In this document: positions 1-64,000 of the stretch, piece by piece
Layout: the number at the start of each line of letters is the position of its first letter
How positions within the stretch are numbered: position 1 is the first letter of the stretch
Assembly: GCA_012798435.1 (NCBI GenBank)
Contig: JAAZNF010000106.1
Location: forward strand, 1-64,000
Reading direction: 5' to 3'
From: Myxococcales bacterium
GTDB taxonomy: Bacteria; Myxococcota; B64-G9
DNA: 64,000 nt
The notes under the pieces: model-generated
Database searches by the model: none
Told to the model about the DNA's origin: nothing
Seen by the model: only the letters and a program-made list of their open reading frames with translations
Position numbers and translations under genes: made by a program

Positions 1-1
1 G

Positions 2-784
2 AGCAAGGGCTACGTGGAGAAAGAGGAAGGCCGCCTGCGGCCGACCACCCTGGGCCGGCTGGTCACCGAGCTTCTGCTGGAGAGCTTCCCCCAGGTGATG
101 AGCGTGGACTTCACCGCCGCCATGGAGCAGAAGCTGGACGAAGTGGAGGAGGGGCGGGCGGACTGGGTGCAGCTGGTGCGGGAGTTCTACCAGCCCTTCG
201 CCCTGGACCTGGAGAAGGCCCGCACCCACATGCGCGATCTCAAACGCGAGGAGATCTCCACCGAGCACAAGTGCGAGCGCTGCGGGGCCCCGATGGTGAT
301 CAAGTGGGGCCGCCACGGGCACTTTTTGGCCTGCTCGGCCTACCCCGAGTGCAAGAACACCAAAGAGATCCAGAACATGAACGGGAACCAGGTGGAGCTG
401 GCCCCGCAGGAGACGACCTCCGAGACCTGCGACAAGTGCGGCAAGCCCATGATCGTCAAACGGGGCCGCTTCGGGCGCTTTCTGGCCTGCAGCGGCTACC
501 CCGAGTGCAAGAACGCCCGCCCCATGTCCACCGGCGTCACCTGTCCGCAGTGCGGTCAGCATCCCCTGGTGGAGCGGCGCAGCAAGCGCGGCAAGGTGTT
601 CTTCTCTTGCCGCGGGTACCCCAAGTGCAAGTACTCCACCTTCGACCCGCCGCTGGCCGAGAGCTGCCCCAAGTGCGGCTTCGGCATCCTGGTGAAGAAA
701 TCCCGGCGGCGCGAGGGCGCCGTCATCGCCTGTCCCCGCGAGGGCTGCGACTACCGGCGCTCCGCCGAGCCGGAGACGATCTAG
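2..784 (+). CDS. topA: DNA topoisomerase I, C-terminal part (5' end outside window)
   Basis: This is the end of a type IA topoisomerase, which relaxes negatively supercoiled DNA in the cytoplasm. The frame is open to the left edge, so the start lies outside; a GTG at 14 is an internal Val codon. The first 80 or so codons match the end of the catalytic core (GYVEKEEGRLRPTTLG, then REFYQPF). Four zinc-ribbon modules follow: three begin CxxCG and close with a CxxYPxCK pattern, and the fourth closes with CPREGCDY. These C-terminal ribbons bind single-stranded DNA in the family. The active-site Tyr is not in the window. trmFO starts 23 nt downstream, a common topA-trmFO order. Confidence 0.95.
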   Translation, partial: SKGYVEKEEGRLRPTTLGRLVTELLLESFPQVMSVDFTAAMEQKLDEVEEGRADWVQLVREFYQPFALDLEKARTHMRDLKREEISTEHKCERCGAPMVIKWGRHGHFLACSAYPECKNTKEIQNMNGNQVELAPQETTSETCDKCGKPMIVKRGRFGRFLACSGYPECKNARPMSTGVTCPQCGQHPLVERRSKRGKVFFSCRGYPKCKYSTFDPPLAESCPKCGFGILVKKSRRREGAVIACPREGCDYRRSAEPETI

Positions 785-807
785 CCCCGGGCCGGGGGCG
801 GTCCTGC

Positions 808-2139
808 ATGGGAGAGCCGCAACCCATCACCGTGGTCGGCGCGGGCCTGGCCGGCTGCGAGGCTGCCCTGCAGCTCGCCCGGCGCGGCCTGGCGGTGGAA
901 CTCCTGGAGATGAAGCCGGCGCGCTATTCGCCGGCGCACCACCTGCCGGGTCCGGCCGAGCTGGTGTGCTCCAACTCGCTCAAGTCGGACGACCCGGACA
1001 CGGCGCACGGCCTGCTCAAGCAGGAGCTGCGTCGCCTCGGTTCGGGCTTGCTGGAGGCGGCCCAGCGCGCCCGGGTGCCCGCCGGCACCGCCCTGGCGGT
1101 CGATCGCCAGAGGTTGTGCGGCGAGATGCAAGAGATCCTGGCCCGCCAGCCCGGCATCCGTTTCCGTCCGGGGGCGTACATCGAGGCGCCTCCCGCAGGG
1201 ACGGTGATTCTGGCCACCGGCCCGCTCACCGAGGGCGGCCTGGCAGAGTTCTTGCGCCAGGCCAGCGGTGACGAGCTCTTGCACTTCTTCGATGCGCTGG
1301 CCCCCATCGTCTCCGCCGACAGCCTCGATCGGGAGGTGATCTTCGCCGGCTCGCGCTGGGGCCGCGGGGCCGACGAGGAGTACCTCAACTGCCCGCTGGA
1401 GGAAGCGGACTACCGCCGTTTCGTGGAGGCGCTGCTGGCCGAGGAGCCGGCGCGGCGGCACGACTTCGAGGAGGCGCGCTTCTTCGAGGGGTGCCTGCCC
1501 ATCGAGGAGATGGCGCGGCGGGGGCCCGACACCCTGGCCTTCGGACCCATGCGTCCGGTCGGCCTACGCCGCGCGGGCCGCCGCCCCTTCGCGGTGGTGC
1601 AGCTCAGGGCGGAGAATGCCGCGCGCACCGCCTTCAACCTGGTGGGGTTCCAGACCCGGCTCTCTCCCGCCGGGCAGCGCCGTGTCTTTCGGCTCATCCC
1701 GGGCCTTTCGCGCGTCGAGTTCTTGCGTTACGGCGCCATGCACCGCAACCTGTACCTGGACGCGCCGCGGCTGCTCGACGATGGGCTGCGCCTGCGCGTT
1801 TGCCCGCGGGTGCGCCCGGCGGGCCAGATCACCGGCGTGGAGGGTTACGTGGAGAGCGCGGCGGTAGGGCTGCTTACGGGGCGGATGCTGGCCGACGAGC
1901 TGCAAGGCCGGGCGCCGCGGCCGCCCCCACCCGAGACGGCGCTGGGCGCGCTGTACGGGCATCTGCGCGCCCGCCTGGGCGCCCCCACCTTCGAGCCCAT
2001 GAACATCCACTTCGGTCTCCTGCCGCCGGCGCCGCAGGCGCGGCGCGAGGCGCGCCGGGCCGAGATGCTGCGCCGCGCCCGGGAGGCCCTGGACCGCTGG
2101 CTGGCCGAGGCCGGCGCCGAAGGAGAACGCCATGTCTGA
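808..2139 (+). CDS. trmFO: Methylenetetrahydrofolate-tRNA-(uracil-5)-methyltransferase TrmFO
   Basis: FAD- and folate-dependent enzyme that makes 5-methyluridine at position 54 in the T-loop of tRNA. The N-terminus shows the FAD-binding Rossmann motif GAGLAGCEAA, followed by the family-typical EMKP and LVCSNSLKSDD segments. A PMNIHFGLLP segment lies near the C-terminus. At 443 residues it has the usual length. I chose the ATG at 808 because the protein then begins just before the Rossmann motif; the same frame runs open far upstream through topA, but that part is an out-of-frame shadow. The last 8 nt overlap the start of the next gene, suggesting translational coupling. Confidence 0.95.
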   Translation: MGEPQPITVVGAGLAGCEAALQLARRGLAVELLEMKPARYSPAHHLPGPAELVCSNSLKSDDPDTAHGLLKQELRRLGSGLLEAAQRARVPAGTALAVDRQRLCGEMQEILARQPGIRFRPGAYIEAPPAGTVILATGPLTEGGLAEFLRQASGDELLHFFDALAPIVSADSLDREVIFAGSRWGRGADEEYLNCPLEEADYRRFVEALLAEEPARRHDFEEARFFEGCLPIEEMARRGPDTLAFGPMRPVGLRRAGRRPFAVVQLRAENAARTAFNLVGFQTRLSPAGQRRVFRLIPGLSRVEFLRYGAMHRNLYLDAPRLLDDGLRLRVCPRVRPAGQITGVEGYVESAAVGLLTGRMLADELQGRAPRPPPPETALGALYGHLRARLGAPTFEPMNIHFGLLPPAPQARREARRAEMLRRAREALDRWLAEAGAEGERHV

Positions 2140-3313
2140 ACTCCTGGCGGTGGAGGTGACGCCGCGCGCCGCCTCGCGCCTGCGCGCGGGGCATCCCTGG
2201 GTGTTCGCCGCGGAAGTGCACGAGGCGAAGGAGGCCCAGCCCGGCCAGGTGGTGCGCCTGGTGGTCCACCACCGCGGCGGGGGGCACAACCTGCTGGGCC
2301 GAGCCTTCTATAGCCCCAGGTCCCTGATCCGGCTGCGGCTCATCGATCGCGAGGGCGAGCCGCCCGACCGCGACTTCTGGCGCGCCCGGCTGCGGCAGGC
2401 GCTGGCGCTGCGCGAGGCGCTGCGTACCCCGGACACGGCGCTGCGCCTGGTGTACTCGGAGGCCGACGCCCTGCCCGGCCTGGTGGTGGATCGCTACGCC
2501 GACGTGCTGGTGGTGCAGTTTTTGTGCGCCGGCACCGAGGCGCTGCGGGAGATGTTCCTGGACCTTCTGGAGGAGCTGCTGCACCCGCGGGCCATCGTCG
2601 AGCGGGACGACACCCACGCCCGGGAGCTGGAGGGGCTGCCCGAGAAAAGCGGCCTGGTGCGCGGCGCCCTCGATGAGCCGGTGGAGATCCTCGAGGGGGG
2701 GTTGCGCCTGCGGGTCGATCCCCGGGCCGGGCAGAAGACCGGGCACTACCTGGATCAGCGCGAGAACCGCCAGGCGGCGGCGGCCTACGCCCGCGGGCGC
2801 TGCCTGGACGCCTTCTGCTACCAGGGGGGCTTCGGCCTGCACCTGGCCCGGGGCGGGGCCGAGGAGGTTCTGCTGCTGGACCAGTCCGAGGAGGCGCTGG
2901 GTGCGGCGCGGCAGCACGCCGCCCAAAACGAGCTCGAGGTCAAGACGCGCGCCGGCAACGCCTTCGACGTGCTGCGAGAGCTGCAGCGCGCCGGGGAGAA
3001 GTTCTCGGTGGTGGTGCTCGACCCCCCGGCCTTCGCCAAGAACCGCGCCGCCCTGGCGGGCGCCGTGCGCGGCTACAAGGAGCTCAACCTGCGTGCCATG
3101 CACCTGCTCGAGGAAGGCGGCACGCTGATCACCTCGAGCTGCTCTTACCACATGCTGCCCGAGCGGTTCGAGGAGGTGGTGCAGCAGGCCGCGCGCGACG
3201 CCGGCCGGCGCTTGCAGCTCCTGGAGCGGCGCTCGGCCTCGCGCGATCACCCGGAGCGGCCGGGTTTCCCCGAAGCGCGTTACCTCAAGTGCCTCATCCT
3301 GCGGGTGCTGTGA
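2132..3313 (+). CDS. Class I SAM-dependent rRNA methyltransferase, RlmI-like
   Basis: 393-residue protein with an N-terminal PUA domain (residues about 1-80, with the HPWVF segment) and a C-terminal Rossmann methyltransferase domain. Visible methyltransferase motifs are LDAFCYQGGFGLHLA (SAM-binding motif I), LDPPAFAKN (motif IV) and SSCSYHM. This is the architecture of RlmI, which makes 5-methylcytosine at position 1962 of E. coli 23S rRNA; the exact target here is inferred, not seen. The ATG at 2132 overlaps the end of trmFO, and its stop overlaps the start of pgeF, so the topA-trmFO-rlmI-pgeF run is probably one transcript. Confidence 0.88.
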   Translation: MSELLAVEVTPRAASRLRAGHPWVFAAEVHEAKEAQPGQVVRLVVHHRGGGHNLLGRAFYSPRSLIRLRLIDREGEPPDRDFWRARLRQALALREALRTPDTALRLVYSEADALPGLVVDRYADVLVVQFLCAGTEALREMFLDLLEELLHPRAIVERDDTHARELEGLPEKSGLVRGALDEPVEILEGGLRLRVDPRAGQKTGHYLDQRENRQAAAAYARGRCLDAFCYQGGFGLHLARGGAEEVLLLDQSEEALGAARQHAAQNELEVKTRAGNAFDVLRELQRAGEKFSVVVLDPPAFAKNRAALAGAVRGYKELNLRAMHLLEEGGTLITSSCSYHMLPERFEEVVQQAARDAGRRLQLLERRSASRDHPERPGFPEARYLKCLILRVL

Positions 3314-4098
3314 TCCTGCGCGCCCAAAAACTTTCGGCGCTGTCTCTGGTCCACGGCTTCTCCACGCGCGCGGGAGGGGTGTCCGCGGGCGCGTTCGCCT
3401 CCCTCAACGTCTCCCATGAGCTGGGCGACGAGCCGGCGCGGGTCGAGGAGAATCGCCGGCGCCTGGCCCGGGCGGCGGGTTTCGACCGATCCCGCCTGAT
3501 CGAGATGCGTCAGCTGCACTCCGACCGGGTGATCGTTCTCTCGGCGGCAGGCGGAAAGGCGTCCCCCGAGCTTCGCGGCGACGCCCTGGTCGCGTTGGAT
3601 GCCCGGTGGGTGCTGGGGGTGCGCACCGCAGACTGCCTGGCGGTGCTGCTGGCGGATTCGAAACGGCGCGCGGTCGCCGCGGTGCACGCCGGCTGGCGGG
3701 GAACCCTGGCGGGGATCGTCTCCCGTGCGGTCGAGGCGCTCGATCGCTGTGGCTGCGCGCGCCGGGATCTGGTGGCGGCCCTGGGGCCCTGCATCCGGGC
3801 CTGCTGCTTCGAGGTCGGCCCGGACGTGGCGGAGCGTTTCGAGGGCGAGTGTGGTCCGGGGGTGGTGCGATACGACGAGCGCGGGCGGCGCTTCGTGGAC
3901 CTGGCCGAGGCCAACCGGCGGCGCCTGGTGGCCGCCGGGCTTCCTCCCGCGTCCATCGAGGATCTCGGCCTGTGCACCGCCTGTCGGCCCGACCTCTTCT
4001 TCTCCCACCGGCGCGACCGGGGGCGCACCGGACGCCAGCTGGCCTTCATCGCGCTGGCCCCGCCGGACGAGCGGCCAGGTGCCCCGGCCGGGATTTGA
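3310..4098 (+). CDS. pgeF: Peptidoglycan editing factor PgeF (YfiH/laccase-domain protein)
   Basis: 262-residue YfiH-family protein. The conserved metal-site residues are visible: His70 in RQLHS, Cys109 in RTADC and His126 in VHAGWRG, plus the GPCI motif near 160. Family members have been described as multicopper oxidoreductases, as purine nucleoside phosphorylases, and as an editing factor that keeps L-Ser out of the murein peptide; the activity here cannot be told from sequence. I prefer the GTG at 3310, which overlaps the stop of the preceding methyltransferase (GTGA). An in-frame GTG at 3289 would add seven residues. This gene closes the first gene run. Confidence 0.88.
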   Translation: MILRAQKLSALSLVHGFSTRAGGVSAGAFASLNVSHELGDEPARVEENRRRLARAAGFDRSRLIEMRQLHSDRVIVLSAAGGKASPELRGDALVALDARWVLGVRTADCLAVLLADSKRRAVAAVHAGWRGTLAGIVSRAVEALDRCGCARRDLVAALGPCIRACCFEVGPDVAERFEGECGPGVVRYDERGRRFVDLAEANRRRLVAAGLPPASIEDLGLCTACRPDLFFSHRRDRGRTGRQLAFIALAPPDERPGAPAGI

Positions 4099-4124
4099 AC
4101 TTGGCGGGCCGCTTGTGGTAGATA
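4095..4124 (+). promoter_or_regulatory. Weak candidate promoter before the folding operon
   Basis: TTGAAC at 4095-4100 and TAGATA at 4119-4124, spacer 18 nt, inside the 116-nt gap before the first parvulin lipoprotein gene. The -10 does not fit the TAnnnT form seen elsewhere in the window, so this is tentative. A good ribosome site (GGAAGGAG) lies just before the ATG at 4215. Confidence 0.3.
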
Positions 4125-4214
4125 GCGGTGCTCGCGAAAAGGCCCCGGCCGGGAAGAAAATGCCTTGTGTCCCGGTTGCAGCGGTCGGATTTCGCGAACC
4201 GGAAGGAGTGAGCC

Positions 4215-5258
4215 ATGGCAAGACTGGGATGGTCGTGGTTGGCGATCGCACTCGTGATCTCGGCCTGCAAGGGCGGCACGGAGACGGGCAAGGCCCCGGT
4301 CTCGGGCGAGATCGTGGCCAAGGTGGGCAGTAGCGTCATCACCCTGGAGGACTTCGAGGCGGCGCTCAACGAACAGAACGCGCTGATCCGCTCCCGCTAC
4401 ACCTCGGTGGACCAGAAGAAGAAACTCCTGGAAACGCTGGTCGAGCGCGAGGTGATGGTGCAGGAGGCGAAGCGCCTGGGCCTGGACAAGGATCCCGAGA
4501 TGCGCCGCGGTTTCGACAAGATCCTGGCCCGCTTCGTCATCAACCGCGAGTTCAACGAGAAGAAGGTCAAGGAGATCACCGTCTCCGACGCCGACATCGA
4601 GGCCTACTATCAGCAGAACCTCGATCGCTACCACGCCCCGGAGAAGGTCATGATCCACGACATGCTCTTCCCGGTACCGGCCGGCTCCGCCGAGCGCAAG
4701 AAGGTCCGGGCCCAGGCCGAGGAGGCGCACAAGAAGCTCAAGGCCAACCCGCAGGATCGAAAGCTGTTCTTCGACCTGATGCGCCAGACCGGCGGCGAGG
4801 AGGCCACCCGCACCCTGGCCTCGGCGACCTTCCAGACCCGGGCCGAGATGGAGAAGGAGCGCGGGGCGACCGTGGCCGCGGCGGCCTTCGCCCTGCAACA
4901 GGCCAACGACTTCAGCCCCATCGTCGAGGACGACAAGGGCTTCCACATCCTGCGCCTGGCCGGACGGCAGGCGGCGCTGGACCTGCCGCTGGAGAAGGTC
5001 AAGGGCCAGATCCGCACCACCCTGTTCGCCAAGGCCCGCGGAGACGCCTACCAGGCGTTCGTGGAAGGCATCAAGAGCAAGGCCGGGGTCCAGGTGTTCG
5101 ACGAGGTGCTGCAGAAGGCCAAGGTGGATCTCTCGAACACCGGGCCCTCGCCGGCCCCGGGCAACCTCAACCTGCCGCCGCTGCAGCCGCCGGTGCCGGT
5201 CAAACCCATCGACCCGGCGGCGCCCGCCGCGCCGCCCGCCGCGCCGCCCAAGCCCTGA
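4215..5258 (+). CDS. Parvulin-type peptidyl-prolyl isomerase lipoprotein (first of two)
   Basis: 347-residue predicted lipoprotein: the N-terminal signal ends in VISAC with Cys19 as the lipid-attachment site. Residues about 35-130 form a SurA/PrsA-like chaperone arm (VGSSVITLEDF is the typical entry). A diverged PpiC/parvulin domain follows (residues about 135-265, ending in a GFHILRL segment). The last 35 residues are a Pro/Ala-rich tail, which could span or contact the cell wall. The likely role is folding or escorting outer-membrane proteins in the periplasm. The ATG at 4215 follows a good Shine-Dalgarno (GGAAGGAG). The next PPIase gene begins 4 nt after the stop, so the two are co-transcribed. 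Confidence 0.82.
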   Translation: MARLGWSWLAIALVISACKGGTETGKAPVSGEIVAKVGSSVITLEDFEAALNEQNALIRSRYTSVDQKKKLLETLVEREVMVQEAKRLGLDKDPEMRRGFDKILARFVINREFNEKKVKEITVSDADIEAYYQQNLDRYHAPEKVMIHDMLFPVPAGSAERKKVRAQAEEAHKKLKANPQDRKLFFDLMRQTGGEEATRTLASATFQTRAEMEKERGATVAAAAFALQQANDFSPIVEDDKGFHILRLAGRQAALDLPLEKVKGQIRTTLFAKARGDAYQAFVEGIKSKAGVQVFDEVLQKAKVDLSNTGPSPAPGNLNLPPLQPPVPVKPIDPAAPAAPPAAPPKP

Positions 5259-5262
5259 TACC

Positions 5263-6210
5263 GTGCGCCGCCTGAGCCAAATCCTGCCGGCGTTCTGGAT
5301 CGCCGCGGCCTGCTCCAACGGGCCGCCGGCCGCGGACCCCCGGGAGCCACCCTGGGTGGCCCGCGTCAACGGCGAGGCCATCACGCAGCAGGAGTACGAG
5401 CTCTTCCTCCACCAGCAGGACATGGAGGAGAGCCTGGCCCTGGCCGCGGACAGCGAGGACAGCCGCAAGCTGAAGCGGGATCTGCTCGAGCGCATGATCG
5501 ACACCCGGCTACTGGTGCAGGAGGCGCGCCGCCATTTCTTCACCGTGGAGGCGAAGGAGATCGATCGCGAGGTCGAGCGCGTGCTGGGCCAGTACCCGCC
5601 CGAGCAGGTCGAGGAGCTGCTGCGCAAGCAGCGGCTGGACCGGGACGGGTTCCGCCGCCAGACCGAACAACTCCTGCTGATCCGCCGCCTGCTCGAGCAA
5701 GAGGTGATCGACCGGCAGGCGGTGAGCCGCGAGGAGGTGGAGAAGTACTACCAGACCCGGCTCCAGGAGTTCGTGCGCCCGGAGGAGGTGCGAGTGCGGC
5801 AGATCGTCACCCGCACCGAGGCCGAGGCCACCGCCCTGCGCCAGAAGATCCTGAACGGGGCGTCGTTCGAAGACCTGGCTCGGCAATACTCCCTGGGCCC
5901 GGAGGGGAAGCGCGGCGGAGACCTGGGGTTCTTCTCGCGCGGGCGGATGCCCCCGACCATCGAGCAGGCCGCTTTCGAGATGTGGGGCGGCCGGGTGAGC
6001 GCTGTGGTGGCCTCGCCGTATGGGTTCCACCTGTTCCAGCTCGTCGAGCGCCGTCCGGCGCGGACCCTGTCGCTGGACGAGGCCCGCACCGAGATCCAGC
6101 GCCGCCTGCTGGAGGAGCGGGCCAAGGAGGCCGAGACGTTGTACCTGCGAACCCTGCGGGAACGGTCCAACATCGAGCGCGATCTCAACCTGTTGGATCG
6201 CATCCACTGA
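5263..6210 (+). CDS. Parvulin-type peptidyl-prolyl isomerase lipoprotein (second of two)
   Basis: 315-residue PpiC-family protein with a lipobox (IAAAC, Cys17). It has a SurA-like N-terminal region opening with VNGEAITQQEYE. A clearer parvulin domain follows at about 175-275, with VRQIVTRTEAEA, GGDLGFFSRGRMP and YGFHLFQLV, the hallmarks of the PPIase fold. It probably acts on client proteins in the periplasm, anchored to a membrane. The start is a GTG at 5263, only 4 nt after the previous stop. surA starts 17 nt after its own stop. Both neighbours are paralogues in the same fold family, so this looks like an expanded SurA-type chaperone set. Confidence 0.86.
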   Translation: MRRLSQILPAFWIAAACSNGPPAADPREPPWVARVNGEAITQQEYELFLHQQDMEESLALAADSEDSRKLKRDLLERMIDTRLLVQEARRHFFTVEAKEIDREVERVLGQYPPEQVEELLRKQRLDRDGFRRQTEQLLLIRRLLEQEVIDRQAVSREEVEKYYQTRLQEFVRPEEVRVRQIVTRTEAEATALRQKILNGASFEDLARQYSLGPEGKRGGDLGFFSRGRMPPTIEQAAFEMWGGRVSAVVASPYGFHLFQLVERRPARTLSLDEARTEIQRRLLEERAKEAETLYLRTLRERSNIERDLNLLDRIH

Positions 6211-6227
6211 AAGCAAGGGGTGTGCTC

Positions 6228-7220
6228 ATGCGCCGTGCACTGGTTCCGTGGGGGATGGTGGTGATGGGGCTCGCGGTGGGTGGTGCCGCCGCGGCGCCAC
6301 GTTTGCTGGACCGCATCGCCGCCGTGGTGAACGGCGAGCCGGTGTTGCTGTCGGACGTGAACCGGGTGGCCCAGCCGGCCCTGGACAGGCTGCCGCCAGA
6401 CCTGCCCGCGGGCCAGCGGGAGGGTCGGGAGCGCGAGATCCGCCAGCGCGCCCTCGACTCTTTGATCGACGAGCTCCTGTTCAATCAGCTGGCGCGCGAG
6501 CACAAGATCAGCGTCACGGACGAGGAGCTGGATCGCGAGATCCAACGGGTGCTGGAGCTCAACCACATCAACCAGCAGCAGCTGGTCGAGATGCTGCGCC
6601 TCCACGAGCGCAAGAGCCTGGAGCAATTCCGCGAGGAGCGCCGCCGGGACATGGTGCAGCAGAAACTCCTCGACAGCCAGCTGCTCAAGAATCCGGAGAT
6701 GAAGGGGCGGCTGCAGGTGGGCGAGCGCGACGTGGAGGAGGCCTATCGCGCCCAGTACGCGTCGGCGACGGCCTCCGAGGCGGTGCGGGTGAGCCACATC
6801 CTGCTGATGCTGCCTTCGGATGCGCCGCCGGAGCGCGAGGCCGAGATCCGCGGCCAGGTCGAGCGGCTCGCCTCCGAGATCCGCCAGGGCCTGGATTTCG
6901 CCGAAGCGGCCCGCGCGCACTCCCAGGATCCCAGCGCGTCGCTGGGCGGGGACCTGGGGTTCATCCGGCGCGGGGAGGTGGAGCCGGCCTTCGAGAAGGC
7001 GGCCTTCGCGCTGCGGCCGGGCGAGGTGAGTGGCCCGGTGCGGACGCCCTTCGGCTTCCACCTGATCCGGGTGACGGAGCGCAAGGTGGAGGGAGCGCGG
7101 CCGTTCGAAGAGGTACAGAACGAGATCCGCAACCGGCTGGCCCGCGAGAAATTCATGAAGGTCATGCAGGACTGGCTGGCCGAGCTGCGTCAGCACGCCA
7201 CCGTCGACAACAAGCTGTGA
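6228..7220 (+). CDS. surA: SurA-like periplasmic chaperone/peptidyl-prolyl isomerase
   Basis: 330-residue exported protein with a cleavable signal peptide (no lipobox Cys), the SurA N-terminal opening (IAAVVNGEPVLLSDVNR) and one parvulin domain at about 185-285 (VSHILLML, GGDLGFIRRGEVEP, FGFHLIRV). E. coli SurA has two parvulin domains; a single one is common in shorter SurA homologues. It is expected to chaperone outer-membrane proteins. I chose the ATG at 6228, preceded by AAGGGG; an in-frame GTG at 6222 is possible. The stop overlaps the pdxA start (GTGA). The surA-pdxA pairing is also known from E. coli. Confidence 0.88.
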   Translation: MRRALVPWGMVVMGLAVGGAAAAPRLLDRIAAVVNGEPVLLSDVNRVAQPALDRLPPDLPAGQREGREREIRQRALDSLIDELLFNQLAREHKISVTDEELDREIQRVLELNHINQQQLVEMLRLHERKSLEQFREERRRDMVQQKLLDSQLLKNPEMKGRLQVGERDVEEAYRAQYASATASEAVRVSHILLMLPSDAPPEREAEIRGQVERLASEIRQGLDFAEAARAHSQDPSASLGGDLGFIRRGEVEPAFEKAAFALRPGEVSGPVRTPFGFHLIRVTERKVEGARPFEEVQNEIRNRLAREKFMKVMQDWLAELRQHATVDNKL

Positions 7221-8157
7221 TCCCGCTCGGCCTCACCATGGGAGATCCCGCCGGGGTGGGGCCAGAGGTCCTGCTGCGCGCCCTGGCGAATGAGACGCGG
7301 CCGGTGCGGGTGTATGGCGATCCCGCCTGGTTGGGCGCCGAGGCGCGGGCCCTGGGTCTGCCCATGGCGTTTCCGGTCGAGGCCGTCGCCCGGGTCCCGG
7401 CCGATCTCGAGCGGGGGCGCGGGAGCGATATTGGCGCCCGGGCCCAGGTCGACTGCCTGCGCGTGGCCGCCGCCGAGCTGGCCGCCGGCCGGATCGCGGG
7501 CCTGGTGACCGGCCCCATCCACAAGCGCGCCCTGGCGGAGTGCGGCGAGGTCGGCCCCGGTCAGACCGAGTGGCTGGCGCGGCGCCTCGGCGCAAGGCTC
7601 CCGGTGATGATGTTGTGCGGGCCCCGCTTGCGGGTGATGTTGGCCACCACCCATCTGCCGCTGCGCCAGGTGCCGGGGGCGCTGCGTGCCGACTCGCTCT
7701 GCGACACGGTGCGGGTCGGCGCTGCGGAGCTGCGACGCTACTTCCTGGAGCGCCCGCCGCGCCTGGCCCTGGCGGCGCTGAACCCCCACGGCGAGGAGGA
7801 CGGCCGGCCGGGCCGTGAGGAGCAGGAGATCCTGGCGCCGGTGGTGGAGACCTTGCGCCGGGAAGGTCTGGATATCCTCGGGCCGCTGCCGGCCGACAGC
7901 CTGTTCGCCCTGGCCGCCGGTGGGCGTTTCGACGCGGTGGTGGCCCTGTACCACGATCAGGGGCTCGCGCCCCTCAAGGCGCTGGGCTTCTTCGACGCGG
8001 TCAACGTGACCTTGGGCCTGGGGTACGTTCGCACCTCACCGGATCACGGCGTGGCCTACGACCTGGCGGGCCGAGGCCAGGCCGATCCGCGCAGCATGCG
8101 GGCCGCCATCGACACGGCCTTCGCCATGATCGCGCGGCGCGAGCGGGAGGCGACGCC

Positions 8158-8161
<4 letters not shown>
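7217..8161 (+). CDS. pdxA: 4-hydroxythreonine-4-phosphate dehydrogenase
   Basis: 314-residue PdxA, which oxidises 4-phosphooxy-L-threonine in the DXP-dependent route to pyridoxal 5'-phosphate. Family motifs are clear: [11 protein letters not shown] at the N-terminus, the metal-ligand His regions [18 protein letters not shown] and [13 protein letters not shown], and [10 protein letters not shown] near the end. The start is a GTG whose last two bases are part of the surA stop, and the stop overlaps the uvrA ATG (ATGA). The gene is therefore translationally coupled on both sides. Length is normal for the family (about 330 residues in E. coli). Confidence 0.95.
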
Positions 8162-11016
<2,855 letters not shown>

Positions 11017-11019
11017 ACG

Positions 11020-12630
11020 GTGGACACCGAACTCCTCCAGCGGACGCAGCTCTTCTCGTGTTGGCTATGCCTGGGGGGGCTGGCGGTGTGGGCCGCGGTG
11101 CGGCTCGGGGAGCGGCTGCGCCGGAAGCCGTGGCCGCGGCTGGCCGAGCCGCTGGGCGTTGTGCTGGCCGCGCTGGCGCTACGGTGTTTGTTCGCGCCCT
11201 TCGCGCCGATCCACGAGAACGCTCACGGCTACGAGTTCCTGGGCACGGTCTTCTCCTTGCAGGGGAGCTTCTACCACGGGGCGGGGTTCTACGCCTTTCA
11301 TCACCCGTTCACGCTGCTGTTCGGAGCCAGGCCCGAGAGCGTGTTCGGCGTGAACCTGGCGCTGTCGGCGCTGTCGGCGCTCCTTCTGCTACGGCTGTCG
11401 CGCCGGCTGGGCTTGCCGCCCGGGGCGGGCCTGGCGGCGGCCGTGGCCTGGAGCGCCTGGCCGGCGGCGGTGCGCTCGGCCGGCAGCGAGTGCTTCTTTC
11501 CGCTTTCGGTGTGCGCCTGCCTGGTAAGCTTGCTGACGTGGCTCGCCGCCTGGGAGCGGGGTCGGGTCCTCGACTTCGTCGCGGCCGCCCTGGCGGCGGC
11601 CTTCGCGATGCAGACGCGGCCGGAGCTTGTGCTGTGGCCGGTCTTGCTTTCGCTGGCCTGGCTGGCGCGGCCGGGGTGGAGCCGGGTGCTTCGCACTCCC
11701 GGACCGTACCTGGCGCTCGGCCTGTTTTTGCTGCTTACCGCTGGCTGGCTAGGGGGGCGCCTCCAGGCCTGGTCGCTGGAGGGGTTGCCGCAGCCGGTGC
11801 GCCTCGGCCTGCCGCGCACGCTGGAGGCCTTCTTTTCTTCCGATCATGTCTTGCTGAACCCGGCCTGGACCTCGCCGCTGCTGCCCGCGCTGGCGCTGGC
11901 GGGGGTGATCGGCCTCGGCCTCGAGCGGTGGCGGATGGCGGCCATTCTGCTCGGGGGCTACCTTCTGTTCTCCATCCCAGTGGTCGGAGTGGGCTCGGGG
12001 CTGGCCTCGGATCTACGCCTCCAGCAGCTGGCGGCGCCGTTCGCCTTCCTGCTCGCTGGAGCGGGCCTGGCTTTTTTGGCAGACCGCTTCGGGCCGCGGG
12101 CGCGGTATCCGGCGAAGGTGGGTCTGCTGGTTGCCCTGACGCTGTCGTCGCTCGTGCTGGTGGGGAAGGCGGCGACGGATTTCGCCCCTCAGCGTGAGTA
12201 CCGATTTCTCCAGCGCGCCGTCCCGCGCCTGCCGCAGGAGTGCGAGCTGGTGGTCGCCGATCGTTTCATGGCGCGCCGGCGCGTGAGCGCGGAGTTCCCG
12301 GCCTTCTGGCTGCCGCGCGCGAGGCTCGTCGAGGTGAGCCAGCTACTGGAAGAAGGCTCGGGCCCTGCGGCGGGCTGCCGGCTTTTCTATCGGGGCCTCG
12401 CCTGCGCCACCTTCCTCTCCGACGAGGAGGCGCCCCAGGTGGGCATCCGGCCCGAGTGCCGGCGGCTCGAGGAACGCTACCGCCTCGAGCCGTGGCTGGA
12501 GGAGCGCATCCCCGGCATCACCGACGCCAGTTTCCTGCTGCTGCCGCCGGACGGCGTCACGTTGGGCTTCTACCGCCTCTCGCCGCGCGGCATGTCGGCG
12601 GAACTCAATCCCGGCGGCCCAGTAAGGTGA
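11020..12630 (+). CDS. Polytopic membrane protein, possible GT-C-type glycosyltransferase
   Basis: 536-residue integral membrane protein with roughly ten hydrophobic segments in the first 390 residues and a soluble C-terminal domain of about 130 residues. The first extracytoplasmic loop carries a FAPIHENAHGYEF segment, where GT-C lipid-linked-sugar transferases (ArnT/PMT) have an acidic DE motif. The likeness is topological and weak, so substrate and function are unknown. The start is a GTG 3 nt after the uvrA stop, placing it in the same run. Its 3' end overlaps the convergent zinc-ribbon gene by 26 bp. Confidence 0.65.
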   Translation: MDTELLQRTQLFSCWLCLGGLAVWAAVRLGERLRRKPWPRLAEPLGVVLAALALRCLFAPFAPIHENAHGYEFLGTVFSLQGSFYHGAGFYAFHHPFTLLFGARPESVFGVNLALSALSALLLLRLSRRLGLPPGAGLAAAVAWSAWPAAVRSAGSECFFPLSVCACLVSLLTWLAAWERGRVLDFVAAALAAAFAMQTRPELVLWPVLLSLAWLARPGWSRVLRTPGPYLALGLFLLLTAGWLGGRLQAWSLEGLPQPVRLGLPRTLEAFFSSDHVLLNPAWTSPLLPALALAGVIGLGLERWRMAAILLGGYLLFSIPVVGVGSGLASDLRLQQLAAPFAFLLAGAGLAFLADRFGPRARYPAKVGLLVALTLSSLVLVGKAATDFAPQREYRFLQRAVPRLPQECELVVADRFMARRRVSAEFPAFWLPRARLVEVSQLLEEGSGPAAGCRLFYRGLACATFLSDEEAPQVGIRPECRRLEERYRLEPWLEERIPGITDASFLLLPPDGVTLGFYRLSPRGMSAELNPGGPVR

Positions 12631-13243
12631 CGGCCACGTAGGCCAGGCTGCCCAGGATGATCAACACGGCCAGCCACTTGAGCACTCGTCCGATGGTGGC
12701 GGCGGGGTTATCGCGCGGCGCGCCCGCCAGCGGTGCTCCTAGGCTGGCTTGTCCGAGCTGGGCTACCCGCTCCAGCATGCGCTGCGCCTGCGCATCTCGC
12801 CCCGGTTCGCGCGACCAGTGACGGTAGCGACGCACCGCGAAGTCCAGCCGGCCCGCGCTCAAGCAGGCGCTCTGGAACGCCTCGTGGGCTTGCTCGTCCT
12901 GCGGCTGCTCTCGCACCCGCTCCCAGGCCGCCACCGCCTCCGGCGGATCGGGCGGTAGCAGCGACGGATCGAAACGGGCGAACACCAATCCGCAGCGGTG
13001 ACAGGCCACCGGGTCGGCCTGGGCGTGGCCGCACTTGGGGCATACGGTATCGCTGGGCCCCCCCGGGATGGGCGGCGGGCCGTCGCCGGGGGTTGGCGCC
13101 TCCGCCGGCGGCGGCAGGTAACGCCGGTTCTCCACGAAGACCTGCTCGCCGCAGGCGCCGCAGAAAAAGCGCAGGCCCTGCTCCGAGGTGGCGAACCGCT
13201 CCAACTCCACGATCTCCTTGCAGCGCGGGCACTGGATCTTCAT
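12605..13243 (-). CDS. Zinc-ribbon protein with C-terminal membrane anchor
   Basis: 212-residue protein. It opens with a CPRC...CGAC zinc ribbon (residues 5-31 or so, the MJ0042 type common at the N-terminus of deltaproteobacterial proteins). A Pro-rich linker and a second ribbon, CPKCG...CHRCG, follow. A helical stretch around residues 105-165 leads to one transmembrane helix about 10 residues from the end, so it is probably tail-anchored with the ribbons in the cytoplasm. No function can be assigned. The ATG at 13243 overlaps the protease stop by ATGA; a GTG at 13258 is possible but less likely. It is third in a three-gene run read leftward from 16313. Confidence 0.75.
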   Translation of the reverse strand: MKIQCPRCKEIVELERFATSEQGLRFFCGACGEQVFVENRRYLPPPAEAPTPGDGPPPIPGGPSDTVCPKCGHAQADPVACHRCGLVFARFDPSLLPPDPPEAVAAWERVREQPQDEQAHEAFQSACLSAGRLDFAVRRYRHWSREPGRDAQAQRMLERVAQLGQASLGAPLAGAPRDNPAATIGRVLKWLAVLIILGSLAYVAVTLLGRRD

Positions 13244-14184
13244 GGCAGCGGGCTCCACAGCGAGGGGGTGAAGGTCAGCACGAACAGGGCCAGCGTCGCC
13301 AGGCCCAGGCGGCGGCGTGTCGGCGAGGGCTCGGGATCATCGGCCGCGGCGATGGCCGGGTGCCGGCCGCCCACGAAGCGCAGCAGCACGGTCCATACCA
13401 GCCACGGCAGCATGCCCGAGCCCCAGCTCAGCCAGGGAAGCCACCCGCGCTCACGCGCGAGCGCCGCCGTGTCGTCGAAGACCAGCAGGAGTTCACAGGC
13501 GAGGCCCAGTAGTCCCAGCACGAAGACAGCGACGTGCACCGTCCGGGAGAGGCGCCGGTGCGTGTCGGCTCCGAACAAGGCGTACGCCACGTGGCCGCCG
13601 TCGAGCTGTCCCGCCGGCAGCAAATTGAGGCTGGTGACCAGCAGTCCCAGCCACCCCGCCCAGGCCAGCGGGTGCAGCAGCACGTCCTGGGAAGGCCCCA
13701 TCTCGGGATGGGCCAGGCGCTTGAGCCCGAGGTACAAGAGGGAGTTCCCCTCTAGCATGGCGCCTTGCGGGAGATCGCTCATCTCCACCACCGGCGACAA
13801 GTGGAGGCCGACCAGGCACACCAGGAGCGCCGGCAACAGGCCCGCCAGCGGCCCCCCCATGCCGATGTCGAGCAAGGCGCTGCGCGAGCGCGGCGGTTCG
13901 CGCATGCGGATGACCGCCCCGAAGGTCCCCACCGGGGGGAACGGGGCCGGCAGGAAGTAGGGCAGGGAGGCCTCCACCCGGTGGCGCCGGGCGGCCAGGT
14001 AGTGTCCCATCTCGTGGACGAGCAGGATGCTCATGATGGCCGCGGCGAACATGCCTCCGGCGGCCGCATTCAGGCCCGGGCCCCCGGCCGACCAGGCCCC
14101 GGCCAGGAAGGTGGTGGCGCAGGTGAGAAGAAACAGCAGAAGGTGCAGCCCGTATCGGTGGTTGCGGCCTGAGCGGTTGTCCAC
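13240..14184 (-). CDS. Site-2 protease family (M50) intramembrane metalloprotease
   Basis: About 314-residue membrane protein with the M50 zinc motif HEMGH at residues 57-61 and the second metal-ligand motif LLPAGQLDGGH, both in hydrophobic segments. Site-2 proteases cut membrane-embedded substrates such as anti-sigma factors; the substrate here is unknown. The reading frame is open well upstream (to 14601), but that part is a shadow of the preceding gene, rich in Arg/Pro. I chose the GTG at 14184, which has a GGGAG about 9 nt before it and gives a start just ahead of the first membrane helix. The zinc-ribbon gene overlaps its stop by ATGA. Confidence 0.85.
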   Translation of the reverse strand: MDNRSGRNHRYGLHLLLFLLTCATTFLAGAWSAGGPGLNAAAGGMFAAAIMSILLVHEMGHYLAARRHRVEASLPYFLPAPFPPVGTFGAVIRMREPPRSRSALLDIGMGGPLAGLLPALLVCLVGLHLSPVVEMSDLPQGAMLEGNSLLYLGLKRLAHPEMGPSQDVLLHPLAWAGWLGLLVTSLNLLPAGQLDGGHVAYALFGADTHRRLSRTVHVAVFVLGLLGLACELLLVFDDTAALARERGWLPWLSWGSGMLPWLVWTVLLRFVGGRHPAIAAADDPEPSPTRRRLGLATLALFVLTFTPSLWSPLP

Positions 14185-14234
14185 GTCGCGCCACTCCCGG
14201 GTGTCACCGTCGCTTGGCGGTGGTGAGTTCGGGT

Positions 14235-16313
14235 TCAGCCCCGGCCGGCGGGGGGCGGCTGGGTCGGGTCGAGCTCGATGATCTCGTCCTTGCGGATGGT
14301 GAGCAAAAACAGGTTCTTCTCGGCCTCGCCATCGGGGCCGAAGCTGGTGGTGCCGGTCGCGAGCTCCAGGTTCTTCACCGAGAGCAGCGCCTTCTGGAAC
14401 TGCACCCGCTCGGCGGGCCGGGCGCTCTCTATGACGTGGCGCACCAGCCGGCCGGTGTCGTAGGCCTCGGCCTCGACCAGGCCGGGCTCGCGGTCGAAGG
14501 CGTTCTTGAACTTGCCCACGAACAGCGCCGTGGCCGGGCGGGCGCTGCGCACGAAGAACCCGTCGCTGAAGATGGCGCCCTGCACGTAGCGATCGGCCCA
14601 CTGGATGAGGTTGAGGTTGTTCCAGCCGTCGCCGCCCAGGAGGCGCACCATGTCCAGCTTGTCGCGCTTGAGGGCCTTCTTGATGCGGTCCTGTTGCCAG
14701 CGGCTATCCGTCCACAGCACGATGTCCTCGTAGGCGATGGCCGGCGCCACCAGGGCCACCGTCTCGGCCACGTCCGGCACGAACAGCACGTCGAAGTCCA
14801 CGATGGGGCTCAGGCGCTTGACCAGCTTCTCCCAGGCCCGGTGGCGCGCCAGGGCGGTCTGGGCCTCGGCCTTGATCTTCAGCCACTCCTCGCGGAAGTC
14901 CCAGCGGGTCTCCAGGTAGAAGCGCCCCACCATCTTCTTGATGGGCTCGCCGAAGTCCTTGGCGTCGGGCTCGTACTTCTCGGCGGCCCGCACCTCCCCC
15001 TGGCGTCGGCTCACCTCGTCCCAGAAGGCGTTGGCGAAGGCTACCCCGTACCAGTCGTTGGGGTAGAGCAGGGCGAAGCGCTTGGCGGAAAGCTTGTCCA
15101 TGGCGTAGCCGACCAGCAGGCGCGCCTGGGCGGACAGGGTGAGGAAGTTGCGGAACACGAACCGCCCCAGCCCCACGATGTCCTCGCGCCCGCACAGGGT
15201 GATGATGGGCACCTCCAACTCCTCGGCCTTGATCGCGGCGGCCCGGGCCTCCTGGGAGAACATGGGCCCCACGATGGCCACCACGTGCTCGTTGAACACC
15301 AGGTCCTCCACCTGGGCCGCGGCCTGGTCGGGAGTGCCGGCGCTGTCGCGGATGATGAGCAGCGGGCCGTTGGCGCCCGCCGGGCCGTCGTCGAGCACCC
15401 CGGCGCCGAGCTGCAGTCCCTCCAGCGCCTTCTGGCCGTAGTCGCGGTACTGGCCGGTGAGCGGCAGCAACACCCCGATGGCCTGGCGGTTCACCGCGGC
15501 GCGGTCCAGGATGCGCTTGAGCAGCCGGCCGGCCACGCCCGCCTGCGGGTGGCCGGGGAAGGCGCCGGCGAAGGTCTCCAGCGCCCGGCGTGCCTCGGCG
15601 AAGTCGTGGATGTGGTAGAAGATCTTTCCCAGCTTGAGCTGGAGCAGATCGATGGGGAAGCGGTTGCCCAGGCGATCCTTGAGCAGCTCCAGCGCCTCGC
15701 GCACCTCGCGGAAGGACAAGCGCCGGTCGATGAGGTCGAGCACGGCCTCGCGGATGGCTTCCTGCGGGGCGCCCTCGGGCGCGAGCTCCAGCCAGCGGCT
15801 GTACCACAGCAACGCGCCGACGTTCTGCCCGCCCTGGGCGTAGCTGCGGGCCAAAAACTCCGCCACCCGGGGGCGGTCGGTCGCCGGCAGGCGATCCCAC
15901 AGGGGCTCGAGGGTCTGCATGGCCTCGTCCATGCGCCCCAGTCGGGTCAGGGCCAGACCGAGCTGGGTGAGCGCCGTCAGGTAATGCGGGCTCTGGGGAA
16001 AGTCCCCCACCAGGCGCCGGAAGGCGTCCGCCGCCTCCGCCGGCTGGTTCTGCGAAAGAAGCAGATCGCCCAGCGACTTCAGCGCGGTGTCGGTCTGGGG
16101 ATCGGAGGGGAAGTGCTGCAAGAACTCCCGGTACGCGGCGATGGCCTCTTCGGCCTTGCCTTCTCGCTCCAGGGCTTGCGCGCGCTCGATGGTTTCGCCG
16201 CGCGCCTGCTCCCGCGGGACCTCCTTGCCGCCGATGATCACCGTGGGGGGCGGGCAGCCGGTGAGTAGCAGGCCCAACACCAAGAGTAGCAATGCCGCCG
16301 GATACGCGCGCAT
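14235..16313 (-). CDS. TPR and periplasmic-binding-domain lipoprotein, LpoA-like
   Basis: 692-residue lipoprotein with lipobox LLLTGC (Cys19). Residues about 40-270 are TPR-like helical repeats (AIAAYREFLQHFPSDP is typical). Residues about 290-690 form a type I periplasmic-binding fold of the branched-chain amino acid receptor kind (IGVLLPLTGQYRDYGQKALEG, VVAIVGPMFS). This pairing is that of LpoA, the outer-membrane activator of penicillin-binding protein 1A, though receptor-like uses are possible. The ATG follows GGAGG at good spacing, and a strong promoter sits just upstream. The site-2 protease begins about 50 nt after its stop, so envelope surveillance is a plausible shared theme. Confidence 0.8.
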   Translation of the reverse strand: MRAYPAALLLLVLGLLLTGCPPPTVIIGGKEVPREQARGETIERAQALEREGKAEEAIAAYREFLQHFPSDPQTDTALKSLGDLLLSQNQPAEAADAFRRLVGDFPQSPHYLTALTQLGLALTRLGRMDEAMQTLEPLWDRLPATDRPRVAEFLARSYAQGGQNVGALLWYSRWLELAPEGAPQEAIREAVLDLIDRRLSFREVREALELLKDRLGNRFPIDLLQLKLGKIFYHIHDFAEARRALETFAGAFPGHPQAGVAGRLLKRILDRAAVNRQAIGVLLPLTGQYRDYGQKALEGLQLGAGVLDDGPAGANGPLLIIRDSAGTPDQAAAQVEDLVFNEHVVAIVGPMFSQEARAAAIKAEELEVPIITLCGREDIVGLGRFVFRNFLTLSAQARLLVGYAMDKLSAKRFALLYPNDWYGVAFANAFWDEVSRRQGEVRAAEKYEPDAKDFGEPIKKMVGRFYLETRWDFREEWLKIKAEAQTALARHRAWEKLVKRLSPIVDFDVLFVPDVAETVALVAPAIAYEDIVLWTDSRWQQDRIKKALKRDKLDMVRLLGGDGWNNLNLIQWADRYVQGAIFSDGFFVRSARPATALFVGKFKNAFDREPGLVEAEAYDTGRLVRHVIESARPAERVQFQKALLSVKNLELATGTTSFGPDGEAEKNLFLLTIRKDEIIELDPTQPPPAGRG

Positions 16314-16338
16314 CGAGCCACCTCCGTGCCGCGGGAGC

Positions 16339-16367
16339 AGTATAGCCGCGGGGCCTTGGAGGCGCAA
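16339..16367 (-). promoter_or_regulatory. Promoter of the LpoA-like/site-2 protease run
   Basis: On the minus strand TTGCGC (16367-16362), 17-nt spacer, TATACT (16344-16339). The expected start of transcription near 16332 leaves a leader of about 19 nt containing the GGAGG ribosome site of the gene at 16313. It is divergent from the promoter of the aminotransferase. Confidence 0.7.
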
Positions 16368-16390
16368 ACTGTCTCGCGGGCGGCTCCGGA

Positions 16391-16419
16391 TTGACATCCG
16401 ACACCTGTCCACGCACACT
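16391..16419 (+). promoter_or_regulatory. Promoter predicted to give a leaderless aminotransferase mRNA
   Basis: Consensus -35 TTGACA (16391-16396), 17-nt spacer, -10 CACACT (16414-16419). Only 6 nt separate the -10 from the ATG at 16426, so transcription should begin at or next to the A of the start codon. No Shine-Dalgarno precedes that ATG, which agrees with leaderless translation. Confidence 0.6.
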
Positions 16420-16425
16420 ACGCCC

Positions 16426-17613
16426 ATGGCCATCTCCAAGAAGATCGAAGCCTTCATGACCCGCGCCTCGTGGATCCGCCGCATGTTCGAGGAGGGACAG
16501 CGCCTGCGCGCGCTGCACGGCCCCGACGCGGTGTGCGACTTCACCCTGGGCAACCCCCTGCTGGAGCCGCCCCGGGCGGTGCAGGAGGCGCTCCAGCGCG
16601 CGGTGAACCATCCCGAGCCCGGCATGCACCGCTACATGCCGAACGCCGGCTACCCCGAGTGCCGCCGGCGGGTGGCGGAGTACGTGGCGGCCGAGAGCAA
16701 GCTTCCCGTGCAGCCCGAGGACGTGCTCATGACCACCGGGGCGGGTGCCGGCCTGAACGTGGCCCTGCGCGCCCTGTGCGACCCCGGCGACGAAGTGGTG
16801 GTGATCGCGCCGTTCTTTCCGGAGTACGCCTTCTACCTGGACAACCACGGGCTCACCATGAAGACCGCCGCCGCGGCGGCGAACTTCGACCTCGATCTCG
16901 CCGCCCTGGAGGCCGCGCTGGGCCCGCGCACCCGCGCGCTCATCCTCAACTCGCCCAACAACCCCACCGGCCGCATGTACTCGGCCGAGCGCCTGCGCGA
17001 GCTGGGCGAGCTGCTCTCGCGTGCGGAGGCGAAGCACGGCGCGCCCATCACCCTGCTCTCCGACGAGCCCTACCGCAAACTGGTGTACGACGGCCTGCGC
17101 ACGCCCGACATCTTCGCGGCCTATGACAACGTGGTGCTGGTGAACTCGCACTCCAAGGACCTGGGCCTGGCCGGGGAGCGCATCGGCTGGGCGGTGGTGT
17201 CGCCGCGGCACCGGGACCGGCCGGCGCTGCGCGAGGCCATGGTGTTCACCAACCGCACCTTGGGGTTCGTCAACGCACCGGCGCTCTTCCAGCGGGTGGT
17301 GAGCCAAGCACTGGACGCCTCGGTGGACATCGCCGCCTACCAGGATCTGCGCGACCGCATGTGCGGTGTGCTCAGGCGCGCCGGTCTCGAGTTCGTCGTG
17401 CCCCAGGGCGCCTTCTACGTCTTCCCGCGCACGCCCATCCCAGACGATCTGACCTTCGTGCAGATGCTGGTGCGCCACCGGGTGCTGGCGGTGCCGGGGA
17501 GCGGCTTCGGCCGTGGGGGGCACATGCGGGTGTGCTTCTCGGTGCCCTCCGCCGAGATCGAGCGCTCCGCGGAGGGGTTCTGCCGCGCGGTCGAGGAGGC
17601 GCAGCGGGCGTAG
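16426..17613 (+). CDS. Pyridoxal phosphate-dependent aminotransferase (class I/II)
   Basis: 395-residue fold-type I aminotransferase. The PLP-phosphate region (TTGAGAGLNVAL), the SPNNPTGRMY segment, the SDEPYRKLVYD segment (Asp binding the pyridine nitrogen) and the catalytic Lys in NSHSKDLGLAGERIGW are all visible. The substrate is not evident; the sequence resembles aspartate/aromatic-type family members. The ATG at 16426 has no ribosome site but lies 6 nt after a -10 box. It is transcribed away from the LpoA-like gene and ends in front of a region with unusual inverted repeats. Confidence 0.9.
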   Translation: MAISKKIEAFMTRASWIRRMFEEGQRLRALHGPDAVCDFTLGNPLLEPPRAVQEALQRAVNHPEPGMHRYMPNAGYPECRRRVAEYVAAESKLPVQPEDVLMTTGAGAGLNVALRALCDPGDEVVVIAPFFPEYAFYLDNHGLTMKTAAAAANFDLDLAALEAALGPRTRALILNSPNNPTGRMYSAERLRELGELLSRAEAKHGAPITLLSDEPYRKLVYDGLRTPDIFAAYDNVVLVNSHSKDLGLAGERIGWAVVSPRHRDRPALREAMVFTNRTLGFVNAPALFQRVVSQALDASVDIAAYQDLRDRMCGVLRRAGLEFVVPQGAFYVFPRTPIPDDLTFVQMLVRHRVLAVPGSGFGRGGHMRVCFSVPSAEIERSAEGFCRAVEEAQRA

Positions 17614-17649
17614 CGGGTATCGTATCTCGGCGATGGTCGGGGGCGTACC

Positions 17650-17748
17650 AGATCCATCGAGTTCTGGGTAGAGGTCTTGGGGGCGAGTTGCGAATCGAGC
17701 CCAGACCCTCGATGGCATAGCCAGAGCGGGAACTGGCCCAAGACAGAT
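17650..17748. other. Two interleaved inverted repeats (pseudoknot-like) between convergent genes
   Basis: Arm A is CCATCGAG plus TCTGGG (17654-17661, 17663-17668); its partner is CCCAGA plus CTCGATGG (17700-17705, 17708-17715), 14 pairs with a small internal loop. Arm B, GTCTTGGG (17674-17681), lies in the 31-nt loop of A and is matched exactly by CCCAAGAC (17737-17744) outside it. The order A-B-A'-B' is that of an H-type pseudoknot. It lies in the 198-nt gap between the 3' ends of the aminotransferase and S41 protease genes, with no U-run, so it is not an ordinary terminator. No ORF is supported there. Confidence 0.5.
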
Positions 17749-17811
17749 CCAGAGGAAATCACCGGAGGATGGGAGGCGCTGGCTTGCCGGATCGCGGGAC
17801 GTGCCTCAGCG

Positions 17812-20800
17812 TCACTCCATCAACAGGGACTCGGGGTCTTCCTCGACGCCGGTGTCATCCACCTTCTTGAAGTCCAGGCCACCGGGGCGGGTGACGATCA
17901 GGGTCTGCTGCGCCGCGAACTGGGTGCCCTCGCGGGCCACGATGGTGATGAAGTTCGGGCCCGGGTCGAGCGAGAGGTTCACCTCGAAGGGGAGCCGGCG
18001 CGGGTTGCCGCCCTCGGCCCCGGTCTCCAGGAACACCTTGTCGCTCCCCAGCCATACCGCCACGTCGCGCACGTCGGCGTCGTCGTTGCGCACCAGGCCG
18101 CGCAGGGTGACCGTGCTGTCATTGGAGAGGTACTCGGGCAACGCCTCCAGCTCGATGACGGGCGGGGTGAACTGGCAGAAGACAATGGGGTTCCCGCTCG
18201 GCGCCCGTCGGGTGGGGGCGACCGCGTCGTCGCGCACCCAGCCCAGCCAGCCGTTGGGGGCGGAAAGCCGGAGGAAGCGCCCCGCCCGCCGGTCGGCGGC
18301 GAAGACCGTACCCTTCTTGAGCCAGCCCACGGTCGCGGCGTCGTCCGCCGGACGCTCGCGCAGCTCGGCCCGCGAGGCGCGCACCTCCAGGTTGGACTGG
18401 GTCTTCTCGATGCGGTAGGGCGGGTTGGGAACGAGCGGCAGGCGCACGTCGGCGGTCTGACCCGCGCCCAGGGTGGCGTCGTAGAGGTTGAGCTCCATCT
18501 TGAGCTCGGAGGCCGCCACGTCCTGGGGCACCCGGAAGGCGAAGTGCTCGCTCCGGCTCTGCCCCGGCGGGATGTCCTTGAAGGTGACCTGGCCCCGGCC
18601 GGTTTCGAGGAACAGGTCGCGGCCGGACTGGTTTTTGAGGAACCCCTTGGCCTCGAAGGCTGGCCCGGCGCCGAGGTTGTGCACGGTGACCTCCAGCTCG
18701 ATCTTCTCACCGGGTTGGATGGCACCGTCGCCGTTGCCGTCGCGATCGACCACCCGCAGGGAGTAGCCGAAGGCGGGCAGGGGCAGGCCCTGGGTGGAGA
18801 TGGGAACGTTCAGCGGCGTGGGGGCCGGGCTCCCCTCGGCGAAGAAGGTGAGCCGGAGATCGTCGGTGCGAGTGTGGGTGTTGCGCGGGATCTTCAGCGG
18901 CACCTCGAAGCTGCGCGTCTCGCCGGGGTTGATGCGACCGAACAAGAACTCGCGCTTGTCGAAGAGCCGGTGCTTGCAGGCCGACTCCGCGCGCAGGCGG
19001 TAGATGGGCTCGCTGCCCGTGTTGCGCACGCTCAGGGCGAGGCGTACCTTGCTGTCGGCGCGGGCCCGGCCCTGCGCGTCCACCCCCTCGCCGATCAGTC
19101 GGAACGAGGCCTCGCCCCGGCCCCCCTGGGCGGTGCCCGCGGTCCAGTCCACCCCGAGCTTGCGCAGGCGCTCCTCCAGGTTCTTCTGCTCGCGCGCGGT
19201 CACCTCCTTGAGGAAGCCCGCCGCCTGGTCCAGCATGGTCGTGCCGCGGTTGCTCGGCGCGCGAAGCAAGAGGTCGTGGGCCAGCCGGATCTCGTAGTCC
19301 TCCTTGAACCCTGGCTCCTCGATCGGAGGCTCCTCGCCCTCGGCGAGCTGCGGCGGGGCCTCCTTGAGGTAGGCGATCTGAACGGCGGGTTTCAGCACGG
19401 CGTTGGCGTGCCGCCGCAGGTGGGCGGGGATGTCCCGCTCGCGGAAACGCTCCGGCTGGGCGAAAGCCTCCACCGTGTCCTTGTCGACGATCATGGGGAT
19501 CATCTGAATGTCCGGGGTCACGCCCACTTCCTGGATGGAGACGTCCCCGGGGATGAGGTACTCGGCCACGGTCAGCTTGAGGCAGGCGCCGCTCACCGAG
19601 GCCGGCACGTGCTCGTTCAGTACTTGCACCGAGCCCTTGCCGAAGGTCTGGTCGCCGAGCAGGACGGCCCGGTCCAGGTTCTTGAGCGCGCCGGCCAGGA
19701 TCTCCGAGGCCGAGGCCGAGCCGGCGTTCACCAGCACCACCAGCGGCAGGTCGGGCTCCACCGCGTCGCCGGTGGCCCGCTGCTCCTCGCGGTTCTTCTG
19801 CTCCGGCTTGTCCGGGGTGCCGTCCTCGCTGTAGGCCACCGTGGCCACGATGATGCCGCTCTGCAAGAAGAGGTCGGCCACCTGCACCGCGGCCTTGAGC
19901 AGCCCGCCGGCGTTGTTGCGAAGGTCCAGGATCAGCCCGCGCAGGCCCTTGGCCTCGCGTTTCATCTCGTTGAGGTGGCGCAGCAGGTCGCCGGGGGTGT
20001 TCTTGGCGAAGTCCTGGATCTGGATGTAGCCCACCCGATCCGCGAGCAGCTTGGACTCGATGGAGCGCACCTGGATGGTCTCGCGGGTCATGACGTAGGG
20101 GTGGGGCTCGCTCCAGCCCTGCCGCATGATCCAGATGGTGACCTTGGTGCCGGGTTTGCCACGCAGCATGTTCACCGCCTCGTCCAGCGGTAGGTTGACG
20201 GTGCTCTGGTCGTTGATGCGCACGATCTGGTCCATGGCGCGCAGACCCAGGCGGGCGGCTGGAGTGTCCGGCAGGGGGCTGATGATGGTGAGCGCGCCCT
20301 TGCGGATGGCGATGCGGATGCCCAGTCCGCCGAACTCGCCCTGGGTCTTGAGCTGCATCTCGCGGAACAACTCGGGGGGCAAGAGGTTGCTGTGCGGATC
20401 CAGCGAGGAGAGCAAACCGTTGATGGCGGCGAACTCGATGTCCTTGGGATCGGTGCCCGGCTCGAGGTTGGCGGCCAAAAAGCGGAAGACCGGCACCAGG
20501 GCGTAGTTCATCTCCCAGATGGTCTTGGGGTTGCCGATGGGAAACTCCTGCCGCTTGCCGCCGGCCTGCACCCGGGCCACCAGGTTCTTCTCACTGCCGG
20601 TGACCTCGCTGGACGCTTTTTCGCCAAGGCTGATCTCCACGTTGGGCGTGCGCCGCTCCAGGTACTGCAGGGTGCGGCGCAGCATGGCCTCGGGGCGGAT
20701 GCGCGAGGGATCCACGTAGTCCTGCTTGAGCTGGAGGATGGTCCAGGAGAGGACCTCCATGCGGTTGAGGTCATAGGTGCTCTTCGGCGCGGTGGCCTGG

Positions 20801-20892
20801 GAGTCGTCCTGGGCCAGGACGGGCAGGGAGCCCGAGATGGCGAATGAGCAGATAAATCCCAGCAGAAATCGGCGCGTGTTCAAAGACGGCAT
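17812..20892 (-). CDS. Very large exported S41 (C-terminal processing) PDZ protease
   Basis: 1026-residue exported protease; the signal peptide likely ends at VLA-Q near residue 27. A PDZ domain (GGLGIRIAIRKG through the GKPGTKVTIWIMR segment, about 180-265) sits in front of the S41 core. The core has the Ser site NAGSASASE and the Lys of GDQTFGKGS, the catalytic pair of CtpA/tail-specific proteases. After about residue 560 comes a long extension: beta-rich CARDB-like repeats (DRDGNGDGAIQPGEKIELEV), an SH3-like module (LRERPADDAATVGWLKKG) and a further beta domain. Usual CtpA is 400-500 residues, so half the protein is extra, probably for wall or substrate binding. The ATG at 20892 follows AAGGAG. 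Confidence 0.9.
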   Translation of the reverse strand: MPSLNTRRFLLGFICSFAISGSLPVLAQDDSQATAPKSTYDLNRMEVLSWTILQLKQDYVDPSRIRPEAMLRRTLQYLERRTPNVEISLGEKASSEVTGSEKNLVARVQAGGKRQEFPIGNPKTIWEMNYALVPVFRFLAANLEPGTDPKDIEFAAINGLLSSLDPHSNLLPPELFREMQLKTQGEFGGLGIRIAIRKGALTIISPLPDTPAARLGLRAMDQIVRINDQSTVNLPLDEAVNMLRGKPGTKVTIWIMRQGWSEPHPYVMTRETIQVRSIESKLLADRVGYIQIQDFAKNTPGDLLRHLNEMKREAKGLRGLILDLRNNAGGLLKAAVQVADLFLQSGIIVATVAYSEDGTPDKPEQKNREEQRATGDAVEPDLPLVVLVNAGSASASEILAGALKNLDRAVLLGDQTFGKGSVQVLNEHVPASVSGACLKLTVAEYLIPGDVSIQEVGVTPDIQMIPMIVDKDTVEAFAQPERFRERDIPAHLRRHANAVLKPAVQIAYLKEAPPQLAEGEEPPIEEPGFKEDYEIRLAHDLLLRAPSNRGTTMLDQAAGFLKEVTAREQKNLEERLRKLGVDWTAGTAQGGRGEASFRLIGEGVDAQGRARADSKVRLALSVRNTGSEPIYRLRAESACKHRLFDKREFLFGRINPGETRSFEVPLKIPRNTHTRTDDLRLTFFAEGSPAPTPLNVPISTQGLPLPAFGYSLRVVDRDGNGDGAIQPGEKIELEVTVHNLGAGPAFEAKGFLKNQSGRDLFLETGRGQVTFKDIPPGQSRSEHFAFRVPQDVAASELKMELNLYDATLGAGQTADVRLPLVPNPPYRIEKTQSNLEVRASRAELRERPADDAATVGWLKKGTVFAADRRAGRFLRLSAPNGWLGWVRDDAVAPTRRAPSGNPIVFCQFTPPVIELEALPEYLSNDSTVTLRGLVRNDDADVRDVAVWLGSDKVFLETGAEGGNPRRLPFEVNLSLDPGPNFITIVAREGTQFAAQQTLIVTRPGGLDFKKVDDTGVEEDPESLLME

Positions 20893-21228
20893 GGAGGCTC
20901 CTTCGGTGGCGTTCACGAGGAAGCTGCCCGCCCAGTTTGTCGCCGGCCCAGATCCAAGTCAAGACGGATCCAGGCCTGATCGTCCCTCATGACAGATCCA
21001 GCGAGTCCACCCGGTTGTTGCGGCGCCTTTCGGCGAGTTCACAGGTAGCCTACGCCCGGCCTGTGCTGTCAAGGGTCTCATCGCTTCGCGACTCGCTGCG
21101 CTTCGGGCTTTCTCCGGGATTCTCCTATTGTGGTGAGGAATCAACCAATGATTCGAAAGACATAACGAACCTGCATGCAGCGTGGCCCGGATTGGACAAG
21201 CGGCCCGGGCTGTGCTTGGAATGTGGCG
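20893..21228. other. 336-nt intergenic region upstream of the S41 protease
   Basis: This gap lies between the divergent protease gene and the unknown gene at 21229. It holds the protease promoter at 20934-20962, and a second TTGACA on the minus strand at 21072-21067 with a weak TACCTG 18 nt further. No convincing plus-strand promoter for the gene at 21229 was found, and no other gene or repeat was seen. Confidence 0.5.
20934..20962 (-). promoter_or_regulatory. Promoter of the S41 protease gene
   Basis: Minus-strand TTGACT (20962-20957), 17-nt spacer, CAAACT (20939-20934). It leaves a leader of about 35 nt that includes the GAAGGAG ribosome site of the ATG at 20892. Confidence 0.6.
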
Positions 21229-22062
21229 ATGAGCGTGCTGCACCTCCCCGTTGGCAAGAAGGCCCTCTCCGGGTACCTGGACATACGGCCCCGGGATGAG
21301 GGGTTTTTCGGCGCTGGTTCCGCCGAACGCGAGCTCGAGGTTTCGTTCGGGGAGAGCGAGGCGGCGCTGGTCAGGCTGCGACGTGCGGGGCAGCGGCTGC
21401 AACTGGCGTACACCGGACCCGAGGGCGAGGCGTTTCGCCGCTGGTTGCGAGTCAACTTCCGCACCCGCCGGGTGCGCGGACCTCGGGGGGTGCTGGTGCT
21501 CCAGGCCCTGGGTGGCGACAGGTACCAGGCCCGCGCCGAGAGCCTACGCCAGGCCCAGGTGGAGGAGCTCTACATCGGCGAGCGTGTGTATCTCATGGGG
21601 GCGCGTCCCCGCAGCCTGCTCAACCCGGCCATTGCAGAACTCGATGAGAGGCTCGGCCGGATCTCGCTTCCTCCCCCAGCTCCGACGGCGGTGCTGCGCC
21701 AGCGGATCACCGAGGAGCTGGTGGCCGGGGGCTGGATCACCGGCCAGGCCGCGGGCGGCGGGCTGCTGCTGGAGGCCGGCCTGCGCCGCTCTGGAGCCGA
21801 GCTGCACCTCGTGCTGGAGCCGACCGACCTCTATCCGGCGCTGTTGCGGCTCGCCGCGGGGTTTTCCCACCACCAGATCGACCTCGGTGCAGTACTGGTG
21901 GCAGACGGCGCGCTGGCTCAGAAGTACCGCTCCAAGACGTCTCTTCCGCCCGCCTCGCTGGAACGGGCGAAGCGGGACGTCGAGGCGCTGCCCTTCCTGG
22001 TGCAGTGGCCGCTGTGCCTGTTCGCGCTCTCGCTGCGCCGCACGCTCAAGCGGGGCACCTGA
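21229..22062 (+). CDS. Protein of unknown function
   Basis: 277-residue protein that I do not recognise. It has no signal peptide or strong membrane helix, although the last 25 residues are fairly hydrophobic (VQWPLCLFALSLRRTLKR). The middle is basic (RRWLRVNFRTRRVRGPRG) and the whole sequence reads as alternating strands and helices rich in Leu, Arg and Glu. The frame has good coding character, unlike the overlapping ORF in another frame. I chose the ATG at 21229; an in-frame ATG at 21175 would add 18 residues. Neither has a good ribosome site. It converges on the small exported-protein gene 76 nt downstream. Confidence 0.6.
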   Translation: MSVLHLPVGKKALSGYLDIRPRDEGFFGAGSAERELEVSFGESEAALVRLRRAGQRLQLAYTGPEGEAFRRWLRVNFRTRRVRGPRGVLVLQALGGDRYQARAESLRQAQVEELYIGERVYLMGARPRSLLNPAIAELDERLGRISLPPPAPTAVLRQRITEELVAGGWITGQAAGGGLLLEAGLRRSGAELHLVLEPTDLYPALLRLAAGFSHHQIDLGAVLVADGALAQKYRSKTSLPPASLERAKRDVEALPFLVQWPLCLFALSLRRTLKRGT

Positions 22063-22138
22063 GCGCGTCTCCGCCCCCGGTCTTCGCCCCCTTCGGTTTC
22101 GTGGAAAGAGCCCTGAACTTCAGACCGGCCGGGACCCT

Positions 22139-22681
22139 TCAGGGCACGGCGATTTGCATGGGCAGGCCAGTGGGGGAAGCGGATTTTTCACCGAGGAAGA
22201 TCTGCTCGATCGGGGCCGGGGCGCCGTCGATCTTGAGATCGACCAACATCTTGCGCAGCCCCGGGACCTTGAGATCGAGCCCGTCCTCGCCCTCTCGCAG
22301 CGTGGTCGAGAACATCACGATCCGGTCGCCGTTGTTCTTGGCCCAGCCCGGACCCTTCTCGTCGATCCGCTTCAGCTCCTTGAGCGGGCGGTCGAGGTCC
22401 AGCCGGCCCTCGAAGAGCACGGGCTTGCCCGCGTTCGTGAAACGGACGTGGATGCCCTCGGTGTCCTGCCACAGGAAGAGCCCGACCTTCTGGCCGGGGG
22501 TGTAGGCGGGTTTCCCCCTGAGCAGCGCGCCCGCCACCGGCACCGGCTTGGGCTTGGGGGCGTCGGTCTTGGCCGGCGCACCGGCCGCCGGGGCCACCGG
22601 CGGCGTCTGGGCCCACGATGGCACGGACGAGGCGAACATGAAGACGACGAGCGAGAACGTCACGGCGAGGCGGAGCGGCAT
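22139..22681 (-). CDS. Small exported protein of unknown function
   Basis: 180-residue protein with a clear signal peptide (likely cleavage after SWA-Q, near residue 24). A short Pro/Ala linker leads to a single domain of about 130 residues. Its central part (LFLWQDTEGIHVRFTNAGKPVLFEGRL split by strands) suggests a small beta-sandwich. I do not recognise the family. It is expected in the periplasm. The ATG follows GGGAGG, and a TTGACG/TACCAT promoter is read upstream, back to back with the porin promoter, so the two genes may be co-regulated. Confidence 0.65.
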   Translation of the reverse strand: MPLRLAVTFSLVVFMFASSVPSWAQTPPVAPAAGAPAKTDAPKPKPVPVAGALLRGKPAYTPGQKVGLFLWQDTEGIHVRFTNAGKPVLFEGRLDLDRPLKELKRIDEKGPGWAKNNGDRIVMFSTTLREGEDGLDLKVPGLRKMLVDLKIDGAPAPIEQIFLGEKSASPTGLPMQIAVP

Positions 22682-22708
22682 ACGACCTCCCGGGTTGGAA
22701 CAGCGGCG

Positions 22709-22737
22709 ATGGTATTGAGCTTGCGTGGCCTCGTCAA
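22709..22737 (-). promoter_or_regulatory. Promoter of the small exported-protein gene
   Basis: Minus-strand TTGACG (22737-22732), 17-nt spacer, TACCAT (22714-22709). The leader of about 25 nt carries the GGGAGG ribosome site. It is divergent from the porin promoter, with the two -35 boxes 22 nt apart. Confidence 0.6.
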
Positions 22738-22759
22738 GCCAAATGACTCACGTCTTTTC

Positions 22760-22788
22760 TTGACACGGTGCGCCGGGATCGCATACAT
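22760..22788 (+). promoter_or_regulatory. Candidate promoter of the porin gene
   Basis: Perfect -35 TTGACA at 22760-22765. The -10 is weaker: ATACAT at 22783-22788 with a 17-nt spacer, or CATACA with 16. The resulting leader of about 35 nt contains GGAAAGGAG before the ATG at 22831. Confidence 0.45.
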
Positions 22789-22830
22789 GGGCGGCGTTTC
22801 ATTGCCTTCCACCGGGAAAGGAGAGCTTCC

Positions 22831-24147
22831 ATGTCGAAGATGACCCTTTGTCTCTCGCTCAGTCTGGTCCTGTGTTTCGGGGCCGCCGCCAACGTCTTCG
22901 CCGACGACGAGAAGTCCACCGAGGCCGGCTTCGAAGGCTGGGACAGCGACAAACCTGCCGACAAGCCGGCGGCCAAGCCAGAGGAGAAGCCCGCCGACAA
23001 GCCTGCCGACAAGCCCGCCGAGCAACCGGCGGAGAAGCCTGCCGAGGCGCCCAAGGCGCCCGAGGTGGGCGCCGGCGCCAACGCCCCGGGGAGCCACCCC
23101 AACATCGTTCCCACCGTGAGCACCCAGTACGGCGCGCTCACCATCCTGGGCGTGTTCCAGACCCTGTTCGACAACAACATCATCCTCAAGAACGCCCCCA
23201 CCGACACCCACTACACCAAGATGAGCTTCGACTTCCAGCGGGCACGCATCATCCTCAAGGGCCACCTGGTTTCCGAAAACCTCACCTACTTCTTCCAGGG
23301 TGACGCGCGCAACATGCTATCCTTCGCGCTCGACATGTTCGCGGGCTACAAGTTCGGCGCGTCCGGCTTCTCCTTCCGGGTGGGGCGCTTCGTTCCCGAG
23401 TTCGGCTATATGATGCCCCGCAACACCGCCGACCTCGCCGCCATCAACTACCCGCTGTACATCACCAACGGCCGCTTCGCGGTGTGGCGCCAGATCGGCA
23501 TCGAGGCCATGTACCAGAAGGACGCGCTCCAGCTCCGCCTGGGCGTGTTCAACGGCTTGCTCTACGACCAGCTCCAGATCAACCCCTCGGACGTGTACAT
23601 GCAGATGGGCACGGTCACCATCGGTGGCACCGACTACACCAACTACTCGGACAACAACAAGATGAAGGACTTCCTGCTGCGCGCGAGCTACAAGGTGTCC
23701 AAGGAGCTCTCGCTGGACTTCTCGGGCTGGTTCGGCTTCCCGGTGAGTTTCACCAACGCGGACGAGAACGACTTCGTGTTCATGGGCGGTCCCGGCTTCG
23801 AGTACAACGACGGCAAGCTCCACCTCATCGGCGAGGTCATGTTCCGGGCAATCAAGTTCGGCGACGACGCCGCCGATCCGGGCTCGCTCACGGGCCTCGG
23901 CGCCTGGCTCCACGGCGGCTACCGGCTCACCGACGTCGTCGAGGGCATCCTGCGCCTCGACCTCTCCGACCCCATCATGGGCAAGGACGCCAACGACATG
24001 CTGATGCGCGTCACCACCGGCGCCCACTTCTGGCTGGAGGAGAAGCACTTCCGTATCCTCACCAACCTGTTCGTGGACATCCCGGTAGAGGGCGACAACC
24101 GCCAGGTGCCGATGGGCATCCAGGTCCAGTTCGCCGCACTGTGGTAG
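22831..24147 (+). CDS. Outer-membrane beta-barrel porin (OprO/OprP-like)
   Basis: 438-residue exported protein: signal peptide with likely cleavage after VFA-D (residue 24), then a 45-residue low-complexity linker of PADKP/PAEKP repeats, then a beta-barrel. Barrel signs are the alternating strands, the opening FDFQRARIILKGHL, Gly/Asp-rich turns and a C-terminal strand ending in an aromatic residue (VQFAALW). This resembles phosphate-selective porins O/P, but selectivity cannot be read. The charged Pro/Ala/Lys linker could pass through or bind peptidoglycan. The ATG at 22831 has a good GGAAAGGAG site. The gene stands alone between two promoters. Confidence 0.78.
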   Translation: MSKMTLCLSLSLVLCFGAAANVFADDEKSTEAGFEGWDSDKPADKPAAKPEEKPADKPADKPAEQPAEKPAEAPKAPEVGAGANAPGSHPNIVPTVSTQYGALTILGVFQTLFDNNIILKNAPTDTHYTKMSFDFQRARIILKGHLVSENLTYFFQGDARNMLSFALDMFAGYKFGASGFSFRVGRFVPEFGYMMPRNTADLAAINYPLYITNGRFAVWRQIGIEAMYQKDALQLRLGVFNGLLYDQLQINPSDVYMQMGTVTIGGTDYTNYSDNNKMKDFLLRASYKVSKELSLDFSGWFGFPVSFTNADENDFVFMGGPGFEYNDGKLHLIGEVMFRAIKFGDDAADPGSLTGLGAWLHGGYRLTDVVEGILRLDLSDPIMGKDANDMLMRVTTGAHFWLEEKHFRILTNLFVDIPVEGDNRQVPMGIQVQFAALW

Positions 24148-24248
24148 ACGCGCCGCGAAAGGTCTGACCTCCCCCGGCCCTTCCTCCACGATTTTCGGGC
24201 GCTCTTCGTAATCCAGGTTCCAGCCACTCCGGTTTTCCCCGGTTTCGC

Positions 24249-24277
24249 TTGACACCCCAGTCAACGCGTGCTACGAA
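24249..24277 (+). promoter_or_regulatory. Candidate promoter of acs
   Basis: Perfect TTGACA (24249-24254), 17-nt spacer, TACGAA (24272-24277). The untranslated leader would be about 70 nt, ending in a strong GGAGGAGA ribosome site before the ATG at 24353. Confidence 0.5.
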
Positions 24278-24352
24278 GCTCCCGCGAAAAAATCGGTAGC
24301 AGCGAAAAAGCGGCGTCTGCCTTTCTGATAACCCCCAAGGAGGAGATTGAAC

Positions 24353-26335
<1,983 letters not shown>

Positions 26336-26358
26336 GCGCGCTCGCAGAAGCGCATCGA

Positions 26359-26386
26359 GGCCCGGCCTGCGCCGGGCCTTTTTTTT
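26359..26386 (+). terminator. Intrinsic terminator of acs
   Basis: Perfect 8-bp stem GGCCCGGC/GCCGGGCC (26359-26366, 26371-26378) with a CTGC loop, followed directly by eight T. It is the clearest intrinsic terminator in the window. Confidence 0.95.
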
Positions 26387-26410
26387 GGGGGAGATTTCCA
26401 TCCCTGGCCC

Positions 26411-26439
26411 TTGTCAAGATCTGTCGGAGGACATAAACA
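26411..26439 (+). promoter_or_regulatory. Candidate promoter of trxB
   Basis: TTGTCA (26411-26416), 17-nt spacer, TAAACA (26434-26439), directly after the acs terminator. The -10 is imperfect. The leader of about 65 nt ends in AGGAAGGAGG. Confidence 0.45.
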
Positions 26440-26509
26440 TCGGCATGGCCGAGAGCGCGACCCGCACCAGCCCAAAGGGGTGCCGGCGCCAGGAAGGAGG
26501 ATGACTGCG

Positions 26510-27472
26510 ATGGTTGACGAGGCGTTGCATGACGTGGTGATCCTGGGGGCCGGGCCGGCCGGTCTGGCGGCGGCGATCTACACCACGCGCAGCCGGCTGG
26601 ATACGGTGGTGCTGGACGCCCAGGGCGGCGGCGGGCAGCTCGCCATCATCGATCGCATCGAGAACTACCCCGGCTTCGACAAGGCCGTGACCGGCATGGA
26701 GCTCTTCGAGGCCATGCGGCGTCAGGCCGAGGGCTTCGGCGTGCAGGTCGGCTTCGACCAGGCGCAGAAGCTGGAAGCGGACGATGCGTCGGTGACCGTC
26801 ATCGGCGACGCCGGCCGCTACCGCGCCCGGGCGCTCATCGTGGCCACCGGGGCGCGCCACCGCGAGCTGTGCATCCCCAGCGAAGAGCGGCTCAAGGGCC
26901 GCGGGGTGAGCTACTGCGCCACCTGCGACGGGAACTTCTTCGCGAAAAAGCCGGTGGCCGTCATCGGTGGCGGCGACACCGCCGTGAAGGAGGCCATCTA
27001 CCTGTCCCGTATCGTTGAGAAGGTGTACCTGGTCCACCGCCGCGATCGCCTGCGGGCGGAGGCGCTCCTTCAAGAGCGCATCCGCGAGCGGCCCAACGTC
27101 GAATTCTGCTTCGACTCGGTGGTGGACGAGATCGAGGGGACGGATGCGGTGAGCGGAGTGCGGCTCAAGAACACAAAGACCGGCGAGCTCCGCCGCATCG
27201 CGGTCGAGGGCGTGTTCGTGTTCGTCGGCATCCTGCCGAACGCGGAGTTCCTCTCCGGTCACGTCGATCTCGACCCGCTGGGGTTCGTGCGCACCGACCC
27301 CCGCATGCGCACGCGCCATCCCCGCATCTTCGCCGCCGGGGACGTGCGCGCCGATTCGGTGCGCCAGATCGGCGCCGCGGTGGGGGACGGCATCACCGCC
27401 GCGGTCACCATCCAGGAGATGCTGGACACCGAGACCCCGCCGCGCCGCTGCGGGCCCGAGTGCGCCATCTGA
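26510..27472 (+). CDS. trxB: Thioredoxin reductase
   Basis: 320-residue NADPH- and FAD-dependent flavoprotein that reduces thioredoxin. The FAD motif GAGPAGLAAA is at residues 13-22, the redox-active pair is Cys136/Cys139 in SYCATCDG, the NADPH motif is GGGDTAVKEA and the second FAD motif is FAAGDVR. Two in-frame ATGs compete. The one at 26501 directly abuts GGAGG, too close for a ribosome, so I chose 26510, which has a 9-nt spacing. The C-terminus ends in an extra Cys (RRCGPECAI), a small oddity. A tandem-FKBP lipoprotein follows from its own promoter. Both touch protein folding or redox, but co-regulation is only a guess. Confidence 0.93.
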   Translation: MVDEALHDVVILGAGPAGLAAAIYTTRSRLDTVVLDAQGGGGQLAIIDRIENYPGFDKAVTGMELFEAMRRQAEGFGVQVGFDQAQKLEADDASVTVIGDAGRYRARALIVATGARHRELCIPSEERLKGRGVSYCATCDGNFFAKKPVAVIGGGDTAVKEAIYLSRIVEKVYLVHRRDRLRAEALLQERIRERPNVEFCFDSVVDEIEGTDAVSGVRLKNTKTGELRRIAVEGVFVFVGILPNAEFLSGHVDLDPLGFVRTDPRMRTRHPRIFAAGDVRADSVRQIGAAVGDGITAAVTIQEMLDTETPPRRCGPECAI

Positions 27473-27512
27473 GCGCGCGCGGGTCCAGAGGCCCCCGCGA
27501 CGTGCGCGGCGC

Positions 27513-27541
27513 TTGCCAAGCGGCCCGTCTTGATGCAGGCT
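27513..27541 (+). promoter_or_regulatory. Candidate promoter giving a leaderless FKBP mRNA
   Basis: TTGCCA (27513-27518), 17-nt spacer, CAGGCT (27536-27541). The ATG at 27549 starts 7 nt after the -10, so the transcript should begin at about the start codon. There is no properly spaced Shine-Dalgarno. Confidence 0.45.
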
Positions 27542-27548
27542 GTGCCCC

Positions 27549-28442
<894 letters not shown>

Positions 28443-28825
28443 GGCCGCACGTCGTCATTCTGCCGGCCTGCGCCATGTCCTTCATCGGTTGCTCCTCCGA
28501 TCCATGCTTCTTCGACAACGGAGTTGATCCACCGGATGCCGCGGACGGTGGCGGCGGATGACGCGCCCGGAGACTTACGCCCCGGTGGCGCTCGAGCTGA
28601 ATTTCTGCGCTTCCCGCGGGAGGTGGCGCCGGGTGGTCGAGGCCAAGGCCATGCGGATTTTTCCCGCCTCGCGTTCCAGGGCGACGGACTGGCCCGAGAC
28701 GGCGAGCTGGCCAGTCTGTGAATGCGGCGCGAGTTCCAGAAGCTCATCAACTTGAAACGCTGGATCCGGTTTCTTCCTGGTTCGCTCCGGGCTAGAATCT
28801 CTCCGGCTCATGCAGGAGGTGGGAC
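28443..28825 (+). other. 383-nt region with a possible lipoprotein-gene remnant and a -10 box
   Basis: Between the FKBP gene and the first glycosidase gene. Codons 28474-28561 read MSFIGCSSDPCFF followed by an Asp/Pro/Gly spacer and a stop; upstream in-frame codons read VVILPACA. That looks like a lipoprotein signal (FIGC) with the acidic spacer seen in other lipoproteins here. There is no ribosome site, no clear start, and the frame closes at once. I read it as a possible broken gene, not a working one. The TAGAAT box at 28793-28798 is described separately. Confidence 0.3.
28793..28798 (+). promoter_or_regulatory. -10 box of the first glycosidase gene
   Basis: TAGAAT preceded by GC, with only a T-rich TTTCTT at the -35 position (28770-28775, 17-nt spacer). 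The same CTAGAATC core lies upstream of the GH57 gene at 30940, so the two may share a regulator or sigma factor. Confidence 0.5.
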
Positions 28826-30778
28826 ATGAGACGGGCGCTGCTTTGGACGGGGATGTCGTGGCTGCTGCTTCCTGTTGCGCTCGCGGACGTCGGGGACAAC
28901 AGCGTAGGCATGAACCTCCACATCGGCCCGCAGTCGTTCATCGACGCCGCGGCCGACCTGGGGGTGGGCTGGGTGCGCATGGACGCCAACTGGTTCGCGC
29001 TCGAGCCTTCGCGCGACGGCTACGACTGGGGCTGGCTGGACGCCTCGGTCGACCGCGCCACCGCCGCCGGCCTGCGGGTGTTTCTCACCCTGGGCTACAC
29101 CCCCGCCTGGGTCGCCCGCCACGGGGACAGCGATGGCGATCCGGGCAACGACTGCCCCGACGACTCGCTCGACTGGGCGGATTTCGTGGCCGACGCCGTC
29201 ACCCACTACCGCGCGCGCGGGGTGACCCACTTCGGCCTGTGGAACGAGCCCAACCTGGGGCAGTTTTTCGAGGGGACGGTGGAGGAGTACGTGAGCCTCA
29301 TCGTGCTCCCCGGAGCGGCGGCGCTGCGCGGTGTGTGCGCCGACTGCAAGGTGCTGGGGCCGGATCTCGCCAACGTGGGCGATTGCGACGACTACCTCGA
29401 GCGGGTGCTGCAACTCGCCGGGCGCGGCGCCTTCGACATCATCACCCACCACAGCTACAACGGCTTCAGCGAGACCGGCTGGCAGATCTGGGACGGGGAC
29501 GGGTTCATCAACGTCCTCGACGACCAGCGTTTCCCCTTCACCCGCCGCGACCTGCGCCAACTCCTCGACGCGGCCGGCTACAACGGCGAGGTGTGGATCA
29601 CCGAGACCGGCTACCGCGCCACCCCCATCGGCGACGCCACCAATGAGAACCTCCAGGCCACCTACGTGCGCCGGGTGCTGGAGGAGCAGCTCAAGCGCGC
29701 CTGGTACACCGCGAGCTTCTTCTACGAGATCTGCGACTGCGGGGTGGACCAGCCGGGCTGCACCATCGACGGTTTCGGCCTGATGCGGCCCACCGCGGGG
29801 CAGTTCGACACCCGGCGCTTCCCGCAGGATTTTCGGCTCAAGCCGGCCTTCCTGCTGCTGCGGCAGTTCATCGCCGATCACCCCGAGATCACCGGCCGCG
29901 AGCCGCCGCCCCAGTGCGGCGATGGCATCGACAACGATCGCGATGGGCTCACCGACCTCGAGGACCGCGGCTGCACCTCGGCCACCGACAACGACGAGTC
30001 GGACGATCCGGCGCGAGCGCGCCTGGACGCCTATTGCCTGGAAGCGCGGCCGGTACTGGACGGCGATCTGGGAGAGTTTGGCCCGGAGGGCTGGATCACG
30101 CTACCCGCCTCTGCCTGGCACGGCACCGAACCGCTGGGCGCGGGCGATCTTTCGGTGCGGCTCTCGGCCCGCTGGACGGCCGAGGGGCTCTTCTTCGGCG
30201 TCGAGGTCCAGGACGACGTCCACGACAACAGCCACCCGCCGGCGGACCTGTGGCAGGGCGACAGCGTGCAGCTGGCCTTCGACGTGGGACGGAACGGCGG
30301 GCTGGCCTATGACAGCACCGACGATCACGAGATCAACTTCGCCCTGTCGAACGACCTGCCGGCGACCTTCCGCTACCGCGGCCCGAGCGGCGCCTCCGAC
30401 GACTTCGGCCTGGCGGTGCTGCGCCGGGAGGATCGGACCTCCTACGAGATCCGCATCGGCCCGACGGCGCTGCCTGGCCTGGCCCTGGCGGCGGGGTCGC
30501 TTTCGAACTTTTCGTTCCTGGTCAACGACGCCGACGGCGCCGGCCGGGTGGGGTGGATGGAGTGGACGCCGGGGATCGGCATGGCCAAGGCGCCGGCCTA
30601 CTACGCGAGATTGCCCTGTCCGCCACCTGTAGCGGCGGCCTCCAGCCCGACGGGGGAAGCGACGCCGGGTTTGACGCCGGGAGCGACGCGGGGGCCGACG
30701 GTTCTGACGCTTCCGCCGACGCCGGTCATGACGGGGGGGGCGACGCTGGTAGCGACCCGTCACCCGACCCGGACGTAG
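28826..30778 (+). CDS. Secreted clan-A glycoside hydrolase with CBM9-like domain (frameshifted near 3' end)
   Basis: Signal peptide (cleavage near VALA-D, residue 20), then a TIM-barrel glycosidase like GH39/GH5/GH53 enzymes: acid/base Glu141 in LWNEPN and nucleophile Glu260 in WITETGY. Residues about 370-400 hold a Ca-binding-like stretch (CGDGIDNDRDGLTD). Residues about 402-610 form a CBM9/DOMON-like beta-sandwich (LDGDLGEFG, LWQGDSVQLAFD). The written frame ends at 30778 with a Pro/Thr-rich tail that I think is false: from about 30657 the other frame encodes an Asp/Gly/Ala spacer and a sorting tail. Substrate unknown; next to starch enzymes, it may attack another polymer. The ATG follows GGAGG. 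Confidence 0.82.
   Translation: MRRALLWTGMSWLLLPVALADVGDNSVGMNLHIGPQSFIDAAADLGVGWVRMDANWFALEPSRDGYDWGWLDASVDRATAAGLRVFLTLGYTPAWVARHGDSDGDPGNDCPDDSLDWADFVADAVTHYRARGVTHFGLWNEPNLGQFFEGTVEEYVSLIVLPGAAALRGVCADCKVLGPDLANVGDCDDYLERVLQLAGRGAFDIITHHSYNGFSETGWQIWDGDGFINVLDDQRFPFTRRDLRQLLDAAGYNGEVWITETGYRATPIGDATNENLQATYVRRVLEEQLKRAWYTASFFYEICDCGVDQPGCTIDGFGLMRPTAGQFDTRRFPQDFRLKPAFLLLRQFIADHPEITGREPPPQCGDGIDNDRDGLTDLEDRGCTSATDNDESDDPARARLDAYCLEARPVLDGDLGEFGPEGWITLPASAWHGTEPLGAGDLSVRLSARWTAEGLFFGVEVQDDVHDNSHPPADLWQGDSVQLAFDVGRNGGLAYDSTDDHEINFALSNDLPATFRYRGPSGASDDFGLAVLRREDRTSYEIRIGPTALPGLALAAGSLSNFSFLVNDADGAGRVGWMEWTPGIGMAKAPAYYARLPCPPPVAAASSPTGEATPGLTPGATRGPTVLTLPPTPVMTGGATLVATRHPTRT
30652..30656 (+). 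other. G5 homopolymer, proposed frameshift site
   Basis: Adding one G here (or slipping back one base) joins the glycosidase frame to the frame reading SDAGFDAGSDAG and the sorting tail. The cause may be a sequencing error, a real mutation, or slippage at the G-run. Confidence 0.55.
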
Positions 30779-30942
30779 ATGCCGGGAGCGACGCCGGGCC
30801 CGACGGGGGTGGGGACGGCGAGGTCGGCGGCTCGGGGTGCGGCTGCGCCTCGGCCCCGTGGGGCGGAGGCGTTCTCTTGCTCTGGCTGGCGCTGGTGCCT
30901 TGGCGGCGAAAGCCGCTTTCCCGCCGACGCGGTTCACGCTAG
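30657..30942 (+). other. Out-of-frame C-terminal tail: acidic spacer plus MYXO-CTERM-like sorting signal
   Basis: In the frame one base earlier than the glycosidase, codons 30657-30942 read a spacer of Asp, Gly, Ser and Ala (repeats of DAGSDAG). GSGCGCASAPWGG, a hydrophobic helix (VLLLWLALVPW) and an Arg/Lys-rich end follow. This matches the tail of the MopE-repeat protein ending at 48491 (GGCGCG, hydrophobic, RRR). In Myxococcota such Cys-containing tails are processed and hold proteins at the surface. It almost certainly belongs to the gene at 28826. Confidence 0.75.
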
Positions 30943-30945
30943 AAT
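30940..30945 (+). promoter_or_regulatory. -10 box of the GH57 gene
   Basis: TAGAAT at 30940-30945, with only CTTTCC/TTTCCC near the -35 position. The box overlaps the stop codon region of the sorting tail. It is the same CTAGAATC core as at 28793. A GGGAGG ribosome site precedes the ATG at 30975. Confidence 0.5.
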
Positions 30946-30974
30946 CCCCCCGCCATCCCGGCGGGAGGTCTTTC

Positions 30975-33797
30975 ATGGTGCGTCTGGTTGTGTTCGTCGC
31001 GCTCGCGGCTGTGGTTTGCTCCGCGGGGTGCCGCCACCCCGATTTCGGGCCCGATGCGTGCGAGGGCGTCACTTGCTCGGGTCACGGGACCTGTGAGGTG
31101 GTCCAGGCCCAGCCGGTGTGCCGCTGCGAGAGCGGGTTTGTGGCCCAGGCGCTCGAGTGCCTGCCCGAGTCCGACCCGTGCGCTCATCTCTCCTGCGTGA
31201 GTGGCACCTGCCGGGTACAGGGGACGAGCGCCGTGTGCGAGTGCGATGTGGGGTACGCTGGCGCCGCCTGTGACGAATGTGCCCCGGGTTACCATCGGGA
31301 AGGTTCGCTGTGCGTCCCCGACGTGGCCGACCCCTGCAACCCCAACCCGTGCGATGAGCCCCACCGCACCGTGTGCCAGCCGGAGGGCGCTGCATTTTCC
31401 TGCCAGTGCGTGAGCGGCTACCACCTCGAGGGTGAACAGTGTGTCCCGGACGCGACCGGCCCCTGCACCCCAAACCCCTGCCACGAGCCTCACCGCACCG
31501 TGTGCGTTCCAGACGGGGCGACTTTTTCATGCGCCTGCGAGGGCGGCTACCAGGACAACGATGGCAACGGCACTTGCCTGGCGAACTGCTTCACGGCCGG
31601 GCTCGCCTGCCCTCCGGGACAATTGTGCGACGACTCCTCCGGCACGGCCGCCTGCGTCCCGGGAGAGAAGCCGCCCATCTACATCGCCTTCCAGTGGCAC
31701 ATGCACCAGCCCATCTACTGGCCCTACGAGAGCGTGGTGGTCACCGAGCAGAACGCGCGCATGCCGTTCTCCGTCTACCAGGTCCACCTCGATCGCAGCG
31801 GGCCCTATACCGGCTGGCCGCGCGACGCCATCGACGCCTGCCGCGGCCTGCCTTGGTGCGGAGCGCAGGTGTCGTTCTCGGGCTCGCTCATGGAGAACCT
31901 GAGCGCGCTATCCGCGGCCGGGGTGGGCTTCAGTAACTGGACCGCGCCGTGGCGCGAGGCGTCGGCCTGGACCACCGCGCGCGGCAACCCGCGGCTGGCC
32001 TTCGTGGCCTTCGGGTATCACCACCCGCTCATGGGGCTCATCGGGCCGGGCGATCTCCGGCTCCAGGTGGCGTTGCACCGCACCGCGCTCCAGCGCGCCT
32101 TCCAGACCGCGCCGGCGCGGGGGATGTTCCCGCCGGAGTGCGCCTTCTCCGAACGCATGATCCCGGCGCTGGCGGAGGAGGGCATCGAGTGGGTGATGGT
32201 GGACAACGTGCACTTCGACCGGGCGCATCGCGACTACCCCTACAGCCCCGCCTCCAACCTGCCGCCGCCGAACCGAGCCGAGCAGGTCAACCGCGCCGCC
32301 ACCGGCTGGGTGCAGCTTCGGGACCTGTGGGCCCCCTCGCCGGTCTCGGCGCCGTGGGGCTACCAGCCGCACTGGGTGGAGTGGACCGATCCCGAGAGCG
32401 GTGAGAAAACGCGCCTGGTGGCCGTGCCCGCGGCGCGCTACGAGGGCAACGAGGACGCGCGCGGCGGGTTCGGGGCCTTGCAGTACGAGAAGGTGCTCAG
32501 CCAGCTCGAGCCCTATAACCTGGATCCGGCGCACCCCATGCTGGTGCTGCTGCACCACGACGGCGACAACTACGGCGCCGGAACCGAGAGCTATTACCAC
32601 GGGAACTTCCAGGCCTTCGTGGCCTGGGCCGCGGCCAACAGCACGCGCTTCGTGCCCACCACCGTGCAGGACTACCTGGACCGCTTCCCGCCCGCGCCCG
32701 ACGACGTCATCCACGTGGAGGACGGCGCCTGGAGCGGGGCCGACAACGGCGACGCCGAGTTCTCCAAGTGGAACGGCGCGCCGGACGCCGAGGGGTACTC
32801 GCCCGACCGCAACTCGTGGGCGGTGGTGGTGGCGGCCGAGAACCGGGTACGCACCGCCGATTCTCTCGCGCTCCGCACCTCCATCGAGGACATCCTGGAC
32901 AACGCCGGCACCGACACCGACCGCGCCTGGCACTACTTCCTCAACGCCGAGACCAGCTGCTACTGGTACTGGGACAACTCGCTGGGCGGCCTGTGGGACA
33001 GCCACCCCACCCGCGCGGCCAACCTGGCGGTGGAGTACGCCGACCGGGTCATCGCCGGCGGAGACGGAACCGATGCCATCGGCCCCACCCTGTACCTGCC
33101 GCAGCGGCGGCCCTTCAACCCCGGACTCGACGGTGCGCCGGCCGACGTGGAGATCTGGACGCTGGCCTACGACGTGGCGGGCCTTGCCGAGGTGGTGCTC
33201 CTGTACCGTCGCGACGGCGACGGCGTGCGCACGAGCGAGAACGACCTCTACGCCGGCGGGAGCTGGACGGAACTGCCCATGTTGGAGGCTCCGCTGCCTC
33301 CCCCGCGCAGCGATCCTTTGCCGGCCTACCGGGCGGCGCGCTACACCGCCACCGTCACCGGCCAGCGCGAGGCCCTGCTCGACTACTACGTGCGCGCGAG
33401 CGACTCGCGCGGCAACGTCACCCGCTCGCCCATCCAGCACGTGTGGATCGGCAGCGCATCTTCCGGTGGCGGCAACTGGACGCCCGAGCGGCCAACCCGA
33501 AACGACGTGATCACTGTGTTCTGGGACCGGCCGGCGAAGCTCCACTGGGGCGTGGACGCCAGCCTGCACGGCGGCGTGTGGCAGCCGCCCCCCGCGGAGT
33601 ACTGGCCCGCGGGCTCGGTGTTGTGGAGCGACGGCAGGGCCATCGAGAGCCCGCTCGCCGGCCCCGACGGTAGCGGCCGCTACACCATCGACATCGGGCC
33701 GTTCAACCAGACGTCGGTTGCCGAGGTCGACTTCGTCTTCCACAACGACGACGGGAGCTGGTCCCGCCCGGACCAGACCATCCCCATCGCTCCGTGA
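30975..33797 (+). CDS. EGF-repeat GH57 family amylase lipoprotein
   Basis: 940-residue lipoprotein (lipobox CSAGC, Cys19). Residues about 29-230 hold four EGF-like Cys modules; two are near copies (CNPNPCDEPHRTVC and CTPNPCHEPHRTVC). From about 234 comes a GH57 catalytic domain: motif 1 FQWHMHQPIYW, the PPECAFSE segment with likely nucleophile Glu388, and LVLLHHDGDNYG as the acid/base Asp motif. GH57 enzymes act on alpha-glucans (amylase, amylopullulanase, branching enzyme, 4-alpha-glucanotransferase). The last 100 residues (VFWDRPAKLHWGVD, FVFHNDDGSWS) look like a starch-binding CBM25-type module. The ATG follows GGGAGG; the GH13-GH15 gene starts 18 nt after the stop. Confidence 0.88.
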   Translation: MVRLVVFVALAAVVCSAGCRHPDFGPDACEGVTCSGHGTCEVVQAQPVCRCESGFVAQALECLPESDPCAHLSCVSGTCRVQGTSAVCECDVGYAGAACDECAPGYHREGSLCVPDVADPCNPNPCDEPHRTVCQPEGAAFSCQCVSGYHLEGEQCVPDATGPCTPNPCHEPHRTVCVPDGATFSCACEGGYQDNDGNGTCLANCFTAGLACPPGQLCDDSSGTAACVPGEKPPIYIAFQWHMHQPIYWPYESVVVTEQNARMPFSVYQVHLDRSGPYTGWPRDAIDACRGLPWCGAQVSFSGSLMENLSALSAAGVGFSNWTAPWREASAWTTARGNPRLAFVAFGYHHPLMGLIGPGDLRLQVALHRTALQRAFQTAPARGMFPPECAFSERMIPALAEEGIEWVMVDNVHFDRAHRDYPYSPASNLPPPNRAEQVNRAATGWVQLRDLWAPSPVSAPWGYQPHWVEWTDPESGEKTRLVAVPAARYEGNEDARGGFGALQYEKVLSQLEPYNLDPAHPMLVLLHHDGDNYGAGTESYYHGNFQAFVAWAAANSTRFVPTTVQDYLDRFPPAPDDVIHVEDGAWSGADNGDAEFSKWNGAPDAEGYSPDRNSWAVVVAAENRVRTADSLALRTSIEDILDNAGTDTDRAWHYFLNAETSCYWYWDNSLGGLWDSHPTRAANLAVEYADRVIAGGDGTDAIGPTLYLPQRRPFNPGLDGAPADVEIWTLAYDVAGLAEVVLLYRRDGDGVRTSENDLYAGGSWTELPMLEAPLPPPRSDPLPAYRAARYTATVTGQREALLDYYVRASDSRGNVTRSPIQHVWIGSASSGGGNWTPERPTRNDVITVFWDRPAKLHWGVDASLHGGVWQPPPAEYWPAGSVLWSDGRAIESPLAGPDGSGRYTIDIGPFNQTSVAEVDFVFHNDDGSWSRPDQTIPIAP

Positions 33798-33815
33798 GCG
33801 AAGGTCGCGCGCGCC

Positions 33816-36800
33816 ATGCGGAAGCTCGTCCTTCTGCTCGTCGGCTGGATCGCTTCGGCGTGCCTTTCCCCCGGCGCCGAATGCCCCGACGGCCACTGTC
33901 TCCACGGGAGCTGCGTTCGCGAGGGCGGGGGATTCACCTGCCGCTGCGACAGCGGCTGGGCCGGCGAGCGCTGCGACGCGTGCGCCGATGGTTTCCACCT
34001 CGCGGGCGGCGAGTGCCTGCCCGACGACGCCTGCACCCCGAACCCTTGCCGCCACGGTGCCTGCTCGCTGGCGGGCGGCGCGGCGGTGTGCGTCTGCCAG
34101 GACGGCTGGGCGGGCGAGCGCTGTGACCGCTGCGCCGACGGCCTGCAGGACCACGACGGGGACGGTGCCTGCCGGCCGGACTGCGCCCATAGCGGGCTCT
34201 CCTGTGCGCCGCTTGTCTGCAGCGATCTGGCTGGCGAGGCGCGCTGTCAGGGGTCGCGCTCGTGCGCCGTGCGGGTGCGCTACCGCCCCGCGGGCCCGCC
34301 CCCACGGGCGATATACCTGCGCGGCGAGTGGAACGGGTGGGACCTCAGCGAGCCGCTCGCGCCGGAGCCCGACGGCAGCCTGTCGCGGGAGATCACGCTC
34401 CCCGCCGGGGACTACGGCTACAAGCTCTACGACCCGGACGCCGACCGCTGGTTCCTCGACGAGGCCAACCCCTACACCAAGTGGATCGCCGGGGTGCAGA
34501 ACTCGCGCCTGCGCGTGCCCGACTGCGAGCGGCCGTTGCTCTACCTGGTGCGCCCCGTCGAACTCGGCGCAAACGCGATCTCCTTCGCCGTGCAGGCTGC
34601 CCCCGGCCGCGCCGGGGCAGCCATCGATGCGACGAGCGCCTCCGCCAGCCGCAACCGGTTGGCTGTGCCCGGTGCCTTCGATGAGCGCACCGGCCGATTC
34701 GAGATCCGGCTGGAAAACCTCCCTGCCGGAAAGCACTCGTTCCGCTTCGAGGTCCGCGACCAGGCCGGCCGGGCGGCGGATCCCTTGTATCTGCCGCTGT
34801 GGCTCGAAGCCGAGCCCTTCGACTGGCGCGACGCGGTGCTGTACTTCCCCATGATCGACCGCTTTCGCAACGGGGACGCCTTGAACGACGGGCCGAGCGC
34901 CAACGTGGACCCCAAGGCCAACTGGCAGGGCGGCGATTTCACGGGGCTGCGCGCCGCCATCGAGGATGGTTTCTTCGACGACCTGGGGGTGAACACCCTG
35001 TGGCTCTCCTCGGTGTCGCAGAACACCGCCGGCGGCTGGCCGGGGAGCGACGGCCGCTCCTACTCCGGCTACCATTCCTACTGGCCCGTCTCCAGCGGGC
35101 ACAGCGCGGCGCGGCCGCTCGCGGGCGTGCAGCCGGTGGAGCCGCACTTCGGCTCGGCCGAGGAACTGCGGCGCCTCGTCGACGCGGCGCACGCGCGCGG
35201 CATGCGGGTGATCGCCGACCTGGTGCTCAACCACGTCCATCAGGAGAGCCCGTTGTGGGCGCTCCACAAGGACGACCAGCCGCCCTGGTTCAGCCCGCTC
35301 TACGTGTGCGGCTGGGACCGCCCCATCGAGTGCTGGTTCGCGCCGTACCTTCCGGACATCGACTACACCAACCTGGACGCGCTGGAGACGATGATCGAGC
35401 ACGCCGCCTGGCAGCTTTCCGAGTTCGATCTGGACGGCTTCCGGGTGGACGCGGTCAAGCACTTCCTCCACGACGTGGGGTGGGCGTTGCGGGCCCGGCT
35501 CGACGAGACGGTGGGTTCTGGTGCCCGGCCGTACCTCTTGGGCGAGACCTTCACCGGCGAGGACGGGGCGGGCCAGATCGCCGAGTACCTCGGGCCGCGC
35601 GAGCTCGACGGGCAGTTCGACTTCCCTCTCTACTGGCAGATCGTCAAGACCTTCCTGCGCGAGGAGCAGGGCCTGGACCGGCTGGCCGAGCGGGTGGCCG
35701 AGGTGCGTGCCGCCTACGGCACGGCGGTGATGTCGACCTTCCTCGGCAACCACGACGTGTGCCGGGCGCTCTCGCACGCCGCCGGAGACATCGCCGATCT
35801 GTGGGGCAACGGCGCGCGCGAACAAGGCTGGAGCGATCCGCCAACGCTACCAGCCGGCGAGCTTCCCTTCCAGCGGCTTCGGCTGGCCTGGACGTTTTTG
35901 TTCACCATGCCCGGGGTGCCGCTCGTGTACTACGGCGACGAATTCGGCCTGGAGGGCGCGGGCGATCCCGACAACCGCCGGAGCATGCGCTTTTCCGGGC
36001 ACACCTCGCAGCAGCTCCTCACCCAGGAGCACCTGCGGCGCCTGTCCTTCGCCCGCCAGGCCCATCCGGCCCTGCGCCGGGGCGAGCCGGTGAGTCTGCT
36101 ACTCGATCCGGACGGACTGTTCTGGGCGTACGGCTCGCAGCACGAGGGCGACCGCGCGCTGGTGGCCCTCAACCGGGACGCCCAGAGCCGCGCGCGGGAG
36201 ATCCCGGTCGGCGCGCTCGGGCTGTCCGACGGCCAGCTCCTGTACGACGCCGTCGGTGGCGAATCGCTCCGCGTGAGCGGGGGACGCGTCGCGCTTACGG
36301 TGCCGGGGCGCGGCTCGGTGGTGCTGGTGCTGCCCGATGCCTGCCACCCCAACCCGTGCCTGGAGGCCGGGCGAGGCGTGTGCGAGCCACTTTCCGCGGG
36401 CCGTCACCGCTGCCGCTGCGATGCCGGCAGCCACGAGTTCGGCGGTTCGTGCCTGCCGGTGTGCAGCGGCGGGCAGGACCTGTGCCTGGCGGCGCGGCCC
36501 AGCTTCTACAGCCTGCCCTCGGCGAACGGCCACGGGGTGGCGGTGTACGACGTGCTGCGGCGGCGGGCGGCGGACCTGTACGAGCACCCGTACCAGGCCT
36601 TCGACGAGGGCGAGACCACCCGCGACGTGCTGTGGGACAGCTACCTCGGGCTGCGCGCGCCCCAGCTCAACGCCTGGCTGAGCCAGGTCCCGCTCGCGGA
36701 GGCCGGCTACCTCCAGGAGTCGGGCATCGTGCGAACCCGCCAGGAACTCTCCGGCCTGGAGGTGGAGAGCTTCTACTACGCGCCGTTCGAACTTTCTCGG

Positions 36801-38471
36801 CCGGCGCTGGGGGTCATCGGGCGGGTGGTGAACCGCCGGGCGGAGCCGGTCGAGGTGTCGCTGTATTCGCTGCACAACTTCCACCTGGGAAACGCGCCGG
36901 CAGCGGATCCGGCCCATCCCGACGCCGCTGGCGAGCGGGTGCTATACCGCGCCGATCGGGGCGCGCTGGTGGAGAGCGGGCCCGCCGGGGTGGTGGTGCA
37001 CTGGCCGCTGTCGGCGCCGAGCCACCACGGCGCCTCGCCGGACAATCCGTACCATGCGCTCCTCGACGGGCGCGATCTTGCGGACACCCTCGATAGCGGT
37101 GTCGGCGACGACCGGGTGGCCGGGTTCCAGAAGGACTTTCATCTCGAACCGAATGGCGAAGGGTGGTTTGGGGTCGTCAGCGTGTTCTCTCCCGCGGCGG
37201 ACGAGGCGGTGTTCGCCGAGCTGGAGGCGGTCTTTGGCGCTCGGGGAGCGCGCGCCGCGCTGGAGGAGGCGCAGGCCGCCTGGGAATCCTGGCGTACGCC
37301 GCCGCCGTCGGGGCTGACGCCAGCGGAGCGGGCGGTGTATCGTCAGGCCGAGGCGCTGCTGCGACAGGGGCAGGTGCGCGAGGAGCGCGCCAAGGCCCGG
37401 GGGCAGATCCTGGCCTCGCTGCCGCCGGGGCAGTGGAACATCGCCTGGGTGCGCGACATGTGCTACGCGGTGGCGGCCCTGGTCCGGCTTCGGCACTTCC
37501 CCGAGGCCCGCGAGGCGCTGCGTTTCATGTTGGAGGCGGACGCCGGCTTCTACCAGGCCGAGGTGGGTGTGCCGTACCAGATCAGCGTGGTGCGCTACTT
37601 CGGGCGGGGACGGGAGGAGAGCGACACCAACGCCGACGGGCCCAACATCGAGTTCGACGGGTTCGGGCTTTTTTTGTGGGTCCTGGCCGAGTACGTGAAG
37701 GCCTCCGGGGACGAGGAGTTCCTGGACCTCTACTGGACCACCGTCCGCGACCGGGTGGCGAACGTGCTGGTCGGCCTGGTCGATCCCGTGAGCGGCCTCG
37801 TTCGGCCGGACTCCAGCATCTGGGAGGTGCACTGGAACGGGCGGCAGAAAAGCTTCGCATACACCAGCGCCACCGCGGCCCGGGGCCTGTGCGCTGTGGC
37901 CGGGTTGGGCGAGGCGCGCGGCGAGACGGCCCTGGCCGAGAGCTGGCGCCAGGCCGGCGCCGGGATCCGCGACGCCATGGCGCTGCGGCTGCGGGACGCC
38001 GACGGCGCGCTGGCGGGGTCGCTGGAGGAGCTGGTGGCTGGCACGGGGGCGCGGGACGTGGCGGTGGTCGAGGCGCTGAACGGGGCGCTGTTCGATCCGC
38101 AGGGCGCCACCGCGCGGGCCACCCTGGACGCCATCGAGCTCGAGCTCGGCACCCGAACCGGCCTGGGGTTCTTCCGCAACGACGACGGCGGCTGGTACGA
38201 CTCGCAGGAATGGGCGGTGGCGGGCCTGTGGGTGTCCTCCGCCGCGCGCCGGGCCGGCCGCGTGGAGCGGGCCGACCGGCTGCTGGGCTGGATCACGGTG
38301 CAGGCGCTGGCCAACTTCAACCTGGCGGCGGAGCTGCACGACCCGCTGGGAGGCGCCTACCTGGGCGCGGTGCCCATGATCGGCTACGGCGCCGGCGCCT
38401 ACGTGCTAGCGCTCATGTCCCGGCTGGATCCGGCGCCTCTGGTTCCGGCCTGCGGCTCCTACGCGCGCTGA
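33816..38471 (+). CDS. EGF-CBM48-GH13-EGF-GH15 bifunctional amylolytic lipoprotein
   Basis: 1551 residues. Lipobox ASAC (Cys16), then EGF-like modules to about 145. A CBM48-like domain (AIYLRGEWNGWD) spans about 150-235 and a linker beta domain reaches about 330. GH13 runs about 335-840: region I VIADLVLNHVH, nucleophile Asp545 in GFRVDAVKH, acid/base Glu577 in LLGETF and Asp647 in FLGNHD. A further EGF-like hinge is at 842-884. A GH15-type domain fills about 890-1551, with its alpha/alpha barrel from about 1170: WVRDMCYA at 1211 and acid Glu1337 in SSIWEVHW. GH13 endo-cleavage plus GH15 release of glucose in one chain would degrade starch or glycogen to glucose at the surface. It is the second gene of the GH57 pair. 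Confidence 0.9.
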   Translation: MRKLVLLLVGWIASACLSPGAECPDGHCLHGSCVREGGGFTCRCDSGWAGERCDACADGFHLAGGECLPDDACTPNPCRHGACSLAGGAAVCVCQDGWAGERCDRCADGLQDHDGDGACRPDCAHSGLSCAPLVCSDLAGEARCQGSRSCAVRVRYRPAGPPPRAIYLRGEWNGWDLSEPLAPEPDGSLSREITLPAGDYGYKLYDPDADRWFLDEANPYTKWIAGVQNSRLRVPDCERPLLYLVRPVELGANAISFAVQAAPGRAGAAIDATSASASRNRLAVPGAFDERTGRFEIRLENLPAGKHSFRFEVRDQAGRAADPLYLPLWLEAEPFDWRDAVLYFPMIDRFRNGDALNDGPSANVDPKANWQGGDFTGLRAAIEDGFFDDLGVNTLWLSSVSQNTAGGWPGSDGRSYSGYHSYWPVSSGHSAARPLAGVQPVEPHFGSAEELRRLVDAAHARGMRVIADLVLNHVHQESPLWALHKDDQPPWFSPLYVCGWDRPIECWFAPYLPDIDYTNLDALETMIEHAAWQLSEFDLDGFRVDAVKHFLHDVGWALRARLDETVGSGARPYLLGETFTGEDGAGQIAEYLGPRELDGQFDFPLYWQIVKTFLREEQGLDRLAERVAEVRAAYGTAVMSTFLGNHDVCRALSHAAGDIADLWGNGAREQGWSDPPTLPAGELPFQRLRLAWTFLFTMPGVPLVYYGDEFGLEGAGDPDNRRSMRFSGHTSQQLLTQEHLRRLSFARQAHPALRRGEPVSLLLDPDGLFWAYGSQHEGDRALVALNRDAQSRAREIPVGALGLSDGQLLYDAVGGESLRVSGGRVALTVPGRGSVVLVLPDACHPNPCLEAGRGVCEPLSAGRHRCRCDAGSHEFGGSCLPVCSGGQDLCLAARPSFYSLPSANGHGVAVYDVLRRRAADLYEHPYQAFDEGETTRDVLWDSYLGLRAPQLNAWLSQVPLAEAGYLQESGIVRTRQELSGLEVESFYYAPFELSRPALGVIGRVVNRRAEPVEVSLYSLHNFHLGNAPAADPAHPDAAGERVLYRADRGALVESGPAGVVVHWPLSAPSHHGASPDNPYHALLDGRDLADTLDSGVGDDRVAGFQKDFHLEPNGEGWFGVVSVFSPAADEAVFAELEAVFGARGARAALEEAQAAWESWRTPPPSGLTPAERAVYRQAEALLRQGQVREERAKARGQILASLPPGQWNIAWVRDMCYAVAALVRLRHFPEAREALRFMLEADAGFYQAEVGVPYQISVVRYFGRGREESDTNADGPNIEFDGFGLFLWVLAEYVKASGDEEFLDLYWTTVRDRVANVLVGLVDPVSGLVRPDSSIWEVHWNGRQKSFAYTSATAARGLCAVAGLGEARGETALAESWRQAGAGIRDAMALRLRDADGALAGSLEELVAGTGARDVAVVEALNGALFDPQGATARATLDAIELELGTRTGLGFFRNDDGGWYDSQEWAVAGLWVSSAARRAGRVERADRLLGWITVQALANFNLAAELHDPLGGAYLGAVPMIGYGAGAYVLALMSRLDPAPLVPACGSYAR

Positions 38472-38476
38472 GACTC

Positions 38477-39586
38477 TCACTCGATACGGTAGCGCAACAG
38501 GCGGCACTCTAGGTCGCCGTTGAACACGGTCCAATACTTCTCGGGCTTGAGGGGGATGGCGCGCTGGATGGCGCGATCGCCCGAGAGCACCCCCACGGTA
38601 TGGCCGGCGAGGCTGGCGAACACCCGCCCCATCTCGGAGAAGAAGCGCCGCTCGGCGGCGATGCGCTTCCCGTACGGTGGGTTGGTCAGGATCAGGCCCG
38701 GTGGAGAGAGCGGGGCGAGCTTGAGCACGCTGCCGCGGGAGATGACGATGTCCACACCGGCGGCGCGGGCGTTGGCCCGGGCGTTCTCGACCGCCTTGGC
38801 ATCGATGTCGGAGGCCAGAATCGGCGGCGTGTCGCGGTGCGCGGCGGCGCGAGCCTCTTCGCGCAGCTCCCGCATGCGTCGCCGCAGGCCCTCGTCGAAG
38901 AGCGGCCAGCGTTCGAAGCCGAACTGCCGGCGCGCAAGGCCCGGGGCCCGGTCCGCCGCCAGCAGTGCCGCCTCGATGGCCAGGGTGCCCGAGCCGCACA
39001 TGGGATCGCAGAAGGGGATACGACGGTTCCAGCCGATGAGGCGCAGCAAGGCCGCGGCCAGGGTCTCCTTGAGCGGGGCCTCTCCCGGCTGCGTGCGGTA
39101 GCCGCGCCGGTGCAGCGACTCGCCGGCGAGATCGAGGTACAGGGTGGCGTGGTTCTTATGCAGGTGCAGGAAGAGGTGGACATCGGGATCGTCTCGATCG
39201 ACATCGGGACGCACGCCGTGGCGCGAGCGTTGTTGATCCACGATGGCGTCCTTGACCTTCTGCGCGGTGAAGTTGGTGTGGGTGAGCTGGCTATCCTTGC
39301 AGAAGGCGGTCACCGCCAGGGTGTGCCGCGGGGTGAGGTACGGTTCCCAGTCGACGGCGTACACGCCCTGGTACAGGGCCTCCTTGTCCGGCGCCGGAAA
39401 GCGCGCCAGCGGCAGCAGCACCCGCAGCGCCACCCGCGACCACAGGCACACCCGGAAGGCTTCGGGCAGCTCCCCGTCGAAGTGCACCCCACCCCGGTCG
39501 CAGCGCACCTTGGGCACGCGCAACCAACGCAGCTCATCGCGTAGGGCGGGCTCGGTCCCCTTGGCGGCGGTGGCGAAGAACTCCAT
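38477..39586 (-). CDS. THUMP-domain rRNA/RNA methyltransferase, RlmL-like
   Basis: 369-residue protein with a THUMP RNA-binding domain (about residues 45-160) and a Rossmann methyltransferase domain with DPMCGSGTLAIEAAL (SAM motif) and LTNPPYGKR (catalytic NPPY). This is the layout of the N-terminal half of E. coli RlmKL, which makes N2-methylguanine in 23S rRNA; the RlmK half is absent. The exact base and RNA target are inferred. I chose the ATG at 39586, preceded by GAGGAGAT; a start at 39601 would add five residues. It is the last gene of a five-gene run, 11 nt after the antiporter stop. Confidence 0.87.
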   Translation of the reverse strand: MEFFATAAKGTEPALRDELRWLRVPKVRCDRGGVHFDGELPEAFRVCLWSRVALRVLLPLARFPAPDKEALYQGVYAVDWEPYLTPRHTLAVTAFCKDSQLTHTNFTAQKVKDAIVDQQRSRHGVRPDVDRDDPDVHLFLHLHKNHATLYLDLAGESLHRRGYRTQPGEAPLKETLAAALLRLIGWNRRIPFCDPMCGSGTLAIEAALLAADRAPGLARRQFGFERWPLFDEGLRRRMRELREEARAAAHRDTPPILASDIDAKAVENARANARAAGVDIVISRGSVLKLAPLSPPGLILTNPPYGKRIAAERRFFSEMGRVFASLAGHTVGVLSGDRAIQRAIPLKPEKYWTVFNGDLECRLLRYRIE

Positions 39587-39597
39587 GCCAGATCTCC

Positions 39598-41619
39598 TCA
39601 CTCGTTTCGGGGCGCGTCGGGGGGTTGCGAAGCCTCGCCGTGCTCCAGGATGTCGATGGCGCTGCGCACCGCGGGGCCCTCGCCGAGCAAGAAGAGCACG
39701 TCGCCGGCCTCGAACCGCTGCGCCAGAACCGGCTGTGCCACCTGGCCCTGCCGCCGCACCGCCAGCACCAGCGCACCGCTGCGGCTGCGCAGATCGAGCT
39801 CGAGAGCGCTCTGGCCGCAGGCGTGTGCCGACTCGCGCACCAGGAAGGTCTCCACCTTGAGATCGGCCAGCTCGGACATGTCGGCGAAGCTCGGCCGGGG
39901 GACGACCAGGGGCCGTTCGCTCTCTTGGGTTGTCCGGCGGGCCTCGCGGATTCGCTCGACGATGAGGTTTCGTGCCACCCCCATGCGGCGCAGCACCCGG
40001 GCCGTCATCTCCATGCCGGACTCCAGCTCCTCGACGATGGCGTCGGCCACCCCCAGCCGGCGCAGGCTGGCGGCCTCGGCCAGGTAGCGGCTGCGCACCA
40101 ACACCGGGAGCTCGGGCGCGGCCCGCCGCACCGCGTCCACCACCCGGCGCGCCCCGGATGGATCGTTGATGAGCAGCGAGAGCAGTCGGGCGCGGCGCAC
40201 CTGGGCATGCTCCAGCGCCTCCAGGCTGGTGGCATCGCCGTAGTACACTGGCAGGTTGCGGGCCCGGGCCCGGCGCACGGTTTCAGCGTTGAGTTCCAGC
40301 ACCAAATAGGGCAGCCCGAGCTCCGAGAGCGCCTGGCACAACATCTGCCCGCCTGGGCCGAATCCCACCACCACCACGTGCCCCGACAGGGTGGCGTGCT
40401 CTGGGGACGGCTCGTCCATGCCGCGCACACCGAGCAGGCGCTCCAGGGGCCGCAGCAGCCGCTCCCCGGCGGTGACGTGGGGCGCCAGGCGCATCACCAA
40501 CGGGGTGAGGAACATGCTCAGCACGCCGGCGCACCACAGCGCCCGGGTCTGCGGGGAATCGATGAGCCCCAACCGGCTGCCGGCGGCCACCACCACGAAG
40601 CCGAACTCGGAGAACTGCGCCAGCGAGGCGCCAGAGAGCCAGGCCACCCGGGCCGGCAGGCGCAGGGCCAACCCCGCCAGGGCGGCCACCGCCGCCTTGC
40701 CCGCCACGAGGCCCAATAGCAGGATCCCCACCAGCGCTGGTTGCTGGAGGATCACCCGAACGTCGAACAGCATGCCCATGGATATGAAGAAGAGCGAGGT
40801 GAACGCCGCGCGCAGCGGCAGCACGTCCGCCAGCGCCCGGCGCCCGAAGTCGCTCTCCGAGAGCACCATGCCGCCCAGAAACGCTCCCAGCGCCAACGAC
40901 AGGCCCAGCAGCGAGGTGAGCCAGGCGGTCCCCAGGCACACCCCGAGCACCGCCAGCACGAAGATCTCGCGAGAGCGCAGGCGATCCACGCGGGTCAGCA
41001 CCCGCGGGAGCAACCAGCGGCCGAGCAGCACCGCGCCGGCCAGCAGGGCGGCCGCAACGGCCAGCGCCTGGAACACGCTGCCCGAGGGCGCTTGCTGCGG
41101 GGCCTTGCCCGCCAGCAGCGGCAACAACAGCACGATGGGGATGACGCACAGGTCCTGGAAGATCAGCGTTCCCACCACCAGCCGGCCGTGGGGCGCGTCT
41201 AGCTCTCCGCGCGCGGACAGCTCCTGCAAGACGATGGCGGTGCTGGAGAGCGCGAAGGCGAGCCCGTAGAACAGCGAGCGCGCCGGCGTCTCGCCGAGCA
41301 GGAACGAGAGCCCGGTGACCGCGCCGGTGGTGAGGCCCACCTGGAGCAGGCCGCCCAGCACTACCTGGCGCGCGATGTGGCGGAGCCGCCGCAGGGAGAA
41401 CTCCAGGCCCACCGAGAACAGCAGCAGCACCACGCCCACCTCCGCCAGGGTCTCGATGCGCTGCTCGCTCTTGACCAGCGCCAGCCCGTTGGGGCCGAGC
41501 AGCATGCCGGCGGCCAGTAGACCGGCCACCACCGGGACGCGCAGCCGCGACAGCACCACCGTGCACAGCACGCCGGCCAGGGCGATGAGGACCAGCTCTC
41601 CCAGGTACGGGATTTCCAC
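39598..41619 (-). CDS. KefB/CPA2-type cation/proton antiporter with RCK domains
   Basis: 673-residue monovalent cation:proton antiporter-2 protein. Twelve or so membrane helices fill residues 1-390, including LLFSVGLEFSLRRL and ALGAFLGGMVLSES typical of KefB/KefC. A TrkA-N (RCK) nucleotide-binding domain opens with VVVVGFGPGGQML at about 415. A TrkA-C domain closes the protein (residues about 575-655). It should exchange K+ or Na+ for protons across the inner membrane, gated by NAD(H) or a nucleotide. The start is a GTG at 41619, one base after the preceding stop, with GGAAGG upstream; the extra 17 upstream codons belong to the previous gene's overlap. Confidence 0.92.
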   Translation of the reverse strand: MEIPYLGELVLIALAGVLCTVVLSRLRVPVVAGLLAAGMLLGPNGLALVKSEQRIETLAEVGVVLLLFSVGLEFSLRRLRHIARQVVLGGLLQVGLTTGAVTGLSFLLGETPARSLFYGLAFALSSTAIVLQELSARGELDAPHGRLVVGTLIFQDLCVIPIVLLLPLLAGKAPQQAPSGSVFQALAVAAALLAGAVLLGRWLLPRVLTRVDRLRSREIFVLAVLGVCLGTAWLTSLLGLSLALGAFLGGMVLSESDFGRRALADVLPLRAAFTSLFFISMGMLFDVRVILQQPALVGILLLGLVAGKAAVAALAGLALRLPARVAWLSGASLAQFSEFGFVVVAAGSRLGLIDSPQTRALWCAGVLSMFLTPLVMRLAPHVTAGERLLRPLERLLGVRGMDEPSPEHATLSGHVVVVGFGPGGQMLCQALSELGLPYLVLELNAETVRRARARNLPVYYGDATSLEALEHAQVRRARLLSLLINDPSGARRVVDAVRRAAPELPVLVRSRYLAEAASLRRLGVADAIVEELESGMEMTARVLRRMGVARNLIVERIREARRTTQESERPLVVPRPSFADMSELADLKVETFLVRESAHACGQSALELDLRSRSGALVLAVRRQGQVAQPVLAQRFEAGDVLFLLGEGPAVRSAIDILEHGEASQPPDAPRNE

Positions 41620-41620
41620 G

Positions 41621-42526
41621 TCAGGGACCTTCCGGGGAGGGGGCGAGGCCGCCGGATCCGGCCGGCACATCGAGGCCCGCCTCCCGCTCGAGTTCGTCGA
41701 GGAAGTTCTGCTCGGCGTCGCGGTTGTAGCGGTGGGCCGACTCCACCGCGCCGTAGATGGTGCCGCTGTAGAGAAACAGAGCGATGGCAGCCAGCAGGGT
41801 GCCCGCGCCGATGTGCCCGCCGCGAAAGGTGTCCGCCGCGGCGACGCCGAAGAGGCCGTTCACCGAGAGCGCCAGCAGCCCGGTGCCGGCCTCGCCCAGG
41901 TAGAGGTGCCCCAGGCCGGGGACGAGCGAGAGCACGCCAGCCAGCGCGGGGCTCTTTTTCGGGATGGCGGGAATGCGCAGCGCCTCGTCCGCCAGCCACA
42001 AGGCCCGCTCGGCCAACGCGTGTCCGGTTGGCAGGGAGAGAAATTGCTCGCGCGCCGCGGCGCCGAGACCCTGCCGCAGGAAGAGGCAGCCAGCGAGATA
42101 GCGGGCCTCCCCAACCAGTCGTGGGTCGGCTTCGTCGAGCAAACCAGCCAACAGCTCGCGCGCCGGAAGGAAACGACGTTCCCTCATCCAGGCGCGCGCG
42201 GCCTGCAAGCGAGCGGCCGGGCCCAGCGACGGGTCGTCGAAGAGCGATTCGAAGTAGGACAGGGCCGCGCCGCTCCTGCCGCCCGCCAGGTAGCTCAGGC
42301 CGATGCGAAGGCGGACCCGGCTGGCAAGCGGCGCCTCGGGGGAAAGGGACAGCACGCGCTTGTACTCGGTGATGGCGCGGTAGTAGTCGGATTCGGCGAA
42401 CAGCGACTCGGCGAAGGCCAGCGCGCGCCGGACCTCTTCCCCGCCCGCGGGCGCGACCGGCTCGCCGCCCGGGGACGGCGCGGGGAGCATGAGCGTGGCC
42501 AGGACCAGGGCGAGTTCAGCCCGCAT
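41621..42526 (-). CDS. TPR protein with C-terminal membrane segments
   Basis: 301-residue protein with a signal peptide (MRAELALVLATLM), TPR-like repeats between residues 30 and 180 (AESDYYRAITEYKRVLSLSPEAP) and two or three hydrophobic helices at about 190-260 with Gly-rich loops (LVPGLGHLYLGEAGTG). That last motif, PGLGHLY-G, is the kind seen in small TM2-like membrane modules. Function unknown. The ATG at 42526 has AGGA 8 nt upstream; an ATG at 42535 is the alternative. It overlaps the end of the Tim44-like gene and lies one base ahead of the antiporter gene. Confidence 0.7.
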   Translation of the reverse strand: MRAELALVLATLMLPAPSPGGEPVAPAGGEEVRRALAFAESLFAESDYYRAITEYKRVLSLSPEAPLASRVRLRIGLSYLAGGRSGAALSYFESLFDDPSLGPAARLQAARAWMRERRFLPARELLAGLLDEADPRLVGEARYLAGCLFLRQGLGAAAREQFLSLPTGHALAERALWLADEALRIPAIPKKSPALAGVLSLVPGLGHLYLGEAGTGLLALSVNGLFGVAAADTFRGGHIGAGTLLAAIALFLYSGTIYGAVESAHRYNRDAEQNFLDELEREAGLDVPAGSGGLAPSPEGP

Positions 42527-43988
42527 AGGACTCATCCTGTTCGATCGCCGACAGGGTCCAGTCGAAGTCCCCGCTGGCGATGTGGTTGTGGCAGAACTCG
42601 CAGCGGCCGTCCATGGCCACCTTCACCGGCGCGCCGCAGGAGGGGCAGGCGCTGTTGTCGCCCTTGGGCACGAAGCCGGCGCGACGGATGAAGGTCCAGT
42701 ACTCGCTGAAATGCCGTGGCACCTTGCGCGAGCCGCCGACCACCTGGCCGCTGGCATCGATCTTGTAGTCGATCATGGAGGCGTGGATGCGCACGGTGGC
42801 GCTCTCGTAGAAGGCGTCGCGTCGCAAGCGCACCAGCTCGATGTTCTTCACCTGGACGTCCGACAGCACGTTGCGGATGCCCTTCTCCTGGTAGCGCAGC
42901 ATCCAGAACAGGTGCATCTGGTACACCCGGTCGGTCTCGAAGGCCCGGGCCCTCTCCCAGCGGCCGCCGCTCCAGGCGTTCTGCAGCAGCAAGAACACCT
43001 CGCGGGCGCGCTCGACGAGGCGCTGGATGGAATCCTGGGGATTGCGCGCGACGAAGGCGCGCACCTCAACGTCCAGGTCGGGGTCGAACACGGTGGGCCG
43101 ATCGGTGCCGCGCTCGGGCTGGTCCACCGGAAGCTCGAGCGAGGCGCGCGGGATGCGGGAGTAGTCGAGCAGCGAGTGGAGCTGCCACTGGAAGGCGCCC
43201 GGCCGCACCGCCTGGCCGCAGAAGGCGCACACTCCCTCGCGGTCGAGCTTCTCGCCGGCGCCACAGCTCGGGCAGGACAGGCTGCGCATGCGCTCCGGCG
43301 GCTGGGAAACCACGCCCGGCAGGCGCCGGAAGACGAGCTGGGTCGAGGTGAAATAGGTGGTGCTCCCGGAGGAGAGGGTCTCGGTGTAGTTGCCTTGCAG
43401 GGCGCAACTGATGGTGATCCACTCCGGCTCGAAGACGATGAGCTCGATGGCCAAAGAGCCCACGATGACGTGGGTCACCTGGGCTCGCTCGACGCCCGGC
43501 TCGCCGAGCGAGAGCTTCTGCCATAGCAGGTCCGAGAGGTACGGCCGCAGGCCCTCGAGGTTGGCGCCGCCGCGGGCTTCCTGGTAGCGGGCGTAGATCA
43601 TCTGTGCGAAATCCAAAAACAACGGCTCCGAGAAGTTGGGGTCCTGCTCGCGCAGGCGGGCCAGGCTCTCGCGGCGGGGGCGGTTGTCTCCCGGCGGGAG
43701 GCCGCCCACCCAGGAGGCGGCCAGCACGGGCCGGTCGCGGCGCATGCGCGTGCGGAAGAACCAATAGGCGCTGGCGATGGCCAGCGCCGGCAAAGCGAAC
43801 TCGGGGTTGCGCACCACGAACCACAGGAAGAAACCGAACAGCTCTCCATCTCCCCCACCCGAGTCGCCGAACCCGCCACCGCTGTCGCCGCCGCCGTAGC
43901 TCTCTCCGCCGCCCACCCGGGCCAGGACCGGCGACGCGAAGAGAGTGATCGCGGTCAGGAGCAACAGCCCCAAGCGGCGGCGTCTCAT
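42516..43988 (-). CDS. Tim44-like domain membrane protein with zinc ribbons
   Basis: 490-residue protein: signal or anchor helix, Gly/Ser-rich stretch (GGGESYGGGDSGGG), a second membrane helix near 55-70, then soluble domains. Two Cys4 zinc ribbons are clear (SCPSCGAGEKLD/CAFCGQ and ACPSCGAPVKV/CEFCHNH). The regions flanking the first ribbon have the Tim44-like fold: helices then strands such as QVKNIELVRLRRDAFYESATV. Tim44-type domains bind membranes or translocated proteins. The double zinc ribbon inside such a protein is uncommon in what I know. The ATG overlaps the TPM stop by ATGA. Confidence 0.75.
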   Translation of the reverse strand: MRRRRLGLLLLTAITLFASPVLARVGGGESYGGGDSGGGFGDSGGGDGELFGFFLWFVVRNPEFALPALAIASAYWFFRTRMRRDRPVLAASWVGGLPPGDNRPRRESLARLREQDPNFSEPLFLDFAQMIYARYQEARGGANLEGLRPYLSDLLWQKLSLGEPGVERAQVTHVIVGSLAIELIVFEPEWITISCALQGNYTETLSSGSTTYFTSTQLVFRRLPGVVSQPPERMRSLSCPSCGAGEKLDREGVCAFCGQAVRPGAFQWQLHSLLDYSRIPRASLELPVDQPERGTDRPTVFDPDLDVEVRAFVARNPQDSIQRLVERAREVFLLLQNAWSGGRWERARAFETDRVYQMHLFWMLRYQEKGIRNVLSDVQVKNIELVRLRRDAFYESATVRIHASMIDYKIDASGQVVGGSRKVPRHFSEYWTFIRRAGFVPKGDNSACPSCGAPVKVAMDGRCEFCHNHIASGDFDWTLSAIEQDESYAG

Positions 43989-44599
43989 GGCAGCACCACC
44001 GGCCGGTTGGGGATCTCGTTCGGGTTGTCTGGTGCGGGAGGGAGGTGCTGCGAAAGCAACGGGCGCAGGATCTCGAAGCCCTGGCGAAAACCGGCCCGCA
44101 TATCGCCCGAGCGCAGCGCGCGCTCCAGCTCCTTCGCCGCCAGGCCCAAATGGGAGTAGGGGATGCAGCGCTCGATGCCGACGTCCCACAGCAGCACGGC
44201 TTCCCGCTCCATCGCCGCGTAGAACCACAGCACTCCGGTGCGCTCGCGGGTGAGCGAGACGCCGCGCTCGGAGAACGTCTGGTGCGCCCGGGCCAGCACG
44301 GCGCCGCGGCGGCGACGCTGAGACGTGAGCAGCCGCCGGCACGGATCGGAGGCGCGCCCCGTCAGGTACCCCAGGCCGAAGGCCAGCGCCACGTCGAGGA
44401 TCATCCAGTACAAAGAGAAGTCGATCGGGAGAAGAACGATCAGCAAGAACGTCGCACCGGCGAGCAGGGCGCCGGCCTTCCAGGGGACCTCGGGGTAGCG
44501 TTCGGCCCGGCGCGTAAGCACCAGCACCAGCTCGGCCGAGGTGGCGGCCTCGGTCGTGGCCACTTCCTTCTCCAGCTCATCCAGGAAAGACGATTTCAC
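43985..44599 (-). CDS. TPM-domain membrane protein
   Basis: 204-residue protein with two adjacent membrane helices (residues about 40-85) and a TPM-type domain split around them (ATTEAATSAELVLVL before; RTGVLWFYAAMEREAVLL and GIERCIPYSHLGLAAKELERAL after). TPM domains occur in photosystem-assembly and stress membrane proteins; the role here is unknown. I chose the GTG at 44599 because the only credible promoter has its -10 at 44625-44620, so a start at 44629 would lie upstream of the transcript. First gene of the five-gene run. Confidence 0.75.
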   Translation of the reverse strand: MKSSFLDELEKEVATTEAATSAELVLVLTRRAERYPEVPWKAGALLAGATFLLIVLLPIDFSLYWMILDVALAFGLGYLTGRASDPCRRLLTSQRRRRGAVLARAHQTFSERGVSLTRERTGVLWFYAAMEREAVLLWDVGIERCIPYSHLGLAAKELERALRSGDMRAGFRQGFEILRPLLSQHLPPAPDNPNEIPNRPVVLP

Positions 44600-44619
44600 C
44601 CGCGCCTCGCGCCGCGCGC

Positions 44620-44648
44620 AGTATACCACCCCTCGGATGGATGCCCAA
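44620..44648 (-). promoter_or_regulatory. Promoter of the TPM-Tim44-TPR-antiporter-methyltransferase operon
   Basis: Minus-strand TTGGGC (44648-44643), 17-nt spacer, TATACT (44625-44620). Transcription would start near 44613, about 14 nt before the GTG at 44599, leaving room for the GAGG site. Confidence 0.65.
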
Positions 44649-44742
44649 ACAATCCAGGCGGCTAGCGGCTCGACAGCAGAACCGGGATGTGGAGTTCAGC
44701 GCGGGGGCGCAACCCCCTTTGAGTCCCCGAGGAACGACGGCA

Positions 44743-45810
44743 TCAATCGGGCGGACGGCACCCCATCTTGATGTCCACCTTGGTCACCTGCCCGTTGCGA
44801 AGCATGTCGCAGTAGCTGCCGTAGAAGTTGATGGTGTTCCGCACCGAGTCGTACTCCCAGCCGTTCTGGGTGTTGCGCGGCACCGGGGTGCCGTCGAAGT
44901 ACACCCACAGGTAGGCGGGGTACTCGGGCACCGCCGAGAGCGCCAGGTTGCAGCCCATGACCATGCCGCCGATGGTCTCGAAGATGGCCTGGAGCTCCTG
45001 CACGCTGTTGGCCGGGTAGTAGCGGGTGGCGCCGACGCGCGGGTGGCCGCCGGCGTCGGCCATGGAGTTCAGCAGGTCGGGGTTGCTGGCGTTGAGGTCG
45101 TCCCCCAGCCCGATGACGAAGGTGTCGATGCCGGCAGCGCGCAAGTTCTGCACCGCCGAGAGCGCGAGCTGGTTGTCGGCTTCATTGGTTTGCTCGCCGT
45201 TGCCGTTCGGGCAGGTGGGCATGCCATCGGTCACCAGCATGACGAAGTTGTTGCGGGTGGTGTCGTGCAGGCCCTGGTAGGCGTTGGCGTTGTTCAGCGA
45301 GTCGCCGGTGGGGGTACCGCCGCCGGCGCTGAGCATGGTCACCGCGTTGCGGATGGCCTGGACCGAGTTGTCGCCGATCTGGACCGAGACGTTGCCCGGC
45401 CCGCACCGCGAATCGCTGGGATACTGCATCCAGCCGAAGCGGATCTTGCCGGCGCCGTAGTCGAGGAGCGAGTTCACCGCGGTTTTCAGCACCGAGAGCT
45501 TGGTGGTGCGGTCGGTGGCGGACACGGCGTCGCGCATGGAGCCGGACTTATCCACCACCAACAGCAGGTTGGGCGGCACCGAATTGGCCTCGAACTGGAC
45601 CTCGTTGCAGATGAGCTCGTCGCCGCCCCCGCCGCCGCCGTCTTGGCCCTTGTCGCCGCCCTGGGTGTCGGTGGGGTTGGAGCCGTCAGGCGGGTTGTTG
45701 CCGTCCGGGTCGCCGCCGCCGTCGCCGTTGCCGGTGTTGCCGCTGCCGCAGCTCGCTCCGAACAGGGCCAGCAGCAGCGCGAGGAAGAGCGCAAAAAAGG
45801 AATGGCGCAT
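44743..45810 (-). CDS. Von Willebrand factor A domain lipoprotein
   Basis: 355-residue lipoprotein (lipobox FGASC, Cys21) with a 45-residue Gly/Asp/Asn-rich spacer and one VWA domain. The metal-adhesion site is intact: DKSGSM, a TPTGDS Thr and a VTDGMP Asp. VWA domains bind protein ligands through Mg2+. Paralogues of this kind are common in myxobacteria, and one, CglB, is a gliding-motility adhesin; the identity with CglB is not shown. The last 70 residues hold a Cys pair region (NFYGSYCDML, IKMGCRPPD) that could form disulfides. The ATG follows GAGGATCTC; the promoter is at 45842-45871. Confidence 0.88.
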   Translation of the reverse strand: MRHSFFALFLALLLALFGASCGSGNTGNGDGGGDPDGNNPPDGSNPTDTQGGDKGQDGGGGGGDELICNEVQFEANSVPPNLLLVVDKSGSMRDAVSATDRTTKLSVLKTAVNSLLDYGAGKIRFGWMQYPSDSRCGPGNVSVQIGDNSVQAIRNAVTMLSAGGGTPTGDSLNNANAYQGLHDTTRNNFVMLVTDGMPTCPNGNGEQTNEADNQLALSAVQNLRAAGIDTFVIGLGDDLNASNPDLLNSMADAGGHPRVGATRYYPANSVQELQAIFETIGGMVMGCNLALSAVPEYPAYLWVYFDGTPVPRNTQNGWEYDSVRNTINFYGSYCDMLRNGQVTKVDIKMGCRPPD

Positions 45811-45841
45811 GAGATCCTCCTGGGAACGGTTCAACCGATCC

Positions 45842-45871
45842 ATTGTCCGCCGGGCACAAAAAAAATGTCAA
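45842..45871 (-). promoter_or_regulatory. Promoter of the VWA lipoprotein gene
   Basis: Minus-strand TTGACA (45871-45866), 18-nt spacer that starts with eight T, GACAAT (45847-45842). The leader of about 25 nt includes AGGAGG. Confidence 0.6.
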
Positions 45872-45890
45872 GCGGGAGGGGCGACGAGGA

Positions 45891-47045
45891 TCACGGCTTT
45901 GGATTGGCCGTGTCCGCTTCGAGCTTCTTCAGATTCTCGCAGGCGGTGTCCAGGCCGCCGTCGCAGGCCTTGCGGTAGAACTCGGCCGCTCGGGCGGCGT
46001 CTTGGGGCACTCCGGTGCCGGTGTGGTGCATGGCGCCGAGCAGGTTGCAGGCGCGGTACTCGTTCGCCTCGCAGGCCGGCCCGAGGAGCGCGGCGGCGCG
46101 GGCGGGATCGGCCTTTGTGCCCAGGCCGTTCTTGAGGGCGTGGCCGAGGTTGTAGCAGGCGGAGTGCAGCTTTTTGTCACAGGCCATGCGGAAGAGGGCC
46201 ACGGCTTTTTTCGCGTCTTTCTTTATGCCGTTTCCCTGCTGGTGCAGGATGCCCAGGTTGTCGCAGGCGGAGGCGCTGCCCGCCTGGCAGGCCTTCTGGA
46301 ACAAGCGCGCGGCGCGTTGCGGTTCGGGCCGCGCTCCCTCTCCGGAGAGCAGGACGAACCCCTGGCCCAGGCAGCCGTCCGCCAGTCCTCGATCGCAGGC
46401 CTGGGTGAAGAGCTTGAGCGCCCCCGCCAGGTCGCGCTCCACGCCGCGGCCCTCGCGCTGGAGCGCGGCCAGGCTGACGCAGGCCGGGAGGTACCCGCCG
46501 TCACAGGCGCGGCGGTAGGACTCGGCGGCCCGCGCCGGGTCGGCCTCCATGCCGGCGCCTTGCAGTTGGGCGTTGCCCAGGTTGTTGCAGGCCATGCTCT
46601 CGCCGTCGTCGCAGGCCTTCTGGATGAGGGTGAGGCCGGCGAGCGCATCCGGCTCCTGGCCGAGACCGAACAGCAGCGCCGCGCCCTGACAGTTGCAGCC
46701 CGCGGGCGTGCCCTTGTCGCAGGCCTCGCGGCACAGCGTAAAGCCGCGCGCCGGATCGGCCTCGCCGCCGGCGCCGGTGAGCAGCGCGCCGCCCAGGTAG
46801 GCGCAGCCGGCCGGGTCGCCGCCGTCGCAGGACTTCGAAAACAACGCCCGGGCGCGAGCCGGATCGGCCGGAACCCCCAGGCCCAGCTTCAAGATGTTCC
46901 CCAGCCGGTGGCAGGCGGCAAAGTCTTTCTTGTCGCAGGCGGCCGAGAGGCAACGCCGGTCGTCCTGCTTGCACGGGGGCTTGGCGGACACCCCGGACCC
47001 GAACGCCAGGGCGATGAACGTGAGTAGGAGTCGTTTCGCATTCAT
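45891..47045 (-). CDS. Exported Sel1/Hcp-like Cys-rich repeat protein
   Basis: 384-residue secreted protein with a signal peptide (cleavage after VSA-K) and about ten 36-residue Sel1-type (TPR-like) repeats. Each repeat has a pair of Cys seven residues apart (ACDKGTPAGC, ACDDGESMAC, ACDGGYLPAC), as in Helicobacter Hcp proteins, whose helices are tied by disulfides. Such solenoids act as protein-binding scaffolds in the periplasm. The Cys pairs are kept throughout, so a disulfide-rich fold is expected. The ATG follows AGGAGG; a TTGCCT/TCCAAT promoter lies upstream. Confidence 0.88.
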   Translation of the reverse strand: MNAKRLLLTFIALAFGSGVSAKPPCKQDDRRCLSAACDKKDFAACHRLGNILKLGLGVPADPARARALFSKSCDGGDPAGCAYLGGALLTGAGGEADPARGFTLCREACDKGTPAGCNCQGAALLFGLGQEPDALAGLTLIQKACDDGESMACNNLGNAQLQGAGMEADPARAAESYRRACDGGYLPACVSLAALQREGRGVERDLAGALKLFTQACDRGLADGCLGQGFVLLSGEGARPEPQRAARLFQKACQAGSASACDNLGILHQQGNGIKKDAKKAVALFRMACDKKLHSACYNLGHALKNGLGTKADPARAAALLGPACEANEYRACNLLGAMHHTGTGVPQDAARAAEFYRKACDGGLDTACENLKKLEADTANPKP

Positions 47046-47074
47046 ACGTTACCTCCTGGGATGGAGCCGCTCCG

Positions 47075-47103
47075 ATTGGACCCCAATCCGGCCGGGAAGG
47101 CAA
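47075..47103 (-). promoter_or_regulatory. Promoter of the Sel1/Hcp-like gene
   Basis: Minus-strand TTGCCT (47103-47098), 17-nt spacer, TCCAAT (47080-47075), about 30 nt before the ATG at 47045. Confidence 0.5.
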
Positions 47104-47135
47104 GCGAGCCCGTTTCGTCTTGGTGCGAAATGCGC

Positions 47136-47141
47136 TATCCT
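47136..47141 (+). promoter_or_regulatory. -10 box of the MopE-repeat gene
   Basis: TATCCT at 47136-47141 with a weak TTTCGT at -35 (47113-47118, 17-nt spacer). The leader contains CAGGAGG before the ATG at 47175. Confidence 0.4.
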
Positions 47142-47174
47142 GCCAGGCAAGTGGTTTCTTCGCAGGAGGCGAGC

Positions 47175-48491
<1,317 letters not shown>

Positions 48492-51400
48492 CCACGCGGA
48501 TGGGCTCGACGTCCTTCCGATCCACCTTGAGACAGAACTCCTTGAAAGCCTGAAACTCCTCCGGCGCCACGCGGCCGGCGCGCACCCGGATGTTCTTCTC
48601 CAGGATCAGGCGACCGTTTTCCGAACGCGCGCGGTAGGCGAACTCGGACAGCGGGCCCTCGAGCCGCACCTCGGCGGGGAGTTCGGCCGTGGCTCCGGGC
48701 GGGAGGCGGATCTCCACTGTGGTCCGCAGGCGGGTCTCGTCCTCGATGAGCAGCGGCCTGGCGCGCCGCGCCTGGGCGGCCAGCCCGGCCGCCAGGCGGT
48801 AGGGGAAGAACCCGCCCCGCAGCACCAGGCCATCCGGTTCGAGATCGGCCATGCCCGAGGTGCGCAGCCGGTAGTGGAGCACCAGCGGCCGCTCGGGATC
48901 GTCCAGCGCCTCCATGGACCAGGACTCCAGGCGGGCCCCTGGGAACGCAGCGCTCAGGCCGTTCTCCATGACTTGCTGGCGCAGCGCCGACGAGAACCCC
49001 GAGAGAAGCTCGCGCGCCCGCGTCGCCTCCGCCGTGTCCAGGACGTCGCGGCCCGTGCCGCTCAGCGTACCATCGGCTCCGAGCTCAAGCTCGAGGCGGA
49101 TCTCCTTGCCGGGGAGGCGCTCGGGCGCCGGCGGAAGCCGCGTCAGGAAGTCATCGCCGGGCGATCCGGTGAGGCGCAGCGCCGGCTGGTCCCACAGGAA
49201 GGAGAACAGCCGGCCGCAGGGCTGATCCCGCTCGGCGGGATCCAGCCACAGGGTCTTTCCGCCGGAGAGAGGCACGGCCACCACGCCGTGGGTAAACACG
49301 CCGTCCTGGGGGAAACGGTATTCCAGCACGGGGCTGGATATGGTGCGGGCCAGGTACACCGCGGGGTCGAAGCCCGCGGCGCGCAGCACCGCCACCAGCG
49401 CGATCAGCCGGTTTCCTTCGCCCCGCATCAGGACGCTGGCGGCGCTCTCGTCGAAGTCCCCCGCGTCGCTGCCCCGCCGCACCGCCCGGTTCACCTCCCG
49501 GAACAGAGAACAGGCAAGCTCCGCGTCGGACCAGAGCCGGGGCGTGTGCTGTTGCACAAAGTGGATCACCGGCCAGCTGATGCGGCTCGCGCGCGCCAGG
49601 CGCACGGAGAGGAGGTCGCGCAGGTCTCGCCAGCCGTTGGCGAATCCCACTTCGACGAAGGGAGCGCTCTCGTCGAGCGGCGCTGCGTCGGGCTCGGCCG
49701 GCAAGGCCGGGGTGCGGGTGCGCTCGATGCGGTACACGTCGAAGGCGCCCACGCGCTGCCTGGAGGGGGCCGGCGCGCCGTTGTGTTGCCGGATCACCAA
49801 AGGGAGCCCCTTGGGGACGCGAACGGTGTACCGCGAGCGGAAGATGGGGAGCCCCTCGCTGGCGAAGTAGAAGCGGCTCGCCGAGAAGCCTCCCGCCCGC
49901 ACCCCGGACGGGCGCCGCCCGACCCGGTAGGCGATCTCCACGAAGTCGCCGGTCTGCAGGGCGGGGATGGTGATCGACTCCTTGCCGGGGACCACCTCGG
50001 CCTCGCGGCTGTTGCCGGAGGCGTCCAGCGAGCGCACCATCTCCACCTGGGCACCGGGTGGGATGTCGCGCACCTCGCCCCAGCGCTCCACACCCGCCGC
50101 CGACAGCAGGTGGACCAGGAAGTGTATGCGCTCGACGCTGCTCCCATCCGGCGCCACATCCAGGTCGGCCTGGTCCAGGACCAGCACCGCGTCGCCGCCG
50201 GCGACGAAGTCCGACTCCAGGTACTCGCGGATGATCGAGAGCGGATCCGCCGGTCCATCTGCAGCGGAAAACATCCTGTCGCGCCCGTCCACCACGCGGA
50301 GCGCCAGGCGCAGGTGGAGATCCCAGGGCCACAGCTGGCTCAACCGCTCCAGCCAGCGAACGGCCTCGCGTTCCCGGTTCTGACGTTCGAGGAGATCGAC
50401 GCGCCTCTTGACCAGCTCGGGCCGCAGCCCGAAGTCCGCTTCGGCGCGGTCGAGCGCAGCCCGAGCGCGCTCCAGCTCGCCCGCCGCGAGCTCCAGGTCC
50501 ACCGCCTCCAGGCGGGCCCCGAGCTGGGCCCCGAAGTACCGGGCCGCGGCCTCCAGGCCTCGGCGGGTGGTTTCGCGTTCGCCCCGGGCCCAGAAGAATG
50601 CGTTCAACGGCGAGATGAGCTGGTTCCGCCTGACGAGTTCCTGCGCCAGGCGATACGCGCCCTGCTCGTCCCGCCAGCGCAACGCCTTCGAAAACAGCAG
50701 CCGCCACAGCTCCGGATCGAAGTCCACCCGCCGACGGGCTCTCTCCAACGCCTGGTCGGCCTCGGCGTTCCACCCCAGCCGGTCGAAGAAGTTGGCCATG
50801 AAGAAGGGGAAGATGAAGGTTTGCGGATGCAGCGCCTCGAGCCGCTGCAGCGTCTCCAGCGCCTGCTCCTCCCGGTTCTCCATTCCGTCCAAGAGCGCCA
50901 AGCGGAAGCGCACCAGATCGAGGCCGGGACAGGTGGCCAGGGCCTGACCCCACAGCCGTCGGGCCTGGGCGGCGCCGATGCCTTGCGGCAGGTCGTCGTT
51001 CTCGAGCCACAGCACGCCTTCCAGGTAATCCACCAGGGAAAAGGCCGGCGCTCGCTGGCGTGCCAGCATCAGCTGCTCGATGGCCTGGTCCATGTCACCG
51101 TACGACCAGGAGGCCAGCGCGGCCCAGAGCCGAGGGAGCGGGTCCTCGGGGGCTCGATCGGCCTCCCGGATGGCTTCGGCCTGGGGCTCGGCGCCCTGGC
51201 TCGGGGCGCTGTTCGCCAGGGGCGGGGCGGCGCCGGTTTCCTGGGACAGAAACACCAGGTCCGGCGCAGCCGCATCGGCGGGCAGGAGGTTCACGCCCAG
51301 GATGGCGCGCCCGCCTTCGATGGGCACGGCCACGCGCAAGCGGTGCCGGCCCGGCTGCGCCGTGAAGAGCCGAGTCTCCACCACGCCGGCGTGGCCCGGG

Positions 51401-52220
51401 CGCCGGTCGTGCAGCAGCGCCTGCTCGTCGAACGCGGCCGCCCAGGTGCCGTCTCCTTCCAGGCGCAACCACAGCGTCGCGGCGGACTTGATCTCGAAGA
51501 GGCACTCGGCCAGCAACAACCCGCGCGCGCCTTCCTCTTCGTACAGCAACAGACCGTCGGCGCTCGACGACGGGTGGGCCCGGCCCGGCTGCGCCGGGAA
51601 TGCGCCGGGGAACTGCCGGAACGCTTCCTCCAACGCGACCTGCGGATCGCGGCCGGTCAGCGGCCAGATGCGCCAGGTGGGGATGGCCCCGGCCTGGCGC
51701 ACGTGTGCCTCGACCGTGTCCCAGTCGCCCTCGCGCAGCGCCAGCGAGCGCAGCACGCGGTGCAGCAAAAAGCGCAGCTCGGGCGACAGCGGCGACCGCA
51801 GCAGGCTCTCCACCTCGGAGCGGATACCGTGCGAAGCCGGGCCGGATACCGCCAGGGACTCGTCCAACTGCCAGGCGGCGAGCAGCGCCACCCGCGAGCC
51901 GGGCTCGGCCTGGACCGCCTGCCAGAACATCCGGGCGTCCTCGCCGAACCGGCCCCGTGAAAGGTGCAGCAAGCCCAGTCCGAGCAGGGTTCGCTGGCGC
52001 TCGAGGCGCGCCTGCTCTGGCAGCCGCGAGAGGTGCTCTTGCAGATCTCGCTCGGCCTCGTCGAGGTCGCATCGTTCCAGCCAGGCGGCCCAGGGCCTGG
52101 CGCTCTCCGGAAGCGATCGCGCCACGGGGGCCGGGGCGGCCGGGACCGCGGGCGGCCGCGGCTGCGGGCCGGCGCAGGCGGACAGCAGGGCGAGCAGCGG
52201 CGCCAGAGTTCGCGGGGTTC

Positions 52221-55200
52221 TCATGGGGTATCCCCCCGGACGAAGCGGAGGTTCCGGGATAGCATCCGGTCGGCGCGCGAGACGAAGTCGCGAAAGGCGG
52301 GGTAATCGCCAGTCGACACCCGAGAGGCCACCAGGGTGAAGGCGGCACGGGTTTGGGCGCCGTTGCCCTCGCGCTGGCAGCGGGTTTCGACGCGGCCGAA
52401 TGGCGTGTCGAGGTGCCCATCCTCCACGACCGTGTCGAGTCGCATGCCGTCCGGAGGAATCCAGCGGACCCGCCATTCCACCGACCAGGGCGGGCCGAGC
52501 TCGAGCGCGGTGACGCGTTGGTGGAGCACGGCGTACAGCCGCTGGTAGAAAGTCTCCCGTCCCAGCAACGGCACGTCCAGGCCGGTGGCCGTGGGCCGGG
52601 CCAGGTGGGGCGCCAGGAAGGCGGCGTGGATCTCGAGCGGCCGCTCCGGCTCGTTCACGTTGTGCACCGAGGCCTGGGTGACCCGGATCCCGGGAAAGAG
52701 TTCGGACAGGGTCTTCTCGGCCAGGCCGCGCACGTCTGATTCTGCGAAGAAACGCATGCGCAGATCCGGCGCCAGCACCCCCTGGAGGCGGATGCGCACC
52801 TCGCCGCCGCCGTCGCCGCGCTCGTCCGGTCGCAACTCGAATTCGATCGAGGTGCGGTTCTGCTCCGGTTTAGACAGGGGGGTGCGCACCAGCCGGCCCC
52901 CGCGTGGCGTGATCACCAAAGCCAGGGTGTCCTGATCCTGGGCCGGCAGTTCCCGGATGTCGTGGAAAGCGGCGGTGCCGTCGAGCCACAGGTCGTGATC
53001 GGGCAGGTAGCACACGGCGTGGTTGAACGGCGCCAGCGAGGCCGGCTCGTCGGGCAGGTCTCCCAGGCGTTTCATGCGCAGCAGCGCCATCTCGGCCCGG
53101 ATGCCGGACAGGTTGAGCAGGGCCGCCAGCAGGGCGGACTTGTCTTTACAGTCGCCGAAACGGCGCTCGAGCACCTGCTCGACCGGATAGGGGACGTAGC
53201 CGTGCACGCCGAACTCGAGGCCGACATAGCGCAACCCGTTGGCCACGAACTGATACAGTTTGCGCACCCGCTCCAACGGATCGGCGACGGCCGCGGCCTG
53301 TTCGCGCGCCAGTTGCTCGACCTGCGGGCCCGGGCGCAAGGCCCCGGCCACCAGGTCGTGGTACCAGGCGCCGACCTCGTTCCAGTCGCGGAAGGTGGAC
53401 ACGTGCACGAAGGCATGGTGCGAGGTGAATCCGCCCGCGCCGGGCTCCGGCTCCAACCCCGGCAGGGCCGCGGCCTCGAACCGGTACAGCCGCAGGCGCT
53501 CGTCGCCGTCCCGGGCCGGCTCCACCCGGCGCGCGACGCCCGGGGAGGCGTATCCGTGGACCTCGATCTTCTCCGGTGCCAGCAGGAGGTAGCTGGAGGA
53601 CAGCACCGGCTCTTCGAACTGTAGCGGGCACAGGTCGCCAAAGAACCGCTCCAGCAGCGCCCCGCCCCCGATGTCGTCGATCTCCCAGGCCAGCTCCAGC
53701 GTGTCGCCGGCCGACACCTGCGGGAAGGAGATCTCCCGGGCGTGCACGTCGTAGTACAGGTTGTACCATGGCTCGGAGAGCGAATAGTCGCGTGTGGTGG
53801 CGCTGGTGTCCACGCTGCCGTCCGAACGCAGCAGCCGGCTGGCGTGGACGCGGACCTGCTGCCGGTCGGGGGCGTACTCGATGCGGAAGGTGCGCAGGCG
53901 CTCGGCGCCCGCCTTGTTCTGGATGCGGATGACCTCCTGGTGGTAGCGCAGACTCATGCCGTTTTCGTACAGCCGCACCACGGTGCGATCGGCCAGCCGC
54001 ACCGCGGGCGCCTCGGGCCAGGCTCCGGCCGGCTCGGCCATCAGGGCGCGCGCGTCGAGCTCGTACGGGCGCTGGAAGGGGTGGCCACCGGGCTGCAACC
54101 AGCGGACGCGTCGCGCCAGGTTCTGGTCCTGGGGGGTGAGGGCCAAGGCGGTTTGGAAGGCCGCGATCGCCCCCGGCGTGTCACCCCGGCGCAGCAACAT
54201 CTCGGCCCGTCGCAGCACCGGAACGGGATCGTCCGGGAGCAGGCGAGCCGCCGCCTCGAAGTCGGTGAGAGCTTCGGCAGCGCGTCCGTTCGCGGCCCGC
54301 AGCTCTCCGCGTTCGATGAGCCAGCCGCTGTGCCACGGCTCCATTTCGATGAGACGATCGAGCAGCCCCAGGGCCTCGTCGATACGGCCTTGCTCGACCG
54401 CGATCTCCAGGCGGGAGCGCAGGATGGATGCGTCGTCGCACGAAGCCTTGCCGGCGGCGGTCAGCACCTCGCCGGCGCGCAGGTTGCCCAGCCGGCGCAG
54501 CAACAACCCCCCCGAGTGCAGCACTTCCGGGACGTCGGGGTGGCGCTCGACCAGGTCTTCGATCTGTCTCTGGGCGCGGCCGTCGAGGTGCAGGTCGGCC
54601 TGCAGCTCGCACCACTCCAGTTGGGTCGGGACGTGCCGCGGGTCGGTTCGCCGTGCCTTCTCGAGCGCAGCGATGGCCCGTGCGGGATCGTTCAGGGCGC
54701 GAAACAGGCGGCCCAGTCGCCAGGCGGCCTCGGCGTCGTTCGAGCGCAGGCGCAGCGCCTCCTCGAGGAGCGCCCGTTGCCGCTGGGGATCATCGGTGAT
54801 GAGCGCAAGCCATTGGCGGAAGCGTGCCTGGCGCTCGTCGTGCGGCGGGAGCTTCTGCAGCGCCTCCTCGAACAGGCGCTCGGGCTCCTTGCGCCGCACG
54901 TCCCCGGCGTCCGCCAGGTCCAGGGCCAATGCCCGAAGGACCAGGTCGTCCGCGCCCTGCCGGCCGGAGGCCGGCTGCGCGAGATCGGCCAGCGTGGGAC
55001 GCGGCCGCGGATCCGGTGAGCCTCCAGGGGCCGCCGTCCACGTACGGGCCAGCTCGTCGAGGCCGGTGATGGTACGCAGCCCCGCCAGGGGCCGGCCGGC
55101 CGGATCGGTGAGCGAAACCGAGAGCGCGAACGCCCCGCCGCCGCGAGCCACCTTGATGAGCAGCGCGTGATCTCCGGCGGCCAGCCGGAGCTGGACGGCC

Positions 55201-55871
55201 GACTGGTCCGGCCGCAAGGGGTGAGGGCCGGGGTCAGACAGGACCGGCTGGCGGTCGAGCCAGGCCTTGCAGCCGTCGGCGCAGCCGGTCCACAACACGG
55301 CCTCCGCCGCCTGTTCCAGGTGAAAGCCCGTGAGCAGGTAGGCCACCTGGGGCTCGTCGTCGGCGAACAGGCTCTCGAGGGCGAGCTTGCCATCGGGCGA
55401 GGCGGGCGGCAGGCGGCGCCAGGCGACGGGGCGGTTCTTGCCGGGCATCGATCCCGCGCCGGGCGGGCCCTGCTCCGGCGCTTGCGGCGTGTCCAGACCG
55501 CGTTCTCCCGGGTTGGGAAACGGTCCGACGAGCCAGAACTCGCCGAGGTTGCCGAGCGCGCGCCACGCGACCCGGGCCTCTGCGTCCCGGCAGGCGGAGC
55601 GCAGCCGATCGGCCAGCAGGCGCAGCGCCAGGCGGCGCAGCGGCAGGGGGTTCTTCTCGTCCCGCGCTACTCGATGTAGCGCACGGATCAGCCGCTCCCG
55701 CTCGGCGCGGCTGGCGTAGCTCCAGACCGTCGGGAGCTCCCACAACGGGATGATGGCGCGCAGGTTGCCGCGCGAGCGCTCAAGGCGTTGCAGGGTGTCG
55801 AGGAGGCCGGAGGCGGGCGGAGCGGGGAGCGAGACGAAGGCAAGAAAAAAAGCCAGGTGTGGGATGGGCAT
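52221..55871 (-). CDS. Large TPR/DUF3857 transglutaminase-like exported protein
   Basis: 1216-residue exported protein (signal peptide of about 22 residues, no lipobox). Residues about 110-270 include a beta domain (WTGCADGCKAWLDRQPV). TPR repeats follow at about 340-620, then DUF3857 (RYHQEVIRIQNKAGAE) and a transglutaminase core. The catalytic triad is visible: Cys908 in RFGDCKDKS, His in FNHAVCYLP and Asp in LWLDGTA. Such proteins could cleave or crosslink peptides at the cell surface; substrate unknown. The ATG follows GAGGAG. It is first of a coupled pair with the Cys-less paralogue. Confidence 0.82.
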   Translation of the reverse strand: MPIPHLAFFLAFVSLPAPPASGLLDTLQRLERSRGNLRAIIPLWELPTVWSYASRAERERLIRALHRVARDEKNPLPLRRLALRLLADRLRSACRDAEARVAWRALGNLGEFWLVGPFPNPGERGLDTPQAPEQGPPGAGSMPGKNRPVAWRRLPPASPDGKLALESLFADDEPQVAYLLTGFHLEQAAEAVLWTGCADGCKAWLDRQPVLSDPGPHPLRPDQSAVQLRLAAGDHALLIKVARGGGAFALSVSLTDPAGRPLAGLRTITGLDELARTWTAAPGGSPDPRPRPTLADLAQPASGRQGADDLVLRALALDLADAGDVRRKEPERLFEEALQKLPPHDERQARFRQWLALITDDPQRQRALLEEALRLRSNDAEAAWRLGRLFRALNDPARAIAALEKARRTDPRHVPTQLEWCELQADLHLDGRAQRQIEDLVERHPDVPEVLHSGGLLLRRLGNLRAGEVLTAAGKASCDDASILRSRLEIAVEQGRIDEALGLLDRLIEMEPWHSGWLIERGELRAANGRAAEALTDFEAAARLLPDDPVPVLRRAEMLLRRGDTPGAIAAFQTALALTPQDQNLARRVRWLQPGGHPFQRPYELDARALMAEPAGAWPEAPAVRLADRTVVRLYENGMSLRYHQEVIRIQNKAGAERLRTFRIEYAPDRQQVRVHASRLLRSDGSVDTSATTRDYSLSEPWYNLYYDVHAREISFPQVSAGDTLELAWEIDDIGGGALLERFFGDLCPLQFEEPVLSSSYLLLAPEKIEVHGYASPGVARRVEPARDGDERLRLYRFEAAALPGLEPEPGAGGFTSHHAFVHVSTFRDWNEVGAWYHDLVAGALRPGPQVEQLAREQAAAVADPLERVRKLYQFVANGLRYVGLEFGVHGYVPYPVEQVLERRFGDCKDKSALLAALLNLSGIRAEMALLRMKRLGDLPDEPASLAPFNHAVCYLPDHDLWLDGTAAFHDIRELPAQDQDTLALVITPRGGRLVRTPLSKPEQNRTSIEFELRPDERGDGGGEVRIRLQGVLAPDLRMRFFAESDVRGLAEKTLSELFPGIRVTQASVHNVNEPERPLEIHAAFLAPHLARPTATGLDVPLLGRETFYQRLYAVLHQRVTALELGPPWSVEWRVRWIPPDGMRLDTVVEDGHLDTPFGRVETRCQREGNGAQTRAAFTLVASRVSTGDYPAFRDFVSRADRMLSRNLRFVRGDTP

Positions 55872-55889
55872 GCGGTCTCCTCGGTGCGA

Positions 55890-55917
55890 AGTGTACCACC
55901 CCCCGGGCGTCGGACAA
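55890..55917 (-). promoter_or_regulatory. Promoter of the transglutaminase pair
   Basis: Minus-strand TTGTCC (55917-55912), 16-nt spacer, TACACT (55895-55890), about 18 nt before the ATG at 55871. It lies in the 49-nt gap after the small membrane-protein gene. Confidence 0.55.
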
Positions 55918-55920
55918 GCA

Positions 55921-56298
55921 TCAATCCTTTGGGGTTCCCGCCGCCGGCCGCTCGCCGAGCAACACCGCGCCCGCCAGCGCCATGGGCAACCCTGGCCAGG
56001 CCAGGCCCGAGAGCAGCGAGGGGATCAGGCCGGAGGCGAGCAGGAGCCATGCTGGCCAGCGGGCGCTCGCGCGCAGGAAGCCGAAAACGCCGGAGATGGC
56101 CCCGGCGCATCCGGCCAGGATCAATACCACGGCAAGCCAGCGCAGCCGGCACGGCTCCGTCCCAGCCTCCAGCGACACCGTCTCGGCCAGCCGCCCCAGC
56201 TCTCCCTGGAGACGGACCAGCCGCCAGGCGCCGACGCCGATGGCCGCCGCGGCGCCGCACAGCCCGATCCCGAGCGCGATAATCCGGTTTCGGCGCAT
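55921..56298 (-). CDS. Small membrane protein of unknown function
   Basis: 125-residue protein with about four hydrophobic helices (IIALGIGLCGAAAAIGVGAW, LAVVLILAGCAGAISGVFG, WLLLASGLIPSLLSGLAW and a short last one). No recognisable motif. The ATG follows CAGGGAT and lies 10 nt after the larger membrane-protein gene, so the two are co-transcribed. Confidence 0.6.
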   Translation of the reverse strand: MRRNRIIALGIGLCGAAAAIGVGAWRLVRLQGELGRLAETVSLEAGTEPCRLRWLAVVLILAGCAGAISGVFGFLRASARWPAWLLLASGLIPSLLSGLAWPGLPMALAGAVLLGERPAAGTPKD

Positions 56299-56308
56299 GC
56301 GATCCCTG

Positions 56309-57580
56309 TCAGCGGAAGTACAGCGGGAACTCGAAGTCCTCGGAGACCTTGAGCCACAGGACGAAGTCCCACTTCTGGCTCAGCAGGCTGCGGATCTCCA
56401 GCAGGCGCGCGAAGCTCACCTCGAGGCGGAGCGTGAGCCGTTGTACCCTCGTCTCGCCGGCCGGAACCGCGATTCTGCCGATGCGCACGATGCCGAGCGG
56501 GCGGCCATCGTTGGTGATCTCCAACCGGCTGTCCTCGATCTCGAGGTCCACCCGGGTGGGGTTGCGGATCTGCAGGTCGACCGAGAGCCCCAGGGTGGGA
56601 TCGCTCAGGCTGGGCCAATCTACCGAGAGCGAGCCTGGGTCGAGCTGGTACTCGCACTTGAGCACCTGGGTCTTCTTGTGCAGGGAGCCCGCCAGGCGCG
56701 CCGTGAGCGCGGCCGAGACGCCCAGCGCCACAAGCAGCACCAGCCAACCGAGCACCCGCAGCACGAGGGGCACGGCGCGCATGGCGGAGGCGGTGGGCAT
56801 GAGACGGGCGGCCAACTCCGTTCCGGCGGTGGCCGCCGGGGCCACCACCACCACGTGAGCGGCCAAAATCACCGCCAGCACCAGGCCCAGCTTCTCGCCC
56901 TGAAGAAGAAAGCCGGCCGCGATGGCCGGGGCGCACCACAGCGCGGCGAAGGAGAAGCTTTGCAGGGGCCGGGCGAAGAAGACGCGGATCATGCGCGGGT
57001 AGCCGACGCGGTGGCGTAAAAACAGCGGGCACAGGAAGGTGATGTCGAAGAACACGAACAGGGCCAGGTAGCTCGCCACGGTGGCCGCGCCGCGCAGCGC
57101 CGGAACGGGCGGGTATCCCAACCAGAAGATGGCGTTGTACACCAAGAGGTAGAGCAGGGCGAACTTGACTTCCTCCACCACCTGGCGCCACACCGGCCAG
57201 GGACGCATGGGCTCGGTGAGCAGGGGCCGGCTGCGCTCGATGTTGCGCGAGAGCATCTCCTTGATCGGGGCGCACAGCATGGCCAGCACGGCCATGCCCC
57301 CGGCCAGGATGAAGTTGGCCATGACCTGCGAGCCCAGCCGCCCGAAGAACCTCTCCATCAGCAGCCTTGGCACGAGCTGCCAGTCGGAGGGGAAGATGTA
57401 GTCGATGATCGCCTGCTTGAGGGAGGGCCGAAGCCACAGCGCGACCAGGGCGAACCCCGTCACCGCCAGGCCGGCCACGAACAGGTATAAAAAGAAGAGC
57501 CGCCCGCCGCGCCGATCCAGCAGGCGCGGGAAGGTGGCGGACGCGCGCGCGCCGTCGAGGGCTCCCTGCCACAAGGCCAT
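56309..57580 (-). CDS. Polytopic membrane protein with LEA14/WHy-like C-terminal domain
   Basis: 423-residue protein. Residues about 25-295 contain seven or so membrane helices with no clear transporter motif. The last 125 residues after the final helix form a soluble beta domain (LSVDLQIRNPTRVDLEIEDSRLEI), the kind found in LEA14/WHy proteins, facing out of the cytoplasm or into the periplasm. Function unknown. I chose the ATG at 57580, six nt after a -10 box with no Shine-Dalgarno, so the mRNA is probably leaderless. An in-frame TTG two codons upstream is the alternative. Confidence 0.65.
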   Translation of the reverse strand: MALWQGALDGARASATFPRLLDRRGGRLFFLYLFVAGLAVTGFALVALWLRPSLKQAIIDYIFPSDWQLVPRLLMERFFGRLGSQVMANFILAGGMAVLAMLCAPIKEMLSRNIERSRPLLTEPMRPWPVWRQVVEEVKFALLYLLVYNAIFWLGYPPVPALRGAATVASYLALFVFFDITFLCPLFLRHRVGYPRMIRVFFARPLQSFSFAALWCAPAIAAGFLLQGEKLGLVLAVILAAHVVVVAPAATAGTELAARLMPTASAMRAVPLVLRVLGWLVLLVALGVSAALTARLAGSLHKKTQVLKCEYQLDPGSLSVDWPSLSDPTLGLSVDLQIRNPTRVDLEIEDSRLEITNDGRPLGIVRIGRIAVPAGETRVQRLTLRLEVSFARLLEIRSLLSQKWDFVLWLKVSEDFEFPLYFR

Positions 57581-57586
57581 GCGCAA

Positions 57587-57615
57587 GATATACCGGCCGG
57601 CATGTCGATGGTCAA
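57587..57615 (-). promoter_or_regulatory. Promoter predicted to give a leaderless mRNA
   Basis: Minus-strand TTGACC (57615-57610), 17-nt spacer, TATATC (57592-57587). Six nt then separate it from the ATG at 57580. There is no ribosome site between. Confidence 0.65.
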
Positions 57616-57665
57616 ACGCATCTCGTGCGGTGAAGGTGTCCCGCGGCGGCGCTCGATGGTCGTTG

Positions 57666-57746
57666 CGCGCGAACGCGCTGGCTCGGTGGCCCCCGCGTTC
57701 GCGCAGCGGACGCGCTGCGGGGCTTCATCCGACCGGCGCAGGTCGG
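57666..57746. repeat. Two small inverted repeats downstream of the papain-like gene
   Basis: GCGCGAACGCG/CGCGTTCGCGC (57666-57676, 57693-57703; 11 bp, 16-nt loop) and CCGACC/GGTCGG (57729-57734, 57741-57746). They lie in the 173-nt gap after the gene ending at 57754. Neither has a T-run, so a terminator role is only possible with Rho or a weak U-tract. Confidence 0.4.
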
Positions 57747-57753
57747 GCGGAGG

Positions 57754-58503
57754 TTATACCGGTACCCCGTAGTCGAACTCGGCGGCCTTGACGAACTCGT
57801 CGCCGAAGTACTCGCTGTTGGCGAAGTGGGCCGGGGCGGTGGCCTCCACGTCCACCCCGCTGCCGAACTGCGACGGCGGCGGGCCGTCCGGTCCCCAGCG
57901 GATGACGCCCGAGCCGACCGGGGTCCCCTGCGGCCGCACGGTGGAGAAGAGCTTGGCCAGCGAGGTGTTTCCCTGGCCCTCCAGGACGTGGCGCAGGTGT
58001 TCGTAGGCGATCCGGGCCCCCACCGAGCACACCTTGCAGCGCCTGCTGAAGTCGAAGCAGCGGTAGTGGACGACCTGGGGATAGCCCAGGATGCGGTTCA
58101 CCATGATGTCGAGGAGCTGCCCCACGTCGTACACCGTGCCGGCGAGCGGGTGGCAGGCCTGATCCATGATGAGCGCCTCGGCCGGGCCCACCACGAACGT
58201 CCGGTGGCGGTAGATGGAAAGGTGCGAGAAGCAGAAGTCAGACAGCGGCAGGTAGCGGGCGGTGGGCGGCTCCACGCTGAAGGTGGAGTGGGCGCCGAAC
58301 TGCGGGCCGAGGTAGAGCATGGTGTGGGTGTCGCGCCAGCGGCTCCATTCGCCGAAGATGCGCTTCTGGTGGGAGCGGATCAGCGCGTAGGGGATGCGGT
58401 ACCAGAACTTGTACCAGCGGGCGCGGCTGTCGATGTTGATGACGTCGCCCGGTTTCAGCACCGCCTCCAGCGCGGCCACGGCCTGCTGCTCGGAAACCGG
58501 CAT
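57754..58503 (-). CDS. Possible permuted papain-like (YiiX/C92-like) enzyme
   Basis: 249-residue soluble protein without a signal peptide. The pattern is that of permuted NlpC/P60-type enzymes: an early VLKPGDVINIDS and THTMLYLG (His near residue 60), and a later Cys segment CKVCSVGARIAYEHL (near 165-180). The fit is by pattern only. Such enzymes cleave peptide or amide bonds, for example in murein or lipids, or act as cytoplasmic amidases. The ATG follows GGGAGG, and a TTGCCA/TAGCTT promoter is read upstream. Confidence 0.45.
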   Translation of the reverse strand: MPVSEQQAVAALEAVLKPGDVINIDSRARWYKFWYRIPYALIRSHQKRIFGEWSRWRDTHTMLYLGPQFGAHSTFSVEPPTARYLPLSDFCFSHLSIYRHRTFVVGPAEALIMDQACHPLAGTVYDVGQLLDIMVNRILGYPQVVHYRCFDFSRRCKVCSVGARIAYEHLRHVLEGQGNTSLAKLFSTVRPQGTPVGSGVIRWGPDGPPPSQFGSGVDVEATAPAHFANSEYFGDEFVKAAEFDYGVPV

Positions 58504-58536
58504 GGGTCCTCCCGGGTGGTGGTATGCGTCTGAGCG

Positions 58537-58565
58537 AAGCTAGACCGCTTTTGGGCGCGTGGCAA
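58537..58565 (-). promoter_or_regulatory. Promoter of the papain-like gene
   Basis: Minus-strand TTGCCA (58565-58560), 17-nt spacer, TAGCTT (58542-58537), about 33 nt before the ATG at 58503. Confidence 0.6.
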
Positions 58566-58577
58566 GAAAACGCCCGC

Positions 58578-61500
58578 CTACCACTCGATCCCCTCCATGC
58601 GGTACACGTCGGCGCTCACGCGAGTGACGGGGTAGACCAGGCGCGCCCCGTCCGCGGTGAGATCGAAGTCGAAGGTGGAGATCTCGGGTACGCGCCGCGC
58701 TTCCTTGGGCGCGCCGCCGGCGGCGGGGATCTGCATGAGCCGCGCTCCGCTGCCGTCGGGCGTGAGGTAGAAGAGGCTCTTGCCGTCCGCGGCCCAGCGC
58801 AGCCTGCGCTGCGAACGGGTGAAGCTCTCGTGCGCCGTGAGGACCTTTGCCGGGCCGGACCCGTGGGCCAGCAGGCGCAGCGTGGCTGCGCCGGCACCAG
58901 CGGGGTCGGCGGTGTGGCGGAAGGCGATCCGACTCCCGTCGGGAGAGAGCGCCGGGAACACCGCCGTCTCTCCAACGGGGGTGAGCGGCACGGGCTCGCC
59001 ATCCGGCAGCTGGATCTCGTACAGCCTGCGGCCCGCCTCGCCGCTCCGGCTCGCCGCGAACACCACCCGCCGGCACCTCGGGTCGGCGTGCGGAGACCAC
59101 AGGCCGGAAAACCCCCGCGCCAGCGTCCGGATCTCCCCCGTGGGGAGCGTCATCTCCAGAAGCTGCCGATCCTCGCCTTCGGTGCGGGCGAACAGGATGC
59201 GGTCGGGTCCACACCAGCACAGCTCACGGGTGCCGGCCGGCGCCGGGTAGCGCCGCTCGCCGTCACGCTCGGAGTCCGCCACCACGATCTCGGCGGCGCC
59301 GTCATCCTCGTTGTCCTCGGAGCGGAGCGTCCGGTAGGCGAGATATCGACCGTCCGGCGAGAACACCGGGAAGCGATTGCTGACCCGCTCGTCGCCAAGG
59401 TGCCCATTTCCGCCGCCGGCGAGGTCGGCGACCAGCAGGTCCTGCCGCTCTTCCCGGACCTCGAAGGCGAGCGATGTCCCGTCCGGCCACAGATCGGGCG
59501 CGTACTGCCCGGCGGTGGCGCCAGGCGCGAGCAGGTAAGATTTTCCGCCGCCCGCGGGGACGCACCACAGCGCCGGGGTGCCCGCGCGGCGCGAGCTGTA
59601 CACGATCCAGCGGCCATCGGGTGTCCAGGCGGGGTCGGTGTGGTTCAGACGCTTCGGCAGGCCGTCCCGGGTGAGCAAAACGAGCTCGCCGCCGTCGCTT
59701 TCGATCACCCCGATGTCGCGGGCGGTGCGAAAGCCTTCCTGCGCGACCACCAAGGCGATGCGCCGGCCGTCGGGCGAGAAGCGTGGAACATCGAACGAGC
59801 GCGCCTTGCCCCCGGCGAGCAGCACCCGCTCGGCGCCGCCGATCTCGCCGATCACCAGATCGGCGTTGCCGCTCGCGTTCGGCCGGCAGCCGCAGTAGCG
59901 CTTGCCGTCCGGGGAGAGGTCGGGCGGGCAGGCGGCGGGGACGCCGGCCAGCGCCTCGGTCCGGCCGTCGAGGTCGAGCCGCCGGGCCGATGCACCGGCG
60001 GGCTCTCGCGTCGAAAGAAGGAGTGAGCCGCTGCCGCTCCAGGCGAGGCCGGTGATCTCCACGTGCGCATCGGGTTGAAAGAGCTTGTGCGGTGGCGCCG
60101 GGGGATCGGCGGCGATCCACACCGCGCCGTCGCGGAGGAAGGCCACCGCCGCGCCGTCGGGCCGCACCCGCGGGGCGCGCTCCAGTGCCCCGGTCGAGAA
60201 CAGCGGCGTCACCCTTCGTTCGCCGCCGGGAGGCCGCGGCCCCGCCAAGATGATGAACAGCGCAATGGCCAGGGCGACGAGAGCGCCGCCGAGCACGAAT
60301 AGCGGCACCACCCGTCGGCGGGGCTGCTCCTCGCCCAGCAGGCGCGCCACCTCTTCGGCGCCCTTCGGCCGGTGGCGCGGATCCTTTTGGAGGCAGGCCT
60401 GGACCGCGTCGAGCAGTGCGCGGGGGAGATCCGGCCGCAGCGCCGAGAGATCCGGCGCGGGTTGCGTCACCTGCTGGATCAGCACCTCGCCGGCGCTCGG
60501 CGCGGTGAAGGGGGGATTGCCCGAGAGCATCTCGAACAGGACGATCCCCAGCGAGTACAGGTCGGCGGCCGGGCCGGGCGAGAGACCCTGGGCCTGTTCC
60601 GGGGCCATGTACTCGGGGGTGCCGGCCACCCGCGCCGCGCGTTCACCGCCGCGCGCCTCCTTCTCCGCCAGGCGGGCGATGCCGAAGTCGGTGATCACCG
60701 CCCGCCCGGTGCCGTCCTCGATCAGCACGTTGGCCGGCTTGAGGTCCTGGTGGACGACGCCGCGGCGGTGAGCGGCGGCCAGCCCGGCGCACAGCTCCTT
60801 GCCAATCCGCAGCGCCTCCTGCGGCGGCAGCGGCCCCTGCTCGCGCAGGCGCCGCTCCAGCGAGCGCCCGGCCACGAACTCCATGGAGAGGAAGGCCTGG
60901 CCCTCCATGTGCAGGAACTCGTGGATGCGGCACACGTTGGGGTGGGTGACGGCGCGGGCCAGCTTGACCTCGCGCTTGAAGAGTTCCAGGCTCTCGCGCC
61001 GCTCGGCCAGGTGCGGATGGATGAACTTGAGGGCCACCGTCTCGTCGAGGGCGCTGTCGTGGGCGCAGAACACCTGGCCCATGCCGCCCTCGCCGAGGAG
61101 CGAGAGCACGCGGAAGCGGCCGCCGATCACGCTGCCCGCGCTGGCCACCGGCCGGGGCCCGGGCGCCGGCGGAGCCTGCGGGTCCCAGCGCACCTCGAAG
61201 ACCTCCAGCGGCTCGCTCTTGCCCTTCACCAGCACCGCGTCGAAGGGCCGGCACTCGCGGGAGAGCGGATCGTCCTCCAGGGCGCGGCACGCCGCGGCCG
61301 AGATCAGGATGGTCTCGGGCGCGGCCAGCGCCTCCACCCGGGCGGCGGCGTTCACCGTGTCGCCGAACAGATCCCCGCCGCGCACCAGCACCTCGCCGAA
61401 GTTGATACCGATGCGGACGCGGATGCGCTCCTCCTCCGCTTGCGTCTGGTTGTGCGCCGAGAGCGCGCGCATCATCTCGATCGCCGCTGCTACCGCCGGG

Positions 61501-61790
61501 CGCGCGCCGGGGAACTCCACCATCAGGGCGTCGCCGATGGTCTTGACCAGACGCCCGTGGTGTTTCGGCAGCAGGGGTAGCAGCAGCCGGTGGTGGCGCT
61601 CGATGAGCCGCAGGCCCGCCTCGTCGCCGTGCCGCTCGAAGTAGGCGGTGGAGCCGGTGATGTCGGAGAACAGCACCGCGCGCGTCTCGCGAAGCACCCC
61701 GGTCATCTCGGCCGGCGCGGGCTGCAGCATCCCCTCGACCGCGTCCGAGGGGTGCTCCGGCCGTCCCAGCAGCGTCGCCTTGAAGCTCAT
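58578..61790 (-). CDS. Nucleotide cyclase, Ser/Thr kinase and beta-propeller fusion
   Basis: 1070 residues in three parts. A class III cyclase domain is at about 30-200: metal Asp43 in LFSDITGST, Asp87 in VKTIGDAL, and GDTVNAAARVE with the transition-state Asn/Arg. A Ser/Thr kinase is at about 222-490: Gly loop LLGEGGMGQV, Lys255, HQD at 347-349 where HRD is usual, DFG at 368-370, GTPEYMAPEQ. One membrane helix spans about 494-516. A TolB/WD40-like beta-propeller fills about 550-1070 (repeats of FSPDGRRIA, WTPDGRWIVY). Cyclase and kinase face the cytoplasm; the propeller is outside. It looks like a sensor that could couple a cyclic-nucleotide and a phosphorylation output. The ATG at 61790 lies 9 nt after a -10 box. 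Confidence 0.9.
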   Translation of the reverse strand: MSFKATLLGRPEHPSDAVEGMLQPAPAEMTGVLRETRAVLFSDITGSTAYFERHGDEAGLRLIERHHRLLLPLLPKHHGRLVKTIGDALMVEFPGARPAVAAAIEMMRALSAHNQTQAEEERIRVRIGINFGEVLVRGGDLFGDTVNAAARVEALAAPETILISAAACRALEDDPLSRECRPFDAVLVKGKSEPLEVFEVRWDPQAPPAPGPRPVASAGSVIGGRFRVLSLLGEGGMGQVFCAHDSALDETVALKFIHPHLAERRESLELFKREVKLARAVTHPNVCRIHEFLHMEGQAFLSMEFVAGRSLERRLREQGPLPPQEALRIGKELCAGLAAAHRRGVVHQDLKPANVLIEDGTGRAVITDFGIARLAEKEARGGERAARVAGTPEYMAPEQAQGLSPGPAADLYSLGIVLFEMLSGNPPFTAPSAGEVLIQQVTQPAPDLSALRPDLPRALLDAVQACLQKDPRHRPKGAEEVARLLGEEQPRRRVVPLFVLGGALVALAIALFIILAGPRPPGGERRVTPLFSTGALERAPRVRPDGAAVAFLRDGAVWIAADPPAPPHKLFQPDAHVEITGLAWSGSGSLLLSTREPAGASARRLDLDGRTEALAGVPAACPPDLSPDGKRYCGCRPNASGNADLVIGEIGGAERVLLAGGKARSFDVPRFSPDGRRIALVVAQEGFRTARDIGVIESDGGELVLLTRDGLPKRLNHTDPAWTPDGRWIVYSSRRAGTPALWCVPAGGGKSYLLAPGATAGQYAPDLWPDGTSLAFEVREERQDLLVADLAGGGNGHLGDERVSNRFPVFSPDGRYLAYRTLRSEDNEDDGAAEIVVADSERDGERRYPAPAGTRELCWCGPDRILFARTEGEDRQLLEMTLPTGEIRTLARGFSGLWSPHADPRCRRVVFAASRSGEAGRRLYEIQLPDGEPVPLTPVGETAVFPALSPDGSRIAFRHTADPAGAGAATLRLLAHGSGPAKVLTAHESFTRSQRRLRWAADGKSLFYLTPDGSGARLMQIPAAGGAPKEARRVPEISTFDFDLTADGARLVYPVTRVSADVYRMEGIEW

Positions 61791-61799
61791 GCCGCCTCG

Positions 61800-61828
61800 A
61801 AGGTACGGCCCTGGCCTCGAGGAGTCAA
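61800..61828 (-). promoter_or_regulatory. Promoter of the cyclase-kinase fusion gene
   Basis: Minus-strand TTGACT (61828-61823), 17-nt spacer, TACCTT (61805-61800), nine nt before the ATG at 61790. The transcript would have a leader of about three nt, so the GAGG seen just before the ATG would not be in the mRNA. Confidence 0.6.
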
Positions 61829-62012
61829 TCCAGAGAATTCCTCGGCACGGGGCGTGGCCGGTCGATCTCTTCGGAAAAAACGGGGAGAACCTTCGAGCAA
61901 GTGAAAACCCTGGAACGACTTCCCTGCAAAGAGAACTTGGAGTCCAACATTTTGGGTTTTCTGTGTTATTCTTCATCCATCTTTCTTCTTGCCCCGGGTA
62001 CTGGCGCTGCGC

Positions 62013-62041
62013 TTGACCCGCGAGCGGGAGGCAAGTAAGTT
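62013..62041 (+). promoter_or_regulatory. Promoter of the TldD-like gene
   Basis: TTGACC (62013-62018), 17-nt spacer, TAAGTT (62036-62041). The short leader of about 12 nt carries GGAGG before the ATG at 62060. An unusually AT-rich stretch, about 61870-61990, lies further upstream. Confidence 0.65.
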
Positions 62042-62059
62042 GCCGACGTGGAGGTAATC

Positions 62060-63607
62060 ATGCGGGACATCAATCGACGGGATTTTCTACGGACGGCGGG
62101 GAGCGGCATCGCCCTGATTTCGCTCCCGCCGGTGTTGGCCTCGTGCGCCGGGTCGAAGAGCGCGGTGAGACCCGCCGCATCCAGCGGCGCGCACGGGACT
62201 TACTTCGACGCCTTCGGGGTGGACGCGGGGTGCATCCGGCGCGTGGTCGGGCGCGCCCTGTCGCGCGGCGCGGACTTCTCCGAGGTGTACCTGCAGCACA
62301 AGATCACCCACTGGGTGGGCCTGGAGGACGGCCAGGTGAACCGCGCCTTCACCCAGGTCGATCTGGGGGCTGGCATCCGGGCGCTCCAGGGCGACGCCAC
62401 CGGCTTCGCCTACTCCGAAGACCTGTCGGAAGAGGCGCTGCTCGCGGCCGCCGAGACGGCCGCCGCGGTGGCGAGCGGGAAGGGGCCGGGCGTGCCCGCC
62501 GAGCTCTCCCGCGCCCGGCACGACAACCCCTATCCGGTCGAGGTCCCCTGGTCCGAGGTGGGGGTGGACAAGAAGGTGCCGATCCTGGAGCGGGTGGACC
62601 GCGCCTGCCGGGCCAAGGATCCGCGCATCATCAAGGTGATCTCGTACCTTACCGACGAGTTCTGCCGCATCCTGGTCGCGAACAGCGAAGGACTGTTGGT
62701 GGAGGACGATCAGCCCATGGTGGTCCTCTCGGCCTCCTGCGTGGCCGAGCAGAATGGGCGTACCGAAACCTCGGGCCATTCGTTGTCGGCCCGCGACGGG
62801 TTGCCGTTCGTCTCGGAGGCCACGGTGAACGAGGTCGTGCGCCGGGCAGCGGAGTACACGCTGTTGCTGTTCGACGCCGGCCCGCCTCCGGTGGGGGAAC
62901 TGCCGGTGGTGCTGGCCCCGGGCGTTCCGGGCATCCTGCTGCACGAGGCCATGGGCCACGGTTTCGAAGCCGACTTCAACCGCAAGGGCGTCTCCATCTA
63001 CTCAAACCGCATCGGCGAGCGCATCGCCCCCGCGGGGGTCACCATCCTGGACGACGGCTCGGGCCGCATCCGGGGCTCGGTGGCCATCGACGACGAGGGC
63101 ACGCCCACCCAGAAGACCGTGCTGGTGGAGGACGGCGTGCTGCGCTCCTACCTGCACGATCGCATCTCGGCGCGCCACTACAAGATCGCCAGCACTGGCT
63201 CGGGCCGGCGCGAGAGCTTCCGCTTCCCGCCGGTTCCGCGCATGCGCAACACCTACATGCTGGCCGGAAGATCCTCCCCCGAGGAGATCATCGGCTCGGT
63301 GAAGCGCGGGCTGTATGCCGAGATGTTCTCGAACGGCCAGGTGAACATCGGCGCCGGCGACTTCACCTTCTACCTCAAGCACGGGCGCCTCATCGAGGAC
63401 GGCAAGCTCCAGGGCTACGTCAAGGACGCAAACCTCATCGGCTCTGGCCCCAAGGTGCTCGCGGCGGTGGAGATGATCGGGAGTGATCTGGAGATCGTCT
63501 CCGGCGGCGGCTATTGCGGCAAGGACGGCCAGAGAGTGCCGGTGGGGTTCGGCCTGCCCACCCTCAAGGTCGGCGCCATCTCCATCGGCGGAAGGAGCGC
63601 CTCATGA
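62060..63607 (+). CDS. Exported TldD/PmbA-family metalloprotease with Tat-type lipoprotein signal
   Basis: 515-residue TldD-like protein. The metalloprotease motif HEAMGH is at residues 295-300 and a C-terminal GYCGKDGQ segment near the end carries the later Cys. Unlike E. coli TldD, which is cytoplasmic, it begins with a twin-arginine-like sequence (NRRDFLRTAG), a hydrophobic stretch and a lipobox VLASC (Cys29). So it is probably exported folded and lipid-anchored. TldD works with TldE to unfold and cut peptides, including microcin precursors and CcdA in other bacteria. The ATG at 62060 has GGAGG in front; the GTG at 62048 is less likely. Confidence 0.88.
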   Translation: MRDINRRDFLRTAGSGIALISLPPVLASCAGSKSAVRPAASSGAHGTYFDAFGVDAGCIRRVVGRALSRGADFSEVYLQHKITHWVGLEDGQVNRAFTQVDLGAGIRALQGDATGFAYSEDLSEEALLAAAETAAAVASGKGPGVPAELSRARHDNPYPVEVPWSEVGVDKKVPILERVDRACRAKDPRIIKVISYLTDEFCRILVANSEGLLVEDDQPMVVLSASCVAEQNGRTETSGHSLSARDGLPFVSEATVNEVVRRAAEYTLLLFDAGPPPVGELPVVLAPGVPGILLHEAMGHGFEADFNRKGVSIYSNRIGERIAPAGVTILDDGSGRIRGSVAIDDEGTPTQKTVLVEDGVLRSYLHDRISARHYKIASTGSGRRESFRFPPVPRMRNTYMLAGRSSPEEIIGSVKRGLYAEMFSNGQVNIGAGDFTFYLKHGRLIEDGKLQGYVKDANLIGSGPKVLAAVEMIGSDLEIVSGGGYCGKDGQRVPVGFGLPTLKVGAISIGGRSAS

Positions 63608-64000
63608 ACCGCGAGCTGCAAGACATCGTCGAGCGCATTTTAGACGGGGCCAAGAAGCGCGGCGCCCGGGGGGCGCGGGCCTCGGCCTACCGTTCCCGCG
63701 AGAGCACATTGGAGTGGCGCGACGGCAAACTCGACCGGCTGCAGGAATCCACTCAACGCGGGGCCAGCGTGACGCTGTACGTGGAGTCGCGCTACAGCTC
63801 CAACACCACCAGCGACCTGCGGCCCGACTCGCTCGAGCGCTTCCTCGACGAGACCGTGGCCATGACCCGCCTGCTGGCCGCCGACGAGCACCGGCGCCTG
63901 CCCGACCCCGCGCGCTACCAGGGGCGTTTCGAGGGTGATCTCGGGATCCACGATGGCGCCGGGCTGGCTCAGATGACGCCGGACCGGCGGCGCGAGATGG
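63604..64000 (+). CDS. TldE/PmbA-family protein, N-terminal part (3' end outside window)
   Basis: The first 132 codons of a PmbA/TldE-like protein (ALERILDGAKKRGA-type opening, then a Ser/Thr-rich strand region). It overlaps the tldD-like stop by ATGA, the usual paired arrangement. It lacks a signal peptide, unlike its partner, which is odd for a complex whose other half is exported; the start might be misread or the pair may not be a complex. Confidence 0.8.
   Translation, partial: MNRELQDIVERILDGAKKRGARGARASAYRSRESTLEWRDGKLDRLQESTQRGASVTLYVESRYSSNTTSDLRPDSLERFLDETVAMTRLLAADEHRRLPDPARYQGRFEGDLGIHDGAGLAQMTPDRRREM

Follow-up and report, generated by a model that had tools for sequence, protein, structure and literature searches.

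A gene pair for EGF-repeat proteins with GH57 and GH13-GH15 domains, predicted to degrade alpha-glucans outside the cell, in a Myxococcota family

Introduction

Three consecutive genes in a genome of the Myxococcales raise the question of whether they encode one surface machine for the breakdown of alpha-glucans, and of what role is played by the EGF-like repeats on two of their products. Repeats of this kind are characteristic of extracellular proteins in animals. The genes lie in the window, by which we mean the whole stretch of 64,000 nucleotides analysed here (contig C35, GenBank JAAZNF010000106.1, positions 1 to 64,000, of assembly GCA_012798435.1, which comprises 5.05 Mb in 129 contigs). 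An earlier note on this DNA had proposed that a clan-A glycosidase (gene 1), a GH57 lipoprotein (gene 2) and a GH13-GH15 lipoprotein (gene 3) work together, with the EGF-like repeats acting as spacers or docking sites. We compared the locus with other assemblies, which are metagenomic and fragmented, with contamination estimates of up to 6% in some; G000 denotes the window's own genome, and G001, G004, G006 and G008 are genera of its family (9 genomes).

Results

Gene order and surroundings

Open reading frames and Pfam profiles agree with the order previously described, i.e. three successive genes for secreted carbohydrate-active proteins on the forward strand (Table 1), the second and third separated by 18 bases. 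The profiles place domains of these genes in GH57 and GH13 (above cut-off) and in GH15 (above cut-off when the domain is scanned alone). A promoter scan returned no promoter, and terminator-like sites fell mostly within genes. Profile scanning of the ten larger open reading frames elsewhere in the window revealed no transporter pair, no carbohydrate genes and no SusC/SusD-like genes; nor did the flanking genes scanned include a sugar transporter, which counts against reading the locus as an alpha-glucan unit. Two further products of the window are a protein with Cu-binding MopE-type putative metal-binding motifs (PF11617; 47061-48491) and a single protein that combines a protein kinase domain, a guanylate-cyclase-type domain and WD40-like PD40 repeats (58578-61976).

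Table 1. Features of the three-gene locus, in window coordinates.
Feature	Position	Strand	Remark
Gene 1: signal peptide, GH39-like clan-A domain, acidic double-disulfide repeat, CBM9	28826..30610	+	Pfam
Gene 1 out-of-frame tail: Asp/Ser-rich linker, GCGC-TM-RRK sorting-signal-like end	30613..30942	+	frame translations
Gene 2: lipoprotein-like signal, ~four EGF-like modules, GH57, Ig_N_CWD1 C-terminal domain	30975..33797	+	
GH57 catalytic core	31665..32954	+	nucleophile Glu codon 32136, acid/base Asp codon 32559
Gene 2 C-terminal starch-binding-type (CBM25/53-type) domain	33408..33797	+	PF23166 Ig_N_CWD1
Gene 3: lipoprotein-like signal, EGF-like repeats, CBM48/AMPK1-like region, GH13, EGF-like linker, GH15	33816..38471	+	
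GH13 domain	34806..36350	+	catalytic Asp/Glu/Asp codons 35448, 35544, 35754
EGF-like module at GH13-GH15 junction	36339..36485	+	compared with separate GH13, GH15 orthologues
GH15 (glucoamylase-like) domain	36486..38468	+	invariant Glu codons 37824, 38331

The GH57 enzyme

The ATG at 30975, with GGAGG ahead of it, was taken as the start of gene 2, and the longest-ORF start at 30837 was set aside. Assignment to GH57, as claimed, is firm: PF03065 scores 58.8 bits against a cut-off of 21.2, the same profile matches 49/49 homologues, and the catalytic residues are intact. Specifically, the Glu of CSR-3 and the Asp of CSR-4 align with E123 and D214, the known catalytic pair of the Thermococcus litoralis 4-alpha-glucanotransferase (1k1w; residue numbers were counted along the printed alignment with this enzyme), and both are invariant in two homologue sets (n = 28 and n = 49). 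At its C-terminus, gene 2 matches PF23166, the profile for the Ig-like domain of alpha-glucan water dikinase (28.9 bits, cut-off 27); among the 49 homologues, CBM53 is found in 16 and CBM25 in 15.

According to Martinovicova and Janecek (PMC6037648), position 23 of the GH57 fingerprint discriminates specificities: Thr, Ser or Ala is typical of alpha-, non-specified and maltogenic amylases, Lys of glucanotransferases, Leu of branching enzymes and Phe of alpha-galactosidases, and positions 35-36 of amylopullulanases are Trp-Trp, with exceptions. Gene 2 carries Asn at position 23 (HHDGDNYG), which agrees with no specificity to which that paper assigns a position-23 residue. Its positions 35-36 are Tyr-Trp, as opposed to the Trp-Trp of amylopullulanases. 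As general background, amylopullulanases carry Asn at position 23.

An AlphaFold (AF2) model of 31665-33797 had a mean pLDDT of 88.7, and its best fold match was the Staphylothermus marinus amylopullulanase SmApu (7e1y; E = 6.6e-17, TM 0.44 and 0.56), with 1k1x a close second. Gene 2 has the fold, the Glu/Asp catalytic pair and the aromatic-Pro-x-Glu and DG(E/D)N-type motifs in common with SmApu and the Aquifex aeolicus APU (9jlq), but identity in the fold search is only 12-13% and, unlike these two enzymes, the gene 2 product is predicted to be secreted, with an EGF stalk and an Ig_N_CWD1/CBM25/53-type C-terminal domain. Together, the short motifs, the fold match (TM ∼0.44-0.56) and the C-terminal domain favour a putative alpha-glucan-acting, amylopullulanase-like enzyme. 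Outside the locus, G000 encodes another secreted-looking GH57 protein, with a Big_5 domain (G000:C84, L178:1172-4912).

A GH13-GH15 fusion

Both catalytic domains that had been assigned to gene 3 were recovered. GH13 scores 91.2 bits with the Alpha-amylase profile of Pfam, above the cut-off; its Asp-Glu-Asp triad is invariant in 7 orthologues, and its PDB matches are alpha-amylases, with 4e2o at the top and Amy4 of Ruminococcus bromii among them. The GH15 domain reaches 23.0 bits (cut-off 22) when scanned alone and 20.9 bits, just below, in the full protein; the profile matches 9/9 homologues of this domain (best E = 2.7e-13). A profile search with the domain matched structures of GH15 dextran dextrinase and bacterial glucoamylase. 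Two Glu residues, E447 and E616, are invariant in 9 homologues; the acid Glu aligns with dextran dextrinase (PDB 9ju0), and the base Glu is placed by position only. AMPK1_CBM remained below its cut-off (21.9 versus 26.8 bits), and the structure model of residues 1-850 was poor (pLDDT 66) and usable for the EGF and CBM48-like regions only.

In the window, GH13 and GH15 form a single open reading frame, whereas they are separate EGF lipoproteins in relatives. At the junction, the GH13 part extends to its natural C-terminus (VLVLP, as in G008), and the final EGF module of the GH15 protein follows. No other case of GH13 and GH15 in one uninterrupted gene was found among 58 genomes. In-frame stop-codon readthrough joining the two in relatives was rejected, because the stop is followed by another ATG with its own signal peptide. 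In another Myxococcota family, homologues of GH13 and GH15 lie close together on one strand (G012:C127:25432-29702), and G000 encodes a further secreted-looking GH13 protein with AMPK1_CBM outside the locus (G000:C124, L177:2198-4558). A literature search of incomplete coverage did not find GH13, GH15, EGF-like and glucoamylase together, which is no proof of novelty.

Conservation and distribution

The GH57 gene is present in five of the nine genomes of the family, in each case with GH13 adjacent (5/5). In G001, G004, G006 and G008, the gene immediately downstream of EGF-GH57 is EGF-GH13, and G006 has EGF-GH15 as the third gene. In G008, the contig breaks off at the start of a third EGF lipoprotein, and a different contig opens with EGF-GH15; we therefore infer the continuity of GH57-GH13-GH15 in this genome, where GH15 is probably third. 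No GH15 follows GH13 in G001, and a second GH13 follows in G004. Of the window genes called, only genes 2 and 3 match the relatives' GH57 loci; since the flanking genes are not in common, the GH57-GH13 order is kept while the flanks change. As to conservation of the trio, the adjacency thus extends to the enzymes of genes 2 and 3, but homologues of gene 1 lie elsewhere.

Beyond the family, this GH57 subfamily occurs in Ignavibacteria, Bacteroidota, Planctomycetota, Riflebacteria and others. Within Myxococcota, 5/195 genomes carry it, all of them in the window's family of nine (Fisher p = 6e-8); three more loci (L078-L080) come from records named Myxococcota or Deltaproteobacteria. The Myxococcota rows fall into one group of the GH57 tree (support 97/95), with L080 on a long branch and of unusual composition, and gene transfer between lineages is possible. 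Among the 49 homologues, 21 end in a T9SS tail and seven carry a type I dockerin (Dockerin_1). The L080 protein ends in a MYXO-CTERM-like tail, and those of L078 and L079 have Thr/Asp-rich or short Cys-repeat linkers. One GH57 core is combined with lineage-specific anchors across phyla, and EGF arrays take the anchor's place in the window's family.

Anchors and EGF stalks

Lipoboxes had been noted in genes 2 and 3. Both products have a signal peptide that ends in Cys after a hydrophobic stretch, but position -3 departs from the strict consensus; judged by the signal sequences and the orthologues, both are likely to be lipidated. Neither carries a T9SS or MYXO-CTERM tail. This, and the fact that lipoprotein-like signals alone do not confer surface exposure, would fit enzymes that stay in the periplasm and serve to remodel either endogenous glycogen or maltodextrin that has been imported. 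Such a location is unlikely, given that GH57 homologues in other phyla bear T9SS tails and dockerins, whose place of action is extracellular, and that long EGF stalks would have no obvious periplasmic role. The gene 2 and 3 enzymes are more probably exposed on the cell surface.

N-terminal EGF repeats common to genes 2 and 3 had also been described. In gene 3, the EGF profile scores 44.0 bits (cut-off 21.5); in gene 2, it stays below the cut-off (17.6 bits), yet its repeats can be aligned with those of the orthologous EGF arrays. The GH57 orthologues have 4 to 11 modules by a loose six-Cys count. Similar arrays occur on other proteins of G000: two clostripain-family (Peptidase_C11) lipoprotein-like proteins have ∼14 (G000:C55, L168:3-4130) and ∼8 (G000:C32, L169:83-3502) N-terminal EGF repeats, and a calcineurin-like phosphoesterase has six (G000:C107, L175:3758-5692). 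EGF_2 matches were found in 9/9 genomes of the family versus 33/184 other Myxococcota sampled (Fisher p = 5e-7). DxDxDG calcium-loop motifs between the modules exceeded shuffled controls in some proteins and were absent from others, and we therefore do not claim a calcium-stiffened stalk. A literature search, again of incomplete coverage, did not find EGF-like, Myxococcota and lipoprotein together.

Because the arrays sit on unrelated hydrolases and vary in length among orthologues, they are best read as generic stalks; a glucan-specific function was rejected on the same grounds. Of the two roles suggested in the earlier note, a spacer is better supported than specific docking. Docking would mean that the repeats join GH57 and GH13-GH15 with other hydrolases in a complex resembling a cellulosome, an arrangement that the presence of arrays on many secreted hydrolases of G000 and of dockerins on some homologues in other phyla might suggest. 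We regard it as quite improbable: no partner receptor was found, repeat number varies freely among orthologues, low-complexity linkers or other anchors replace the arrays in relatives, and the fusion in the window lost EGF repeats instead of keeping a docking set.

Gene 1

The description of gene 1 as a clan-A glycosidase with a CBM9 domain is correct, both Pfam profiles being above their cut-offs (CBM9_1, 35.7 versus 23.4 bits; Glyco_hydro_39, 28.6 versus 26). Since Glyco_hydro_42 also scores above its cut-off (27.5 bits), placement in GH39 itself is marginal. The catalytic Glu motifs of clan GH-A are NEPN at 29243 and ITETG at 29597; a single copy of acid_disulf_rpt is below the model cut-off (28.5 versus 41 bits), and gene 1 has no EGF repeats. 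A sorting tail had been ascribed to this gene, and its sequence is present but out of frame: the open reading frame (28826-30778) is in frame 2 and the tail, ending at 30942, in frame 1, so that gene 1 is frameshifted near 30.6 kb and its open reading frame contains no in-frame MYXO-CTERM sorting domain. The homologues in G001, G006 and G008 are uninterrupted and end in MYXO-CTERM (TIGR03901); the frameshift may have arisen in assembly or may be a genuine lesion. A search with the GCGC-tail pattern was uninformative (282 matches versus 225 in the reversed control).

The homologues of gene 1 lie off the GH57 contigs (G001:C16, G008:C170, G006:C271). Others occur in four further Myxococcota families, f10, f3, f14 and f7 (G017, G031, G023 and G014), in which this GH57 was not found. 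By PDB sequence comparison, the closest solved structures belong to beta-xylosidases and to PslG, an exopolysaccharide hydrolase, and this suggests that the substrate of gene 1 is probably another, beta-linked glycan. Membership of gene 1 in the alpha-glucan module was rejected on its beta-glycosidase clan and the location of its homologues, and it is probably an unrelated neighbour. It is very unlikely that the three genes together encode a single alpha-glucan machine at the surface: they share a strand, each encodes a secreted carbohydrate-active protein and the tail of gene 1 stops 32 bases ahead of gene 2, but none of the genes upstream of GH57 in relatives matches gene 1, its homologues occupy other contigs and families without this GH57, beta-linkages are the target of its clan and of the structures closest to it, and it is frameshifted in the window.

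Discussion

Our favoured reading, to which we give a probability of about 0.72, is that genes 2 and 3 encode a lipid-anchored, external alpha-glucan saccharifying unit on EGF stalks, with gene 1 a separate neighbour. The proposal of one surface machine is thus partly supported, for genes 2 and 3, whose adjacency is kept in relatives, but not for the GH39-like gene 1. An alpha-glucan role outside the cytoplasm is supported for genes 2 and 3 by their families, catalytic residues and adjacency and by the Ig domain of gene 2.

Both products would be exported and anchored by lipid, with the EGF-repeat stalks holding the enzymes away from the membrane. The starch-binding-type domain of gene 2 may capture the polymer, which could be starch, glycogen or a related glucan, and the GH57 enzyme would cut or debranch it, its specificity being a prediction from motifs and fold. 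GH13, acting in the endo mode, could then produce shorter maltodextrins, from whose chain ends the tethered GH15, acting in the exo mode, would free glucose, so that the enzymes might work in synergy. The GH13 and GH15 EGF lipoproteins that are separate in relatives would here have been fused via one EGF module, and gene 1 would be a chance or recent neighbour. More tentatively, and with rather more doubt than belief on our part, EGF arrays may be the standard surface stalk of the window's little-studied family for many unrelated secreted hydrolases (glycosidases, clostripains, a phosphoesterase), and recombination between EGF repeats may give rise to fusions such as GH13-GH15.

If correct, the saccharifying unit would tie the use of external alpha-glucan to a secreted GH57 subfamily that several uncultured phyla share and that is distant from every solved structure, and would illustrate how one enzyme core is fitted to lineage-specific surface anchors. 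In this family, the EGF platform would do the job of T9SS tails, dockerins and MYXO-CTERM elsewhere. A bacterial family with EGF enzyme stalks would also provide an instance in which convergence in stalk design, and the fusion of enzymes within EGF repeats, can be put to the test.

In Sus-type systems of Bacteroides, a surface lipoprotein of family GH13 (SusG) works on starch at the cell. The window differs in its EGF stalk and in its GH57 and GH15 partners, and no SusC/SusD-like gene accompanies them among the open reading frames scanned. The amylosome of Ruminococcus bromii brings several amylases and starch-binding modules together outside the cell by dockerin-cohesin assembly, whereas genes 2 and 3 have EGF arrays behind lipoprotein-like signals, and no cohesin was found to partner them. 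Closer in lineage, the myxococcotal Sandaracinus amylolyticus has GH13, GH57 and GH15 enzymes, as does the window, and CBM48 on its GH13 (PMC5010890). Its GH57 and GH15 enzymes are described as single-domain proteins, unlike the products of genes 2 and 3, and the main text of that paper does not mention EGF (PMC5010890). Genes 2 and 3 encode enzymes of known families, and their EGF display arm is an unusual variant.
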